From Sphaerotilus natans (lineage in GTDB: Bacteria; Pseudomonadota; Gammaproteobacteria; Burkholderiales; Burkholderiaceae_C), in NCBI RefSeq assembly GCF_900156335.1, contig NZ_FTMZ01000014.1:1-64000 (forward strand): 64,000 bases of DNA, read 5' to 3'. Both the position numbers and the translations under genes were made by a program. Positions 1 through 64,000 of the stretch are shown piece after piece. Below the pieces are notes generated by a model. That model was not told the origin of the DNA and made no database searches. It worked only from the letters and a program-made list of their open reading frames with translations. Position 1 is the first letter of the stretch; the number at the start of each line of letters is the position of its first letter.

Positions 1-1
1 C

Positions 2-301
2 ACCGAGTGGCGCTACTACATCAGCAGCACGCAGCTCAGCCCCGAGCGGTTCGAGGCCGCGGTGCGCACGCACTGGGGCATCGAGAACCAGTGCCATTGG
101 GTGCTGGACATGACCTTCTCCGAAGACGACTGTCGCATCCGCGTGGGCGACGGGGCCGAGAACTTCGCCATCCTCAGACGCATGAGCCTGAACCTGCTCA
201 AGCAGGAAAAATCCAGGAAGACCAGTCTCAACATCAAGCGCCAGAAGGCCGCCTGGAGCCCGAAGTATCTGGAGACCGTGCTCGGCATCAGCCCGAAGTA
301 G
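2..301 (+). CDS. ISAs1-family transposase, C-terminal part (partial)
   Basis: This is the last 99 codons of a transposase whose start lies outside the window. The frame is open from the first complete codon and ends with TAG. The stretch HWGIENQCHWVLDMTF, followed by EDDCRIR and an N-x-A-x-LRR segment, is the signature C-terminus of ISAs1-family DDE transposases, which cut and paste their own element. The terminal inverted repeat of the element appears to follow within 30 bases of the stop. Whether the complete element is intact cannot be judged here. Confidence 0.9.
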   Translation, partial: TEWRYYISSTQLSPERFEAAVRTHWGIENQCHWVLDMTFSEDDCRIRVGDGAENFAILRRMSLNLLKQEKSRKTSLNIKRQKAAWSPKYLETVLGISPK

Positions 302-310
302 GGGATCGGG

Positions 311-328
311 CTTCATGCAATCGCCCTG
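311..328 (+). repeat. Probable right end (terminal inverted repeat) of the ISAs1-type element
   Basis: The sequence CTTCATGCAATCGCCCTG, just after the transposase stop codon, resembles the ...GCCCTG-type termini of ISAs1-family elements (recalled from the family). Homology to aconitase begins only about 20 bases beyond it, so this is the likely edge between IS and flanking DNA. The partner repeat lies outside the window. Confidence 0.45.
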
Positions 329-1160
329 GCATGCGCTCTCGGGATGCTGTGCGGACGAGGTCGAGACCTTCCGGCGCTATTTCCAGTCCCAGCAGCTCTG
401 GGGAACCCCCCGCCCGGGCGACATCGACTACAGCCAGGTGCTGGAGTTCGATCTGGCCGAAGTCAAGCCAGGCACGACCTGGCTGAGCCGCAGACAGCAT
501 CGCCTCCACTGTCCCGGGTCGATGCCGCAGCCCCGGGCGGACCTGCCTGCGCCACGACAGGATGTCGGCATGTCCGCCGGGCCGACCTGGATTTGGAGCG
601 AGGGCTCGACGCGGATCGTGCGCTCCCCGTTCGTGGACGACACCGACCCGAACCGGCCCGGACTTCTGCCCATCGAAGATGCCCGGGCGCTGCTCATCCC
701 GGCAGGAGACACGAGCAGCATGCGGGCCGCCGCACAGGCCTGCCGCGACCAGGGCTCAGCCCTGATCATCTTCGCAGGCACGAACTACGGGGCAGGAGCT
801 TCGGCCGGCCAGCACGGAGCGGCAAAGACCTTGAGGGCGCTGGGCGTGAGCGCTGTCGTGGCAGTCAGCTTCGATCCTGACCATCGGACCGATCTGGTCG
901 CGATGGGCGTGCTGCCGCTCCAGTTCAGCCCAGGCGACAGCGCCGAGGAGCTGGGATTGCAGGGCCATGAACGCTTCGATCTGATCAGCCTGCAGCAGCC
1001 ACTGGTGCTGCGCCAGCAGGTGTTGCTGCGCGTGCATCGCGCGGACCGCACCACAATCGAGTGCCAGCTGCTCCTGCGCATCGACACCCCGGCCGAACTC
1101 GCCTACCTGCGCCCGGGCGGACTTCTGCCGTTTCTCCTGAAACAGCTGCTCGCCGACTGA
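315..1160 (+). pseudogene. Shrunken aconitate hydratase (AcnA-type) remnant
   Basis: An open frame of 281 codons whose first residues come from the IS end. Residues about 13-55 (RRYFQSQQLWG..., then GDIDYSQVLEFDL) match the internal part of AcnA that precedes the second half of the catalytic core. Residues about 90-135 match the Y-I-x-x-PPFF...I..AR linker, and residues about 150-281 match the swivel domain, ending in RIDTP-E--Y---GGLLPFLL. Everything carrying the [4Fe-4S] cysteines is missing, and the conserved G-x-G-SSRDWAAKG active-site loop has become GAGASAGQHGAAK, losing the catalytic Ser and Arg. It cannot be a working aconitase. The frame is still open, so a shortened product is conceivable, but in-frame decay after IS insertion is simpler. 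Confidence 0.8.
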
Positions 1161-1234
1161 GCAGCGTCTGGGCTGAGCGTCTGGGCTGAATCGGGCGGGT
1201 CGCGAGAGACCCGCCTCTGCCAACCCCCGTCAGT

Positions 1235-1864
1235 TCATTTCTTCATCCATGCCGTCAATGCAGTCACATGCTTTTCTGCATCACGCAACATGTCATCGAT
1301 GACTTTCCGTGTCGTCTCGTCACGATGACCCACAAGCAAGGCCATCTGACGATAGAACCGCATGGCGGCACGTTCGGCCGTCAGATTGGCTCCGATGATG
1401 ATGTTCATGTTGCTCAAGTCTTCATAGCGGACATGACTGCGCCGGTCCATGTACTGCGGAGAATAATCTGGCAGCCCGCCAAGCTGAACGATCCGGCTGG
1501 CGAGCCGGTCACAGTTCCTCAGGGCCTGGTTCGAATTGAGGAGAAAGTTCTCCGCGATCCACGGAAAACCCAGAACGATGGCCGAGCCATGGTTTCTTCG
1601 ATACCGAAGCATGAAGACGCACTGCGTCGCCAGCAGCCTGTCAAGCATCCGCAGCTTGTCGCTGGCCAGGAAAAAGTTGTTCTGGATCACATCGGATGAG
1701 CTGCAGTCCTCCGGCAGCATCGGTGTTGTCGGCATGAAATCGTCGCGGTGTTCATCCGGACTGCGGACGACGTCCGTCTTCATGCCGCCCCGAGAAAGAG
1801 GAGGGAAAATCGGCAGTGGATCTGGCGATTGCGGGCCAAAGATGCGATTCAGAAAACTGCTCAT
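1235..1864 (-). CDS. Ferritin-like four-helix protein with a depleted diiron site
   Basis: 209 aa if begun at the ATG at 1864 (MSSFLNRIF), which has a GGTGG-type ribosome site upstream; an in-frame ATG at 1954 would add 30 unlikely residues. Residues about 75-209 match the bacterioferritin/DPS-like ferritin superfamily: LLATQ-x-VFMLRYRR, NCDRLASRIVQLGGLPDYSP, LTAERAA-x-RFYRQ, and a final AEKH. In usual members the first helix carries LATE and the second EE-x-x-H as metal ligands; here they read LATQ and QALRN. Only the second-half ligands (AER..., AEKH) remain. Iron oxidation is therefore doubtful, and a structural or regulatory role is possible. It faces the aconitase remnant tail to tail. 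Confidence 0.65.
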   Translation of the reverse strand: MSSFLNRIFGPQSPDPLPIFPPLSRGGMKTDVVRSPDEHRDDFMPTTPMLPEDCSSSDVIQNNFFLASDKLRMLDRLLATQCVFMLRYRRNHGSAIVLGFPWIAENFLLNSNQALRNCDRLASRIVQLGGLPDYSPQYMDRRSHVRYEDLSNMNIIIGANLTAERAAMRFYRQMALLVGHRDETTRKVIDDMLRDAEKHVTALTAWMKK

Positions 1865-1972
1865 GATCGATCCACCAGTTGGATGAGTTGCAATTCCGGC
1901 ACCCGGAAAGAATTCCGATGGTAGGCCCCCTGGCGGCAGGCGTATGTGCGCCATCCAACACTCGGGCAGGAC

Positions 1973-2695
1973 TCAGGTGGCGACCCGATCAGGCAGCAGC
2001 CGCTCATACTCGGCACGCACGACCGCATAGCACTCGCAGGTCCGGCGCTCCAGTCCACCACGATCCAGCACATGGATACGCCCTCTGGCGTAGCGGATCA
2101 GGCCGGCCCGCTGCAGGCTGAGGGCAGCCTCGGTCACACCTTCGCGGCGCACGCCGAGCATGTTGGCGATCAGCTCCTGGGTCATCATCAGGTCGCTGCC
2201 GCTCAGGCGATCCAGGCTCAGCAGCAGCCAGCGGCACAGCTGCTGGTCGAGCGAGTGGTGACGATTGCAGACTGCCGTCTGCGCCATCTGCGTGATCAGG
2301 GCCTGGGTGTAGCGCAGCAGCAGGTGCATGACCGGGCCGGAGCGCTCGAACTCCTCCTTGAGCACACGCGACGAGAGCCGAAATCCCTGCCCCGCGCTCT
2401 GCACCACTGCCCGGCTGAGCGTGGACTCACCGCCCATGAACAACGGCACGCCCACCAGGCCCTCATGGCCCACCACGGCGATCTCCGCCGAGGCACCGTT
2501 CTCCATCACGTACAGCAGCGAGACGATGGCTGTCGTCGGGAAGTAGGCATGACGCGGGCGCCGTCCCGACTCGTGCAGGACAGCACCCAGCGGAAGATCG
2601 ACCCATTCAAGCTGGTCTTGCCAGCGGGCCAGCTCAGCCTCGGGCAAGGCGGCCAGCAACTGATTCGCCGTGATGGCTGTCTTGTCATGAGACAT
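1973..2695 (-). CDS. Crp/Fnr-family transcription regulator
   Basis: 240 aa. Residues about 15-130 form a cyclic-nucleotide-binding-type beta-roll (LPLGAVLHESG..., YFPTTAIVSLLYVMENGASAEIAVVGHEGLVGVPLFMGG), the variant common in Crp-like regulators that do not obviously bind cAMP. Residues about 165-225 are the winged helix (MTQELIANMLGVRREGVTEAALSLQRAGLIRYARGRIHVLD). No N-terminal cysteine cluster for an Fe-S centre is visible, so it is not a classical oxygen-sensing FNR. The ATG at 2695 has a strong purine-rich site (AAGGGGAAGGG). It is divergent from the DUF1840-mgtA genes and is a paralogue of the regulator at 6562-7293. Its target is unknown. Confidence 0.85.
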   Translation of the reverse strand: MSHDKTAITANQLLAALPEAELARWQDQLEWVDLPLGAVLHESGRRPRHAYFPTTAIVSLLYVMENGASAEIAVVGHEGLVGVPLFMGGESTLSRAVVQSAGQGFRLSSRVLKEEFERSGPVMHLLLRYTQALITQMAQTAVCNRHHSLDQQLCRWLLLSLDRLSGSDLMMTQELIANMLGVRREGVTEAALSLQRAGLIRYARGRIHVLDRGGLERRTCECYAVVRAEYERLLPDRVAT

Positions 2696-2728
2696 CCCTT
2701 CCCCTTGTGTCGCCCGGAGCGGAACAAA

Positions 2729-2758
2729 TTATTACCAATGGTTTTTCACTATAAACAA
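2729..2758 (-). promoter_or_regulatory. Candidate sigma-70 promoter of the Crp/Fnr gene
   Basis: In an unusually AT-rich island, the minus strand reads TTGTTT (2758-2753), an 18-base spacer, then TAATAA (2734-2729), about 35 bases upstream of the start codon. Assigned by motif only. Confidence 0.35.
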
Positions 2759-3153
2759 AAAAACCTTCAGGACATGTTCGCCAGCGAACAGACGAATGCA
2801 GGATGACGACCATTGCGGCTGAACTTCAAGAAAACCCGGTCAGCCATGAAAACCACGCATTGCGCGCCATATGCACTCATCTGAGGCCAAGATCAAAAAA
2901 TTCCTTTCCGGCGGGGTGTTCCATGTTCAAAAACGCGAAGCCCCTGGCCTCGTCCCGGCGCCTCGAGACGAGGTCGAAGCGGGTATTCTTTACATGGCCG
3001 AATGATCTGCGATCGGAACGATGTGGCTCATGCCAGACAGTTTCCGGCCGGCACTTGAGTGCGCCGACGCACAGACGCGAGCGAGAAGCCTTCGTAGGGT
3101 CTACAGCATGAAGGGACTGCGCTGGTGCAGGCCCCGAGACCAGAAGGGTTCGC
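2759..3153. other. Intergenic stretch without a recognisable gene
   Basis: About 400 bases between the Crp/Fnr gene and the DUF1840 gene. The left edge is AT-rich and probably carries divergent promoters. Open frames here (for example 2803-3111) have no ribosome site, atypical composition and no recognisable family. I see no RNA gene or strong terminator. Confidence 0.5.
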
Positions 3154-3435
3154 ATGAGCTACATCTTCAAGTCCCGTGCCTCGGGAAACCTGCTGCTTGG
3201 CGCGCTGGAGGGTGACCGCCTGATGCGCATGGTCGGCCAGGTGCCCGGGCGACCCGGACTGTTGGATCACGAAGAGCTTCCTGCCGCCATCCGCGTCATG
3301 GAGCAAAGCGTGGCGCGGCCGCTGCGGCCTGAGCTGGACACCACCGACACGGACAGCCTGCAGTCGATCCTGGAACTGTTCATTACCGCGAGAAACGAGA
3401 CCGTCGAGGTTCTCTGGGGAGTCTCGACATGCTAG
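3154..3435 (+). CDS. DUF1840-family protein
   Basis: 93 aa, preceded by AAGGG at a proper distance. The N-terminus MSYIFKSRASGNLLL followed by GDRLMRMVGQ and a LPAAIRVMEQSV segment is the signature of DUF1840, a small cytoplasmic family of about 100 residues in betaproteobacteria whose biochemical role is unknown. It heads a possible three-gene unit with the hypothetical protein at 3519 and the Mg2+ ATPase. Its stop is 83 bases before the next start. Confidence 0.8.
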   Translation: MSYIFKSRASGNLLLGALEGDRLMRMVGQVPGRPGLLDHEELPAAIRVMEQSVARPLRPELDTTDTDSLQSILELFITARNETVEVLWGVSTC

Positions 3436-3518
3436 AGCGGGGTCACGCCGCGACACATGGCGGAACGCCTGCCTCTCGGCGTTCGCGTCGCCCGTCAGTG
3501 CCCCTGCAGGAGAACCCG

Positions 3519-3842
3519 ATGTCCTTTTCCCATGCCGAGACCCACGATCCTGCCATCGAGCTGGCCGATGCCGGCACGGCACTGTTCACGCTGACAGCCC
3601 AGTCCGTCCAGATGGTCGAGATGCTGCGGGACCACATGGCTCAATACGATGAGGTACCAGGTGCCGGCCTGATGTCGCTCGACGACTACCTGGACTGGAC
3701 ACAGCGGACCGTCGAGAACTGGATGACCTTCCAGGCGTCCTGCTCGCGGGGCATGAGCAGCTGCCTCGATCTCGTGATGGAGCCCTGGCTCCATCCGCAG
3801 ACCGAAAGAGAGACCGGTCCGCATTCCAGCGGCCAGACTTGA
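3519..3842 (+). CDS. Hypothetical protein between DUF1840 and mgtA
   Basis: 107 aa from the ATG at 3519 (MSFSHAETHDPAIEL), chosen because AGGAG lies eight bases upstream; an in-frame ATG at 3429 would overlap the preceding gene and add a basic, low-complexity leader. The product is acidic and helical, with LTAQSVQMVEMLRDHM and DDYLDWTQRTVENWMTF. It has no signal peptide or membrane segment. The size and amphipathic helices recall phasin-like or helical-bundle proteins, but I cannot assign a family. Its stop overlaps a possible TTG start of the ATPase by four bases, suggesting co-translation. Confidence 0.55.
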   Translation: MSFSHAETHDPAIELADAGTALFTLTAQSVQMVEMLRDHMAQYDEVPGAGLMSLDDYLDWTQRTVENWMTFQASCSRGMSSCLDLVMEPWLHPQTERETGPHSSGQT

Positions 3843-3910
3843 CGATCCGCAGGCACCCTGCTTCCAAGGCCCGCCCGGGCCTGACGCAGCGACTCGGACG
3901 CCGGGGCCGC

Positions 3911-6589
3911 ATGCACTTCCGCCGCAAGCCACTGCTCGACGTCCTGGTGTCCCGGACTGGCGGCAGCCAACCCGGCGACCGGCCTGGAATCGTCACGGCC
4001 GATCTGGCCTGGGCCGCCTGCCACCGGCCGGACGAGGTGCTGGCCGTTCTGGAGTCCGGCCCCCAGGGGCTAGATGCTGCGCAGGTCCGGGCTCGGCAGG
4101 ACCGCGATGGCCCCAACGACATCGGTCACGAGGCCCCTGTGCCGATCTGGATGCGACTGTGGCACGGCTATCTCAATCCTTTCAACCTGCTGCTGACAGT
4201 GCTGGCGCTCCTGTCATGGCTGGGCATGGATCTTGAAGCGACCCTCGTGATCGGCACCATGGTGGCACTGAGCACGCTCGTCCGGTTCGTCCAGGAAGAG
4301 CGCTCGCACCGGTCGGCAGGGGCCTTGCAGGCCCTGGTGAGCACCACCGCGACCGTGATGCGCGAGCCGGTGACACGGTGGCAGGAGATTGCTCAGCGCG
4401 ATCTGGTCGCTGGTGACCGGATCGCACTGGCAGCCGGCGACATGGTTCCGGCCGACGCGCGTCTGCTCGATGCCCGCGATCTGTTCTTGTCCGAGTCAGC
4501 GCTGACTGGCGAGGCTCTGCCCGTCGAGAAATTCGTGGCGCCCGGCCCGGCCGGCACGCCCGCGCTGGCGCAGCGCAATCTCGTCTTCATGGGAACCAAT
4601 GTGGTCTCGGGCACGGCAACGGCCGTGGTGGTGTGCACCGGAGAGCGCAGCTGGTTCGGAGCGCTGGCCGCGAGCACGCTGGACACCGAGGTGCAGCCAG
4701 GCACCTTCCTGGCCGGGGTGAACAGCGTGAGCTGGATGCTGATCCGCTTCGCGATGACGATGGCGCCCCTCGTGTTCCTGATCAGCGGCCTGACACGCCA
4801 CGACTGGCTGGAGGCCTTCCTGTTCTCGCTGTCGGTGGCCGTGGGGCTGACGCCGGAGATGCTGCCGATGATCGTCACCTCCACGCTGGCGCGGGGGGCA
4901 GTCCGGCTGGCCCGCCGCAAGGTGGTGGTCAAGCGGCTCGACGCGATCCAGAACTTCGGCGCCATGGATGTCCTGTGCACCGACAAGACCGGCACCCTCA
5001 CGCAGGATCGGATTGCGCTGTCACGCCACACAGACGCTTTCGGCACACCTTCGGAGGCGGTGCTTGGCCTGGCCGCGCTCAACAGCCGTTTCCAGACCGG
5101 GCTGAAGAACCTGCTCGATCGCGCGGTGCTCGAGCATGTCGACCTGGGTGGAGGCGATCAGCAGGGGGCCGAGCTTGCCCGCAAGATCGACGAGATTCCT
5201 TTCGACTTCCAGCGGCGACGCATGTCGGTGCTGGTCGCGCAGCCCGGCGATGGCCTGCCAGACCGCCATGAGCTGATCTGCAAGGGGGCGGTCGAGGAGG
5301 TGCTGACCGTCTGCGACCGGGTCCGCATGAGCGTGCATGACGGCGGTGGCGAGCGGCGGCTGGACGCAGAGCTGCTCGCGCGTACGCTGGCATGCACAGG
5401 CGCGCTCAACCGCGAGGGGCTGCGGGTGGTGGCGGTGGCGGTCAGGACGCTGCCGCCGTCCCGGCTCGACTGCACGGTGGCCGACGAAGCAGGCCTGACG
5501 CTGGTCGGCTACATCGGATTCCTCGACCCGCCCAGGGACTCGGCCGCTCCGGCGCTGCGCAGGCTGGCCGGGCACGGCATCCAGGTCAAGGTGCTGACCG
5601 GCGACAACGCGCTGGTGACCGAGGGCGTGTGCCGGCAGGTCGGGCTGCCGCCCGGGTCGATCCTGCTCGGCACGGACATCGAGGCGATGAGCGATGCCGA
5701 GCTGCAGGCCGAAGCCGCTCGGCACCATCTCTTCGCCAAGCTCGATCCGATGCACAAGCAGCGCATCGTGCGTGCGCTGCGGGCCGGCGGCCATGTGGTG
5801 GGCTTCCTCGGCGACGGCATCAACGACGCGCCGGCACTGCGGGCAGCCGACATCGGCATCTCGGTCGATTCGGCAGTGGACATCGCGCGCGAAGCCGCGG
5901 ACATCATCCTGCTGGAGAAGAGCCTGCTGGTGCTCGACGACGGCGTGATCGAGGGCCGCACCACCTTCTGCAACATGCTCAAGTACATCCGCATGACCAC
6001 CAGCTCCAGCTTCGGCAACGTCCTGAGCGTGCTGCTGGCCAGCGCCTTCCTGCCCTTCCTGCCCATGCTGCCGCTTCAGCTGCTGGTACAGAACCTGATG
6101 TATGACATCAGCCAGACCGCTCTGCCCTTCGACCGGGTCGACGACGACCTGCTGGAGCGCCCACTGGCCTGGAATCCGTCTGGCATCGGTCGCTTCATGC
6201 TGTGCTTCGGGCCGGTCAGCTCGGTGTTCGACCTGGCCACCTTCGCGCTGATGTGGTGGGTGTTCGGAGCAGACGATCCGACGCGACAGAGCCTGTTCCA
6301 GAGCGGCTGGTTCGTCGCAGGTCTGCTCACGCAGACGCTGGTGGTGCACCTGCTGCGCACGCCCAGGATTCCCTTCGTCCAGAGCCGGGCGTCGGCAACG
6401 CTGCTGGCCATGACCGCTGCCATCGTGGTGGCGGGCGTGTGGCTGCCGATGGGCCCGCTGGCCTCGCATTTCAGGCTGCAGGCGCTGCCCGCGGCCTACT
6501 TCGGCTGGCTGGGGCTGATCCTGCTGGGCTACGGCATGCTCGCCACACTGGTGAAGAGGATCTACATCCGGCGGTTCGGCTGGCAGTGA
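3911..6589 (+). CDS. mgtA: Magnesium-translocating P-type ATPase (MgtA/MgtB type)
   Basis: 892 aa from the ATG at 3911, which matches the family's N-terminal length; a TTG at 3839 overlapping the upstream stop would give 916 aa. All P-type ATPase elements are present in order: actuator loop LTGE (about 198-201), the M4 motif GLTPEMLPMIV, the phosphorylation site DKTGTLT (D358), KGAVEEVL in the nucleotide domain, VLTGDN, and GDGINDAPALR (about 634). PEMLP and the C-terminal QLLVQNLMYDISQ are typical of the MgtA branch, which imports Mg2+ down its gradient at the cost of ATP in the inner membrane. No mgtC or leader-type riboswitch is visible upstream. The last 28 bases overlap the convergent Crp/Fnr gene. 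Confidence 0.92.
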   Translation: MHFRRKPLLDVLVSRTGGSQPGDRPGIVTADLAWAACHRPDEVLAVLESGPQGLDAAQVRARQDRDGPNDIGHEAPVPIWMRLWHGYLNPFNLLLTVLALLSWLGMDLEATLVIGTMVALSTLVRFVQEERSHRSAGALQALVSTTATVMREPVTRWQEIAQRDLVAGDRIALAAGDMVPADARLLDARDLFLSESALTGEALPVEKFVAPGPAGTPALAQRNLVFMGTNVVSGTATAVVVCTGERSWFGALAASTLDTEVQPGTFLAGVNSVSWMLIRFAMTMAPLVFLISGLTRHDWLEAFLFSLSVAVGLTPEMLPMIVTSTLARGAVRLARRKVVVKRLDAIQNFGAMDVLCTDKTGTLTQDRIALSRHTDAFGTPSEAVLGLAALNSRFQTGLKNLLDRAVLEHVDLGGGDQQGAELARKIDEIPFDFQRRRMSVLVAQPGDGLPDRHELICKGAVEEVLTVCDRVRMSVHDGGGERRLDAELLARTLACTGALNREGLRVVAVAVRTLPPSRLDCTVADEAGLTLVGYIGFLDPPRDSAAPALRRLAGHGIQVKVLTGDNALVTEGVCRQVGLPPGSILLGTDIEAMSDAELQAEAARHHLFAKLDPMHKQRIVRALRAGGHVVGFLGDGINDAPALRAADIGISVDSAVDIAREAADIILLEKSLLVLDDGVIEGRTTFCNMLKYIRMTTSSSFGNVLSVLLASAFLPFLPMLPLQLLVQNLMYDISQTALPFDRVDDDLLERPLAWNPSGIGRFMLCFGPVSSVFDLATFALMWWVFGADDPTRQSLFQSGWFVAGLLTQTLVVHLLRTPRIPFVQSRASATLLAMTAAIVVAGVWLPMGPLASHFRLQALPAAYFGWLGLILLGYGMLATLVKRIYIRRFGWQ

Positions 6590-7293
6590 GTACCCCGGTC
6601 ATCCAGGCCTTCCCCCATCACATCGGCAAGGATCCGGCGCTGCCCGGCATAACACGCGCAGGCCTTGGCCTCCAGGCGCGCACGGTCCAGGACAGTGATC
6701 GTCCCGCGGTGGCAGTGGATCAGGCCATCGCGCTGCAGTTCGCCGATCGCCAGGGTCACCCCGACGCGACGCAGACCGAGCATGCTGGCCAGGAAGGCGT
6801 GAGTGAACTGCAGCTGGTCATCACTCGCCCGGTCGTGGCTCATCAGCAGCCAGCGCGCCAGGCGCGGCCCGAGCAGATGTTCGTGAATGCAGGCGGCGGT
6901 CAACGCCTGCTGCGCCAGCAGCACGTAGACATGGCGCAGCACCTGCCGGCGCAGCACACCGCTGCGCTGCAGTTCCCGGCGGAAGACCGCGGCCGGCGCA
7001 CGGTACGCCAGGCCTTGACCCTGGATCAGCGCCTGCCAGGGCGATGCGCCCACGCCCAGCGCCCACTGCCCGCCAAGCAGGCCCTCACGGCCCACCATGC
7101 CCACCTCCAGCCCGCGCGGGCCCCCGGTGCGCGTGATCAGCGAGATGAAGCCGCTGCTCGGGAAATATACATGGCCGGCAGGATCTCCGGCTTCGCACAG
7201 CACCTCGGACGGCCGCAGCACGAACTCGTCGCAGACCCCGAGCATCCGGTCGCGATCGGGCTGAGGCAAGGCGGCCAGCAACTGGTTCGACAT
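6562..7293 (-). CDS. Crp/Fnr-family transcription regulator (second copy)
   Basis: 243 aa. The N-terminal sensory beta-roll (VCDEFVLRPSEVLCEAGDPAGHVYFPSSGFISLITRTGG, GLEVGMVGREGLLGG) and the C-terminal winged helix (THAFLASMLGLRRVGVTLAIGELQRDGLIHCHRGTITVLDR) parallel the gene at 1973-2695, and both end in a cysteine-containing tail (KACACYAGQRR here). The cNMP phosphate-binding arginine pattern is not evident, so the effector is unknown. It starts 172 bases away from, and divergent to, the A-domain-less P-type ATPase, making that gene a candidate target. Its 3' end runs 28 bases into mgtA. Confidence 0.83.
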   Translation of the reverse strand: MSNQLLAALPQPDRDRMLGVCDEFVLRPSEVLCEAGDPAGHVYFPSSGFISLITRTGGPRGLEVGMVGREGLLGGQWALGVGASPWQALIQGQGLAYRAPAAVFRRELQRSGVLRRQVLRHVYVLLAQQALTAACIHEHLLGPRLARWLLMSHDRASDDQLQFTHAFLASMLGLRRVGVTLAIGELQRDGLIHCHRGTITVLDRARLEAKACACYAGQRRILADVMGEGLDDRGTHCQPNRRM

Positions 7294-7465
7294 GAAGGTC
7301 AGGGCCTGGGGCGGACAGGAGCGGCGGGCCGCGACAGGCGCGGTACCCCGCCAGTCTGCCCGCGCGCACGCCGATCCACTGTCTGCCAGCGCACAGACCG
7401 GTCCGCCGGACGGCCTGATCGTCCGGAACGAGCCGGGGTATCCGTACCGGACAAGGAGGCATGCG

Positions 7466-9703
7466 ATGGTTCCAGGGATTCAATCCGATTCAGGCCTGTC
7501 GTCCGAGCAGGCCGCGCAGGCCCTGGCGGCGCAGGGGCCCAACACGCTGCCGGACACGACGCACCGCGCCTGGTGGTCGACGCTGGCGGAGATCCTGCGC
7601 GAGCCGATGTTCCTGCTGGTCCTCGCGGCCGGGCTGCTCTACCTCGGCTTCGGCGACCGGCGCGACGGCCTGACTCTGCTGGTGTTCGTGCTGGTCACCC
7701 TCGGCATGACCTTGTACCAGCAGGGCCGCACGACACGGGCCATCGAGGCGCTGCACGCCCTGACCGTGCCGCAGGCACGGGTGGTGCGCACGCTGGCCTG
7801 GATGGCCCTGGGGCTCAGCGCGGTCATGGTGCTGCTGCACGGCCTGCTGCGCGGAGACTGGCTCCAGGCCTTGCTGGCCGGCGTTGCGCTGGCCATGGCC
7901 ATGCTGCCCGAGGAATACGCGGTGGTGCGGACCGTCTTCCCCGCCCTTGGCGCTCACCGGTTGTCGAAGGAAGGCGTGCTGACGCGGAGCATCCCAGCCA
8001 TCGAGACGCTCGGTTCGATCACGGTGCTGTGCAGCGACAAGACGGGCACGCTGACGGAAAACCGCATGACGGTGGCGCATCTGGTCGCCGGCCCGCAGCT
8101 GCAGGAGCGGATCGACCTGCCCGCGCTGGTCGGCCAGATGCGCCTGCCCGCGCCCTTCCTGCCGCTGCTGGAAAGTGCCCTGCTGGCCAGCGTGGCGGAA
8201 CCTTTCGATCCGATGGAGCAGGCGATCCACCGGCTGGGGCGGTGTGTCCTGTCCGGCCCGGACCTGGCGCATCCGGGCTGGCGCCTGGTGCAGGTCTACG
8301 CGCTCAGCCCGGCGCTGCGCGCCCTGTCGCAGGCCTGGACCGTGCCTGGGCAGGAGAAGCAGAGGGTGGTCACCAAGGGGGCGCCTGAAGCGGTGATCGA
8401 TCTGTGCCACCTCGATGCACAGCGCAGACGCCAGGTCGAGGCGCTCGTCGACGAGATGGCCGCGCGCGGACTGCGCGTGCTGGCGGTCGCCCGTGGCTCC
8501 TTCTCAGGCCGACGCTGGCCGGCCTGCGCGCATGATCTCGACTTCGACTTTCTGGGGTTGCTGGGCCTGTCCGATCCGGTCCGCGCGGAGGTGCCGGGCG
8601 CGGTGGCCGAGTGTCGGGCCGCCGGCATCCGCGTGATCATGATCACCGGCGACCATCCCGTCACCGCACGGGCGGTCGCGCAGGCTGCCGGGCTGGAGCT
8701 GCCCGCCGGCTGCCCGGACGCTCTGCTGTCGGGACATGAACTCGCGGCCCTGGACGACGAGGCCCTGCGCCAGCGGATGGCCACGGTGCGCGTGTGCTCG
8801 CGCATCGCGCCCGAACAGAAGCTGCGCATCGTGCAGGCGCTGCAGGCGCGCGGGGAGATCGTCGCGATGACCGGGGACGGCGTGAATGATGCGCCAGCGC
8901 TGCGGGCCGCGCATGTCGGCGTGGCCATGGGCAGGAGGGGCACCGATGTGGCGCGGCAGGCCGCCGCGCTGGTGCTGGTCGATGACGACTTCGCCGCCAT
9001 CGTGCGGGCGATCCGCGCGGGCCGGCGCATCTTCGACAACCTCGGTCGGGCGATGGCCTACACCCTGGCGGTGCATGTGCCGATCGCCGGCATGGCGCTG
9101 CTGCCGGTGCTGGTCGGCTGGCCGGTGCTGCTGCAGCCGATGCACATCGCGCTGCTCGAGCTGGTCATCAATCCGGCCTGCTCGGTCGCGTTCGAGAACG
9201 AGCCGGCGGATCCGTCCGTCATGCGCCGGCCGCCGCGCGATGTGTCCGCCCCGCTCCTCGCGCGCGGCATGCTGTGGCAGGCGGCATGGCAGGGGCTGGG
9301 CGTGCTCGCGGTGGTCATGGCGGGCTTTGCGTGGATTTTGCCGCTGCGCCCGGAGTCCGAGGCGCGGGCCTTTGCCTTCGCCATCCTGGTGAGCGCCAAT
9401 CTGGCGCTCATCCTGTCGAGCCGCTCCGCCGTCGATCCCCTGCCCGTCACGCTGCGCATCCCGAATCGGAACCTCTGGATCATCGTGATCCTGGCCTTCG
9501 TGCTGCTGCTGTGTGCCCTTCAGCAGCCTCTGATGGCCCATGTCATGCGGTTCTCCCCGCTGTCCGTGCAGGATCTGGCCTTGGCATGCAGCCTGGGTCT
9601 GCTGAGCGTGCTGTGGTTCGAGCTCGTCAAGGCCGCACGAGCTTGCCTGCATGCGCCCGCAAAGGCCCTCCGCGAAGGCACGCAGAGTGGAAAAGCGTGC
9701 TAG
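7466..9703 (+). CDS. P-type ATPase lacking the actuator domain
   Basis: 745 aa from the ATG at 7466, six bases after AAGGAGG. The N-terminus (GLSSEQAAQALAAQGPNTLP), M1-M2 (EPMFLLVLAAGLLYLGFGD; GLTLLVFVLVTLGMTLYQ), M3-M4 and the P and N domains match Ca2+-ATPase-like bacterial pumps: DKTGTLT with Asp191, KGAPEAV, MITGDHP, MTGDGVNDAPALR. After EALHALTVPQARVVRT (about residue 109) the sequence jumps straight to LAWMALGLSAV, the M3 region. The roughly 140-residue actuator domain with its TGES dephosphorylation loop is absent, and the reading frame is undisturbed. The M4 motif is LPEEYAVV instead of PEEFPVV, losing an ion-site proline. Family members have the aspartate near residue 330. Ion pumping is unlikely; autophosphorylation might persist. 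Confidence 0.88.
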   Translation: MVPGIQSDSGLSSEQAAQALAAQGPNTLPDTTHRAWWSTLAEILREPMFLLVLAAGLLYLGFGDRRDGLTLLVFVLVTLGMTLYQQGRTTRAIEALHALTVPQARVVRTLAWMALGLSAVMVLLHGLLRGDWLQALLAGVALAMAMLPEEYAVVRTVFPALGAHRLSKEGVLTRSIPAIETLGSITVLCSDKTGTLTENRMTVAHLVAGPQLQERIDLPALVGQMRLPAPFLPLLESALLASVAEPFDPMEQAIHRLGRCVLSGPDLAHPGWRLVQVYALSPALRALSQAWTVPGQEKQRVVTKGAPEAVIDLCHLDAQRRRQVEALVDEMAARGLRVLAVARGSFSGRRWPACAHDLDFDFLGLLGLSDPVRAEVPGAVAECRAAGIRVIMITGDHPVTARAVAQAAGLELPAGCPDALLSGHELAALDDEALRQRMATVRVCSRIAPEQKLRIVQALQARGEIVAMTGDGVNDAPALRAAHVGVAMGRRGTDVARQAAALVLVDDDFAAIVRAIRAGRRIFDNLGRAMAYTLAVHVPIAGMALLPVLVGWPVLLQPMHIALLELVINPACSVAFENEPADPSVMRRPPRDVSAPLLARGMLWQAAWQGLGVLAVVMAGFAWILPLRPESEARAFAFAILVSANLALILSSRSAVDPLPVTLRIPNRNLWIIVILAFVLLLCALQQPLMAHVMRFSPLSVQDLALACSLGLLSVLWFELVKAARACLHAPAKALREGTQSGKAC

Positions 9704-9714
9704 CGTGCCCCGCA

Positions 9715-9730
9715 GTGCTCAGGGGAGCAC
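9715..9730. terminator. Small bidirectional stem-loop between convergent genes
   Basis: GTGCTC-AGGG-GAGCAC, a perfect 6-bp stem with a four-base loop in the 29-base gap between the P-type ATPase and clpB. It has no T-tract, so its terminator function is uncertain. Confidence 0.3.
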
Positions 9731-9732
9731 CC

Positions 9733-12321
<2,589 letters not shown>

Positions 12322-12347
12322 GGGGATGTTTCCTCCGGTTGAGCTGC

Positions 12348-12376
12348 ACTTGGGGAGGCGCCGAAGGCATTTCAAG
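12348..12376 (-). promoter_or_regulatory. Sigma-32 (heat-shock) promoter of clpB
   Basis: On the minus strand CTTGAAA (12376-12370) is followed after 14 bases by CCCCAAGT (12355-12348). This matches the RpoH consensus CTTGAAA-N(13-15)-CCCCATNT with one clear change. The start codon lies 26 bases downstream, leaving a short leader with the GGAGGA site. Location and gene identity support the assignment. Confidence 0.75.
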
Positions 12377-12526
12377 GGGCGGACGTCACGCACGGCCTCG
12401 ATGCGCTTGAGCCGCATCAAGCCCCTGCGCCGACCAGGGCGACTGCGGCACAATCGCGCCCGGCCGACCATCGGCCTGATCTTTCATTTCAGTCGCCCAC
12501 TTGGGGCGAGCAAGGAGCATTTCCCG

Positions 12527-13105
12527 ATGTCCGGTCACGGCTTCCATGTCCACGGTCCGCATGACCACGAGCTCGAGCACGCGGCCCACCACGCCGACAA
12601 GGACCCTTTCGCCAGTCGCATCGCGGTGACCACTGCGGTGCTGGCCACCGTGGGCGCGCTGTTCGGCTACATGGGGGGCGCCACCCAGGCCAACGCCAGC
12701 CTGTACAAGAACAACGCCGCGATCAGGAAGACCGAGGCGTCCAACCAATGGAACTACTACCAGGCCAAGAGCAGCAAGCAGAATCTCTCCGAGCTGGCCA
12801 TCGTCATCGTTGCCGAAGACCAGCGCGACCGCTACCGCCAGGAGATCGATCGCTACAAGGAGGAGAAGGCGCAGATCAAGGCCAAGGCCGACGCGCTGGA
12901 GGCCGAGGCCCGCGACTGGGACCAGCGCTCCGACGCCGAGATGCATCTGCACCACCGCTGGGCCCAGGCCACCACCGCGCTGCAGGTCTCCATCGCGCTG
13001 GCGGCCATCGCGCTGCTGACGCGCCGGCGCTGGCTGGAGGTGGGCCTGTACGGCGTGGCGGCGATCGGTGCGGGCCTGGGCGTGGCAGCAGTGCTGCACC
13101 TCTGA
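12527..13105 (+). CDS. DUF4337-family membrane protein
   Basis: 192 aa from the ATG at 12527, nine bases after AAGGAG. The N-terminal histidine-rich cytoplasmic segment (HGFHVHGPHDHELEHAAHHADKD) is followed by a membrane helix (about 28-50), a long charged coiled coil (about 65-140: YYQAKSSKQNL, RYKEEKAQIKAKADALEAEA) and two C-terminal membrane helices (about 145-190). This is the DUF4337 arrangement, whose function is not known. It is divergent from clpB, so the 205-base gap probably holds both promoters. Confidence 0.8.
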   Translation: MSGHGFHVHGPHDHELEHAAHHADKDPFASRIAVTTAVLATVGALFGYMGGATQANASLYKNNAAIRKTEASNQWNYYQAKSSKQNLSELAIVIVAEDQRDRYRQEIDRYKEEKAQIKAKADALEAEARDWDQRSDAEMHLHHRWAQATTALQVSIALAAIALLTRRRWLEVGLYGVAAIGAGLGVAAVLHL

Positions 13106-13138
13106 ACGAATTCAGACCGGGCCATGCGCCCGCTCGAC

Positions 13139-14569
13139 TCACCCGCCCAGCACCTTCCACAGCGCCACCCGGTTGAGCTGCTCGCCCAGGCGCACCTGCA
13201 CCAGGGCCTGCTCGGCCGACAGCAGGCTGCGCTGAGCGTCGAGGCGTTCGAGTTCGCTGGCCGCGCCGTTCTGATAACGCAGATCGGTCAGGCGGGCGGT
13301 CTCGCGGATCGCGTCGAGCTGGGTCTGCTGCGCGGCGAGCTGGTCGCGCCAGGTGTCCAGACCGGCCAGCGCATCGGCGGTGTCGCGGAAGGCGGACTGC
13401 ACCGCCTTCTCGTACTGGGTGACCGCGATGTCGCGGGCGATCTTCGCGCCCTCGAGGTTGGCCTTGTTGCGGCCGGCGTCGAAGACGGTCGCCAGCAGCT
13501 GCGAGCTCATCGTCCAGGCGAACTGGCCGGCGTTGAACAGGTCCGACAGCGAGGTCGAGGCCTGACCGGCGCTGGCGGTCAGCGTCAGGCGCGGGAAGAA
13601 GGCCGCGCGGGCCACGCCGATGTTGGCGTTGGCGGCCACCAGCTGCTGCTCGGCCTCGATCACGTCCGGGCGCTGCAGCAGCACCTGCGAGGACAACCCC
13701 ACTGGCACCGGCGCGAGCGTGTCGCCCGCCATCGCCGAGGTCGAGGCGGTCGGCAGCAGCTCGGCCGGCACCGGGCCGCCAGCCAGGAGGGTCAGCGCGT
13801 TCAGGTCCTGGTCGCGCTGACGCTGCAGCTGCGCGCGGGCCGCGCGGGCCTGCTCCAGCAGCGTGCGCGCCGACTGCAGCTCCAGGGACGAGGCCGCGCC
13901 CTTGTCGAAGCGCAGCTGCGCCAGCTTCATCGAGGCCTCGCGGCTCTCGACCAGCCGGCTGGTGCTGGCCAGCAGATCGGTGTCGGCCGCCAGCGTCAGC
14001 CAGCTCGAGGCCACGCCGGCCACCAGCGCCAGCTCGGCGCTGCGCCGGCCGGCCTCGCTGGCCAGCACCTGGGCCTGCGCGGCCTCGCCCAGATTGGCCA
14101 GGCGACCGAACAGGTCGACCTCCCAGCCGCTGACCTGCAGGCCGGCGGTGTAGCTGCGCACCGTGCTGCCACCGCTGGGCGTGGCCGACTGGGTCAGGCC
14201 GACACCGACGGTGGGCAGGCGGTCGGCGCGGGTCACGCCCAGCTGCGCCTGCGCACGCTGCACGTTCAGCACCGCCAGGCGCAGATCGCGGTTGCGCTCC
14301 AGCGAGAGCTTCACCAGCTGCTGCAGCGGCGCAGACCGCAGGAAGTCCGGCCAGGCGGTGGAGGCGGCGCTGGCCGGGGCCGAGGCGGCCAGCGAGGCCG
14401 GCAGCGGCAGCTCGGCCGGCACCGGCGCGGCCGGGCGCTCGTGGCGCGGCGCCAGGCTGGTGCAGCCCGCCAGCACCAGGGCCGCCACCAGCGTCGAGCC
14501 CAGGGAAAGCGAGCGCGGGAGCGAGCGCGGGTTCGTGGAGATCAGGTTGGAGATCATGTCGACGGTCAC
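13139..14569 (-). CDS. RND efflux outer-membrane factor (OprM/NodT family lipoprotein)
   Basis: 476 aa. A lipoprotein signal peptide ends in LVLAGC (about residues 30-36), followed by a proline-rich spacer. Two outer-membrane efflux repeats follow, with typical stretches RNRDLRLAVLNVQRAQAQLG, SYTAGLQVSGWEVDLFGR, RPDVIEAEQQLVAANANIGVARAAFFPRLTLTASAG and a C-terminal YQNGAASELERLDAQRSLLSAEQAL. The trimer forms the TolC-like channel that carries drug from the inner pump to outside the cell. The start overlaps the RND pump stop by four bases (ATGA), so it is the last gene of the three-gene pump operon. Confidence 0.95.
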   Translation of the reverse strand: MTVDMISNLISTNPRSLPRSLSLGSTLVAALVLAGCTSLAPRHERPAAPVPAELPLPASLAASAPASAASTAWPDFLRSAPLQQLVKLSLERNRDLRLAVLNVQRAQAQLGVTRADRLPTVGVGLTQSATPSGGSTVRSYTAGLQVSGWEVDLFGRLANLGEAAQAQVLASEAGRRSAELALVAGVASSWLTLAADTDLLASTSRLVESREASMKLAQLRFDKGAASSLELQSARTLLEQARAARAQLQRQRDQDLNALTLLAGGPVPAELLPTASTSAMAGDTLAPVPVGLSSQVLLQRPDVIEAEQQLVAANANIGVARAAFFPRLTLTASAGQASTSLSDLFNAGQFAWTMSSQLLATVFDAGRNKANLEGAKIARDIAVTQYEKAVQSAFRDTADALAGLDTWRDQLAAQQTQLDAIRETARLTDLRYQNGAASELERLDAQRSLLSAEQALVQVRLGEQLNRVALWKVLGG

Positions 14570-17500
14570 TTCTTCTCGTCCTTCAGCAGAGCGGCCAGTT
14601 CGGCATCGGCGACCGTGCTGAACTGCCCCGGCGCATGCGGCACCTCATGGCCGCCCGGGAACAGGCGGCGGATGACGACGAAGAACACCGGCACCAGGAA
14701 CACCGCCAGCACGGTCGCCGTGATCATGCCACCCATCACGCCGGTGCCGATCGCGCGCTGGCTGGCCGAGCCGGCGCCGGTCGAGATCGCCAGCGGCAGC
14801 ACGCCCAGGATGAAGGCGAACGAGGTCATGATGATCGGGCGGAAGCGCAGGTGGCAGGCGGTGAGCGTCGCCTCCAGCAGGCCCTTGCCCTCGGCCATCA
14901 GGTCCTTGGCGAATTCGATGATCAGGATGGCGTTCTTCGCCGACAGGCCGATGATGGTGATCAGGCCGACCTTGAAGTAGACGTCGTTGGGCATGTCGCG
15001 CATCCACACCCCGGCCAGCGAGCCCAGGATGCCCAGAGGCACCACCAGCAGCACCGCCACCGGGATCGACCAGCTCTCGTAGAGCGCGGCCAGGCACAGG
15101 AACACCGCCAGCATCGAGAACGCCAGCAGGATGGTCGCCTGCGAGCCCGAGAGCTTTTCCTCGCGGGACTGGCCGGTCCACTCGAAGCCGAAGCCCGGGG
15201 GCAGCTGCGCGGCCAGGCGCTCCATCTCGGCCATGCCCTCGCCGGTCGAGCGGCCCGGGGCCACGTCGCCGGAAATCTTCATCGCCGGATAGCCGTTGTA
15301 GCGCACCGTCTGCACCGGGCCGGTCACCCAGCGGGTGCTGGCGAAGGCAGAGAACGGCACCTGCTGGCCCTTCGTGTTGGTCACGTTGAGCTTGAGCAGG
15401 TCCTCCGGCGCCATGCGCGCCGGCGCGTCGGCCTGCACGATCACCCGCTGCAGGCGGCCGGCGTTGGGGAAGTCGTTGACGTAGGTCGAGCCGAAGGCGG
15501 TGGCCAGCACCGAGGCGATGCTGTCGTAGCTCACGCCCAGGGCGGCAGCCTTCTCGCGGTCGATGTCGAGCTTGACCTGCGGCGCATCCTCCAGGCCGTC
15601 CGGGCGCACGCCGGCCAGCACCGGGCTCTGCGCAGCCATGCCCAGCAGCTGGTTGCGCGCGGCCAGGAGCGCGTCATGGCCCTGACCGGCGCGGTCCTGC
15701 AGCCGGAAGCTGAAGCCGGTGGCGTTGCCCAGCTCGGGGATGGGCGGCGGCGACAGCGGGAAGACAAAGGCGTCGCGGATCTGCATCATCGCGCCGAAGG
15801 CCCGGCCGGCCAGCGCCTGCGCGCTGTGCTCGGGGCCCTGGCGCTCGCTCCAGTCCTTCAGCGGCACGAAGGCGAGCGCGGCGTTCTGGCCCGAGCCCGA
15901 GAAGCTGAAGCCCGTCACGCCGACCACGCGGTCCACCTCGGGCTGCTTCAGGAAGAAGCCCTCGACCTGCTGCAGCACCGCCTCGGTGCGGCTGACGGTG
16001 GCGCCCGGCGGCAGCTGGACGTTGACGATCAGGTAGCCCTGGTCCTCGTTGGGCAGGAAGGAGGTCGGCAGCCGGGTGTAGAGCCAGCCCACCGCCGCCA
16101 GCACCGCGACATAGATGACCATCCAGCGCCCGGCCTTGCGGATGATGCGCGCCACCAGGCCTTCGTAGCCGTGCGTGGTGCGGCTGAACACCCGGTTGAA
16201 GGCGCCGAAGAAGCCCTTCTTATCGTGGTGGCCGCCCTCGATCGGCTTGAGCAGCGTGGCGCACAGCGCCGGCGTCAGCGCCATCAGCGCCGAGAACAGC
16301 ATCGAGGCCACCATCGACAGCGAGAACTGCCGGTAGATGTTGCCCACCGAGCCGCTGAAGAAGGCCATCGGCACGAACACCGCCACCAGCACCACGGTGA
16401 TGCCGATGATGGCGCCGGTGATCTGGCCCATCGCCTTGCGGGTGGCCTCGGCCGGGCTCAGCCCCTCCTCGGCCATGATGCGCTCGACGTTCTCGACCAC
16501 GACGATGGCGTCGTCGACCAGGATGCCGATCGCCAGCACCATGCCGAACAGCGTCAGCACGTTGATCGAGAAGCCGGCGGCCAGCATCACGCCGAAGGTG
16601 CCCATCAGCGCCACCGGCACCACGATGGTCGGAATGATGGTGTAGCGCCAGTTCTGCAGGAACAGGAACATGACCAGGAAGACCAGCGCGATGGCCTCGA
16701 GCAGCGTGTGGATCACCTGCTCGATCGAGATCGAGACGAACTTCGAGCTGTCGTAGGGCACCTCGTAGCTCACGCCCTCGGGCATGAACTTCTGCAGCTC
16801 GGCCATGCGTGCGCGCACCGCCTTGGCCGTGGCCAGCGCGTTGCCGCTGGGCGCGAGCTGGATGCCGATGCCGGTGGCGGTCACGCCGTTCAGGCGCGAG
16901 GTGGTCGCATAGGCCTGGCCGCCGAGCTCGATGCGCGCGACATCCTTCAGCCGCACGCTCGAGCCGTCGGCGTTGGCGCGCAGCAGGATGCGGCCGAACT
17001 CCTCCACCGAGGTGAACTGGCCCGAGACGCTGACGGTGGCGTAGAAGCTCTGCGCAGCCGGATTGGGCGTGCCGCCCACCGTGCCGGCCGAGACCTGCAC
17101 GTTCTGGGTGCGGATCGCATTGACCACCTCGGCCGTGCCCAGGCCGTAGCCGACCAGCTTGGCCGGATCGATCCAGACGCGCATCGCGCGCTCGGTGCCG
17201 AAGAGCTGGGCCTGGCCGACGCCGGGCACCCGCAGCAGCTCGGGCTGGATGTTGCGTGCGGCATAGTCGCCCAGCGCCACAGGGTCATAGGCCGGATTCT
17301 TCGAGCTGAGCATGACGAACAGCAGGAAGTTCGAGCGCGCCTTGTCCACGCGCACGCCCTGCTGCGTCACCGCCGAGGGCAGGCGCGGCGTGGCGCGGCT
17401 CAGACGGTTCTGCACCTCGATCTGCGCGATCGAGACGTCGGTGCCCGGCTCGAAGGTCACGGTGATCGAGCCCGCGCCGCTGGCGTCGGCGCTCGACTCC

Positions 17501-17736
17501 ATGTAGATCAGGCCGGGCGCGCCGTTGAGCTCCTGCTCGATGACCGCCAGCACGCTGTCCTCGAGCACCTGCGCCGAGGCGCCAGGATAGGCGGTGGAAA
17601 TGATGATGGAAGGCGGCGCGACCGTCGGGTACTGCGCCACCGGCAGCTTGGTGACGGCGGCTGCGCCCAGCACCAGGATGAACAGCGCGATCACCCAGGC
17701 GAAGATCGGCCGGTCGATGAAGAATCGGGAAGACAT
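14566..17736 (-). CDS. RND multidrug efflux transporter (AcrB/MexB type)
   Basis: 1056 aa, normal for the HAE1 subfamily. It begins with the canonical MSSRFFIDRPIFAWVIALFI. It is a proton-driven trimeric inner-membrane pump taking amphipathic drugs from the periplasm. Proton-relay residues are visible: the Asp-Asp pair of TM4 in AIGILVDDAIVVVENVERIM and the TM10 lysine in GLSAKNAILIIEFAKDL. Two large periplasmic loops and the twofold repeat of six helices each are intact. It lies between the periplasmic adaptor and the outer-membrane factor, 21 bases after the former. The substrate cannot be told from sequence. Confidence 0.96.
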   Translation of the reverse strand: MSSRFFIDRPIFAWVIALFILVLGAAAVTKLPVAQYPTVAPPSIIISTAYPGASAQVLEDSVLAVIEQELNGAPGLIYMESSADASGAGSITVTFEPGTDVSIAQIEVQNRLSRATPRLPSAVTQQGVRVDKARSNFLLFVMLSSKNPAYDPVALGDYAARNIQPELLRVPGVGQAQLFGTERAMRVWIDPAKLVGYGLGTAEVVNAIRTQNVQVSAGTVGGTPNPAAQSFYATVSVSGQFTSVEEFGRILLRANADGSSVRLKDVARIELGGQAYATTSRLNGVTATGIGIQLAPSGNALATAKAVRARMAELQKFMPEGVSYEVPYDSSKFVSISIEQVIHTLLEAIALVFLVMFLFLQNWRYTIIPTIVVPVALMGTFGVMLAAGFSINVLTLFGMVLAIGILVDDAIVVVENVERIMAEEGLSPAEATRKAMGQITGAIIGITVVLVAVFVPMAFFSGSVGNIYRQFSLSMVASMLFSALMALTPALCATLLKPIEGGHHDKKGFFGAFNRVFSRTTHGYEGLVARIIRKAGRWMVIYVAVLAAVGWLYTRLPTSFLPNEDQGYLIVNVQLPPGATVSRTEAVLQQVEGFFLKQPEVDRVVGVTGFSFSGSGQNAALAFVPLKDWSERQGPEHSAQALAGRAFGAMMQIRDAFVFPLSPPPIPELGNATGFSFRLQDRAGQGHDALLAARNQLLGMAAQSPVLAGVRPDGLEDAPQVKLDIDREKAAALGVSYDSIASVLATAFGSTYVNDFPNAGRLQRVIVQADAPARMAPEDLLKLNVTNTKGQQVPFSAFASTRWVTGPVQTVRYNGYPAMKISGDVAPGRSTGEGMAEMERLAAQLPPGFGFEWTGQSREEKLSGSQATILLAFSMLAVFLCLAALYESWSIPVAVLLVVPLGILGSLAGVWMRDMPNDVYFKVGLITIIGLSAKNAILIIEFAKDLMAEGKGLLEATLTACHLRFRPIIMTSFAFILGVLPLAISTGAGSASQRAIGTGVMGGMITATVLAVFLVPVFFVVIRRLFPGGHEVPHAPGQFSTVADAELAALLKDEKK

Positions 17737-17757
17737 CGTGTCGTCTCTCCTGGGCGA

Positions 17758-19005
17758 TCAGCGGCTGGCCGCCGAAGCGGGAGCTGCAGCCACGGCGGCT
17801 GCGCCGGCCACCGGCGTCCAGGGCACCGGCGTGACCGGCGACTTCGGACGCATCTTCTGGAAGCCGTCGACGATGACGCGCTCGCCCTCCTTCAGGCCGT
17901 CGAGCACCACCCAGCTGGCGCCCCGGCTGCCGCCGATCTTCACCGGGCGCGGTGCGGGCAGATTGCCCTCGCCGACCACCAGCACGGTGTCGCCGGCGCT
18001 GCCGCGCGTCACCGCCTGCTGCGGCAGCAGCATCGCGCGCGGTGCCTCGGCCTGCGCGGTGCGCACCCGCACGAACAGGCCAGGCAGCAGCGTGCCCTTC
18101 GGGTTGGGCACCTCGGCACGCAGCGTCACCTGGCCGGAGGTGGCATCGACCGACAGATCGGAGAACAGCAGCCGCCCGGGCTGCGGATGCTCGCTGCCGT
18201 CGTCGAGCACCAGGCGCACCTCGGCGCCACGCCCGCCACCCTGGCCGAGCTGGCCGGACTCGACCGCGCGGCGCAGCCGCAGCACCTCGGCGGCGGACTG
18301 GGTGAAGTTGACATACATCGGGTCGGTCTGCTGGATCAGCGCCAGCTGCGTGACCTCGCCCTGCCCGACCAGCGCGCCCTCGGTGACCAGCGCGCGGCCG
18401 ATGGTGCCGGAGATCGGCGCCCGGACCTGGGCATAGTCGACATTGAGCCGTGCGGTGGTAACCGCCGCCTTGGCGGTGGCGACATCGGCCTGGGCCTGCT
18501 TCAGCGCGGTCTGGTAGCCGATCCATTCGGTCTGGCTGATCGCCTTGGCTGCAGCCAGCGACTCGTTGCGCGCCAGATTGGCCTGGGCCTGGGCCAGATT
18601 GGCCTCGGCCTTGGTCTGCGCGGCCAGCGCGCTGTCGAGCGCCGCGCGGTAGGGCGCGTCATCGAGCTGGAACAGCGCCTGGCCCGCCTTGACCTCGCTG
18701 CCCTCGGTGAACAGGCGCTTGCCGACCACGCCGGCCACCCGCGCGCGCACCTGCGCGGTGCGCCAGGCCTCCAGCCGGCCCGACAGCTCGGTGTCGATCG
18801 CCACCGGCTCGGCCTTGACCGTCAGCACGCCGACGGCCGGCGGCGGCGGGGCGGCACCGCCACCCGCGGCGGCCGGCTTGTCGCCGCTGCCACCGCCACA
18901 GGCCGTCAGCACGGCCGCCAGCACCGCCACGCTCAGCGTCGCGGCCATGCGCGCACCACCGACCGAGCGGCGCGGGCGGGAATTCATCTCGGGGAAAGCG
19001 TTCAT
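17758..19005 (-). CDS. RND efflux periplasmic adaptor (AcrA/MexA type lipoprotein)
   Basis: 415 aa from the ATG at 19005 (MNAFPEMNSRPRR); a TTG at 19023 is also possible. The lipoprotein signal ends in LTACGGG (lipid-anchored Cys near residue 35). Then come the barrel-sandwich half (VGVLTVKAEPVAIDTELSGRLEAWRTAQVRARVAGVV), an alpha-helical hairpin (about 105-175, AEANLAQAQANLARNE), the second half motif VDYAQVRAPISGTIGRALVTEGALV, and beta-barrel and membrane-proximal domains. It bridges the inner pump and the outer channel. First gene of the pump operon, divergent from the AcrR-like repressor with the operator between them. Confidence 0.95.
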   Translation of the reverse strand: MNAFPEMNSRPRRSVGGARMAATLSVAVLAAVLTACGGGSGDKPAAAGGGAAPPPPAVGVLTVKAEPVAIDTELSGRLEAWRTAQVRARVAGVVGKRLFTEGSEVKAGQALFQLDDAPYRAALDSALAAQTKAEANLAQAQANLARNESLAAAKAISQTEWIGYQTALKQAQADVATAKAAVTTARLNVDYAQVRAPISGTIGRALVTEGALVGQGEVTQLALIQQTDPMYVNFTQSAAEVLRLRRAVESGQLGQGGGRGAEVRLVLDDGSEHPQPGRLLFSDLSVDATSGQVTLRAEVPNPKGTLLPGLFVRVRTAQAEAPRAMLLPQQAVTRGSAGDTVLVVGEGNLPAPRPVKIGGSRGASWVVLDGLKEGERVIVDGFQKMRPKSPVTPVPWTPVAGAAAVAAAPASAASR

Positions 19006-19058
19006 CGCAGGCTGTCCAGGCAATTTGGGTCTTGAGAACGATCAGGATGGCGCCATCA

Positions 19059-19082
19059 TACATACAATCATGAATGTATGTT
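19059..19082. promoter_or_regulatory. AcrR/TtgR-type operator
   Basis: ACATACAATCA and TGAATGTATGT form an inverted repeat (19060-19081) with one mismatched pair in eleven. Read from 19059 it agrees with the E. coli acrAB operator half-sites TACATACA and TGAATGTATG as I recall them, differing mainly in the four central bases. It lies between the adaptor start and the GTG of the repressor, so it can control both directions. Confidence 0.8.
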
Positions 19083-19717
19083 CGCGGGACGTACCATCGC
19101 GCCCCTGCAAGGAGACTGGACCGTGGCAAGGAAGACAAAGGAAGAGGCCGCCGAGACCCGCGAGCGGCTGCTCGACACCGCCGAGGAGGTGTTCCTGCGC
19201 GAGGGCGTGACGCGCACCTCGCTGCAGCGCATCGCCGAGGCCGCCGGCGTGACCCGCGGCGCCATCTACTGGCACTTCCAGGACAAGGCCGACCTGTTCA
19301 ACGCGATGATGGAGCGGGTCTGCCTGCCCTGCGAGGAGGCCTGCGCGCTCGACGCGCATGCGGACGCGGCGCAGGCGCTGCGCGAGTTCGCTCGCCAGCC
19401 GCTCGAGCGCATGCGGGAGGACGAGCGCACCCGGCGCGTGTTCACCATCGCGATCCACCGCACCGAGTACAGCGAGGAGATGCGCGCCGCCTTCGAGCGC
19501 CACCTGGAGGCGATGGAGGCGTTTCGCACTCAGGCCGAGGCGATCGTGCGTCGCGGCCAGGCCGAGGGCAGCTTCGAGAAACGGCTCGACAGCCGCGCCG
19601 CCTCGGTGGCGATGATCGCGCTGATCGACGGGCTGCTGTCGCGAGCGACCTCGGTGCCCACCGGCCCCGACGAGACGCGGGACGCCTTCGCGGCGATCGA
19701 CCTGTTCGTGGAGGGGC

Positions 19718-21088
<1,371 letters not shown>

Positions 21089-21092
21089 GGGA

Positions 21093-23099
21093 TCAGGAAA
21101 TGGGAGGCGAGACCGTGTCGGGATCGGCCGTCGCCTCGCCCGGGGGCAGCGGCAGCCGCAGCGTGAAGCATGCACCACCTTCCGGGCAGTTGCTCGCCTC
21201 GAGCTCGCCGTGGAACTCGCGCACGATGTCGCGCGAGATCGCCAGGCCCAGCCCCAGGCCGACGCCCGCCTCCTTGGTCGTGAAGAAGGGCTCGAACAGC
21301 CGAGCGCGCACCGACTCCGGCACGCCGGGACCGCTGTCGACCACATCCAGGCGCAGCGGCGGCTCGCCGTCGCGGGCCGCGGCATCCGGTCCGGCCGAGA
21401 TCAGCAGGCGGCGCACCGGGCTGTCCTTCATCGCGTCGGCGGCATTGCCGATCAGGTTGATCAGCACCTGCTCGAGCCGGTTCGGATCGCACCAGGCGAC
21501 GACCTCGCCGGGCACGCACAGATTGCGCACCTCCACGCCCTCGCGGCGCAGGCGCTGGTCGTAGAGGAAAAGCGCATTGGCCACCGCATGGGCCACATCG
21601 GTGGCCGCCGGCACCGCCGCCGACTTGCGCGCGAAGCCCTTGAGTGGCTGGATGATCTGGCCCATCTGGTCGGCCAGCCGGGTGATGATGCCCAGGTTGC
21701 CCGACACCGCCTTCTGGTCGCCGCGGCGCTGGAACTCGACCGCATTGCCCGCCAGCGTGCGGATCGCCCCCAGCGGCTGCGCCAGCTCGTGCGTGATGCC
21801 GGTGGCGAGCTGGCCCAGTGCGGCCATCTTGCCGGCGTGAACCAGCTCGTCGTGGGCCTCGCGCAGCGTGCGCTCGGCCTGCTCGCGCTCGGCGATCTCG
21901 CGGCGCAGCCGGGCATTGGTGTCGGTCAGCGCCCGGGTGCGGCGGGCGACCTTGTGCTCGAGCTCGGCATTGGCGCGCTCGAGCAGCTGCTTGGCCTCGA
22001 GCTTCTCGCGCATGCTGCGCCGGCGCTGGTTCAGGAACAGCGTCAGCAGCAGCACGAAGCCGACCGCCACCGCCGACAGCATGCTGTGCAGCACCGCCTG
22101 GTTGCGCACCACCCGCAGGTCCGGGAAGATCATCAGCCGCCAGTCCATGCCGTCGAGCGCGCGCCCGAGCACCAGCGCGCTGGTGCGGGCCGGGCGCTGG
22201 CCGTCCTCGGCGGGCAGCAGGCCGGGCGGCAGCACGCCGTCGACCTCCTCGCTGTCCACATCGCCCTCGCCGCCCTCGACGCCTTCACCGCCCGCGCCAT
22301 CGACCAGCCGCAGCGGCACCGGGAAGCGCGGCAGCGGCTGCTCGTCGTAGAGCCGGGTGATCTGCATCTCGACGCGCTGCTCCAGCGTCGGATCGCTCAG
22401 CGTGGTGTAGCGCCACTCCGGCCGCGACGACAGGATGACCACCCGGTTGGTGTCGGCCAGCAGCGCCGGTGCGCCGAGCATTTCCCACATCTGCTCGATC
22501 GGCTCGAGGCTGATCTTGATGGTGGCCACGCCCACCACCCGCGCGCCGTCGCGGATCGGATGCGAGACGAAATAGCCCGGCTGGTGGGTGCGCGCACCGA
22601 TGGCGAAATGCCGCCCGACCTGGCCCGACAGCGCTTCCTGGAAATAGGGCCGGAAGGAGAGATCCTCGCCGAGCTGGCTGTCGTCGCCGGTCTGGTCGCT
22701 GCTGGTGGCCACGACGATGCCGCGCTCGTCGAGCACGAACACCGCCAGGCTGCCCAGGTGCGCGTTGAGCCGGCGCAGATAGCTGTTGGCCGCGCTGACC
22801 CGCAGCGCATGGTGCGGCTCGAGCAGCAGCGCCTGCACCTCGCGGTTGAGCTGGATGGTGGCCGGAATGTGCTCGAGCCGACGGATCGCGCCCTGCGCGG
22901 CCGAGGCGAACAGGTCGAGGCGGTGGTCGGCGTCGTCGCGCAGCAGCGCCAGGCCGTGGCGCTCGCTCAGCACGAAGCCGCTCCAGCCGGCCGCCAGCAC
23001 CGTCAGCAGCGCCAGCAGCACGCCGGCGAGCTGGCGAACCGCCGGCCACAGCGGACGGCGCGGCCCGAACAGCCGGGATGGCGCGGAGCTCGTGATCAA
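21093..23099 (-). CDS. aauS: Membrane sensor histidine kinase (DctB/AauS-like)
   Basis: About 668 aa if begun at the TTG at 23099; the frame stays open upstream into the ABC ATPase gene, no ATG is available near the homologous start and no good ribosome site is visible, so the start is uncertain. Two membrane helices (about 20-40 and 350-370) bracket a periplasmic double-PDC/Cache sensor with LGSLAVFVLDERGIVVATSS and RPYFQEALSGQVGRHFAIGARTHQPGYFVSHPI, typical of DctB. A coiled coil, the H-box ITHELAQPLGAIR, then N, G1 and G2 boxes (NLIGNAADAM, VVDSGPGV, GLGLAISRDIV) follow. A Gly/Glu/Asp-rich insert (GGEGVEGGEGDVDSEEVDG) sits in the sensor. Its stop is four bases before the regulator start. 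Confidence 0.86.
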   Translation of the reverse strand: MITSSAPSRLFGPRRPLWPAVRQLAGVLLALLTVLAAGWSGFVLSERHGLALLRDDADHRLDLFASAAQGAIRRLEHIPATIQLNREVQALLLEPHHALRVSAANSYLRRLNAHLGSLAVFVLDERGIVVATSSDQTGDDSQLGEDLSFRPYFQEALSGQVGRHFAIGARTHQPGYFVSHPIRDGARVVGVATIKISLEPIEQMWEMLGAPALLADTNRVVILSSRPEWRYTTLSDPTLEQRVEMQITRLYDEQPLPRFPVPLRLVDGAGGEGVEGGEGDVDSEEVDGVLPPGLLPAEDGQRPARTSALVLGRALDGMDWRLMIFPDLRVVRNQAVLHSMLSAVAVGFVLLLTLFLNQRRRSMREKLEAKQLLERANAELEHKVARRTRALTDTNARLRREIAEREQAERTLREAHDELVHAGKMAALGQLATGITHELAQPLGAIRTLAGNAVEFQRRGDQKAVSGNLGIITRLADQMGQIIQPLKGFARKSAAVPAATDVAHAVANALFLYDQRLRREGVEVRNLCVPGEVVAWCDPNRLEQVLINLIGNAADAMKDSPVRRLLISAGPDAAARDGEPPLRLDVVDSGPGVPESVRARLFEPFFTTKEAGVGLGLGLAISRDIVREFHGELEASNCPEGGACFTLRLPLPPGEATADPDTVSPPIS

Positions 23100-23125
23100 G
23101 CCCGGATCGGGTCTCAGTGGCCGAC

Positions 23126-23860
<735 letters not shown>

Positions 23861-23875
23861 GATGGAAATCCTCGC

Positions 23876-24541
23876 TCAGCGAATGATGGCGATCTTCTTC
23901 TGCAGGTGCTTGACCAGCATCGACAGCGAGAAGCAGATGACGAAATAGATCAGGGCCGCGACGATGTAGGTCTCGACCGGGCGGTTGAAGTTCTTGCCGG
24001 CGATCTCGAAGCCCTTGAGCATGTCATAGGCGCCGATGGCGTAGACCAGCGAGGTGTCCTGAAACAGGATGATGGTCTGGGTCAGCAGCACCGGAATCAT
24101 GTTGCGGAAGGCCTGCGGCAGCACGACCAGCTGCATGGTCTGGCGGTAGCTCATGCCCATCGCATAGCCGGCAAAGACCTGGCCGCGCGGCACCGACTGG
24201 ATGCCCGCGCGCATGATCTCCGAGTAGTAGGCCGCCTCGAACAGCGTGAAGGTGATCAGCGCCGAGACCTCCGCGCCCATCGGCCGGCCGATCATCAGCG
24301 GGATCAGCAGGAAGAACCACAGGATCACCATCACCAGCGGGATCGAGCGCATGGTGTTGACATAGGCCGCGGCCGGCCCGGCCAGCCAGGGCTTGCCGGA
24401 CAGGCGCATCAGCGCCAGCAGCGTGCCCAGCACGATGCCGCCGACCATCGCCACCAGCGTGAGCTGCAGCGAGAACAGGAAGCCCTTGGTGACGTAGCTG
24501 GCGATGACCTCGCCGCTCAGGAAGGAAAAGTCGAGTTGCAT
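23876..24541 (-). CDS. gltK: Glutamate/aspartate ABC transporter permease
   Basis: 221 aa, about five membrane helices. The HisM/GlnP-type binding-protein-dependent transport motif is visible around residues 105-135 (TLFEAAYYSEIMRAGIQSVPRGQVFAGYAMG), the EAA loop that docks the ATPase. It begins MQLDFSFLSGEVIASYVTKGFLFSLQL, as in GltK. It forms the heteromeric channel with the GltJ-like protein encoded 19 bases upstream. Confidence 0.94.
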   Translation of the reverse strand: MQLDFSFLSGEVIASYVTKGFLFSLQLTLVAMVGGIVLGTLLALMRLSGKPWLAGPAAAYVNTMRSIPLVMVILWFFLLIPLMIGRPMGAEVSALITFTLFEAAYYSEIMRAGIQSVPRGQVFAGYAMGMSYRQTMQLVVLPQAFRNMIPVLLTQTIILFQDTSLVYAIGAYDMLKGFEIAGKNFNRPVETYIVAALIYFVICFSLSMLVKHLQKKIAIIR

Positions 24542-24560
24542 GGAAAGCCTTTGCTGCCGC

Positions 24561-25304
24561 TCACTTGCCGGCGCCGATCGTGCCGGGAATGCGCAGGCGC
24601 TGCTCGATCAGCCGGGCCGCCTGGTAGACCAGGATCGAGGTGATGAAGTAGAGCGCCGTCACCGCCAGATAGATCTCGATGCCGCGCGAGGTCTCCTCCT
24701 GCGCCTGGCGGGCGAACATCGTCAGCTCCGCCACCGAGACCGAGAAGGCCACCGACGAGTTCTTGACGATGCCCATGCTCTCGCTGGTCAGCGGCGGGAT
24801 GACGATGCGCAGCGCCGTCGGCAGCAGCACATGGCGATAGGTCTGCGGCAGCGTCAGGCCCAGCGCCTGGCCGGCCATGCGCTGGCCGCGCGGCAGGCTC
24901 TGGATGCCGGCCTTGACCTGCTCGGAGATGCGCGCCGAGGTGAAGAAGCCCAGGCCCAGCACCACCAGCAGGAAGCTCGGGATCTGCTTGAGCGCCGGCA
25001 CCAGCTCAGGTGCGACGAAATACCAGAGAAAGACCTGCACCAGCACCGGGATGTTGCGGAACAGCTCCGTCCACGCGTCGCCCAGCAGCACCAGCCCGCG
25101 GTTGGGCGTGGTGCGCAGGATGCCCATCAGGCAGCCGAACAGCATCGCCACCGCCAGCGCCAGCAGCGAGACCGAGGCCGTCCAGCCCCAGGCCGAGAGC
25201 ATCCAGTCGAGATAGGTGATGTCACCGCCCTCGCCGAAGCAGCTCGGGCGCGCCTCGCCATCGATCGTGTCCCTGCAGAAGACCTGCCAGTCCCAGTCAG
25301 CCAA
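24561..25304 (-). CDS. gltJ: Glutamate/aspartate ABC transporter permease
   Basis: 247 aa starting at TTG (25304) with GAGGAGAGAA just upstream. The N-terminal periplasmic stretch (DWQVFCRDTIDGEARPSCFGEGGDITYLDWMLSAWGWT) is characteristic of GltJ/AatQ and longer than in GltK. The EAA loop reads TSARISEQVKAGIQSLPRGQRMAGQALGLT. It partners the GltK-like permease. Two strong stem-loops separate it from the binding-protein gene upstream. Confidence 0.94.
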   Translation of the reverse strand: MADWDWQVFCRDTIDGEARPSCFGEGGDITYLDWMLSAWGWTASVSLLALAVAMLFGCLMGILRTTPNRGLVLLGDAWTELFRNIPVLVQVFLWYFVAPELVPALKQIPSFLLVVLGLGFFTSARISEQVKAGIQSLPRGQRMAGQALGLTLPQTYRHVLLPTALRIVIPPLTSESMGIVKNSSVAFSVSVAELTMFARQAQEETSRGIEIYLAVTALYFITSILVYQAARLIEQRLRIPGTIGAGK

Positions 25305-25330
25305 GTTCTCTCTCCTCGTCGTTCAAGACA

Positions 25331-25382
25331 GACGGGCCGCATGTCGCGGCCCGTCCGCTGTGGATGACCCTGCGGGTCATCC
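25331..25382 (-). other. Pair of intercistronic stem-loops between gltI and gltJ
   Basis: GACGGGCCGC-ATGTC-GCGGCCCGTC (25331-25355, perfect 10-bp stem) and GGATGACCC-TGC-GGGTCATCC (25362-25382, perfect 9-bp stem). Neither has a U-tract. Such hairpins behind a binding-protein gene usually stabilise or partly terminate the transcript so that binding protein exceeds permease; that role is inferred from position. Confidence 0.6.
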
Positions 25383-25394
25383 GGCCCCTTCATC

Positions 25395-26288
25395 TCACTT
25401 CTTCGCGTACTCTTCGGCCGGCTTGTCGTTGGGGTTGGCCCAGGCCGCCTTGGTGGCCTCCGACAGCGGCAGGCCCACCGGCGCATTGGCCGGCGGGATC
25501 GGCTGCATGAACCACTTGTCATAGAGCTTGGCCAGGTCGCCGCTCTTGATCATGCCCTTGATGCTGTCGTCGACCGCGGTCTTGAAGGCGGGGTCGTCCT
25601 TGCGCAGCATGCAGGCGATCGGCTCGACGTTGAGCACCTCGCCGACGATGCGGAAGTCCTTCGGGTTCTTGGCCTTGGCGATGTTGCCCGCCAGGATCTG
25701 GCCGTCCATCACGAAGGCGTCGGCGCGGCCCGAGTCCAGCAGCAGGAAGCTGTCGGCGTGGTCCTTGCCGAAGACTTCCTCGAAATTCACGCCGTTGGCA
25801 CGCTCGTGCTTGCGCAGCAGCTGCACCGAGGTCGTGCCGGTGGTGGTGGCGACCTTCTTGCCGTTGAGCTGCGAGATCGAGGTGATGCCCGAGCTGGCCT
25901 TCACGGCGATGCGCACTTCCTCGACATAGGTCGTCACCGCGAACGACACCTGCTTCTGGCGGGCGGCGTTGTTGGTGGTGGAGCCGCACTCGAGGTCGAC
26001 CGTGCCGTTCTCCACCAGCGGGATGCGGTTCTGCGAGGTCACCGGCTGGAACTTGACCGTCAGCGACGACAGGCCCAGCTTCTTGCGCAGGTCGGCGGAG
26101 ATGCGCTCGGCCATCTCGGTGTGGAAGCCGACGTACTTGCCATCACCCAGCGTGAAGCCGAGCGCACCGGAGGACTCGCGCACGCCCAGCGTGATCGTGC
26201 CGCTCGACTTGATCTTGTCGAGGGTGCCCGAGGCCTGCACGACACCGGCGGCCAGCAGCGCCGCGACGAGAACGAAGGATTTCTTCAT
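25395..26288 (-). CDS. gltI: Glutamate/aspartate periplasmic binding protein
   Basis: 297 aa from the ATG at 26288 (MKKSFVLVAALLAAGVVQA), with AAGGA upstream. A Sec signal peptide is cleaved after VQA-SG (about residue 20). The mature protein is a type II periplasmic binding fold of the GltI/AatJ family: GTLDKIKSSGTITLGVRESSGALGF, QNRIPLVENGTVDLECGSTTNNAARQKQVSFAVTTY and a C-terminal KWFMQPIPP. It captures Glu/Asp for the downstream permeases. A paralogue lies immediately upstream at 26354-27319. Confidence 0.95.
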   Translation of the reverse strand: MKKSFVLVAALLAAGVVQASGTLDKIKSSGTITLGVRESSGALGFTLGDGKYVGFHTEMAERISADLRKKLGLSSLTVKFQPVTSQNRIPLVENGTVDLECGSTTNNAARQKQVSFAVTTYVEEVRIAVKASSGITSISQLNGKKVATTTGTTSVQLLRKHERANGVNFEEVFGKDHADSFLLLDSGRADAFVMDGQILAGNIAKAKNPKDFRIVGEVLNVEPIACMLRKDDPAFKTAVDDSIKGMIKSGDLAKLYDKWFMQPIPPANAPVGLPLSEATKAAWANPNDKPAEEYAKK

Positions 26289-26353
26289 GGCTCTTCCTTG
26301 TGGGAGGGGTGGAATGGGTGGATTGAACAAGGGCTACAAGGGCTGCAGGGGGC

Positions 26354-27319
26354 TCAGCCCAGAGGCTGGTCGTTCGGACGACGCTGCAGCTGCTGCATCG
26401 CCGGCGAAGGCGGCCAGTTCAGGTTGAGGCCCCACGGGGGTATCGGCTCCTGGAACCAGCGCTGGTAGATGCGCATCGCCTCGCCGGACTGCATCAGGCG
26501 CACCAGCGCGCGGTCGACCACCGCCTTGAACTGGGGGTCGCCCCGGCGCATCATGCAGGCGTAGGCCTCCTGGGACATCGGGGTTCCCACGACCTCCCAG
26601 TCGCTCGGGCGCACCGCGCGGGCCCGCGCGCCATACAGCAGCGCGTCATCCATCATGAAGGCCTCGGCACGGCCGGACTCCAGCGCCAGGAAGGCCTCCT
26701 CGTGGTCACGGACCGTCACGATGCGCACCTGCAGCCGCCGACGCTCGACATGCGTGCGCAGCAGGCGCTCGGACGTGGTGCCGGCCGTCACCACGGCGGA
26801 GCGTCCGGCCAGATCGGAAAAGTCGCGGATCGGCGAGCCGCGCCGCACCAGCAGCCGGGTGCCAGCGATGAAGAAGGTGGTCGAGAAGGCGACCTGACGG
26901 GCCCGGTCCGCGGTGTGGGTGGTGGAGGCGCACTCCAGGTCGACCGTGCCGTTGCGCACCAGCGGAATGCGGTTCTGGGTGGTCAGCGGCACCAGGCGCA
27001 GCGTCAGCGCCGGCAGCTTCAGCTCGGCCTTCAGGCTGTCGACCACCCGCAGCATCAGCTCGTGCGAGTAGCCGACCACCCGCTTGCGGCCGTCGTAGTA
27101 CGAGAACGGCACCGAGGACTCGCGGTGCCCGAGGCTGATCGTGCCGGTCTCGACGATGCGGCGCAGGGTTTCCGACTCCGGCAGCGACTGCTCCGGCGCC
27201 GGACGCGGCTGGGCCAGCGCCAGCATCGGCGCCAGCGCCAGCAGCAAGGCCGCACCCACGCGCACCCGGGCCGTCAGGCGGCCGGAGCGGGAGAGGTCGG
27301 GAGTCGTCGCATCGTTCAT
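26354..27319 (-). CDS. Second, paralogous amino acid binding protein
   Basis: 321 aa from the ATG at 27319; an ATG at 27337 would add six residues. A signal peptide with hydrophobic core VGAALLLALAPMLALAQ is present. It shares with the adjacent gltI product the same landmarks: ETLRRIVETGTISLGHRESSVPFSYYDG, QNRIPLVRNGTVDLECASTTHTADRARQVAFSTTFF, and a final RWFQEPIPP. The Arg of RESS and the DLE-x-x-S-T-T-x-T loop that bind the ligand alpha groups are kept. It is the first gene of the operon. It may broaden substrate range or serve the AauS-like sensor; neither can be read from sequence. Confidence 0.88.
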   Translation of the reverse strand: MNDATTPDLSRSGRLTARVRVGAALLLALAPMLALAQPRPAPEQSLPESETLRRIVETGTISLGHRESSVPFSYYDGRKRVVGYSHELMLRVVDSLKAELKLPALTLRLVPLTTQNRIPLVRNGTVDLECASTTHTADRARQVAFSTTFFIAGTRLLVRRGSPIRDFSDLAGRSAVVTAGTTSERLLRTHVERRRLQVRIVTVRDHEEAFLALESGRAEAFMMDDALLYGARARAVRPSDWEVVGTPMSQEAYACMMRRGDPQFKAVVDRALVRLMQSGEAMRIYQRWFQEPIPPWGLNLNWPPSPAMQQLQRRPNDQPLG

Positions 27320-27485
27320 TGCACCAGAACAGAGCATGACTCGTGCCAGCCCGTGACGTTGCGGCCATCGCCCCAGCCTGCCGACGAGAAGCGAGGCTGA
27401 CCGACGCGTACCGGGTCCGGCAATCCGTCACGACCGCTTGCCAGGCAATCGGATTTCCGGACCCATGCCCCTCTTGCTTTCCGTG

Positions 27486-27505
27486 TTTTCAGTAATTACT
27501 GAAAA
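27486..27505. promoter_or_regulatory. Perfect 20-bp palindrome upstream of cydA
   Basis: TTTTCAGTAATTACTGAAAA is exactly self-complementary and centred about 50 bases before the cydA start codon, in an AT-rich pocket of otherwise GC-rich DNA. It does not match FNR (TTGAT-N4-ATCAA) or other boxes I recognise. It is most likely the operator of a dimeric regulator of cydAB that is not encoded nearby. Confidence 0.7.
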
Positions 27506-27545
27506 TTCAGCATAGACTTGATTCACCACAAAGACAGACTGAGCC

Positions 27546-28916
27546 ATGGACACCGTCGACACCCTGCTGCTGTCGCGCCTGCAGTTCGCGCTGAACATCA
27601 CCTTCCACATTCTTTTCCCCACCCTCAGCATCGCGCTGGGCTGGGTGCTGCTGTTCATGCGCTGGCGCTGGCTGCGCACGGGCGACCGCGCCTGGCTGGG
27701 TGTGTGGCGCTGGTGGACCAAGGTCTTCGCGCTCACCTTCGCGCTCGGCGTGGTCAGCGGCGTGACCATGAGCTTCCAGTTCGGCACCAACTGGCCCGGC
27801 TTCATGGAGCGGGCGGGCAACATCGCCGGCCCGCTGCTGGGCTACGAGGTGCTGACCGCCTTCTTCCTGGAGGCCACCTTCCTGGGCGTGATGCTGTTCG
27901 GGCATGGCCGCGTGAGCGAACGCACCCACCTGGTGGCGAACTTCCTGGTGGCCTTCGGCACCACCATGAGCGCGTTCTGGATCCTGAGCCTGAACTCGTG
28001 GATGCAGACGCCGCAGGGCCATGTCGAGATCGACGGCGTGCTGCACGCCGCCGACTGGTGGGCCATCATCTTCAACCCGAGCTTTCCGTACCGCCTGGCC
28101 CACATGCTGCTGGCGTCGGGACTGACGGTGGCCTTCCTGATGGCCGGACTGGCCGCCTGGCAGCTGTGGCGCGGGCACGCCCATGCCGGCACGCCGAAGG
28201 TGCTGCGCCTGGGCGTGACCCTGGCCGCGGTGCTGATTCCGCTGCAGATCCTGGCCGGCGACCTGCACGGCCTCAACACCCTGAAGCACCAGCCGGCCAA
28301 GATCGCCGCGATGGAAGGCGTGTTCGAGACCGAGCGGGGCGCGCCCCTGCTGCTGCTGGCCTGGCCCAACGAGGCCGAAGGTCGCCACGACTGGGCCATC
28401 GGCATCCCGAAGCTGGCCAGCCTGATCCTGACCCATTCGCCCGATGGCGAGATCAAGGGGCTCGACGAGTTCAAGGGCGCCCACCCGCCGGTCAAGCCGG
28501 TGTTCTTCGGCTTTCGCGTCATGGTGGGCGTGGGCGTGCTGATGCTGCTGACCTCGTGGAGCGCCGCGTGGCTGCTGCGGCGCGCCGGCTGGCAGGCGGG
28601 CCAGATCCGCCAGCCCTGGCTGTGGCCCCTGCTGAGCACGATGACCTTTTCCGGCTGGGTGGCCACGGTGGCCGGCTGGTACGTGACGGAGATCGGCCGC
28701 CAGCCCTACGTGGTGCAGGGCCTGATTCGCACGGCCGACGTGGTCACCACCACGCCGGCCGCCCATGTGGGCTGGACGCTGCTGGGCTACGCGATCGTCT
28801 ACGGCGGCCTGCTGGTGGCCTATGTGCGGGTGCTGCGCTACATGGCGACCAAGCCGCTCGACACCTCGGAGGCGCCCGCCGCCCTGCCCGGTCAGGCCGC
28901 CCTGCAAGGTCAATGA
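27546..28916 (+). CDS. cydA: Cytochrome bd-type quinol oxidase subunit I
   Basis: 456 aa, about nine membrane helices. Haem ligands are recognisable: the early His in LQFALNITFHILFPT (His21), the His in PYRLAHMLLASGLT (about 185) and the region before EIGRQPYVVQGLIRT for the Met ligand. GRQPY is the CydA signature. The periplasmic Q-loop is short and total length is below that of E. coli CydA (522 aa), which places it with CioA-type, often cyanide-tolerant, bd oxidases. It reduces O2 with electrons from quinol in the inner membrane. The palindrome upstream suggests dedicated regulation. cydB follows after 13 bases. Confidence 0.95.
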   Translation: MDTVDTLLLSRLQFALNITFHILFPTLSIALGWVLLFMRWRWLRTGDRAWLGVWRWWTKVFALTFALGVVSGVTMSFQFGTNWPGFMERAGNIAGPLLGYEVLTAFFLEATFLGVMLFGHGRVSERTHLVANFLVAFGTTMSAFWILSLNSWMQTPQGHVEIDGVLHAADWWAIIFNPSFPYRLAHMLLASGLTVAFLMAGLAAWQLWRGHAHAGTPKVLRLGVTLAAVLIPLQILAGDLHGLNTLKHQPAKIAAMEGVFETERGAPLLLLAWPNEAEGRHDWAIGIPKLASLILTHSPDGEIKGLDEFKGAHPPVKPVFFGFRVMVGVGVLMLLTSWSAAWLLRRAGWQAGQIRQPWLWPLLSTMTFSGWVATVAGWYVTEIGRQPYVVQGLIRTADVVTTTPAAHVGWTLLGYAIVYGGLLVAYVRVLRYMATKPLDTSEAPAALPGQAALQGQ

Positions 28917-28929
28917 CAACGAACCTGCC

Positions 28930-29964
28930 ATGACACCGATGACGCCCATGACGCCCATGACAATCGACACCTTCCTTCCCCTGCTGTTCTGGCTGCTGAT
29001 GGGCGTGGCCATGCTGGCCTATGTGGCCCTGGACGGCTATGACCTGGGCGTGGGCATGCTGCTGCCCCTGGCCGGCACCGACGCCCACAAGGACCACATG
29101 GTGGCCTCCATCGGCCCGTTCTGGGATGCCAACGAGACCTGGCTGGTGATGGGCGTGGGCCTGCTGCTGATCGCCTTCCCCAAGGCGCACGGCGTCATCC
29201 TCGGCGCCCTCTACCTGCCGGTGGCGGTCATGCTGATGGGCCTGATCCTGCGCGGCGTGGCCTTCGACTTCCGCGTGAAGGCCCAGGCCCAGCACAAGCC
29301 GCTGTGGAACTTCGCCTTCTTTGCCGGCTCGCTGATCACCTCGCTGGCCCAAGGCTGGATGCTGGGGCGCTTCGTGACCGGCCTGGCCGAGACGCCGCCG
29401 GCCTACGCCTTCTCGGCCTGGGTGATGCTCGCCCTGCCCGCGGCCTATGTGCTGCTGGGCGCCTGCTGGCTGATCCTGCGCACCGAGGGCGAGCTGCAGC
29501 AGCGCGCCGTGGTCTGGGCCAAGGCGGCCTGGCCAGGACTGGTGCTGGCCCTGGCGCTGGTGTCGGTGGCCACCCCGCTGGTGAGCGACACCGTGCGCGA
29601 GCGCTGGTTCAGCCTGCCCAACCTGCTGGCCCTGCTGCCGATCCCGCTGGCCACCGCCCTGGCGCTGGTGGCGCTGCGGGCCCTGCTGAACTCGCACCGC
29701 GTGGCCGGCCCGAAAGGCAAGCTGTGCTGGGCGCCGCTGCTGCTGGCGCTCAGCGTGCTGGTGCTGGGCGCCTTCGGGCTGGCCTTCAGCCTGTACCCGT
29801 ATGTGGTGCTCGACCGCTACACGATGTGGGAGGTGGCCAGCGCCACCGAATCCCTGAAGTTCATCGCGGTGGGGGCGGTGCTGGTGCTGCCCACCATCGC
29901 CGGCTACACGGTGTTCGTGTACCGCGTGTTCGGTGGCAAGACCACCGCGCTGCGCTACGGCTGA
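28930..29964 (+). CDS. cydB: Cytochrome bd-type quinol oxidase subunit II
   Basis: 344 aa from the ATG at 28930; the N-terminus reads MTPMTPMTPMTIDTFLPLLFW, so ATGs at 28939, 28948 and 28957 are equally in frame and the true start is open. Eight or nine membrane helices, with the CydB landmarks LDGYDLGVGMLLP, FWDANETWLVMGVG and LRGVAFDFR. It pairs with CydA to bind quinone and stabilise the haems. No cydX-sized open frame with a good start was recognised between cydB and the next gene, which is convergent. Confidence 0.95.
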   Translation: MTPMTPMTPMTIDTFLPLLFWLLMGVAMLAYVALDGYDLGVGMLLPLAGTDAHKDHMVASIGPFWDANETWLVMGVGLLLIAFPKAHGVILGALYLPVAVMLMGLILRGVAFDFRVKAQAQHKPLWNFAFFAGSLITSLAQGWMLGRFVTGLAETPPAYAFSAWVMLALPAAYVLLGACWLILRTEGELQQRAVVWAKAAWPGLVLALALVSVATPLVSDTVRERWFSLPNLLALLPIPLATALALVALRALLNSHRVAGPKGKLCWAPLLLALSVLVLGAFGLAFSLYPYVVLDRYTMWEVASATESLKFIAVGAVLVLPTIAGYTVFVYRVFGGKTTALRYG

Positions 29965-29983
29965 TCACGGCCCGGATGAGCCG

Positions 29984-30565
29984 TCAGAGCATCCGGCCGA
30001 CATTGAACAGCGTCATCACGCCCAGCACCGCGAAGATGGCCGCGGAAATGCCGTGCACCAGCCGCATCGGCAGCCGGGTCGCGGCCTTCTCGCCGATCAG
30101 CACCGCCGGCACGTTGGCCAGCATCATGCCCAGCGTGGTGCCGCAGACCACCTGGACCAGCTCGGTGTAGCGCGCCGCCAGCGCGACCGTGGCGATCTGG
30201 GTCTTGTCGCCCATCTCGGCCAGGAAGAAGGCAATCACCGTGGTGCCGAAGACACCGAAGCGACCCGCCTCGGCCTCGGCCTCGTCGATCTCGTCGGGCA
30301 CCAGCATCCAGCCGGCCATCGCCAGGAAGGACAGGCCGATGACCCAGCGCAGCACATCCGGCCCCAGCAGCCGCGCCACCGTGTCGCCGACCAGGCCGGC
30401 CAGCGCATGGTTGAGCAGGGTCGCGGCCAGGATGCCGAGAATGATCGGCACCGGGCGGCGGAAGCGCGCCGCCAGCAGCAGCGCCAGCAGCTGCGTCTTG
30501 TCGCCGATCTCGCCCAGGGCGACGATGCCGGTCGAGACGAGGAAGGGTTCGAGGGCGAGGGCCAT
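29984..30565 (-). CDS. mneA: UPF0016/GDT1-family manganese exporter
   Basis: 193 aa from the ATG at 30565 (MALALEPFLVSTG), nine bases after GGAG. Six membrane helices in two repeats, each with the family signature: ALGEIGDKTQLLALLLA (about 17-32) and LAEMGDKTQIATVALA (about 115-130). Members of this Ca2+/Mn2+:H+ family act as Mn2+ exporters (MneA) in bacteria. The yybP-ykoY riboswitch directly upstream, which senses Mn2+, supports the substrate. The inner-membrane location follows from the helices. Confidence 0.92.
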   Translation of the reverse strand: MALALEPFLVSTGIVALGEIGDKTQLLALLLAARFRRPVPIILGILAATLLNHALAGLVGDTVARLLGPDVLRWVIGLSFLAMAGWMLVPDEIDEAEAEAGRFGVFGTTVIAFFLAEMGDKTQIATVALAARYTELVQVVCGTTLGMMLANVPAVLIGEKAATRLPMRLVHGISAAIFAVLGVMTLFNVGRML

Positions 30566-30575
30566 GCGATTTTTC

Positions 30576-30649
30576 TCCGGGGCCGGTGGTGCAGGATCAG
30601 CGATGACCATGCAGCACCACCGGCCCGTCCGGAGGCTGCATGGTCATCG
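30576..30649 (-). promoter_or_regulatory. Expression platform of the Mn riboswitch: two nested inverted repeats
   Basis: Hairpin A pairs CGATGACCATGCAGC (30649-30635) perfectly with GCTGCATGGTCATCG (30615-30601). Its loop contains GGGCCGGTGGTGC, extending two bases into the arm, which pairs perfectly with GCACCACCGGCCC downstream; an outer CTCCG also pairs with CGGAG, the ribosome site of the exporter gene (hairpin B). The seven bases CGATGAC that start hairpin A are also the 3' strand of the aptamer's P1 stem. The arrangement therefore links ligand binding to exposure of the ribosome site. Which state is ON cannot be decided by inspection. Confidence 0.65.
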
Positions 30650-30750
30650 GTCTTGCCAGGCCCGGAGGGGCTGCCTGCGCCATGTCCGTGAGGGACAAGC
30701 ATGTTGACGCCAGGCACCGGACAGGATCCGGTCAGCTACTCCCCGATGAC
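30643..30750 (-). ncRNA. yybP-ykoY manganese riboswitch (aptamer)
   Basis: On the minus strand the conserved blocks occur in order: GGGGAGTAGC (30744-30735), CGTCAACATGC (30709-30699) and GCAAGACC (30656-30649), the defining elements of this Mn2+-sensing class. The closing P1 stem is GTCATCG (30750-30744) with CGATGAC (30649-30643). Between the blocks are two GC-rich hairpin arms with loops, as expected. It sits in the leader of a UPF0016 Mn exporter gene, one of the known targets of this class in proteobacteria. Confidence 0.92.
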
Positions 30751-30801
30751 GGGAAGGCCGCGATTGTGCCTGCGGATGCACGCTCGCGGCCAGCGCCGGG
30801 C

Positions 30802-31143
30802 TCAGCTCGCGCTCAGATCCTTCAGCTCGGCCTCGGGCGCGTTGCGCGCAACCGACAGGATGCCGTTCTCCATGCCGGCCGCCGACGAGTACATCTCGCT
30901 CTGGCCAATGATCTGGCCGTTGCCCGCCTTCAGCACGAAATACGGCTCGCCGGCCTTGGACTCGCGCCGGTCGAAGCGCTCGGGCACGGCCGCATTGGTG
31001 CGCACCGACTCGATGCCGCCAAGCGCCGCGGCGTGGCTGGCGTAGCTCTGGCTGGTCAGGATGACCTGGTGATTGCCGGCCTTCAGCACGAAGCGGAAGC
31101 TGCCGGTGCCGGACGGGTGAAGCTCGAAGCGACCTGCTGTCAT
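30802..31143 (-). CDS. YegP-like protein with two DUF1508 repeats
   Basis: 113 aa from the ATG at 31143 (MTAGRFELHPSGTG), the usual family start; an ATG at 31155 is possible and neither has a strong ribosome site. Two tandem repeats of about 50 residues are visible: RFELHPSGTGSFRFVLKAGNHQVILTSQSY... GIESVRTNA and PYFVLKAGNGQIIGQSEMYSS... GILSVARNA. YegP/DUF1508 proteins are small cytosolic beta-rich proteins of unknown function. The gene is isolated between the Mn exporter and the LitR-like gene, oriented like both. Confidence 0.88.
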   Translation of the reverse strand: MTAGRFELHPSGTGSFRFVLKAGNHQVILTSQSYASHAAALGGIESVRTNAAVPERFDRRESKAGEPYFVLKAGNGQIIGQSEMYSSAAGMENGILSVARNAPEAELKDLSAS

Positions 31144-31294
31144 TGCGATATCCATCACGGAAGTGGAAGGTATGCACAGCCTAACGGGTGACCACCGCAC
31201 CGGTCCCCGGGCGAACCCGTGCCCGGACAGGGTCTTCATCCCGTCTTCATCAGGCGGTCATCGTCCGGCCGCCCTCGCGACTTCACTCGCGACT

Positions 31295-32350
31295 TCACTC
31301 CAGCACCAGATCGGCATCGAGCTGCCAGCCCTCCTCGGCGGCGATGCGGCGCAGCGCCTGCTCGAAGCGCTGACGTGCCAGCGCGGCGGTGCGGCCCAGC
31401 TCGTCATGCAGGCGCCGGTCGGCCGGGGTGTCGACCGCGCAGCGGGCGCTGTAGTCCTCGAAGTCGCCCAGCAGCTGGATCAGCTCGGCCAGATGGCGCG
31501 GGCATTCGCACAGCACCCGACTGGTCAGGCGGGCGGCACGCGCCAGCGCCTCGGGCGACAGCGCCGGCTGCTCGGCCGCCTGCGGGTCGGCAGGCGCCTG
31601 CGGCCAGCGGGTCTCGGCGCCGGCCAGATCGAGCAGCGTGGCGCGCAGCAGCCGCGCCATCTCGGCGCGCCCGAGCGGGCCGCGCCAGACCGACACGCCG
31701 GCCTCGCGCAGGCGCTGCACCAGCCGGTCCGAGCCGAAGCCGTAGACCACCACCACCTCGCGCGCGACCTGCTCGCGCTGCAGGGCCAGCAGGCGCTCGA
31801 CCCCGTCCGGGTGCAGCGTGTCGATCTCCAGCGCCAGCAGGTCGTGATCGCCTCGGGACAGCGGCAGCGCCGACTGCGCCGCCCAGTCCAGCAGCCGGTG
31901 CTCGCCCGGCAAGGCGCCGAGCTGCGCCGCCAGCACCGCCGGCAGGGTGCGCCCGCCGCCGCACACCACCAGCGAGCGCGCACGCGGCGCCGGCTCGCCG
32001 CGCGGCCGGGCCGACAGGCGCGAGGCCGCCGGCTCGGCCGAGGCAGGCGCCGTCTGCCCGTTCACCAGCAGTTGCTGCAGCGCCGGCTCGGCCAGCGGCG
32101 CCAGCGTGCCGATCGCATGGCCCTGCTCGACCAGCGACCGGATCATGCCCAGCCGGCGCACATCGGCCGAGGAATACAGCCGGTGCCCCGACACCGACTG
32201 CGGCGGCGCGACGATGCGGTAGCGCCGCTCCCACACCCGCAGCGTCGCCACCGCGATGCCGGTCATGCGGGCCACGGCCGCGGTGCGGAAACGCGGCACC
32301 GCGTCATCGCTCCGGGACACGGGCTCGACAGGGGAAAGGAATGTCGTCAT
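31295..32350 (-). CDS. litR: LitR-like MerR-family regulator without a visible B12 motif
   Basis: 351 aa from the ATG at 32350, with AGAGGTGAGC just upstream. Residues about 22-90 are a MerR DNA-binding domain (FRTAAVARMTGIAVATLRVWERRYRIVAPPQSVSGHRLYSSADVRRLGMIRSLVEQG). The RRYRIVAPPQS-x-SGHRLYS sequence is typical of the LitR/CarH light-response branch. The rest (about 135-350) has the size of the B12-binding half, and LVVCGGGRTLPAVLAAQLGAL resembles its Rossmann-like core. However, the E-x-x-x-H / D-x-H-x-x-G cobalamin motif is absent. It is divergent from a photolyase-like gene cluster, which it probably controls. Confidence 0.82.
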   Translation of the reverse strand: MTTFLSPVEPVSRSDDAVPRFRTAAVARMTGIAVATLRVWERRYRIVAPPQSVSGHRLYSSADVRRLGMIRSLVEQGHAIGTLAPLAEPALQQLLVNGQTAPASAEPAASRLSARPRGEPAPRARSLVVCGGGRTLPAVLAAQLGALPGEHRLLDWAAQSALPLSRGDHDLLALEIDTLHPDGVERLLALQREQVAREVVVVYGFGSDRLVQRLREAGVSVWRGPLGRAEMARLLRATLLDLAGAETRWPQAPADPQAAEQPALSPEALARAARLTSRVLCECPRHLAELIQLLGDFEDYSARCAVDTPADRRLHDELGRTAALARQRFEQALRRIAAEEGWQLDADLVLE

Positions 32351-32571
32351 GAGCTCACCTCTTACCTCTTGAACAGTCGATGTCTCTGGTGCGTCTCTGA
32401 TACGTCTCCGTTGCGTCCTCGCTTTGACGTGGATGACTTGGGCGCATGGATCCAGGAATTCATTTGAACTGATTTTGCATCGCTTCAAACTCGGTTCATG
32501 ATACGCCCCATCGACGGATCATGCAGTGCAGATGCCACGCAGATCGGTCCAGAAACCTCCGGAGCCCTTCG
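32351..32571. promoter_or_regulatory. Divergent promoter region of the LitR-type cluster
   Basis: No gene. The right half is AT-richer and contains TTTGAA (32463-32468) and its inverse TTCAAA (32484-32489). TTGAAC occurs at 32464 and again at 32369 near the regulator start. TTGCAT (32475-32480) with ATGATA 17 bases on could be a promoter for the rightward genes. These are motif-level observations only. Confidence 0.35.
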
Positions 32572-33678
32572 ATGCCCTCTTCTTGTCTCACCTCCATCGG
32601 GACGCCGCGGATTGCGGTCATCGGCGCGGGCGTGTCCGGCGCGCTGTGCGCGCAGGCCCTGGCGCAGGCCGGCGCGCAGGTCGAGCTGTTCGACAAGGCG
32701 CGCGGCCCCGGCGGACGCATGGCCACCCGGCGCCATGGCGAAGGCGCGCAGGCGCTGCATTTCGACCACGGCGCCACCGGCTTCGAGAGTCATTCGCTGG
32801 CCCTGCAGCCCTGGATCTGGCAGGGCGTGCAGGCGGGCTGGCTGGCGCCGTGGCGGGCGCAGCGCCCGGACGGCGCGGATCCGGTGCGCTGGGTGGCCGT
32901 GCCGGGCATGAACGAGATGGTGCGCCGGCTGGTCGGCACGCTGCCGCTGCAGCTCGGCCAGGCGGTGAGCGCGCTGCATGCGCAGCCGCAGCACACGATG
33001 GCACCGGAGAGCGCGCCGCGGCGCTGGCGCCTGCAGCTGGGCGATCAGCCGGTGCTGCCGCGCAGCCATGACGCGGTGGTGCTGGCGATGCCGCCGCAGC
33101 AGGCCGCGGTGCTGCTCGAAGCCCATCGACCCGACTGGGCCGAGGCGGCCCGACAGGTCGAGATGGAACCCTGCTGGACGCTGATGGCCGAGACGGACGA
33201 GCCGCCCGCCTGGCCGGCCTCGCTGCTGCGCCCGGCGCACGGCCCGATCGCGCTGCTGCTGCGCGATGACCACAAGCCGGGGCGCCAACTTCGCCCGGGG
33301 CGGGCCCGCTGGGTGGTGCAGGCCCGGCCGGAGTGGTCGCAGGCGCACCGGGACGACCGCCCGGAGCAGATCGTCACGCGGCTGCTCGATGCGCTGCGCG
33401 CCGAGGTCAATCCGGGTGGCGATCTGCCGGTGCAGGTCGCGATGGCGCATCGCTGGCTGTACAGCCGCCCATGCCCGCTGCTGCGTGCCGGCCCGAGCTG
33501 CTGGTGGGATGCCGAGCTGGGCCTGGGCGTCTGCGGCGACTTCCTGGGCGGCGGCACCGTCGAGCTGGCGGCGCTCTCCGGCCTGGATCTGGCCGAGCGC
33601 ATCGGCAGCGAGCCGCCGCGCCCGGCGCGTGCGCAGCCCGCCCCGGCCGGCAGCCATCGCCAGGAGCAGCCGGCATGA
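32572..33678 (+). CDS. Renalase-like FAD-dependent oxidoreductase
   Basis: 368 aa from the ATG at 32572, seven bases after GGAG. A dinucleotide-binding fold opens the protein (RIAVIGAGVSGALCAQALAQAGAQVELFDKARGPGGRMATRR), with the second FAD motif GPGGRMATRR. The C-terminal FAD contact is in GVCGDFLGGGTVELAALSGLDLAERI. This is the NAD(P)/FAD-dependent amine-oxidase-like (renalase-type) family found beside photolyase genes in many proteobacteria. Its substrate is not known. Its stop overlaps the next start by four bases, so it is translationally coupled to the photolyase-like gene. Confidence 0.88.
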   Translation: MPSSCLTSIGTPRIAVIGAGVSGALCAQALAQAGAQVELFDKARGPGGRMATRRHGEGAQALHFDHGATGFESHSLALQPWIWQGVQAGWLAPWRAQRPDGADPVRWVAVPGMNEMVRRLVGTLPLQLGQAVSALHAQPQHTMAPESAPRRWRLQLGDQPVLPRSHDAVVLAMPPQQAAVLLEAHRPDWAEAARQVEMEPCWTLMAETDEPPAWPASLLRPAHGPIALLLRDDHKPGRQLRPGRARWVVQARPEWSQAHRDDRPEQIVTRLLDALRAEVNPGGDLPVQVAMAHRWLYSRPCPLLRAGPSCWWDAELGLGVCGDFLGGGTVELAALSGLDLAERIGSEPPRPARAQPAPAGSHRQEQPA

Positions 33679-34979
33679 GCCCCGACCCCAGCCGCGCCAC
33701 CGCACTGCGCCGCATCGCCGCGATCGATGCCGAGGCCTATGCCCGCACCCGCAATGCGCTCGACGGCGCGGTGACCGGCCTGTCGCCGTGGATCACGCAC
33801 GGCATCGTCTCGCCCGGCGAGGTGCTGGCCGGCGCGATCGCCGCGCACGCTGCGGCCGGGCGCCGCACGCCGATCGGCCTGCAGCACCGGCTGGTGATGG
33901 AGCTGGGCTGGCGCGAGTATTTCCGCCATGTCTGGCACCACCGCGGCGACGCCATCCTGCGCTCTCTGCACGAGGGCATGCTGCCGGGCGCGGCCTATGC
34001 CGATGCGGTGCCCGACGATGTGCGCCAGGCGCGCACCGGCGTGCCGGTGATCGACCAGGCGGTGCGCACGCTGCACGACAGCGGCCATCTGCACAACCAT
34101 GCGCGGCTGTGGCTGGCCAGCTACCTGGTGCATCTGCGCAAGGTGCACTGGCGCGCCGGGGCCGACTGGCTCTGGCCGCGCCTGCTCGACGGCGATCTGG
34201 CCAGCAATCACCTGAGCTGGCAGTGGGTGGCGGCCACCGGCAGCCGCAAGCCCTATCTGTTCAACGCGGAGAACGTCGCCCGCCACGCGCCGCCCGAGTG
34301 GCACAGCCCAGGCAGCGTGCTCGACACCGACTACGGCCACCTGGAGCACATCGCCCGCAGCCCGACGCCGGTGCGCACCCGACCCTGGCCGGACGCCGAC
34401 AGCTGCCCCGAGCCCGCACTGCACGCCGAGCCCCCCAAGGACGGCTTCCACGGCATTAGCGCCGAGCTGCACGAGCAGGTGCGCGGCCGCGAGGTCTGGC
34501 TGGCGCACCCGTGGGCGCTGGGCGATCCGCCAGCCGACCTGCCGACCGGCACGGTGGTGATCGGCCTGCTGGTGGCCGAGACGCACCGGGCGCGGCCGTG
34601 GAGCGCCGCGCGCTGGAACTTCGTGACGACCCGGCTGCGCCAGCTCACGCCGCACGCTGCGCTGGCACCGCTGGCGCCGTGGCGAGCGCTGCTGCGCGAC
34701 GCGCGCCGGGTCCATGCCCAGGACGACCCGCATCTGCGCCCTGTGCTTGAGGCGCTGGCGACCGATCTGCGCCCGGCGCCCCGGCTGTTCCCGCGCATCG
34801 AGCGGCCCTGCGATTCCTTTTCCCAATGGTGGACCCGGGTCGGGCGTGAGCTCTCGCCGGCAGATCCTGTCTTTTCCCTTGTTGCTTCCGGAGACCCTGA
34901 TGTCGACCTCGCTGCCTCCCCCGTCGTCCCTCCCTCCCGTCGTGCTGGTGACCGGCGCGCGCGGTGGCATCGGCCGTGA
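33675..34979 (+). CDS. Cryptochrome/photolyase FAD-binding-domain protein lacking the antenna domain
   Basis: 434 aa from the ATG at 33675. It starts directly in the helical FAD-binding half of photolyases: GLSPWITHGIVSPGEVLA (about 37), RLVMELGWREYFRHVW (about 75), GVPVIDQAVRTLHDSGHLHNHARLWLASYLVHLRKVHWRAGADW (about 128-172), LASNHLSWQWVAATGSRKPYLFNAENVARHAP. The roughly 140-residue N-terminal antenna-binding Rossmann domain is absent. After about residue 250 comes a different domain of about 150 residues (EVWLAHPWALG, VVIGLLVAETHRARPWSAARWNFVTTRLRQL, LFPRIERPCDSFSQWWTRV). It could be a flavin photoreceptor or a reduced photolyase. Its last 80 bases overlap the SDR gene in another frame. Confidence 0.85.
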   Translation: MSPDPSRATALRRIAAIDAEAYARTRNALDGAVTGLSPWITHGIVSPGEVLAGAIAAHAAAGRRTPIGLQHRLVMELGWREYFRHVWHHRGDAILRSLHEGMLPGAAYADAVPDDVRQARTGVPVIDQAVRTLHDSGHLHNHARLWLASYLVHLRKVHWRAGADWLWPRLLDGDLASNHLSWQWVAATGSRKPYLFNAENVARHAPPEWHSPGSVLDTDYGHLEHIARSPTPVRTRPWPDADSCPEPALHAEPPKDGFHGISAELHEQVRGREVWLAHPWALGDPPADLPTGTVVIGLLVAETHRARPWSAARWNFVTTRLRQLTPHAALAPLAPWRALLRDARRVHAQDDPHLRPVLEALATDLRPAPRLFPRIERPCDSFSQWWTRVGRELSPADPVFSLVASGDPDVDLAASPVVPPSRRAGDRRARWHRP

Positions 34980-35667
34980 GCTGTGCCGCCGGCTGAAGGC
35001 CGACGGCCTGCGCGTGGCCGCGGTCGGGCGCGATGCCGGCGCGCTGCAGCCGGTCGAGGCCGATCTGCGCATCGCCGCCGACACCACCACGCCCGAGGGC
35101 GCGCAGCTCGCGGTGGCCGCCTGCCAGGAGGCCTTCGGCCAGGCGCCGCAGCGGCTGGCGCACTGCGTCGGCAGCACGCTGATCGCGCCGCTGCACCGCA
35201 CCCGCGCCGAGCAGTGGGCAGAGCTGCGCCGGGTCAACCTCGACAGCGCGGTCTTCATGCTGGGGGCCTGGATCGAGGCGCTGCGTGCGGCCGGCCAGCC
35301 GGGCGCGGCGGTGCTGTGCAGCTCGGTGGTGGCGCGCATCGGCGTGGCCAACCATGAGGCGATCGCCGCGGCCAAGGGCGGCGTCGAGGCGCTGGCGCGC
35401 AGCGCGGCGGCCACCTACGCGCCGGCCGGCCTGCGCATCAACGTGGTCGCGCCCGGCATGACCGAGACGCCGATGACCGCGCCGATGCTCAAGGTCGAAG
35501 CGATGCGCGAGGCCGCCGCACGCCAGTACCCGCTCGGCGGCGTGCAGGGCGCCGACACGGTGGCCGCCACCGTCGCATGGCTGCTGAGCGACGAGGCCTC
35601 GCGGCTGACTGGCCAGGTGATCGCGGTCGATGGAGGCTTCAGCACGGTCAGACCGCTGGTGCGGTGA
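34900..35667 (+). CDS. Short-chain dehydrogenase/reductase without catalytic tyrosine
   Basis: 255 aa from the ATG at 34900. The cofactor motif VVLVTGARGGIGRELCRRL (about 14-32), the Ser of VLCSSVVARIG, a conserved lysine in AAAKGGVEAL, LRINVVAPGMTETPMT and DGGF near the end are classical SDR features. The residue four before the lysine, normally the catalytic Tyr of YxxxK, is Ile (EAIAAAK). The protein may bind cofactor without turning over, or use another residue. Its start lies inside the photolyase-like gene, so it belongs to the same light-linked unit. Confidence 0.85.
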   Translation: MSTSLPPPSSLPPVVLVTGARGGIGRELCRRLKADGLRVAAVGRDAGALQPVEADLRIAADTTTPEGAQLAVAACQEAFGQAPQRLAHCVGSTLIAPLHRTRAEQWAELRRVNLDSAVFMLGAWIEALRAAGQPGAAVLCSSVVARIGVANHEAIAAAKGGVEALARSAAATYAPAGLRINVVAPGMTETPMTAPMLKVEAMREAAARQYPLGGVQGADTVAATVAWLLSDEASRLTGQVIAVDGGFSTVRPLVR

Positions 35668-35711
35668 GGCTGGCGCCTCAGTCACTCCGACAACACCATC
35701 ACCCCCAACGC

Positions 35712-35746
35712 AAAAGCCCCCAGGACGTTGATTTCCTGAGGGGCTT
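35712..35746 (-). terminator. Rho-independent terminator after tRNA-Arg
   Basis: On the minus strand AAGCCCC (35746-35740) pairs with GGGGCTT (35720-35714), with further AGGA/TCCT pairing inside, followed by TTTT. It lies about 30 bases downstream of the tRNA 3' end. Confidence 0.7.
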
Positions 35747-35776
35747 GGCGTCGTGAGGGGTCCTGATCGGCCGGTG

Positions 35777-35853
35777 TGGCCTGCCCGGAGGGACTCGAAC
35801 CCCCGACCTGCTGCTTAGAAGGCAGCTGCTCTATCCAGTTGAGCTACAGGCAG
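35777..35853 (-). tRNA. tRNA-Arg (anticodon TCT)
   Basis: 77 nt including encoded CCA. Acceptor CTGCCTG pairs with CGGGCAG (one T-G pair), D arm TAGCTCAACTGGATAGAGC, anticodon loop CTTCTAA reading TCT, and T arm with GGTTCGAGTCC. All arms fold. It decodes AGA. Confidence 0.96.
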
Positions 35854-35949
35854 AGCCCTGCATGATACCACCGGGGTTCAGATCAGCATGAATCTGCCGA
35901 TACCGGAAGCCATGTCCAACCAGTGTCGATCCCGGCAGGAACACAAGAC

Positions 35950-37500
35950 ATGGCTCTCTGGCCCGCACCCGGCGTGACACGCCGCCAATACATCTCCTCC
36001 GCGCTGATGCTGGCGCTGATGGCAGGTACTGCAGGCTTCTCGTACTGGAAACTCGGCGAGGCCAACGACACTGCCCGGCGGACCGAATCGGTGCGTACCG
36101 CCCAGCTGCGCGAGATTGCACAGATCGAGCTCTATGTCACCCAGTCGTCGCTGCAATTGCGCCACGGCATGCTGGCGCGCAATGCCGATGAGCGTCAGGC
36201 GGCGATCGACGACATCCTGAAGCGACGCCAGCTGATCGAGCAGTCAGCGGCCAGCTACGAGAGCAAGCTCTTCAGCGAGCAGGGACGCCAGCGCTTCTCG
36301 GTCATTCCGGATCTGATGAAGACATTCTGGGTTCATGGCGAAAGCAATCTGGAGCTGGTGCGGCAAGGGCGCAGGGACGAGGCGTTCGCCTATCTGGTCG
36401 ACCGCACGATTCCCGCGCGCAATGCGCTGCTGGCCGCCCTGCGGGACAACGTCGGCTACCAGGATGCGGCGCTGAAGAAGGAGATCGATCAGATCAACCA
36501 GGCGGTCAACCAGACTCTGAGCGTGCTGCTGGGTGTCCTGACGCTGCTGGCATTGGGCATGATCTGGAACACGGTGCAGCTCGGCCGAACGATGGGCCGA
36601 CGCATCGAGGAAAGCACGCAGATCGCCGTGCGCGTGCGCGACGGCGATCTGGCCACCGCGGTGACCGACCGCGAGCATGACGAGTTCTCGCCGCTGCTGC
36701 GTGCGCTGCAGGAAATGCAGTCCTCGCTGACGCAGATCGTGAGCGGCGTGCGCGGCAGCGCCGAGACGGTGGCCCAGGCCAGCAACCAGATCGCCGAGGG
36801 CAACAACGACCTGAGCCGGCGCACTGAGGATCAGGCCAGCGCGCTGCAGCAGACCGCCGCGACGATGGACGAGCTGAGCAACACCGTGCGAGCCAACACA
36901 GGCCATGCCCAGGAAGCCACCCGGCTGGCCCAGGATGCGGTGCAGATCGCCACAGGCGGCGGCACGCTGATGCGCGACGTGGTGCAGACGATGGACGGCA
37001 TCAGCGAGTCCTCGCGCAAGATCGGCGACATCATCGGCGTGATCGACTCGATCGCCTTCCAGACCAACATCCTGGCGCTGAACGCCGCCGTGGAGGCCGC
37101 GCGCGCCGGCGAGCAGGGCCGCGGCTTTGCGGTGGTGGCCAGCGAGGTGCGCAACCTCGCGCAGCGCTCGGCCGAGGCCGCACGCGAGATCAAGAACCTG
37201 ATCTCGACCAGCGTCGGCCGGGTCGAGCAGGGCTCGGCGCTGGTGGGCCGCGCCGGCGCGACGATGGAGGACATCGTGCGCTCGATCGAGCGGGTCAGCA
37301 GCATCGTCGCCGACATCAGCGATGCCAGCCAGGACCAGAACGCCGCCATCGAGCAGGTCGGTCAGGCGATCACCCAGATGGACCGCAGCACCCAGCAGAA
37401 TGCAGCGCTGGTCGAGGAAAGCGCCGCGGCCGCGCAGGACATGCGCGAGCAGGCCGGCGGCCTGCTGCAGGCGGTGGCCTCGTTCCGCACGCCGGCCTGA
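35950..37500 (+). CDS. Methyl-accepting chemotaxis protein
   Basis: 516 aa from the ATG at 35950, eight bases after AGGAA; an upstream GTG at 35923 would add nine residues. A membrane helix at about 15-35, a helical-bundle ligand domain (about 40-190, resembling the four-helix-bundle MCP sensor), a second membrane helix (TLSVLLGVLTLLALGMIWNTV), HAMP (about 215-265), and the coiled signalling domain with the hairpin tip IGVIDSIAFQTNILALNAAVEAARAGEQGRGFAVVASEVRNLAQRSAEAAREIK, which binds CheW/CheA. No C-terminal NWETF tether for CheR is seen. No other chemotaxis genes are nearby, so the ligand is unknown. Confidence 0.93.
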   Translation: MALWPAPGVTRRQYISSALMLALMAGTAGFSYWKLGEANDTARRTESVRTAQLREIAQIELYVTQSSLQLRHGMLARNADERQAAIDDILKRRQLIEQSAASYESKLFSEQGRQRFSVIPDLMKTFWVHGESNLELVRQGRRDEAFAYLVDRTIPARNALLAALRDNVGYQDAALKKEIDQINQAVNQTLSVLLGVLTLLALGMIWNTVQLGRTMGRRIEESTQIAVRVRDGDLATAVTDREHDEFSPLLRALQEMQSSLTQIVSGVRGSAETVAQASNQIAEGNNDLSRRTEDQASALQQTAATMDELSNTVRANTGHAQEATRLAQDAVQIATGGGTLMRDVVQTMDGISESSRKIGDIIGVIDSIAFQTNILALNAAVEAARAGEQGRGFAVVASEVRNLAQRSAEAAREIKNLISTSVGRVEQGSALVGRAGATMEDIVRSIERVSSIVADISDASQDQNAAIEQVGQAITQMDRSTQQNAALVEESAAAAQDMREQAGGLLQAVASFRTPA

Positions 37501-37535
37501 ACCCGGTCAAAATCAAGAACCAAGGCCGCAAACGA

Positions 37536-37560
37536 CAACGCCCCGCAGTGCGGGGCGTTG
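37536..37560 (+). terminator. Terminator hairpin after the chemoreceptor gene
   Basis: CAACGCCCCGCA and TGCGGGGCGTTG form a nearly uninterrupted stem (37536-37547 with 37549-37560) with a minimal loop and a short TT after it. The T-run is weak, but the stem is strong and symmetrical, so it could also stop transcription of tRNA-Pro coming from the right. Confidence 0.6.
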
Positions 37561-37571
37561 TTCATGAACCG

Positions 37572-37648
37572 TGGTCGGGGTGGTGGGATTCGAACTCACG
37601 ACCCTCTGCTCCCAAAGCAGATGCGCTACCAGACTGCGCTACACCCCG
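37572..37648 (-). tRNA. tRNA-Pro (anticodon TGG)
   Basis: 77 nt with encoded CCA. Acceptor CGGGGTG pairs with CACCCCG, D arm TAGCGCAGTCTGGTAGCGC, anticodon loop CTTTGGGAG reading TGG, T arm with GAGTTCGAATCCC. It decodes CCA and other proline codons. Confidence 0.96.
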
Positions 37649-37674
37649 ACGAAGACCGCGACTATAGCAAATTC

Positions 37675-38625
37675 TCAGACCTGGTCACGCAGCTCGGCGC
37701 GGCGCGGCAGATCGGGGCCGCGCCGGGTGCAGGTGATCGCCGCCGCCCGGGCCGCAAAATCGGCCACCCGGCTCATCTCGTCGAGCGAGATGTCGGCCAG
37801 CGCCTCGGGCGACAGTCGCCCGATCTCGGCCAGCGCGATCAGCGTCGCGGCCTGGAAGGTGTCGCCGGCGCCGACGGTGTCCTGCACCGTGACCTTCGGT
37901 GCGGCGACCTGCACGCGGCCGGCCTTCGTCCAGGCGAAGGCACCCTCGCCGCCGCGCGTCATCATCACCAGCGCCACGCCGGCGCCCAGCCAGCGCGCGG
38001 CCAGCACCTCGATGTCCTCGCCCGGATAGAGCCGCTCGAAATCCTCGTCGCTGAGCTTGAGCAGATGGGTGCGCGAGGCCATCCACTCGATGTGATCGCG
38101 CCAGACCGCCAGCGCGGGCTCGACGTTCAGGCGCACATTCGGATCGAAGGAGATCACCGTGTCGCGGTGGCGCGCCTCGACCAGCGTGCGCAGCGTCGAG
38201 CCGATCGGCTCGACCACGCAGCCGTAGGAGCCGAAGTGGATCGCCGCGACCTGGGCCGGCAGCGCCGCCAGGTGCTCGGGCAGCAGCTGGCGGTCGGCGC
38301 CGCCGTGGCCGTAGAAGCGGTAGCTCGGTACGCCGGCAGCGTCCACGCCGACCAGGCTCAGCGTCGTCGGCGCGTCGCAGCGCACCAGCGCCTCGGTCGA
38401 GAGGCCTTCCTGCTCGATGCTGGCGAGGATGCGGTCGCCCAGGAAATCGCGCGAGACTGCGCCGAAAAAGACCGCACGGCCGCCCATGCGCTGCACGCCA
38501 GCGGCGACGTTCAGCGGCGAGCCGCCCACGACCGCATCCAGGTGCAGGCCGTTGGGGGTCGCGCCGTTCTGGAACACATCCAGCAGGGATTCGCCACAGA
38601 TGACGATGGGCAGGCTCGGGCTCAT
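37675..38625 (-). CDS. frcK: PfkB-family sugar kinase (fructokinase-like)
   Basis: 316 aa from the ATG at 38625 (MSPSLPIVICGESLLDVF). The ribokinase/PfkB features are all there: ICGESLLDVF and VVGGSPLNVAAGVQRMGGRAVFFGAVSRDFLGDRI near the N-terminus, and the C-terminal signature DTVGAGDTFQAATL with the catalytic Asp of GAGD. Members resembling this phosphorylate fructose or a related ketose. It is divergent from the sugar ABC transporter operon with a shared operator, so it probably phosphorylates the imported sugar. The exact sugar is inferred from resemblance to the frc system. Confidence 0.87.
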   Translation of the reverse strand: MSPSLPIVICGESLLDVFQNGATPNGLHLDAVVGGSPLNVAAGVQRMGGRAVFFGAVSRDFLGDRILASIEQEGLSTEALVRCDAPTTLSLVGVDAAGVPSYRFYGHGGADRQLLPEHLAALPAQVAAIHFGSYGCVVEPIGSTLRTLVEARHRDTVISFDPNVRLNVEPALAVWRDHIEWMASRTHLLKLSDEDFERLYPGEDIEVLAARWLGAGVALVMMTRGGEGAFAWTKAGRVQVAAPKVTVQDTVGAGDTFQAATLIALAEIGRLSPEALADISLDEMSRVADFAARAAAITCTRRGPDLPRRAELRDQV

Positions 38626-38734
38626 GGGATCGGATCCGGTTTGTTGTCCTGTTTCGGGATGGGCACGACCAGCGTCGCCCGTCAAGGGAGCCGATCGTCT
38701 CACTTCGCATGACCCGCAACACTAGGGAAACCAC

Positions 38735-38755
38735 TAAATCAAGCTGGTTGATTTA
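38735..38755. promoter_or_regulatory. Inverted-repeat operator between kinase and sugar ABC operon
   Basis: TAAATCAA-GCTGG-TTGATTTA, perfect 8-bp arms with a five-base centre, plus an outer ACTA (38733-38736) facing TAGT (38758-38761). It sits midway in the 220-base divergent gap, whose base composition is locally AT-rich. The operon's own ROK-family regulator is the obvious ligand. Confidence 0.7.
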
Positions 38756-38845
38756 ATTAGTCCCAAGGACAAGAATTCATCCCACACCTCACCTCACCAC
38801 CGGGCCTGCACCGCGGGCCGTTCCTAGCGCAACGGAGACAACACC

Positions 38846-39844
38846 ATGAAGCGTCTTTCCACCCTGGGCATCGCCGCCGCTCTGGCCTGCATGGCCTCGT
38901 CGTCGATGGCGGCCGAGCCGGTCATCGGCCTGATCACCAAGACCGAGACCACCCCCTTCTTCGTCAAGATGAAGGAAGGCGCCCAGGCCGAGGCGAAGAA
39001 GCTCGGCGCCAAGCTGCTGAGCGGCGCGGGCAAGGCCGACGGCGACAACGCCGGCCAGGTCACCGCGATGGAGAACATGATCGCCGCCGGTGCCAAGACC
39101 ATCCTGATCACCCCGAGCGACTCGAAGGCCATCATTCCGGCCATCAAGAAGGCCCGCGACAAGGGCGTGATGGTCATCGCGCTGGACAGCCCGACCGATC
39201 CGGTCGACGCCACCGATGCGCTGTTCGCCACCGACAACTACAAGGCCGGCGTGCTGATCGGCCAGTACGCCAAGGCCGCGCTGGGTGGCAAGGCCCCGGT
39301 GATCGCGACGCTGGACCTGTTCCCCGGCCACCCGGTGGGTGCGCAGCGCCACAACGGCTTCCTGCAGGGCTATGGCCTGCAGTCGCTGGACGCGAAGAAC
39401 AACGAGCTGGCCAAGCCGGCTGAAGTGGTCTGCATGGCCGACTCCTTCGGCGACCGCGCCAAGGGCCAGACCGGCATGGAGAACTGCCTCCAGAAGAATC
39501 CGAACATCAACCTGGTCTACACGATCAACGAGCCGGCCGCCGCGGGTGCGTACAACGCGCTGAAGGCCGCCGGCAAGGAAAAGGATGTGGTGATCGTGTC
39601 GGTCGACGGTGGCTGCGACGGCGTCAAGGACGTGGCTGGCGGCAAGATCGCCGCGACCTCGCAGCAGTACCCGCTGAAAATGGCCGCCATGGGCGTGGCC
39701 GCCGGCGTCGAATACGCCAAGACCGGCAAGAAGGTCAGCGGCTATGTCGACACCGGCGTGACCCTGATCGCCGCCAAGCCGGTGGCCGGCGTCGACAGCA
39801 AGGACACCAAGGTCGGCATCGACCTGTGCTGGGGCAAGAAGTGA
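38846..39844 (+). CDS. frcB: Sugar ABC transporter periplasmic binding protein (FrcB-like)
   Basis: 332 aa, GGAG upstream. The signal peptide (MKRLSTLGIAAALACMASSSMAAE) is cleaved after AMA or SMA. The mature protein is a type I (ribose-type) binding fold: EPVIGLITKTETTPFFVKMKEGAQAEAKKLGAKL, MIAAGAKTILITPSDSKAI, ALDSPTDPVDATDALFATDNYKAG. Within the family it resembles FrcB, the fructose/ribose/mannose binder of rhizobia. It is the first gene of the transporter operon and is followed by several stem-loops that probably raise its level over the permease. Confidence 0.9.
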   Translation: MKRLSTLGIAAALACMASSSMAAEPVIGLITKTETTPFFVKMKEGAQAEAKKLGAKLLSGAGKADGDNAGQVTAMENMIAAGAKTILITPSDSKAIIPAIKKARDKGVMVIALDSPTDPVDATDALFATDNYKAGVLIGQYAKAALGGKAPVIATLDLFPGHPVGAQRHNGFLQGYGLQSLDAKNNELAKPAEVVCMADSFGDRAKGQTGMENCLQKNPNINLVYTINEPAAAGAYNALKAAGKEKDVVIVSVDGGCDGVKDVAGGKIAATSQQYPLKMAAMGVAAGVEYAKTGKKVSGYVDTGVTLIAAKPVAGVDSKDTKVGIDLCWGKK

Positions 39845-39854
39845 GCTGATGGCC

Positions 39855-39957
39855 GCCGGCGCTGATCCGCGCCGGCACCCAGGCCTCGCGCGGTGCCCGG
39901 CGCGGCACCGCGGCGCCCCTTCCGGTTCTCCTCCATGGCCCTCGCAAGAGGGCCTTT
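39855..39957 (+). other. Three stem-loops between frcB and frcC
   Basis: GCCGGCGC/GCGCCGGC (39855-39876), CGCGGTGCC/GGCACCGCG (39889-39912) and GGCCCTC/GAGGGCC with a GCAA loop followed by TTT (39937-39957). The last looks like a weak attenuating terminator. No gene is seen in this 206-base gap. The likely effect is excess of binding-protein mRNA. Confidence 0.55.
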
Positions 39958-40050
39958 CGGCTCCTGCCGTCCGCGGCCGGCGCTCGGCCCCGTGCCGCCC
40001 GTCGCCCGGCTTTTTTGCCCTCTCCCCTCCTCTTGCGCAAGGATTCCCGC

Positions 40051-41010
40051 GTGACTACCTTGAAAGACAAGCTGCCGCCGGTCAGCCAGCTCGGGCCCTT
40101 CATCGCCCTGGCGATCGCCTGCACCATCTTCGGGCTCACCACCGACAACTTCTTCAGCGGCGCCAACTTCGCGCTGATCCTGCAGCAGGTCATGGTCGTG
40201 GGCGTGATCGCCATCGGCCAGACGCTGATCATCCTGACCGCCGGCATCGACCTGTCGTGCGGCATGGTCATGGCGCTGGGCTCGATCGTCATGACCAAGG
40301 TCGCCGAGGACTTCGGCATTCCCGCGCCGCTGGCCATCCTGCTGGGCATCGCCGTCACCGCCGGCTTCGGTCTGGTCAACGGCCTGCTGGTGACCCGCAT
40401 CAAGCTGCCGCCCTTCATCGTGACGCTGGGCACCTTCAACATCGCCTTCGCGATCACCCAGCTCTACTCGGGCGCTCAGACCGTCACCAGCGTGCCTGAC
40501 GCCATGCTGTGGCTGGGCAACACCTTCCGCATCGGCGACACGCCGATCGCCTATGGCACCGTGCTGATGGTGCTGCTCTACCTGGGCGTCTGGTTCTGGC
40601 TGCGCGACACGCCCTCGGGCCGCCATGTCTACGCCGTGGGCAACAACCCCGAAGCCACCCGCCTGGTGGGCATTCCGACCGACCGCGTGCTGCTGGGCGT
40701 GTATGTGCTGGCCGGCGCCTTCTACGGCGTGGCCTCGCTGCTGGCGGTGGCCCGCACCGGCGTGGGCGATCCCAACGCCGGCCAGACCGAGAACCTGGAC
40801 GCGATCACCGCGGTCGTGCTGGGCGGCACCAGCCTGTTCGGCGGCCGGGGCGTGATCCTGGGCACGCTGGCCGGCGCCATCGTCGTCGGCGTGCTGCGCA
40901 ACGGCCTGACGCTGATGGGCGTGTCCTCCGTCTACCAGGTGCTGATCACCGGCATCCTCGTCATCATCGCCGTCACCGTCGACCAACTGTCTCGCAAGGG
41001 AGCCCGCTGA
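40051..41010 (+). CDS. frcC: Sugar ABC transporter permease (FrcC-like)
   Basis: 319 aa from the GTG at 40051, preceded by AAGGAT; a start at 40015 would add a basic leader without a ribosome site. Eight to ten membrane helices of the RbsC/AraH family: LTAGIDLSCGMVMALGSIVMTKV, KLPPFIVTLGTFNIAFAITQLYSG, and the ATPase-contact loop GRHVYAVGNNPEATRLVGIPTDRV. LDAITAVVLGGTSLFGGRGVILGTLAGAIVVGVLRNGLTLMGVSS is the conserved end. It forms the homodimeric channel with the FrcA-like ATPase. Confidence 0.92.
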   Translation: MTTLKDKLPPVSQLGPFIALAIACTIFGLTTDNFFSGANFALILQQVMVVGVIAIGQTLIILTAGIDLSCGMVMALGSIVMTKVAEDFGIPAPLAILLGIAVTAGFGLVNGLLVTRIKLPPFIVTLGTFNIAFAITQLYSGAQTVTSVPDAMLWLGNTFRIGDTPIAYGTVLMVLLYLGVWFWLRDTPSGRHVYAVGNNPEATRLVGIPTDRVLLGVYVLAGAFYGVASLLAVARTGVGDPNAGQTENLDAITAVVLGGTSLFGGRGVILGTLAGAIVVGVLRNGLTLMGVSSVYQVLITGILVIIAVTVDQLSRKGAR

Positions 41011-41011
41011 C

Positions 41012-41836
<825 letters not shown>

Positions 41837-41858
41837 AGAACCCCGGAGATCCTTCGCC

Positions 41859-42323
41859 ATGCTCAAGGGAATCGATCCGCTGCTGACGCCGGACCTGCTG
41901 AAGGTGCTGGCCGAGATGGGGCACGGCGACGCGATCGTCATCGCCGACGCCAACTTCACCGCCGCCCGGCTGGCCACCGAGGGCCGCAGCAAGCCGGTCA
42001 TCCATCTGCCCGGCGCCGACGTGCTGCGCGCCTCGCGCGCGGTGCTGTCGCTGATGAACCTGGATGCGGCGGTCGAGCAGCCGGTGGCCTACATGCAGGT
42101 CTGCGCGATGCCCGACGGCTACCGCAGCCGGCTGCAGCGCGACGTGGTGGCGATGCTCGAGCAGGACGGCCATGCCCGCTCCGAGCAATGCGAGGCGGTG
42201 GAGCGCTTCGCGTTCTATGATCGCGTCCGCGAGGCCTTCGCGATCGTGCTGACCTCCGACCTGCAGCCCTACGGCAACTTCCTGTTCAAGAAGGGCGTGA
42301 TCGGAGAAGCGCTCGACGTCTGA
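41859..42323 (+). CDS. fucU: RbsD/FucU-family sugar mutarotase-like protein
   Basis: 154 aa, GGAG upstream. MLKGIDPLLTPDLLKVLAEMGHGDAIVIADANFTA is the RbsD/FucU N-terminus, with the catalytic His in MGHGD; the C-terminal Y-x-N-F-L-F-KKGV (YGNFLFKKGV) is FucU-like. The family interconverts alpha and beta anomers so that the kinase receives the usable form. The position, downstream of the ABC genes and before the regulator, fits a supporting role in the same sugar route. Confidence 0.88.
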   Translation: MLKGIDPLLTPDLLKVLAEMGHGDAIVIADANFTAARLATEGRSKPVIHLPGADVLRASRAVLSLMNLDAAVEQPVAYMQVCAMPDGYRSRLQRDVVAMLEQDGHARSEQCEAVERFAFYDRVREAFAIVLTSDLQPYGNFLFKKGVIGEALDV

Positions 42324-42383
42324 GGCCCGACCGCACCCGCCTCATTCCTCGAGACCGGCCCGCCTTCGTGCGGGCCTTCCGCC

Positions 42384-43652
42384 ATGGTGAACCCGGATCA
42401 GCCCTCCTCCGACCCGTCATCTTCCCACCGCCGTCCGCCGCGCGGCTCGAACCAGAACGGCATGCGCCAGTTCAACGAGCGGGTGGTGCTGCAGGCCATC
42501 CGGCTGCACGGCGAGCTGCCCAAGGCCGAGCTGGCGCGGGTGACCGGCCTGAGCACGCAGACGATCTCGATGATCGTCAACGCGCTGCTCGACGAGGGCC
42601 TGCTGCTCAAGCGCGAGCCGCTGCGCGGGCGCATCGGCCAGCCCTCGGTGCCGATCGCGCTCGATCCGGAGGGCGCCTGGGCGATCGGCGTCAAGGTCGG
42701 CCGCCAGCATGCGGACGTGCTGCTGGTCGACTTTCTCGGCCGGGTCCATCACCGCGAGGGCCTGCCCTATGCCTGGCCCGATCCCGATCATCTGCCCGCG
42801 GCGCTGCTGGCGATGATCCGGCGCTGCCGCGAGGCGCTGAGCGCACGCATGCTGCCGCTGGGCCGGCCGGAGCGGCTGTGCGGCGTCGGCGTGGCCGCAC
42901 CGCTGTCGATCGGCGGCTGGACCGGGCTGTTCGGCATGCCCGAGGCCCAGGCGCGGGCCTGGGAGACGCTGGATCTGGCCGGTCATCTGGCCACGGCGAC
43001 CGGCCTGCCGGTGCATGCCGCCAAGGACACGGTGGCCGCCAGCCTGGCCGAGCTGGTCGGCGGCGAGGGCCGTCGCCTGCGCAGCTTTCTCTACATCTTC
43101 GTCGACACCTTCAGCGGCGGCGGCCTGGTGCTCGACAGCCGGCTGCATCCCGGCGCCCATGGCAATGCCGGCGCGATCGGCTCGATGCCGCTGGCGGTGC
43201 CCGGCAGCGGCGCGCCCAGCACGCAGCTGCTGGGCGCGGCCTCGCTGCTGAACCTGCAGCGCCTGTACGAGACAGCCCGGATCGATCCCTCAGCCGCGCT
43301 GGACGAGCGCGCGCTCGAGCCACCCTGGCATCCGCACACCCAGGCCTGGCTGGGCAATGCCTCGCGAGCGCTGGCGATGACCATCGTCGGCGCCAGCTGC
43401 GTGCTCGACGTCGACGACATCGTCATCGACGGCGTGATCGACCGCCGCCTGCTGGCCCGGTTGATCGCCCAGAGCGGCGACGCCCTCGATGCGCACTGCT
43501 GGGAGGGCGTGCGCCGCCCTCGCCTGCATGCCGGCAGCATCGGCTCGGACGCGCGGGCGCTGGGCGGCGCGCTGCTGCCGCTGCACGCCGACTTCGCGCC
43601 GCACCCCGAGGTCTTCCTGAAGGCCGACCCCCGCCGCCAGGACAGCGATTGA
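42384..43652 (+). CDS. frcR: ROK-family transcription regulator of the sugar operon
   Basis: 422 aa. The N-terminal winged helix (MRQFNERVVLQAIRLHGELPKAELARVTGLSTQTISMIVNALLDEGLLLKRE, about 27-80) precedes a ROK sugar-kinase-like domain (AWAIGVKVGRQHADVLLVDFLGR, FSGGGLVLDSRLHPGAHGNAGAIGSMPL). The zinc-binding ROK cluster C-x-C-G-x-x-G-C is not present, and the usual G-H is GAHGNAGAIG, as in regulators rather than kinases. It closes the operon and is the probable ligand of the inverted repeat at 38735-38755, presumably releasing DNA when the sugar is bound. Confidence 0.9.
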   Translation: MVNPDQPSSDPSSSHRRPPRGSNQNGMRQFNERVVLQAIRLHGELPKAELARVTGLSTQTISMIVNALLDEGLLLKREPLRGRIGQPSVPIALDPEGAWAIGVKVGRQHADVLLVDFLGRVHHREGLPYAWPDPDHLPAALLAMIRRCREALSARMLPLGRPERLCGVGVAAPLSIGGWTGLFGMPEAQARAWETLDLAGHLATATGLPVHAAKDTVAASLAELVGGEGRRLRSFLYIFVDTFSGGGLVLDSRLHPGAHGNAGAIGSMPLAVPGSGAPSTQLLGAASLLNLQRLYETARIDPSAALDERALEPPWHPHTQAWLGNASRALAMTIVGASCVLDVDDIVIDGVIDRRLLARLIAQSGDALDAHCWEGVRRPRLHAGSIGSDARALGGALLPLHADFAPHPEVFLKADPRRQDSD

Positions 43653-43664
43653 GCGGCCGGAGTC

Positions 43665-43922
43665 TCAGGCCGAGGCCGAGCCGCCGCGCAGCTTGCCGAC
43701 CACGAACAGCAGCACCACCGCACCGACCACCGAGGCGATGAAGCCGGCCGGCTGGCCGACGCTGTACCAGTTCAGCGCCTGGCCGACATAGCCGGCCGCC
43801 AGCGAGCCGCCGATGCCCAGCAGCGTGGTCAGGATGAAGCCCAGCGCCTGCGTGCCGGGCAGGATGGCGCGGGCCAGCCAGCCCACCAGAAAACCGATCA
43901 CGATCGTGCCGATGAGACCCAT
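43665..43922 (-). CDS. GlsB/YeaQ/YmgE-family small membrane protein
   Basis: 85 aa, AAGGA upstream. Three membrane helices: MGLIGTIVIGFLVGWLARAIL, GFILTTLLGIGGSLAAGYVG, GFIASVVGAVVLLFVVGKL. This is the transglycosylase-associated/GlsB family of stress-induced inner-membrane proteins of unknown mechanism. It is convergent with the ROK gene (12 bases apart). Confidence 0.9.
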   Translation of the reverse strand: MGLIGTIVIGFLVGWLARAILPGTQALGFILTTLLGIGGSLAAGYVGQALNWYSVGQPAGFIASVVGAVVLLFVVGKLRGGSASA

Positions 43923-43947
43923 GGTCCATGTCCTTCCAGAAGGGATG

Positions 43948-43968
43948 ACGCCACCGGTTCGGTGGCGT
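43948..43968. other. Stem-loop between hrpA and the GlsB-like gene
   Basis: ACGCCACCG-GTT-CGGTGGCGT, a perfect 9-bp stem in the 111-base gap. No T-run follows on either strand. It could be a Rho-assisted end for hrpA or a leader hairpin of the small gene. Confidence 0.35.
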
Positions 43969-44033
43969 TCCGATTCTGGCGGACAATCGTGACGAATGTC
44001 ACGACCAAGGTTGTGGCCTCACATCGACAGACC

Positions 44034-47000
44034 TCACATCGACATCTGCGCCCAGACCTTGTCGAGCCGCTTGGTGCTGACCGGCTGCGGCGTCTTCAGC
44101 TCCTGCGCGAAGAAGCTGATGCGCAGCTCCTCCAGCAGCCAGCGGTACTCGTCGAGGCGGGCGTCGGGCGCGCCCTTGAGCTCGGCCACGCGCCGGCTCC
44201 AGCGCTGCTCGAGCGGGCGCAGCTCGGCCAGGCGCTGCGCGTCGCGCGCCGGATCGCCCCGCAGCTTGTCGAGCCGCAGCTGCACGCCCTTGAGGTAGCG
44301 CGGCAGGTGCTGCAGCTGCGCCCAGGGCGTGGTGGCGATGAAACGCTTGCCCATCAGGCGCTGCAGCTGCGCGGCGAGGTCGTCGGCGACGTCCTTGGGC
44401 GCGCGGGCGTCCTTGAGCTTGCGCTGCGCGGCGGCGAACTCCAGCAGCACCGCCCCGGCCTGGCGGGCGATCTCCTGCGCGATCAGGTTCAGCCGGGTGC
44501 GGCCCTCGTCGATGCGTGCCTGGAAGGAGGCGGCGTCATGCGGCAGCGGCTCGGCCAGGAAGGCGCGGTCCAGCGCCACGTCGATGATCTGCGCGCGCAG
44601 CTCCTCCTGCGTGCCCAGCGGCATGAAGGCCACCGCCATCTTCTGCAGGTCGGGGATGTTCTTCTCCAGGTACTTCAGCGGCTCCTTGAGGTTCAGCGCC
44701 AGCAGCCGGCGCAGGCCGGCGCGGTGCTTGAGGGCCGCGGCCGCCGGCTCGTCGAAGACCTCGATCTCGACCTGCGTGCCGCGGTCGATCAGCGCGGGAA
44801 AACCGATCAGCGTCTGGCCGGCCTTGCGGATCTCCATCAGCTCGGGCAGCTCGCCGAAGGTCCAGGCGGTGTAGGCCTGCGGCGCGAGCGGCTCGGGCGC
44901 GGCCGGCGGCGTCGGGCTGGCGCTCGCGCCCCGGCGCACCGGGCCGCCCGCCGCGGCGGACGCCGGCACCGGCACGACGGGCGCGGCCGGCGCGCTGGCC
45001 ACCTTCAGCGCCGCCAGCGCCTGGAAGGCCGAGCGCGCCTGCCCGCCCAGCTCGGCCTTCAGCGCCGCCAGGTTGCGCCCGGTGCCGAGCTGACGGCCGT
45101 GCTCGTCGACGACGCGGAAGTTCATGAACAGGTGCGGCGCCACCATGTCGAGCTTGAAGTCGTTGCGCTGCACCGCGAGCTGGGTGCGCTCGCGCACCGC
45201 CTTGAGCAGCGTCTCCAGCAGCGGCCCCTGCGCGAACGGGTTGAGCTCGACGAACTCGGCGACGAACTCGGCCAGCGGCATCAGCCGCGAGCGCGGGCGC
45301 TGGTGCAGGCTCTTGACCAGCGCCAGCACCTTGGCCTCCAGCAGGCCCGGCACCAGCCAGTCGCAGCGCTCCTCGCTGACCTGGTTGAGCGCGTAGATCG
45401 GCACGGTGACGGTGACACCGTCCTTGGCGTCGCCCGGCGCGTGCAGATAGGTCGCGGTGCAGTCGATGCCCCCAAGGCGGATCGTCTTCGGGAAGGCCGC
45501 GGTGGTGATGCCGGCGGCCTCGTGGCGCATCAGCTCGTCGCGCGTCAGGTGCAGCAGCTTCGGGTTGCTTTTCTGCTCCTGGCGGTACCAGCGCTCGAAG
45601 CTCGCGCCGCTGACCACCTCACGGGGCAGCTGCGCGTCGTAGTAGGCGAAGATCAGGTGCTCATCGACCAGCACGTCCTGGCGGCGCGACTTGTGCTCCA
45701 GCTCCTCGACCTGGCGGATCATCTTCTGGTTGTGCGCCAGGAAAGGCAGCCGCGTCTCCCACTCGCCCCCCACCAGCGCCTCGCGGATGAAGATCTCGCG
45801 CGCGGCCACCGCATCGACGTTGCCGAAGTTCACCCGGCGCTGGTTGTAGATGACGATGCCGTAGAGCGTGGCGCGCTCGAAGGCCACCACCTCGGCGGCC
45901 TTCTTCTCCCAGTGCGGTTCGAGCAGCTGCTTTTTCAGCAGATGGCCGGCGATCGGCTCGATCCACTGCGGCTCGATCGCCGCCAGCCCGCGCCCGAACA
46001 GGCGCGTGGTGTCCACCAGCTCGGCGGCGATCAGCCAGCGCCCGGGCTTCTTCGACAGGTGCGCGCCCGGATGGCGCCAGAACTTGATGCCGCGCGCGCC
46101 CAGATACCACTCGTCATCGTCGGCCTTGCAGCCGAGGTTGCCCAGGAGGCCCGCCAGCATCGACTGGTGCACCTGCTCGTAGGTGGCCGGCAGTCCGTTC
46201 AGGCGCCAGCCGTGCTCGGCCACCACGGTGTGGAGCTGGCTGTGGATGTCGCGCCATTCGCGCACCCGGCGCGGGTTGACGAAGCTCTCGCGCAGGCGCT
46301 GCTCCTGCTGGCGGTTGCTGAGCTTGTGGCTGTCGATCTTCTGCCCGGCCTTGGCCGCATCGGCGTGGCCGTGGTTGCCGCGACCTTCCTCGATCCACTT
46401 CCAGAGCTTCAGGTAGCCCATGAACTCGGAGCGCTCGTCGTCGAACTTCTTGTGCTTCCCGTCGGCGGCCTGCTGGGCCTCCAGCGGGCGGTCGCGCACG
46501 TCCTGCACGCTCAGCGCGCTGGCGATGATCAACACCTCCTGCAGCGCCTCGCGGCTGCGGGCCTCCAGGATCATGCGCCCGACGCGCGGGTCCAGCGGCA
46601 GCTTGGCCAGCTCGCGGCCGATCGGCGTGAGCTCGTTGGCCTCGTCGACCGCGCCGAGCTCGCCCAGCAGCGCATAGCCGTCGGCAATCGCCTTGCGCGG
46701 CGGCGGCTCGATGAAGGGAAAGTCCTCCACCAGCCCCAGGCCCAGCGACTTCATCCGCAGGATGACGCCGGCCAGCGAGCTGCGCAGGATCTCCGGGTCG
46801 GTGAAGCGCGGGCGGCCCTGGAAGTCCTTCTCGTCGTAGAGCCGGATGCAGATGCCGTTGGCCACGCGGCCGCAGCGGCCGGCGCGCTGGTTGGCCGCCG
46901 CCTGGCTGATGGGCTCGATCTGGAGCTGCTCGACCTTGGTGCGGTAGCTGTAGCGCTTGACGCGCGCGGTGCCGGCATCGATCACATAGCGGATGCCCGG

Positions 47001-48005
47001 CACCGTGAGCGAGGTCTCGGCCACGTTGGTGGCCAGCACGATGCGCTTGGCCCCGCCGGTCTCGAAGACGCGGTCCTGCTCGGCCTGAGACAGCCGCGCG
47101 AAGAGGGGCAGGATGTCGGCGTTGCGGTGCAGCGGCTGGTGGCTGAGGTGCTTGCGCAGATGGTCGGCGGCCTCGCGGATCTCGCGCTCGCCCGGCAGAA
47201 AGACCAGGATGTCGCCCGACGCGGTGCCGCGCCAGAGCTCGTCGACCGCATCGGCGATGGCGTCGTTCAGGTCGAACTCCTTCGATTCCTCGAAGGGCTT
47301 CCAGCGCTGCTCGACGGGGAAGGTGCGGCCGCTGACCAGGATCACCGGCGCCGGCCCCTTGACGGAGGCGAAGTGCTGCGCAAAGCGCTCGGCGTCGATG
47401 GTGGCCGAGGTGACGACGATCTTCAGGTCGGGCCGGCGCGGCAGGATCTGGCGCAGGTAGCCGAGCAGGAAATCGATGTTGAGGCTGCGCTCGTGCGCCT
47501 CGTCGATGATCAGCGTGTCGTAGGCGCGCAGCAGCGGGTCGGTCTGCGTCTCGGCCAGCAGGATACCGTCGGTCATCAGCTTGACCGAGGCGCCGGCCTG
47601 CAGCCGGTCCTGGAAGCGCACCTTGTAGCCGACCACCTCGCCCAGCGGCGACTTCAGCTCGTCGGCGATGCGCTTGGCGACCGAGGAGGCGGCGATGCGG
47701 CGCGGCTGCGTGTGGCCGATCAGGCCGGCGCCCCCCGCGCCCAGGCCGCGGCCCAGCTCCAGCGCGATCTTGGGCAGCTGCGTGGTCTTGCCGGAGCCGG
47801 TCTCGCCGCAGACGATGATGACCTGGTGCTCGGTCAGCGCGCGAGCGATCTCGTCGCGGCGCGCGCTGACCGGCAGGCCCTCGGGATAGCTGATCGGCGG
47901 CACCGGGTTGGGCGGCACCGGCGGGCGCGTGGCACGGGGCGGACGGGAAGAACGCGGCGGGCGGGCCGGCGTCGGGGCGGTCGGGGGAACGGTCGGGGAA
48001 GTCAC
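44034..48005 (-). CDS. hrpA: ATP-dependent RNA helicase HrpA
   Basis: 1323 aa, GTG start at 48005. After a proline-rich N-terminus (about 1-40) comes the DEAH helicase core: CGETGSGKTTQLPKIA (motif I), LIIDEAHERSLN (motif II), VTSATIDAERF (III), IVLATNVAETSLTVPGIRYVID (V) and QAAANQRAGRCGR (VI), then HA2/OB-fold regions and the long DUF3418-type C-terminal half typical of HrpA. The size fits the bacterial family (about 1300). It unwinds RNA and in enterobacteria acts on stalled ribosomes and mRNA processing. Low-complexity Pro/Ala linkers near residue 1020 (APAAPVVPVPASAAAGG) are specific to this copy. It begins 20 bases after the CHASE2 kinase gene. Confidence 0.96.
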   Translation of the reverse strand: MTSPTVPPTAPTPARPPRSSRPPRATRPPVPPNPVPPISYPEGLPVSARRDEIARALTEHQVIIVCGETGSGKTTQLPKIALELGRGLGAGGAGLIGHTQPRRIAASSVAKRIADELKSPLGEVVGYKVRFQDRLQAGASVKLMTDGILLAETQTDPLLRAYDTLIIDEAHERSLNIDFLLGYLRQILPRRPDLKIVVTSATIDAERFAQHFASVKGPAPVILVSGRTFPVEQRWKPFEESKEFDLNDAIADAVDELWRGTASGDILVFLPGEREIREAADHLRKHLSHQPLHRNADILPLFARLSQAEQDRVFETGGAKRIVLATNVAETSLTVPGIRYVIDAGTARVKRYSYRTKVEQLQIEPISQAAANQRAGRCGRVANGICIRLYDEKDFQGRPRFTDPEILRSSLAGVILRMKSLGLGLVEDFPFIEPPPRKAIADGYALLGELGAVDEANELTPIGRELAKLPLDPRVGRMILEARSREALQEVLIIASALSVQDVRDRPLEAQQAADGKHKKFDDERSEFMGYLKLWKWIEEGRGNHGHADAAKAGQKIDSHKLSNRQQEQRLRESFVNPRRVREWRDIHSQLHTVVAEHGWRLNGLPATYEQVHQSMLAGLLGNLGCKADDDEWYLGARGIKFWRHPGAHLSKKPGRWLIAAELVDTTRLFGRGLAAIEPQWIEPIAGHLLKKQLLEPHWEKKAAEVVAFERATLYGIVIYNQRRVNFGNVDAVAAREIFIREALVGGEWETRLPFLAHNQKMIRQVEELEHKSRRQDVLVDEHLIFAYYDAQLPREVVSGASFERWYRQEQKSNPKLLHLTRDELMRHEAAGITTAAFPKTIRLGGIDCTATYLHAPGDAKDGVTVTVPIYALNQVSEERCDWLVPGLLEAKVLALVKSLHQRPRSRLMPLAEFVAEFVELNPFAQGPLLETLLKAVRERTQLAVQRNDFKLDMVAPHLFMNFRVVDEHGRQLGTGRNLAALKAELGGQARSAFQALAALKVASAPAAPVVPVPASAAAGGPVRRGASASPTPPAAPEPLAPQAYTAWTFGELPELMEIRKAGQTLIGFPALIDRGTQVEIEVFDEPAAAALKHRAGLRRLLALNLKEPLKYLEKNIPDLQKMAVAFMPLGTQEELRAQIIDVALDRAFLAEPLPHDAASFQARIDEGRTRLNLIAQEIARQAGAVLLEFAAAQRKLKDARAPKDVADDLAAQLQRLMGKRFIATTPWAQLQHLPRYLKGVQLRLDKLRGDPARDAQRLAELRPLEQRWSRRVAELKGAPDARLDEYRWLLEELRISFFAQELKTPQPVSTKRLDKVWAQMSM

Positions 48006-48024
48006 GGGGCGGGATTATCCGCGC

Positions 48025-50391
48025 TCAGCCTGCACCCACCCGGCCCAGGGCCAGCTCGAAGCGGCCGGTCGCCTCCGCACGGCCGGGCAGCGCACGCAGC
48101 CGCCCGCCGTGGCGCCGCGCCACGATCTGCACGAACTGCAGCCCCAGGCCGACCCCGCCGGCGTCGCCCGCTGGCAGGCCTTCGTCGCCCTGGTTCAGCC
48201 GCTCGCGCTGCGCCGCCGACAGGCCCGGCCCCTGGTCGCACACCGTCAGCAACAGCGCGTCGGCCACCTCGATGTCGGTGTCGACCGCGACACGCACCCG
48301 GATCATCACCTCGCCGCCGGCCGGGCTGTGCTTGATCGCGTTGGAGACCAGATTGCCCACCGCACGCTGCACCAGCGCCCGGTCCATCGGCCAGACCGAA
48401 GCCGGTGGCGCAGACGGGCCGGCCGTCGGCTCGGTCTGCCAGCCCAGCCGCACCTGCGCGGCCAGGGCCTGAGGCCGAAAGTCCGCCACCACCTCGTCGA
48501 GCAGCGCAGCCAGCGCCACCGGCTGGCACTGCAGCGTCCGGGTCTCGACATGCGCGACCCGGACGAAGTCGTCGGCCAGCTGCTGGGTGCGTGCGCCCAG
48601 GCGCTGCACCTCGTCGAGAAAGGCCTCCTGCGTCATGTCCATGCGCCCGCGCCGGTACAGGTCGACCATCAGCATCAGCGCATTGGCCGGCGAGCGCAGA
48701 TCGTGCGAGACAAAGGCCAGCGCGCGGTCACGGCGGCGCTGCGCCTGGCGAATGGCGCTCACATCCGAGAAGGTCACCACCCAGCGCTGCTGGCCGAGCA
48801 GCAGCACCGGCGCAAAATGCAGCAGGAAATCGCCCAGGCGCTCGGCCCGGGCTTCGACCACGCAGGCCGCCGGCGCGGTCGGGCGGGGCTGGAAGATCGC
48901 CTCCAGGTCGGCCACCGGCGCGCCTGGCACCGGCATGAACTCCACCAGCAGACCCGGCAGCTCCAGGCCGGGCATGTCTTCGGCCCGGTCCAGCTCGAAG
49001 AGCTGCGCCGCCAGCGCATTGGCCAGCAGCACCCGGCCGCGCTCGTCGGTCACCGCCATCGCGGTGGGCAGGCCGGCCAGCGCATCCGACAGGAAGCGCC
49101 GCGCGCTGCGCACCGTGTCGGTGGCGGCATGCAGCGCCTCGAGCCGCAGCGCCAGCGCATCGCGCCGGCGCGAGGGCAGCGGCACCGGCTCGCCCGGACT
49201 CAGACCGGCCTCCGGCCCGAGAAGACCGATCTCGGCATCCAGCGCATCCACCGCCTGCTGCAGCCGCCGCCAGCTCCACAGCGGATAGGCCAGCACCGCC
49301 GCCAGCCCCCAAGGCACCGGACTCCACCACCACCCGACCCCGAGCGCCGCCACGCTGAAGCCGACCAGCAGCGGCACCGAGCCCACCGCCAGCACCAGCG
49401 CCCCCCGGCCGGCGCCGAGCCGCTCGATGCCCGCCAGCAGCACCAGCACCAGCGCCGCCGACAGCGTCGCCCCCTCCAGCGGCGAGAGCGGTCGCACCGT
49501 GTCACCGCTGCGCAGCGTGTGCAGCGTGTGCGCGAGCACCTCGACACCCGGCATCGCATGGTGCTGGCGGTTGACCGGCGTGGCCACGGTATCGCCCAGG
49601 CCGGTGGCGGTCATGCCGACCAGCACATAGCGGCCGGCCAGACGCTCGGGCGGCACCGCGCCGCGCAGCACATCCAGATAGGAGACCCGCTCGATGTGAC
49701 CGGGCGGGCCGGCATAGCGCACCAGAAAGCGCTCCTGGCGGAGCCAGGGCGCCCGACCGGCCACAGGAACCTGCTCGTCCTGCACGGCCACCGGCAGCCC
49801 CGGTGCCGGCGTCTCGCCACCGGCGCGCAGCAGCGCCAGCGCCATGTGCGGCAGCGGGGCCGCGGCCGGCCCGGCGCCCAGGAAGGCATGACGCATCACC
49901 CCGTCGGCATCGACCGAGGCCTCGGCCGTGCCCAGGCTCACGCCGGGCGGCAGACCGGTGACCGGCGCCAGCAGCTGCGGGGGCTGGCCGGGGCCGGCGA
50001 TCACCCAGTCCACCGACATCACCACCGGTGCGGCCGCCGCGAGCTGGCGCGCCAGCAGCGCATCCTGCGCCGGGTCGGCATCGGGCTCGCTGAAGGTCAC
50101 GTCCAGGCCGATCGCCCGGGGCCGGGCGGCGGTCAGATGGGCCAGCAGCGTGCTGTGCACCGCACGCGGCCAGGGCCAGCGCCCGATGGCCGCCACGCTG
50201 GCATCGTCGATCGCGACGATGACGATGGCCTCGGGCACCGGACGGCGCCAGAAGGACAGACCGATGTCGTAGACCAGCCGGTCGGCGCGCCAGGTCCAGC
50301 CGCCCAGCGCCAGCGCAAAGGCCAGCGCGGCCAGCGCCGCCGCGACCCCGGTGCCGGCCGGCCAGCGCGACCGCCCGGCCGCAACGCTCAT
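48025..50391 (-). CDS. CHASE2-domain sensor histidine kinase
   Basis: 788 aa. One N-terminal membrane helix (about 18-38) and a large extracytoplasmic CHASE2 domain (about 45-285: VYDIGLSFWRRPVPEAIVIVAIDDASVAAIGRWPWPRAVHSTLLAHL, RAIGLDVTFSEPDADPAQDALLARQL, LAGRYVLVGMTATGLGDTVATPV) are followed by three helices (about 305-370). Then comes a PAS-like domain (TAMAVTDERGRVLLANALAAQLFEL), a HisKA box FVSHDLRSPANALMLM and an ATPase domain (NLVSNAIKHS, CDQGPGL, GVGLGLQFVQIVARRHGG). It senses an unknown periplasmic signal. Its start overlaps the FecR/LysM gene by four bases, so the two are co-translated. No response regulator is adjacent. Confidence 0.92.
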   Translation of the reverse strand: MSVAAGRSRWPAGTGVAAALAALAFALALGGWTWRADRLVYDIGLSFWRRPVPEAIVIVAIDDASVAAIGRWPWPRAVHSTLLAHLTAARPRAIGLDVTFSEPDADPAQDALLARQLAAAAPVVMSVDWVIAGPGQPPQLLAPVTGLPPGVSLGTAEASVDADGVMRHAFLGAGPAAAPLPHMALALLRAGGETPAPGLPVAVQDEQVPVAGRAPWLRQERFLVRYAGPPGHIERVSYLDVLRGAVPPERLAGRYVLVGMTATGLGDTVATPVNRQHHAMPGVEVLAHTLHTLRSGDTVRPLSPLEGATLSAALVLVLLAGIERLGAGRGALVLAVGSVPLLVGFSVAALGVGWWWSPVPWGLAAVLAYPLWSWRRLQQAVDALDAEIGLLGPEAGLSPGEPVPLPSRRRDALALRLEALHAATDTVRSARRFLSDALAGLPTAMAVTDERGRVLLANALAAQLFELDRAEDMPGLELPGLLVEFMPVPGAPVADLEAIFQPRPTAPAACVVEARAERLGDFLLHFAPVLLLGQQRWVVTFSDVSAIRQAQRRRDRALAFVSHDLRSPANALMLMVDLYRRGRMDMTQEAFLDEVQRLGARTQQLADDFVRVAHVETRTLQCQPVALAALLDEVVADFRPQALAAQVRLGWQTEPTAGPSAPPASVWPMDRALVQRAVGNLVSNAIKHSPAGGEVMIRVRVAVDTDIEVADALLLTVCDQGPGLSAAQRERLNQGDEGLPAGDAGGVGLGLQFVQIVARRHGGRLRALPGRAEATGRFELALGRVGAG

Positions 50392-52091
50392 GGCGCGATC
50401 AGCACCAAGCCCCCGTCCGCACCGCCGACGCAGCGCTGCTGGCCATCGCGCAGGCAGTTCGGAACGGTGAAGGCCTGCGGCGCGGTGTAGGGGCCGACGA
50501 AGCCATCGGCATCGCGTGCGCGCAGCCGCAGGTAGTAGCGCCCGGTGCCGGGCATCTTCACGCTCAGCACTGGCTGCTCGACCCGCCGCGCCAGCGCCAG
50601 CACCGCAAAGGCGGGATCACGCGCGAACTCGATGTCGAAGCTCTGCCCGGGCTGCCCTTCCCAGGCCAGCCGCACGCCATCCTCGTCGATGCGCGGCGGC
50701 GGTGGCGGGGCCGGCAGGGGCCGCAGCTCGACACGATGCGCCGCACCAAAAGGCCCCTGGTCGGTGGCGCTGCGCTCGCTGGCGACCCGCCAGAAGTACG
50801 CGCCGGGATCGAGCCCGTCGAGCGTCAGCGTCGGCTCCGTCAGACCACGTCGGTCCTGCAGGGGGGCGCTGAAGTCCTCGCTGCGGGCGAGCTGCAGCCG
50901 GTAGCTGCGTGCCTCCTCGACCGTGGCCCAGGCCAGCTGCAATCGCTGCCCCGACAGGACAGCCTTCGCGCCAGGCAGAATCGGCAGTGGCGGCTCGGGC
51001 CGGGCCTTCAGCGTGAAGGCGTGGCGCGCGTCCAGACCCTGCAGGCCCTGCGGCCCCTCGGCGCGAACGCGGACCCGATAGTGCCCATCGGGCAGCCCCG
51101 CGAAGCGCAGCTCGGCGCCCTCGGTGCGCACATCCGCCAGCACCCGATCGAACTGCGGATCCGAAGCCGCCGCCACCTGCCCCCGAAAAGCCACGGCTGC
51201 CGACTGCGCCGCCACCGCGAAGCGCACCAGCAGCTGGTCGTGCAGCACCGGCCAGGCGGACACATCGGGTGCTGCCAGCAGCCGCACCGGCAGCGTCACC
51301 GCGCCGCTGCGGTCGACCACGACGCCGAAGCCCGCCGCCACGCTGCGGCCCGCGCGACCATCTCGGCCTTCGGTCATCACCTGGCCTTCGAGCACCTCGT
51401 TGCGGGTGGCCTGCGCCTGGGTGTCCACGCTCACCCGGAACTCGGTGCCGCGCACGCCCAGCAGGCCCTGCGGCGTGCTGATCTGGAAGCCGGGCGCGCC
51501 GGCGCCGGGGCGCTTCTGGGCCTGAACCTCCACCTGACCATCCTCGACCTTGACGCCCGACAACGCGTCGCCCGAGCGGGGCAGACGCCGCGAGGTCTCG
51601 ATCTGGACGGCACTGCCGGCGCGCAGCCGCAGCACCGTGCCATCGACCAGCTGCAGCGTGGCCTGGCCGTCGTCACCGGCGAGCAGGCGGGCGCCCTGGG
51701 GCAGGGCCTGACCCGCCGCCACCGCCGCGCCCTGCGGGCCGGTCACCGCGCCGGCCGCCGACAGCACCCGCGCCGATGCCGGCTCGGTGGCCAGCAGGCG
51801 CAGCGGAATCTTCAGCACCGTGCCGACCGGAATGCGGCGCGGATCCACGATCCGGTTGTGCCGCTGCAGCTGCGGCCACTGGCGCGGATCGGCCAGCAGG
51901 CGCCGGCTCAGCGCGATCAGGGTCTCCTCGCGGGTGACCACATGGGTGAAGACCGGCTCGCCCGCCGACAGATCGGCAGCGGCCGGCTGCGGTGCACGGC
52001 CCGATACCGTGCCTGCCGTCATCGTCAGCCCGATCGCCGCCAGCTGCAGCGCGCGGCCCCAGCCCACGGCGTTCCACGAAAGAAGCGTCAT
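50388..52091 (-). CDS. FecR-domain protein with LysM and fibronectin-like repeats
   Basis: 567 aa from the ATG at 52091, overlapping the preceding stop by four bases. A hydrophobic N-terminal segment (ALQLAAIGLTMTAGTVSG) is a likely signal or anchor. A LysM-type peptidoglycan motif follows (FTHVVTREETLIALSRRLLADPRQWPQLQRHNRIVDPRRIPVGTVLKIP, about 48-98), then a FecR domain (ALPQGARLLAGDDGQATLQLVDGTVLRLRAGSAVQIE... GLLGVRGTEFRV, about 125-250) and two or three fibronectin-III-like units (AWATVEEARSYRLQLARSEDFS; WEGQPGQSFDIEFARDPAF). No sigma factor gene is near, so it is not a classical FecR anti-sigma. It probably forms a periplasmic partner for the CHASE2 kinase. Confidence 0.87.
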   Translation of the reverse strand: MTLLSWNAVGWGRALQLAAIGLTMTAGTVSGRAPQPAAADLSAGEPVFTHVVTREETLIALSRRLLADPRQWPQLQRHNRIVDPRRIPVGTVLKIPLRLLATEPASARVLSAAGAVTGPQGAAVAAGQALPQGARLLAGDDGQATLQLVDGTVLRLRAGSAVQIETSRRLPRSGDALSGVKVEDGQVEVQAQKRPGAGAPGFQISTPQGLLGVRGTEFRVSVDTQAQATRNEVLEGQVMTEGRDGRAGRSVAAGFGVVVDRSGAVTLPVRLLAAPDVSAWPVLHDQLLVRFAVAAQSAAVAFRGQVAAASDPQFDRVLADVRTEGAELRFAGLPDGHYRVRVRAEGPQGLQGLDARHAFTLKARPEPPLPILPGAKAVLSGQRLQLAWATVEEARSYRLQLARSEDFSAPLQDRRGLTEPTLTLDGLDPGAYFWRVASERSATDQGPFGAAHRVELRPLPAPPPPPRIDEDGVRLAWEGQPGQSFDIEFARDPAFAVLALARRVEQPVLSVKMPGTGRYYLRLRARDADGFVGPYTAPQAFTVPNCLRDGQQRCVGGADGGLVLIAP

Positions 52092-53308
52092 GTCCGGCCC
52101 TTCAGCGCCGCGTCGGCCGCAGCCGCCAGGTCGGCGATCAGGTCGTCCACCGCCTCCAGCCCGATGCACAGCCGCACCAGCATGCCCCGGTAGGGCGTGG
52201 CCAGGCTGCGCATCGCGCGGGCCTCGTAGGGCACGGCCAGGCTCACCGGGCCGCCCCAGGACCAGGCGATGCGGAAGAAGCGCAGGCCGTCGACAAAGGC
52301 CTCGACCGCCGCCCGGTCGAAGCGCGGATCGACTTCCAGTGTCAGCAGCCCGGCGGCCGAGCGGCACAGCGCCGCCCAGTGCGCGTGGCCGGGCGAGCCC
52401 GGCAGCGTCGGGCTGAGCACGCGCACGAACTCCGGCCGGCCCAGCGCCCACTGCGCGATGCGCCGCGCCGCGGCGTCCTGCGCCTCGTAGCGCAGCCGCA
52501 GCGACGGCAGCCCGCGCAGCACCGCCTCGACATCGTTCATCCCCACGCCCAGACCCAGGCGCGCATGCGCCAGCGCCAGCCGCCGGTGCAGCGCCTCGTC
52601 GCGGCAGGCGACCGAGCCCATCAGCACGTCGGCGCCGCCCGAGGGGTACTTGGTCAGCGCGTGCACCGTCAGGTCCACCGCCAGACCCTCGCCCAGGTCG
52701 AAGGCGTCGAAGGCCAGGCCCGCGCCCCAGGTGTTGTCCAGCGCGACAAGCGCCTGCGGCGCGCGCTCGCGCACCCGCCGCACCAGGCCGCGCAGGTCCG
52801 GGAACTCCAGCGTGACCGAGCCCGGCGCCTCCAGCCAGACCAGCTTGGTGGCGGGCGTCAGCGCCGCCTCCAGCGAGGCCGGGTCCATCGGGTCGTAGAC
52901 CCGGTGCGCGATGCCCCAGGCCTGGAGCTCGTGCGTGGCGAAGCTGCGGCTCGGGCCGTAGACGTTGTCGGGCAGCAGCAGCTCGTCGCCCGAGGCCAGC
53001 AGCGCGATGTCGACCAGGGTGATCGCCGCCAGCCCGCTGGGGGCCAGCAGGACGTGGTTCGCGCCCTCCAGCGTGGCCAGGCGCGCCTGCAGCGTCAGCG
53101 TGGTGGGCGTGCCGTGCAGGCCGTAGGTGTAGCCGCTGCCGTCGATCCACTCGGTGCGGCGCAGCGCCTCGACCGAGGGGAAGAACACCGACGAGGCCTT
53201 GTGCACCGCCGGCAGCTGGGCGTCGAAGCCCGCCGGCGCGGTGTACGGATGGTGGACCTGCGCGGTCTGCGGCTGCATCGGGCCGCTCGGGCGGCGGGGG
53301 GCGCTCAC
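52088..53308 (-). CDS. metC: PLP-dependent trans-sulfuration enzyme (cystathionine beta-lyase type)
   Basis: 406 aa from the GTG at 53308, which overlaps the rimO stop (GTGA); an ATG at 53278 would give 396 aa. The Cys/Met metabolism fold is clear: [60 protein letters not shown], the PLP-lysine in [19 protein letters not shown] (about residue 220), and SLGG-like SWGGPVSLA near the end. The Y-x-R-x-x-N-PT motif of gamma-synthases is YGLHGTPT here, closer to beta-lyases. It would cleave cystathionine to homocysteine, pyruvate and ammonia. Placement between rimO and fecR is by operon rather than pathway. Confidence 0.88.
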
Positions 53309-54687
53309 AGCAGCTCGCCGATCAGGTCGTGGCCGAGCACGCCGTTGATGCGCACCCGCGCGAACTCGCCCACCTTCATCGTGCGCGAGGCCTTCGACGG
53401 CGGCAGGATCTTCACGGTGCCGTCGATCTCGGGCGCGTCGGCGTAGGTGCGCGCCACGCCGCCCTTGCGGCCCAGCGCCGGCGCGCTGTCGACCAGCACC
53501 TGCATCGTCGCGCCCACGCGCGACTTCAGCTTCTCGATCGAGACCTGCTCGGCCACCGCCATGAAGCGCGCGCGGCGCTCCTCGCGCACCGCGTCGGGCA
53601 GCGCGCCGGGCAGCGCGTTGGCCGCGGCGCCCTCCACCGGCGAGTAGGCGAAGCAGCCGGCGCGGTCGATCTTCGCCTCCTTCAGGAAGTCGAGCAGGTA
53701 CTCGAACTCGGCCTCGGTCTCGCCGGGGAAGCCGGCGATGAAGGTCGAGCGCACCACCAGGTCCGGGCAGAGCTCGCGCCACTTCTGCAGGCGCTCGAGG
53801 TTGCGCTCGCCGCTGGCCGGGCGCTTCATGCGCTTGAGCACGTCCGGGTGCGCATGCTGGAACGGCACGTCGAGGTAGGGCAGCACCAGGCCCTCGGCCA
53901 TCATCGGGATGATCTCGTCGACATGCGGATACGGGTAGACATAGTGCAGCCGCACCCAGGCGCCGTAGGACTTGGCGATCTCGCCCAGCCGGGCCACCAG
54001 GTCGAACATGCGGGTCTTGACCGGCGTGCCGTCCCAGAAGCCGGTGCGGTATTTGACGTCCACGCCATAGGCCGAGGTGTCCTGGCTGATGACGAGCAGC
54101 TCCTTCACGCCGCCCTCGAACAGCGCGCGGGCCTCGCTCAGCACGTCGCCGACCGGGCGCGAGACCAGGTCGCCGCGCATCGACGGGATGATGCAGAAGC
54201 TGCAGCGGTGGTTGCAGCCCTCGCTGATCTTCAGGTAGGCGTAGTGCTTCGGGGTGAGCTTGATGCCGGCGGCCGGCACCAGGTCGACGAAGGGGTCGTG
54301 CGGCTTGGGCACATGCTGGTGCACCGCGTCCATCACCTCCTGGGTGGCGTGCGGGCCGGTCACCGCCAGCACCTTGGGGTGGACCTGGCGCACCAAGTTC
54401 TCGCCGCCGTCGGCGGTGCGCGAGCCCAGGCAGCCGGTGACGATGACCTTGCCGTTCTCGGCCAGCGCCTCGCCGATGGTGTCCAGGCTCTCCTTGACCG
54501 CATCGTCGATGAAGCCGCAGGTGTTGACGATCACCAGATCGGCGCCCTGGAAGGTCTTGCTGGTGGCGTAGCCCTCGGCCGAGAGCTGGGTCAGGATCAG
54601 CTCGGAGTCGGTCAGGGCCTTCGGGCACCCTAGCGAAACCATACCTATACTCGGCACCTTCGCGACAGTGGGGGCAGCAGTTGACAT
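53305..54687 (-). CDS. rimO: Ribosomal protein S12 methylthiotransferase RimO
   Basis: 460 aa as annotated from the ATG at 54687. The radical-SAM enzyme adds a methylthio group to Asp of ribosomal protein S12. UPF0004 domain ([42 protein letters not shown] with the three auxiliary-cluster Cys), radical [14 protein letters not shown] (about 150), and a C-terminal TRAM domain. The first codons include AGT, ATA and CTA, rare in this genome, and the ATG lies inside the first codons of the divergent phage recombinase gene: the 5' end is prophage-derived. The ATG at 54642 (MVSLGCPK), behind AAGGTG, is an alternative start. First gene of a four-gene unit with 4-bp overlaps. Confidence 0.93.
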
Positions 54688-54690
54688 CGG
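54626..54690. other. Left prophage attachment junction (attL) in the 5' end of rimO
   Basis: Conserved RimO sequence becomes recognisable at MVSLGCPK (54642 downward), while the divergent serine recombinase starts at 54681. The crossover should lie between about 54626 and 54660, where minus-strand codons read AGT ATA GGT ATG GTT TCG CTA GGG, unlike the rest of the gene. The exact core needs the right-hand junction, which is outside the window. Confidence 0.5.
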
Positions 54691-56321
54691 TCTATTCGTA
54701 TCTTCGGTTTTCGGACGCCCGGCAGTCGATCGGCGACAGCGCCGCGCGGCAGATGCAATACGCCGCGCGGTGGGCGGCAGAGCACGGCATGCAGCTCGAC
54801 GACAAGCTGTCGATGCGCGATGAGGGCCTGTCGGCCTACCACCAGCAGCACGTCAAGACGGGCGCGCTGGGGGTGTTCTTGCGGGCGATTGCTGAGGGCC
54901 GCATTGTGCCCGGGTCCGTGCTGATCGTCGAAGGCCTGGACCGCCTGAGCCGCGCCGAGCCGGTGCTGGCGCAGGCCCAGCTGAGCCAGATCATCACCGC
55001 AGGCATCACCGTCGTCACAGCCAGCGATGGCAAGACCTACACGCGCGAGAGCCTGCGCACGCAGCCGATGGACCTCGTCTACTCGCTGCTGATCATGATC
55101 CGAGCCCACGAAGAGAGCGCGACCAAGTCGCGCCGGGTGAGCGCCGCGCTGATCCGCCAGGTGGAGGGGTGGCAGGCCGGCACCTACCGGGGGCCAATCC
55201 GCGCAGGCCACGATCCGGCCTATCTGTCGTGGGATGCTCAGGCGGGATGCTGGGCAGTCGACCCAGTCCGTGCTGCGGCGGTGCGCCGCATGATCGAGCT
55301 GTACCGGCTCGGCCTGGGGTCGACGCACATCGTCCGGCGACTGCTCGAGGAGGGCCTGTCGCCCACCGGTGGCGTGATGCCTCCGTCGCACATCTACCGC
55401 ATCATCCGCTCGAGGGCGCTGTACGGTGATCGAGAGCTGGTGCTCGACGGCCAGGCACACGTCCTGTCCGGCTACTACCCCGCGCTGATGACGCGAGTCG
55501 AGTGGGATGAGCTGCAGCTGCTCGCGGAAGAGCGCAGCGGCGTGAGCCGGCGCGTGCGCGGCGAGCTGCCGCACATGCTGACCGGCTCAGGCATCGCCCG
55601 GTGCGGGTACTGCGGCAGCGCCCTCGCCGGCCAGCACATGTACAAGCGCCGCAAGCCGGGCGAGCTGCTGGCCGACGGGTATCGGCGCCTGCTGTGCTCA
55701 GGCAAGACCATGCAGGTGCAGTGCCCTCGCCCCGGCTCATGCTCGGTCGCGCCGGTCGAGCGCGCAATCATGCGCTACTGCTCAGACCAGATCCAGCTCG
55801 ATGACCTGCTGCGCGGGACGGACACCAGCGGCGCCGACCGTGCGCAGCTCGCCAAGCTGCGAGCAAGCAGCGCTGACCGGCAGCGCCAGATCGACCGCCT
55901 GACAGCAGCGCTGGCTCAGGACGATGGCGCCGCGCCACTGGCGGTGCTGCGCCAGATCCGCGCCCTCGAGGCCGAGCAGCAGCGCGATCAAGCGGAGTCC
56001 GAGCGCCTCGAGCGCGCACTGGCCGCAAGCGCCGCCGGCACACTGACCCACGACCAGGCTGCCGAATGGGCTGCGCTGGCGGAAGCAGCGGTCGAACGGC
56101 ACGACTTCGATGCCAGGGTGCGCGCACGCGAGATGATTGCGACCACCTTCGCCGGGATCACGGTCTACCACCACGGCCTGGTGGAGCCGGACACCGGAGC
56201 GATCGACATCCTGCTGCGCACTCGGTCGGGCGTGACCCGCAGCCTCACGATCGACCGGCGGACCGGTGATCGTCGGGTCCAGATCACCCGGCAGCGACCG
56301 CCTACCTCACCGGCCGGATGA
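54681..56321 (+). CDS. Large serine recombinase (phage integrase)
   Basis: 546 aa from a TTG at 54681, with GGGGG about ten bases before. The resolvase-type catalytic domain contains [11 protein letters not shown] with nucleophile Ser11, and [18 protein letters not shown] with the catalytic Arg of DRLSR. The recombinase domain (about 165-270: [38 protein letters not shown]) and a zinc ribbon ([11 protein letters not shown]... [18 protein letters not shown]) follow, then a coiled coil (about 385-450: [39 protein letters not shown]). Such enzymes integrate phage DNA at a short att core. Its position at the junction with rimO marks this as the element's integrase. Confidence 0.95.
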
Positions 56322-56332
56322 CCGCTGGCAGA

Positions 56333-56542
56333 TCATTCGCCCGCGACCAGGCGATGCGTTGGATGCTGGCCGGTCTTGAGCAAATACAGCTCCCAGAGGG
56401 CCGGCTCCATCACCCGCCGCCCGGACTCCCAGTCATCCCATGTCATACGGCGGTCTCGGTGCAGCCGCTGAATCGCCTGCGCCTGCGTGTCGCCTGCAGC
56501 CGCGCGAGCGGCTCGGATCATGTCTGGTGTCGGTGTTTGCAT
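56333..56542 (-). CDS. Small phage helix-turn-helix protein
   Basis: 69 aa, MQTPTPDMIRAARAAAGDTQAQAIQRL. MIRAARAAAGDTQAQAIQRLHRDRRMTWDDWESGRR is a reduced XRE-type helix-turn-helix, and ALWELYLLKTGQHP follows as in many short phage Cro/repressor-like proteins. It is divergent from the gene at 56664 with repeated ATCGCA/TGCGAT elements in between, so it may bind there. It is convergent with the recombinase gene (11 bases apart). Confidence 0.7.
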   Translation of the reverse strand: MQTPTPDMIRAARAAAGDTQAQAIQRLHRDRRMTWDDWESGRRVMEPALWELYLLKTGQHPTHRLVAGE

Positions 56543-56663
56543 AGCGCAATTGTAGATCGCAAAAAGATCATGCGCCCCCCTTGCGCAATGATCGCAATGC
56601 GATCACAATATAGCCCATGGACAGCAGAGAGCAGTCCAGGCAACCACCCTCAAGGAGCTCACC
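56543..56663. promoter_or_regulatory. Phage divergent control region with palindromic operators
   Basis: GATCGCA-A-TGCGATC (56590-56604) is a perfect pseudo-palindrome, and another GATCGCA half-site lies at 56555-56561; GCGCAAT occurs at 56544 and 56583. A candidate rightward promoter TTGCGC (56581-56586) with CAATAT 19 bases later straddles the palindrome, so a bound repressor would block it. The base composition is markedly AT-richer than elsewhere. Confidence 0.55.
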
Positions 56664-56984
56664 ATGACCACTTTCATCGTCTTCGCTAACGGCACCAACA
56701 TGGGCGAGTACCGCGCCGAGACCCAAGTCGGCGCACTCGACCAGTACGCCCGCGATGCCGGCTACACCGACTACGACGACATCGTTGCGCAGTTCAGCGA
56801 CGACGCTACCGCACACCGAATTGACACCCCGCGACTGATCCGCGATGCAGAAGAGGCGACAGGCAATCTGGCACAGCAGGATGCATACGGCGACGGCGTG
56901 GTGCTCATCGGCAACAAGTCGTTCGCGACCTACGCCGATCTCGCCGAGCACATCGGTCGCGACATCAGCGACTTCTTCGCCTGA
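56664..56984 (+). CDS. Small acidic phage protein of unknown function
   Basis: 106 aa, with AAGGAG seven bases before the ATG. MTTFIVFANGTNMGEYRAETQVGALDQYARDAGYTDYDDIVAQF suggests an alpha/beta fold; the protein is strongly acidic and has no signal or membrane segment. It is the only rightward gene between the recombinase and the late operon and has its own operator-bearing promoter, so it may be made early or in the lysogen. Small acidic phage proteins of this kind are sometimes DNA mimics or immunity factors, but I do not recognise its family. Confidence 0.65.
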   Translation: MTTFIVFANGTNMGEYRAETQVGALDQYARDAGYTDYDDIVAQFSDDATAHRIDTPRLIRDAEEATGNLAQQDAYGDGVVLIGNKSFATYADLAEHIGRDISDFFA

Positions 56985-56990
56985 TGACCT

Positions 56991-57010
56991 GCCGGCCCTC
57001 TGAGGCCGGC
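56991..57010. terminator. Stem-loop between convergent phage genes
   Basis: GCCGGCC-CTCTGA-GGCCGGC in the 36-base gap; a second hairpin GCCCCGG/CCGGGGC (57025-57044) lies in the end of the following gene. No long T-run, so a bidirectional terminator is only probable. Confidence 0.45.
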
Positions 57011-57020
57011 GCACCGGACA

Positions 57021-57410
57021 TCATGCCCCGGCCTTGCCCGGGGCTTCGTCTTTCTCGGCCGGCCCGCCGCGCAGCATCATCTCGGCCAGTACCGCCCTCG
57101 CCTCGAATCGATCGGGGTCAATCCGCCCCCGTGTGAGCACCCGGCGCCGGATCTCTAGCGCGGCGCCGCTCCAGTTCTTGGCATGCACTGCGAGGCGCAG
57201 GCCGGATCGCTCCAGCCGGCCGGCGCCGACCATGTCGCACCAGCACAGCACCGCCGCCACCCGCCACGGATTTTCGAGCGCCGGGCACCACTGCAGCAGC
57301 GCTGGCACCGCGGCGATGCGCAGGCGCTCGGCGCAGGCGTCGACATCGTCGGGTGCGATGTGGCGGGCAGCGATCTCGACAGCGGTGGTCAGGTCGTAGC
57401 GGCTGATCAT
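57021..57410 (-). CDS. Hypothetical phage protein, last gene of the late operon
   Basis: 129 aa. Helical and rich in Ala/Arg with several Trp and Cys (LLQWCPALENPWRVAAVLCWCDMVGAG). No membrane helix or known motif is recognised. It overlaps the preceding 70-aa gene by four bases, so it is translated with the lysis genes, but a role in lysis is not evident. Confidence 0.6.
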   Translation of the reverse strand: MISRYDLTTAVEIAARHIAPDDVDACAERLRIAAVPALLQWCPALENPWRVAAVLCWCDMVGAGRLERSGLRLAVHAKNWSGAALEIRRRVLTRGRIDPDRFEARAVLAEMMLRGGPAEKDEAPGKAGA

Positions 57411-57619
57411 TCGCCGCTGGCCTGGGCCTGCTCGTCAGCCACGATCCGCCGGCGCAGGTTGATCGCATCGGCGATCGCGCAGGCCGTGGCGGCGCTGATG
57501 ATGCGCGGCACGCCCTCGCCGGGGTAGCGCAGCGCGACATCCCCGGAGCCCGGCAGCACTGCGGCCTCGACCTGGCCGGCGCCGACGCCGGAGCCGAAGA
57601 GTCGGCGGAGGACGCCCAT
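57407..57619 (-). CDS. Small hypothetical phage protein
   Basis: 70 aa from the ATG at 57619, which overlaps the endolysin stop by one base (TGATG); it is too short and too embedded to stand out by itself. MGVLRRLFGSGVGAGQVEAAVLPGSGDVALRYP, then a helical RIISAATACAIADAINLRRRIVADEQ. No membrane segment strong enough for a spanin or holin. Supported by coupled start and stop overlaps at both ends. Confidence 0.6.
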   Translation of the reverse strand: MGVLRRLFGSGVGAGQVEAAVLPGSGDVALRYPGEGVPRIISAATACAIADAINLRRRIVADEQAQASGE

Positions 57620-58113
57620 CACGCGGCATCCTCCGCCGCGTAATCGAGGTTCGCCGCCACGCGATTGACCCAGCCCCGCCCGTAGGTCGCGAAGGTCGAC
57701 AGCGCGGCGACGTAGCGCAGGCGCTGGGCCGCGTAGCGCATCAGCACATCGGTCTCGGACATCGTCGCCAGCCGGGCAGCAGACACCGGCCCCCAGTGCC
57801 CATCGTCCGCCACGCCGATGGCGGCCTGCAGCTTGCGGATGGCCGTCGAGATGCCGCTGTTGACCGCGAAGTCGAACGCCTGGAACTTGACCGAGCCCGG
57901 CGCCGCCCCGAGCGGCCCCCAGAAGTCGCGCCGGTAGATCTCGGCGGCGCCCTGCCGGGTCAGCGACTTGATGTCGACGCTCGGGTAGCTGCGCTTGCTG
58001 ATGCCCCACTTTGTCTCGCCGCCGGGGTCGCGCGGGTCATTGACGTAGCCGCCTTCGTGCCCCATCAGGCGCTCGAAGGCCTCCTCGAATGTCAGCGCGG
58101 CGGCCGGCATCAT
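57619..58113 (-). CDS. Phage endolysin, glycoside hydrolase 108 family
   Basis: 164 aa. FEEAFERLMGHEGGYVNDPRDPGGETKWGISKRSYPSVDIKSLT contains the catalytic Glu of GHEGGYVNDP, the hallmark of GH108 N-acetylmuramidases. The C-terminal part (GVADDGHWGPVSAARLATMSETDVLMRYAAQRLRY) is the small peptidoglycan-binding extension. It has no signal peptide, so it depends on the holin-like gene upstream, whose stop overlaps its start by four bases. Confidence 0.92.
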   Translation of the reverse strand: MMPAAALTFEEAFERLMGHEGGYVNDPRDPGGETKWGISKRSYPSVDIKSLTRQGAAEIYRRDFWGPLGAAPGSVKFQAFDFAVNSGISTAIRKLQAAIGVADDGHWGPVSAARLATMSETDVLMRYAAQRLRYVAALSTFATYGRGWVNRVAANLDYAAEDAA

Positions 58114-58283
58114 TGCGCGCCTCCGCGCTCGCGCAGCAGCATGGCCAGGCCACCGGCCAGCGCAGACACGCCGCGCAGCATCATCGACGGCGCCGCCGGT
58201 GCGATCTCGGCCAGGCCCGTGGCGATGACGGCAATGCCTGCCCAGGTGCTGGGCTCTTTCAGTCGGTTCAGGATCGGGTTCAT
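58110..58283 (-). CDS. Holin-like small membrane protein
   Basis: 57 aa from the ATG at 58283, with GAGGAA upstream. MNPILNRLKEPSTWAGIAVIATGLAEIAPAAPSMMLRGVSALAGGLAMLLRERGGAQ shows two short hydrophobic stretches and a charged tail; LKEPSTWAGI is common in phage holin-like proteins encoded before endolysins. It directly precedes and overlaps the endolysin gene. Confidence 0.75.
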   Translation of the reverse strand: MNPILNRLKEPSTWAGIAVIATGLAEIAPAAPSMMLRGVSALAGGLAMLLRERGGAQ

Positions 58284-58311
58284 GTTTGTTCCTCGTCGTG
58301 TGGTTGGTGAA

Positions 58312-58629
58312 TCAATGGCCGCCCGGCGGGCGGCCTCCATGAGTGATGGCGTAGACCGCGCCCCAGATCGCCACGCCGGCGGCGGCAATCCGGCCGATCC
58401 AGCCGAAAGCGATCCCGATCCCGTTCAGGGCCCGGAACGCGCCGCGCGCGGCATCGAACAGGTCGCGAATCTCTTGGGTGACTTCGGTGTTCTTGGCCAG
58501 GCTGGTCTGCAGTTGCGTGAGCTGTTCGGTTTGCCGGGCGAGCTCGGCTTCGATTCGCTTCATGCGCTCGGACCCGCGATCGAGCCGGTCCTCGATCTCC
58601 TCGCCCCATCGGGTATCAGGCGTCGGCAT
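58312..58629 (-). CDS. Coiled-coil phage membrane protein (lysis-associated)
   Basis: 105 aa with a strong GGAGGAG site before the ATG. Residues about 8-55 form a coiled coil (EIEDRLDRGSERMKRIEAELARQTEQLTQLQTSLAKNT), followed by a single membrane helix (GIAFGWIGRIAAAGVAIWGAVYAI). This layout recurs next to phage endolysins and may represent an alternative holin or spanin-like factor. It overlaps the preceding gene by 14 bases. Confidence 0.7.
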   Translation of the reverse strand: MPTPDTRWGEEIEDRLDRGSERMKRIEAELARQTEQLTQLQTSLAKNTEVTQEIRDLFDAARGAFRALNGIGIAFGWIGRIAAAGVAIWGAVYAITHGGRPPGGH

Positions 58630-59260
58630 CGGTGGTCTCCTCCGGCCAAGTCACGGCCTCGATCTGTGCAGCCGTGGTGGCCTCGGTGATGCGCTGGCGC
58701 AGGGCGCGGCCGGTGGCGTGCAGCTGCTCGCCGCGCGTGGCCAGGGCCAGCAGCACGCGCATCAGCACCGGGGCGGTGATCTCGGCAGTGGTGTTGTCGG
58801 CCAGGGTCCAGACCTTGACCCAGCCGGGCGTCAGCTCGGCTTGCTTGAGCGCCAAGCCGATGCGGGCCACTGCGCGCTCGTCGCAGTCGAACAGCATCCC
58901 GTCGACCAGCAGCGGCGCGACCTCGAGGGCGTTACGCCGCTCGCGCAGTGCCGCCCAGCGGCTGGCCCGCAGGCCGTCCAGCGTGGGCACCAGCACCCAG
59001 TCGGCCGCGTCGTCATCCCAGTCCCATTCAGCACCGGCGACCTCGCGATCCGGTCGGGGCGGCAGGCGGTCGACGATCACCGGCACCGCCTCGCCGCCCA
59101 TGCCGTCGTCGACGAGCTGCACGCGATGACGCTGCGGGTCGAGGTCCCCTTCGATGGCGATGCAGCCGGCTGGTGTGTTGAGCATCAGCAGCGCAGGCGG
59201 GCCGCAATATCGGTCGGGCAGGACGCTACCGTCCTCGCTGTAGAAACTCCATGTTTTCAT
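58616..59260 (-). CDS. Phage tail-fibre-assembly-like protein (DUF4376 type)
   Basis: 214 aa. The C-terminal half LRASRWAALRERRNALEVAPLLVDGMLFDCDERAVARIGLALKQAEL resembles the DUF4376 module, where a lysine/arginine-rich helix precedes a G-x-x-FD-x-D-x-x-S/A-x-x-R pattern; the N-terminal half is beta-rich. Such proteins lie after tail tip or fibre genes and are thought to assist fibre assembly. It overlaps the tail-tip gene by four bases. Confidence 0.75.
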   Translation of the reverse strand: MKTWSFYSEDGSVLPDRYCGPPALLMLNTPAGCIAIEGDLDPQRHRVQLVDDGMGGEAVPVIVDRLPPRPDREVAGAEWDWDDDAADWVLVPTLDGLRASRWAALRERRNALEVAPLLVDGMLFDCDERAVARIGLALKQAELTPGWVKVWTLADNTTAEITAPVLMRVLLALATRGEQLHATGRALRQRITEATTAAQIEAVTWPEETTDADA

Positions 59261-62200
59261 CGTTTGATTACCTCGACATTCAGCACCGGGTCATACAGGT
59301 AGATGGTGATACCTGTGATAGCGGTGCAGTAGCAGAATATTCTGAATTCACCGGCGGACGGAATGTTGACCGTGTGCGTATATGACACGACACCATCCAG
59401 CCCTAAATGCTCGATGTAAAACGCGGTATCAGGCCAGCCAGTAATACCGCCACTCGAATACGTCAAGTTGAACGACATGACGGAACCGGGGCTGGCCGGG
59501 TCCGAACCGTTCGGCACCGTGGCCACGTTTTTCTCGTACGTGTACGACAGTCGAATCTGGAGCTTGCACGGCGCGTCAGCGGTGTAGTAGAGCTGGCGGA
59601 TGACGGTGCCGGTGTCAGGCCCGACCAGCGTCATCGCACCGGCATAGCGCGACACCAGCACGGATGTGGCGGCATCCTCGGCGATGTCGCTGGTCTGCGC
59701 CTGCCCGTAGACGTTGTCGCCGAATCGCACCGCAGCAGGGCCGGGTGTCCACGGGCCGGGGCCGGTGGCGTTGGCGCCGACCTCCTCGACCTGAGCCCGG
59801 CAGGCGAAAAGATAGGAGCTTGCCTGTCCCTCTTTTGTGTCGTACTTGCGCAGGACTAGGCGCGCGAATGTCGCACCCTGCGGGACGGATGAAATCGAGA
59901 AGCATCGCTTCCAGGACTGCAGCCCATAATTGCCATTGCCGTTTGCCTCTTCATCATTCTCGACAGTCGGCGAGTTATAGGAATTCCCAACAATCCCGGA
60001 CTGGTTGTAATAAAACAAAAACACGGCCACTTTGCACCGATGTGCCCCCGTGTATGCTGACGCACACATGACATCACCCGGCCTGACGAGCACAGGGGGG
60101 CCGAGAACTTCGGCGTATAGCCCATTCGATCGGGACAAATGCTCCATGTAGATGGTATTTGCCGACCCGCCAACTCCAAGATTAAGGGTCCATGTCGGGT
60201 TGAGATTCACTCCGTACCCGGACGGCGGCAGTGCGGGCGCTGCCAAGACCCACTCGGAAAACCCCGCGACGAAATCCGAGTCGAACAGCATGTTGGCCGA
60301 GCTGGCGAGCTGATCGTTGCGGATCTGCTCGGCGCCGGTCAGCCCCGCCAGGTTGCCGGGGACACCCGACAGCTCAGACCAGCCAATGGCCTGCTGCGTC
60401 AGCGTCGCGGTCACGTAGATCGGCACCGACAGATTGCCGCTGGTGTCGACCGCCCGGACCGCGAAGCGCCACTGCCCGTCGCCGGGCGAGCCCGAGCGGT
60501 GCTGCGTGGTCGCGCCGGTCCATGCCGCGACCTGGGCCATCTGGTCCCAAGTCGCCGTGAGCACGCCGCTGGCGCGCACGATGTAGCCGGCGTGGTCCAG
60601 GTCTTGGACGTGCGTGACCGAGTAGATGCGCTCGCCGCTGGCGCCTTCGGTGACCGCGAAGCCCGTGGGCGCGGTGGGCACCGCCGACTTGCCGGCGACG
60701 ACGTGGGCCCGGATGATCCAGGCGCTTTCGGCTCCGAAGCTGTTGACGTGCCGTATACGGACCAGGATCGGGGCCTGGTCGCGGACACCGTCGATCCAGG
60801 TGCGGTCGGCGTCGCCGAGCACCCGCAGCGCGGTCCAGGCGGTGTCGCTGACCTGCCGCCACTCGATTTCGGTGCGAGCGCCCGGACTGGTCATGTAGAT
60901 GCCTGTCGGCCGGGTCCAGGTCACGAGCACACGCGGCACGATGGTCCCGTCGCTCATCTGCATCAGCGTGCTGTTGCCGCTGGTGGTGGTGACACCCGCC
61001 GGCAGGCTCACCGTGCCGGGGGGCGGCAGGGAGGTGTTCGGCGCGGGGTCGGGGTCCATCGCGTCGGCCTGGTCATATGTCGCTGCGATGTCCTCCTGCA
61101 GGCTCAGCGTGACGGGCTGCCCCGGCGCCCACGACCAGTCCAGCACCCGGAAGGTCTTGTCGCTGATCTGGTGGATGCTGTCGGTCAGCGTGACGCGGTC
61201 GCCGACCTCCAGCCGCCAGAGGCGCATCTTGCCGGTGTACTGCACGATCATCCCGGCCCGGGCCTGCTCCACGAACTGGCGGAGCAGGCTGCGCGCCTGG
61301 TTCTTTGACGGGCAGAAGGGCAGCGTGAAGGACTGCCACTCGTTGCCGCCATCGGCGGTGACGAAGGTGCTGTTGATGTAGGGGTCGACGTCTTCGGTCT
61401 GGGTGGAGCCGAACGGGATGATGGTCGCGCGCGCCGAGTTGAAGGCCTCGTCGTGATCGGTGGCGCTGCGGGGCACCTGCACCGGCGCGGCCGCGTCGTC
61501 ATCGGTGATCGTCATCACCGGCGCTGACCAGGCGCCTGCGTGCACGGACCAGACCGGGCCCTGCGCCACGAAGCCGCCCATGTTTTCGGTCAGGTCCGCC
61601 AGCACGGCTGATCGGTCATCGCTGGCCTTGAAGGCGCCGGCGACGCGCGAGAACTTTTCGGTCCCGTAGTAGAGGGCGTCACAGGCGTTTGCAGCCGTGA
61701 TGACCGAGCTGGTGTTGATGTCGTCGGTGGTGAGGTTGTAGCCCCAGGGCTGCCGGAGCCAGTCGTAGACCGCCAGCGCGGTGTTGTCGCTGTAGGCGGT
61801 GGTGCCGGTGCGCGGATCGAGTAGCGGCTTGCCCGACACGTCGAAGGTGAGATCGGACGGCAGGCCCTGTTGGAATCGGCTGTCGTCCAGATCGAGCGTC
61901 AGGATGGCATAGGCGATGCCCTGCAGCCGGTGTGCATCGGTCCATCGGCTGTTGGCCGCTTTGAGGTAGGTGCTGGCGGTCTGGGTGGTGGTGCCTGCGA
62001 ACCACTCGAGACGGACGCGCGGGCTGGTGTTGCCCAGGCTGTAGGTGACCTGCCAGGTGCCCGAGGTCGGGCCGCCGGAGATGGTCGATCCGCTGATCGT
62101 GGCGCCGGTGTGGCTCTGGGTGGGCTCGCTGTTCTCGGGCCGCGGCCACAGCTCACGGGTGATGCTGACCAGCGAGACCGTGCTGCCTGCCGGCACGTCG

Positions 62201-62808
62201 GGAATCGTGGCCTGCCCTGCCCCGCTGAAGGCCAGCGACTTGGTGACGTGCGCCGAATCGGCCTTGCGGAAATTGGTGTTGGTCGTCCACTTGTCGGCGC
62301 CGAATTCGAGCCATTCGCCGAGCATGAAAACCCGGTGGACGTTGGTGATCTCGTGACAGGCCAGGCCGACGATGATGTGCTGCAGCGCGTCCGGCCGGGT
62401 CTTGGTGGTCCCATCGTCGGCCACGTAGGTCTTGGCCGACGAGAGCCGATCGAGCACGGCCCCGCCGACCGCACAGCGGCCGTAGATGATCTGCGGGGAC
62501 GGCTCGCTGGACTGCAGGACCAGCGTGCGCTCTTGCAGGGACTCCCTCGAGGCAGCGCGCTGAGCGGCTGCGGCCGCCCGGGCTGCCTTGCGCCGGGCCA
62601 TGATGCCGCCGACCAGCGAGGCGCCGATGGCGACATAGGTGGCCACCGAGACGCTGATGGCCACGCCGAGCACTGTCGCGCCACCCGCCACCGCGATGCC
62701 CTGCGCCACCAGCGCGATGGCGGTGATCGGATCGGCATGTGCGGGCGTGCTCCAGAGCAGGCCGGCCGCGGCCAGTGCAGCGGCGACACGGCGCAGGCGG
62801 CGGGTCAT
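59257..62808 (-). CDS. Phage tail-tip / host-specificity protein (lambda J-like)
   Basis: 1183 aa. Residues 1-75 are unusual: a signal-like start (MTRRLRRVAAALAAAGLLWSTPAHA) and further hydrophobic segments before a basic Ala-rich helix. The J/TipJ core follows (VLQSSEPSPQIIYGRCAVGGAVL, FVAQGPVWSVHAGAW... EDVDPYINSTFVTADGGNEWQSFTLPFCPSKNQARSLLRQFVEQ), with the DRVTLTD motif, then fibronectin-like domains (about 580-760) and a receptor-binding C-terminal third (from about 840). The C-terminal third is AT-richer than the rest, consistent with exchange of host-range modules. It would contact the bacterial receptor at infection. Confidence 0.88.
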   Translation of the reverse strand: MTRRLRRVAAALAAAGLLWSTPAHADPITAIALVAQGIAVAGGATVLGVAISVSVATYVAIGASLVGGIMARRKAARAAAAAQRAASRESLQERTLVLQSSEPSPQIIYGRCAVGGAVLDRLSSAKTYVADDGTTKTRPDALQHIIVGLACHEITNVHRVFMLGEWLEFGADKWTTNTNFRKADSAHVTKSLAFSGAGQATIPDVPAGSTVSLVSITRELWPRPENSEPTQSHTGATISGSTISGGPTSGTWQVTYSLGNTSPRVRLEWFAGTTTQTASTYLKAANSRWTDAHRLQGIAYAILTLDLDDSRFQQGLPSDLTFDVSGKPLLDPRTGTTAYSDNTALAVYDWLRQPWGYNLTTDDINTSSVITAANACDALYYGTEKFSRVAGAFKASDDRSAVLADLTENMGGFVAQGPVWSVHAGAWSAPVMTITDDDAAAPVQVPRSATDHDEAFNSARATIIPFGSTQTEDVDPYINSTFVTADGGNEWQSFTLPFCPSKNQARSLLRQFVEQARAGMIVQYTGKMRLWRLEVGDRVTLTDSIHQISDKTFRVLDWSWAPGQPVTLSLQEDIAATYDQADAMDPDPAPNTSLPPPGTVSLPAGVTTTSGNSTLMQMSDGTIVPRVLVTWTRPTGIYMTSPGARTEIEWRQVSDTAWTALRVLGDADRTWIDGVRDQAPILVRIRHVNSFGAESAWIIRAHVVAGKSAVPTAPTGFAVTEGASGERIYSVTHVQDLDHAGYIVRASGVLTATWDQMAQVAAWTGATTQHRSGSPGDGQWRFAVRAVDTSGNLSVPIYVTATLTQQAIGWSELSGVPGNLAGLTGAEQIRNDQLASSANMLFDSDFVAGFSEWVLAAPALPPSGYGVNLNPTWTLNLGVGGSANTIYMEHLSRSNGLYAEVLGPPVLVRPGDVMCASAYTGAHRCKVAVFLFYYNQSGIVGNSYNSPTVENDEEANGNGNYGLQSWKRCFSISSVPQGATFARLVLRKYDTKEGQASSYLFACRAQVEEVGANATGPGPWTPGPAAVRFGDNVYGQAQTSDIAEDAATSVLVSRYAGAMTLVGPDTGTVIRQLYYTADAPCKLQIRLSYTYEKNVATVPNGSDPASPGSVMSFNLTYSSGGITGWPDTAFYIEHLGLDGVVSYTHTVNIPSAGEFRIFCYCTAITGITIYLYDPVLNVEVIKR

Positions 62809-63212
62809 CGCGCGATCTCCCAGGCCACTGCCGCTGCAGACACAGGGTGCAGCGTGGCCTGCGGTCCGGCGAATGCGATCGCCAGCAGGGGCTCAAGGCC
62901 CTCCAGCACGATGCCGATGACGCCGATACCGCCGGCTCCAACCACGCCCGGCGCAAAGGCGACGAGGTCGCCGGGACGCGCGTGCTCGGTGGCCACCGGG
63001 CGACGGCTGATGATCTGGCTGACGGCCTCGACCAGACCGCCCCGGCGCAGGATGGTGGACAGCGCCTCGAGCTGGCTGTCGACGGCCGGCATCGGCGGCG
63101 CGACCCCTTCGGCGACCGCGACCCAGCGGGCCGGGATGGTGCAGCAGTGCGATTCGCTCCAGTCGACGGCGCGCGGCTGCTGCTGGGCGATGAATTCGGT
63201 CAGCAGGCTCAT
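62805..63212 (-). CDS. DUF6950-like phage tail protein
   Basis: 135 aa. LLTEFIAQQQPRAVDWSESHCCTIPARWVAVAEG and RPGDLVAFAP... GIGVIGI resemble an NlpC/P60-related DUF6950 protein that stands directly before the tail-tip gene in many phages. The Cys of SHCC is a candidate thiol but a full hydrolase triad is not obvious. Overlaps at both ends by four bases. Confidence 0.7.
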   Translation of the reverse strand: MSLLTEFIAQQQPRAVDWSESHCCTIPARWVAVAEGVAPPMPAVDSQLEALSTILRRGGLVEAVSQIISRRPVATEHARPGDLVAFAPGVVGAGGIGVIGIVLEGLEPLLAIAFAGPQATLHPVSAAAVAWEIAR

Positions 63213-63814
63213 GGCTGGGAATCGACGTAGGCCTTGGAGAGCCAGTTGGTGTTGGTGAGCATGGACGGCAGCCCATCCAGGCCGGCATCGGCGGGGTAGC
63301 GGCTGCGGTGCTGCTGCGGCGTCCAGCGCAGGCCCTCAGCCGTGCGAGCGCGGCTGGTGCCGAGCGAGGTGAGCTCGACTTCGACGACCGCCTGCATCTG
63401 CTGCTGATCGCCGGTTTCCACGCGGGTGCCGATGCGAGTCATCGTCCCGCACCAGTAGCGGCGCGGCGATCCGACCAGCGCGTAATTGGCGTCGAGGAAT
63501 TGGCTGTAGAGCGTGACCCGCCGGCCTCGCCAGGTGTGGCTCGGGCCCATGCACAGGGCCAGCAGCGCCAGGTTGGCGGCGCTGAGCTCGAGGGTCACCC
63601 GGCCGCCGGCGTCAGCGCTGGCTTTAGCGGCCGGCGGCTTGATGGCATCGCCCACGCCACGCCAGGTGTAGCCCCCGGACACGATGTCGACGGGCCACAG
63701 CGCGATGCGCTGCGTGCCACCGGCTGCGGCGGAAAAATCGAGCTGGAACAGCCCGCACTCGGCAACGATGCCCGAGTCATGCAGGGTCTGGGTGGGCGTA
63801 TCGAGGGTGATCAC
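63209..63814 (-). CDS. Phage minor tail protein candidate
   Basis: 201 aa from the GTG at 63814, which overlaps the upstream stop (GTGA) and has GGGAG nine bases before; a longer open frame to 63877 lacks a start signal. Beta-rich: TLHDSGIVAECGLFQLDFSAAAGGTQRIALWPVDIV, MGPSHTWRGRRVTLYSQFLD, YWCGTMTRIGTRVETG. The position and all-beta character suggest a tail-tip baseplate component equivalent to lambda L/M; the family is not certain. Confidence 0.7.
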   Translation of the reverse strand: MITLDTPTQTLHDSGIVAECGLFQLDFSAAAGGTQRIALWPVDIVSGGYTWRGVGDAIKPPAAKASADAGGRVTLELSAANLALLALCMGPSHTWRGRRVTLYSQFLDANYALVGSPRRYWCGTMTRIGTRVETGDQQQMQAVVEVELTSLGTSRARTAEGLRWTPQQHRSRYPADAGLDGLPSMLTNTNWLSKAYVDSQP

Positions 63815-64000
63815 TGCCACTGCTCCCGGAATTTCAGCGTGACCTGGTCGACCTGCTGGCCAGGGGCCGCCGGCCACAGGGGCGGCTGGCCGACGAGCTT
63901 GAACATGGCGCTGGGGCGATCGAGCTGCACCGTCTGCCCGCTGGCGATGGCGGTGCGCAGAGGCGGCTCGAAGCTGACCGTCCCGGGCAGGGTGACGTCG
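63811..64000 (-). CDS. Phage tail protein, C-terminal end (partial)
   Basis: The minus strand is open from the window edge to a TGA at 63813-63811 and encodes 62 residues (DVTLPGTVSFEPPLRTAIAS... LVGQPPLWPAAPGQQVDQV, ending LKFREQWQ). Its stop overlaps the next GTG start by four bases. The pattern resembles the end of a small tail protein; the start and most of the gene lie outside the window. Confidence 0.65.
   Translation of the reverse strand, partial: DVTLPGTVSFEPPLRTAIASGQTVQLDRPSAMFKLVGQPPLWPAAPGQQVDQVTLKFREQWQ

Follow-up and report, generated by a model that had tools for sequence, protein, structure and literature searches.

The ATPase locus and its intact counterpart

The window, i.e. 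the whole stretch of 64,000 nucleotides of Sphaerotilus natans DNA analysed here, carries a gene for a P2-type cation ATPase that has lost the core of its actuator (A) domain through an internal in-frame deletion. The features of the locus are as follows, with the congeneric genome used for comparison designated G010:

3839..6589, + strand: mgtA-type Mg2+ P-type ATPase gene, the upstream neighbour common to G010 (Pfam, TIGR, comparison with G010)
6562-7293, − strand: Crp/Fnr-type regulator gene between mgtA and the ATPase gene (HTH_Crp_2, cNMP_binding)
7453..7459, + strand: Shine-Dalgarno sequence AAGGAGG, 6 nt 5′ of the ATG at 7466 (sequence reading)
7466..9703, + strand: P2-type cation ATPase gene, A-domain core removed by an internal in-frame deletion, 745 aa (Pfam, ORF, AlphaFold2 model)
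7664..7720, + strand: hydrophobic core of M2, residues 67-85, N-terminal to the lost domain (hydropathy; model helix 65-99)
7782..7789, + strand: deletion junction with the single surviving copy of TGGTGCGC, 399 bp lost relative to G010 (comparison with G010)
7793..7849, + strand: hydrophobic core of M3, residues 110-128 (hydropathy; model helix 104-129)
7904..7927, + strand: M4 motif LPEEYAVV, residues 147-154, common to the intact sister gene (alignment, motif reading)
8036..8050, + strand: DKTGT phosphorylation motif, Asp191 (motif reading)

The gene reads as 745 codons from the ATG at 7466, the mechanical open reading frame beginning upstream at 7292, and contains neither a stop nor a frameshift. 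The ribosome site pointed out in the initial annotation is present, in a leader similar to that of G010 from which the window differs by one base. At a Pfam threshold of E ≤ 0.001, the product matches Cation_ATPase_N, the HAD hydrolase domain and Cation_ATPase_C, and no match to E1-E2_ATPase (the A domain, PF00122) was observed; the adjoining MgtA displays all four Pfam domains, including E1-E2_ATPase. Across the whole genome, the A-domain model gives four matches above cut-off elsewhere, MgtA among them, and on the window ATPase it aligns only over model positions 117-180, corresponding to the M3/M4 end, with 21.9 bits for a cut-off of 28.1. The catalytic motifs are intact, as had been read from the sequence: DKTGT at residue 191, KGAPE at 304 and TGDGVND at 469. 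DKTGT and the TGDGVND hinge motif place the protein in the HAD-IC P-type ATPase superfamily, together with a TIGR01494 score of 213.5 bits (cut-off 62.3), but the actuator domain with its (T/S)GE loop, which also characterizes the superfamily, is missing. The scores with the P2A Ca2+ ATPase models fall below their cut-offs (TIGR01522, 339.1 for 798.3 bits; TIGR01116, 278.7 for 703.4 bits), both being reduced by the deletion itself.

An intact version of the gene, whose 883-residue product has a TGEA loop in the A domain, is found in G010 (C264:1811-4462, locus L106), so that the comparison with related genomes proposed at the outset could be made at the same locus. The two proteins are 87% identical over residues 1-111 and 89% over residues 102-745, on either side of the gap, and have the same M4 motif. 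The order on the G010 contig, the end of mgtA followed by the ATPase gene, is that of the window; however, only ~100 bp separate the two genes in G010, with no Crp/Fnr-type gene between them. The difference therefore reflects either an insertion of this gene in one lineage or its loss from the other. A relative with 40% identity lies at 2015-2668 (− strand) of the window. A close copy of the ATPase is present in two of the 13 genomes of the genus, the window genome and G010; in the other 11, two of which are <95% complete, the best match does not exceed 50% identity.

The deletion, its repeats and the survey of homologues

The direct join of EALHALTVPQARVVR to TLAWMALGLSAV in the window ATPase is real. 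The in-frame loss of the A domain was thus correctly recognized from the open reading frame, but its size, first put at about 140 residues or 420 bases, is 133 residues and 399 bp in the alignment to G010. The G010 gene carries an 8-bp direct repeat, TGGTGCGC, with copies at L106:2127 and L106:2526, i.e. 399 bp apart; a single copy is left in the window, and the DNA after it corresponds to the sequence 3′ of the second G010 copy. The deletion with its two ends, and the repeats in the sister gene, are directly visible in this comparison, which displays the pattern of a short-homology (slippage) deletion: the undeleted relative has the repeat on either side of the segment, and one copy remains. 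Note that the repeat is inferred from the G010 sequence rather than from that of the true ancestor, and that the deletion is carried by one genome. In the G010 gene, a deletion of 300-499 bp placed at random has a junction homology of at least 8 bp at a frequency of 0.001. Since such a homology would arise about once in a thousand by chance, the TGGTGCGC repeat is very probably the cause of the deletion. A passage of PMC2884548 regards replication slippage as the likely source of small variable segments in bacterial genomes whose bounding repeats were mostly shorter than 30 bp; as in those segments, short direct repeats bound the lost segment and one remains, and the only notable difference from that excerpt is that the frame is kept in the window gene.

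We searched the window's own genome for the missing segment (371 bases queried) and found no close copy. The best match, 70% over 153 bases, sits in another ATPase gene, and as the matches are only weak, the segment has not simply moved.

To survey homologues, we started from 143 loci, of which nine were left out beforehand (L001-L005, L086, L087, L103 and L106, i.e. the window itself, own-genome ATPases and G010) and eight had no match at 1e-30 (L097, L098, L138-L143). The remaining 126 loci, 29-69% identical to the G010 protein, represent at most 124 distinct genes, L101, L136 and L137 being one own-genome gene. The presence of the A domain was scored by alignment coverage, because a TGE regular expression erred (e.g. 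on L056, L075, L102, L025 and L072). The A domain is kept in 125 of the 126, with at least 112 of the 133 deleted positions covered, and the remaining locus, L030, is cut by a contig end. It follows that the domain was lost in the window lineage and not gained by G010. As for a conserved family without the A domain, none of the 126 loci was found to lack the A domain alone (one not being assessable). Likewise, a 59-residue junction peptide searched at E ≤ 1e-12 against 399 genomes of the order gave, besides the window, two matches, both with an A domain.

In a sample of 399 genomes of the bacterial family, 108 had strong matches, and six short-looking open reading frames were fetched from them. 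Two related ATPase copies, L145 (G375:C2) and L147 (G235:C1), are split across two reading frames, which suggests either repeated loss of the pump or sequencing errors. L144 and L146 run off the ends of their contigs, and in L148 the A domain is read through in one frame. In the sixth, L149:2068-4476 (G379:C101, − strand), which stands outside the count of 126, M1, M2 and most of the A domain are absent and ~155 unrelated residues take their place in the 5′ part. This frame lies at the end of a 4.6-kb contig, and its similarity to an intact copy in G321 stops abruptly at 4011; a search of 12 other genomes of that genus did not find the replaced part, for which Pfam gives no match either. L149 is, from its sequence, probably a rearranged or chimeric contig end. 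A single close relative among the genomes of the genus, together with the split copies in G375 and G235, suggests that the ATPase gene is dispensable.

Selection, older changes and predicted structure

The pairwise dN/dS between the window gene and its G010 sister is 0.42 (dN 0.058, dS 0.139), or 0.38 with the termini trimmed, compared to 0.32 for the neighbouring mgtA (568 codons) and 0.33 for a similarly close pair (L107/L108). In a codon model of nine sequences and 706 codons, an omega common to the window and G010 branches is 0.163 versus 0.072 elsewhere (2ΔlnL 17.6), and separate omegas of 0.114 for the window and 0.43 for G010 fit no better than the shared value (2ΔlnL 1.5). Four other terminal branches fitted apart give 0.087. 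The visible relaxation (0.16 on the two sister branches versus 0.09 on the four others) is, on these estimates, common to the intact sister. Neutrality, with omega fixed at 1, is rejected on the terminal branch of the window (omega 0.11, 2ΔlnL 15.2); these omegas cover the whole window branch, and as the outgroups are distant and the deletion undated, they do not separate the selection that followed the deletion from that before it.

Conserved positions give a similar picture. The 17 other homologues all agree at 163 positions, of which 7 differ in the window gene and 6 in G010; of the 240 positions conserved in at least 90% of them, 20 differ in the window gene and 22 in G010. One of the counted differences, at residue 106, is in our reading an alignment effect of the repeat. 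When nine homologues were left out singly, they displayed 0-3 and 0-7 differences, respectively. Scoring the severity of 69 substitutions by profile gives a mean of −0.42 (t −1.38), a non-significant tendency to the disadvantage of the window gene, with values of +0.07 to +0.12 in three control pairs. Single changes that look severe are L155R (inside M4), R260C and L52V in the window gene, and G409A and D506E in G010. A mild relaxation, or else a shift of function, is suggested for the two sister genes alike and is at least as marked in the intact one; the dN/dS check proposed by the initial annotation discloses no selection pattern that would set the window gene apart. Because neutrality is rejected on its branch and the conserved-site counts are alike, the truncated gene did not drift freely along its entire branch; and since its decay is not significantly greater than that of its sister, the deletion is probably recent. 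The rejection of neutrality fits a recent deletion, yet constraint on the truncated protein would explain it too.

The changed M4 motif that had been noticed in the window gene is real, but its tie to the deletion does not stand. LPEEYAVV also occurs in G010, L130 and L133, and the latter two keep their A domain; the other seven loci nearest the G010 protein have PEEYPVV. As the motif is present in the intact sister, the change predates the deletion, and a link between it and the death of the pump is ruled out. Residue 569, which we place in M6, is an asparagine in both the window and G010 and an aspartate in at least 90% of the 17 homologues; with LPEEYAVV and N569 both shared by G010, residues near the ion site had already changed when the deletion occurred. 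Judging from these residues, the pump may already have been of another specificity or of less importance by then. At residue 498, Q replaces a conserved E in both genes, so that this change, like the one at 569, is older than the deletion.

The structure prediction that had been suggested for the truncated protein yields a confident model of what remains (AlphaFold2, 29 aligned sequences, mean pLDDT 88.8, pTM 0.86). M2 and M3 are now joined by a short loop, in which residues 99-102 have a pLDDT <50. In sequence, the solved structures closest to the protein are those of LMCA1 (lmo0841; E 3.2e-86), a Ca2+ ATPase of Listeria, and SPCA1, and the model superposes on LMCA1 in E1-Ca with Z 37.3 (676 residues aligned, rmsd 3.7). 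The remaining domains are thus predicted to be compatible with a P-type fold, which is no proof that the protein is produced. The canonical M4 motif of P2-type Ca2+ ATPases is PEGL. The window protein resembles this group (LMCA1, SPCA/PMR1, SERCA) in sequence and, as judged against LMCA1, in fold, but it differs in having PEEY in M4 and no A domain.

The A-M linkers of P-type ATPases provide the coupling between cytosolic domains and membrane helices, and in known pumps the A domain works inside its own chain through linkers to M1-M3. Passages of PMC11977196 name this coupling by the A-M linkers and describe the movement of the TGES loop of the A domain to the phosphorylated aspartate, whose hydrolysis it catalyses. 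As the initial annotation argued, normal dephosphorylation is not expected in a protein without the TGE loop, given the role of the loop in that excerpt. Phosphorylation by the P and N domains would still be conceivable here; coupled transport would not. Among the literature matches listed (open-licence texts, available in part), none describes a bacterial P-type ATPase that is truncated or devoid of the A domain.

Origin and fate of the truncated gene

We favour, with a probability of about 0.84, a loss of function: an accessory P2-type cation pump gene underwent one recent deletion of 399 bp through its 8-bp direct repeats. Slippage or short-homology recombination would have taken place between the two TGGTGCGC copies, one after M2 and the other just before M3. 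The ten helices of the product could still be inserted, and the product may retain ATP binding and phosphorylation on Asp191; with the A domain gone, however, phosphorylation would not be coupled to gating and dephosphorylation would not be efficient. The allele would thus be null or near-null as a pump, on its way to becoming a pseudogene.

The gene could instead be intact, with contig ends misjoined or the segment collapsed in the assembly, which we hold to be quite unlikely. The assembly is indeed a draft of 57 contigs, and the segment has 77% GC in G010, which can lower read coverage, but the gene is internal to a contig of 121.6 kb, the assembly contains no close remnant of the segment, and an 8-bp overlap would be too short for usual assemblers to merge. 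It is very unlikely that the protein has become a pump-dead pseudoenzyme, which binds ATP and/or the ion and stays phosphorylated on Asp191, either sensing or acting dominantly as the partner of another pump. The predicted folding of the remaining domains, the conservation of the catalytic motifs and a number of conserved-site changes no greater than in the intact sister are all compatible with such a role; the selection signal, however, is not separable from the time before the deletion, 125 of the 126 loci keep the A domain, and the architecture recurs in no other locus, the two other junction-peptide matches having the domain and L149 lacking M1 and M2 as well as most of it. We found no positive evidence for the pump-dead sensor of the initial annotation, the M4 change being older than the deletion. 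Slightly more doubtful still would be the specific case of an ATPase stably trapped in its phosphorylated form (Asp191) and reused in this species for sensing or to regulate the adjacent Mg2+ pump. That another P-type ATPase lends its A domain in a heterodimer is scarcely credible: MgtA, encoded upstream on the same strand, could provide one, but mgtA holds the same upstream position in G010 beside an intact ATPase, and known A domains act within their own chain.

For the loss-of-function deletion that we favour, the preserved reading frame would be a matter of ordinary likelihood. Of the exact direct repeats of at least 8 bp spaced by 60-1200 bp in the G010 gene, 165 of 234 (71%) are in frame, so that an in-frame outcome is the likely one, and the proposition that an in-frame deletion implies selection is ruled out. 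The description of the gene as a frozen relic kept in frame accordingly holds for its first half, the relic being what fits best; that it was kept in frame is shown neither by these repeats nor by the selection pattern, which is not distinct from that of the intact sister. The event is an ordinary one and its biological weight small, but a natural A-domain deletion that keeps the transmembrane, P and N domains could be a ready-made object for biochemical tests. More generally, many direct repeats in frame are available in a gene of high GC content and biased codon usage, so that a clean domain loss can be due to chance; we explain the register of these repeats by the GC-rich codon usage.
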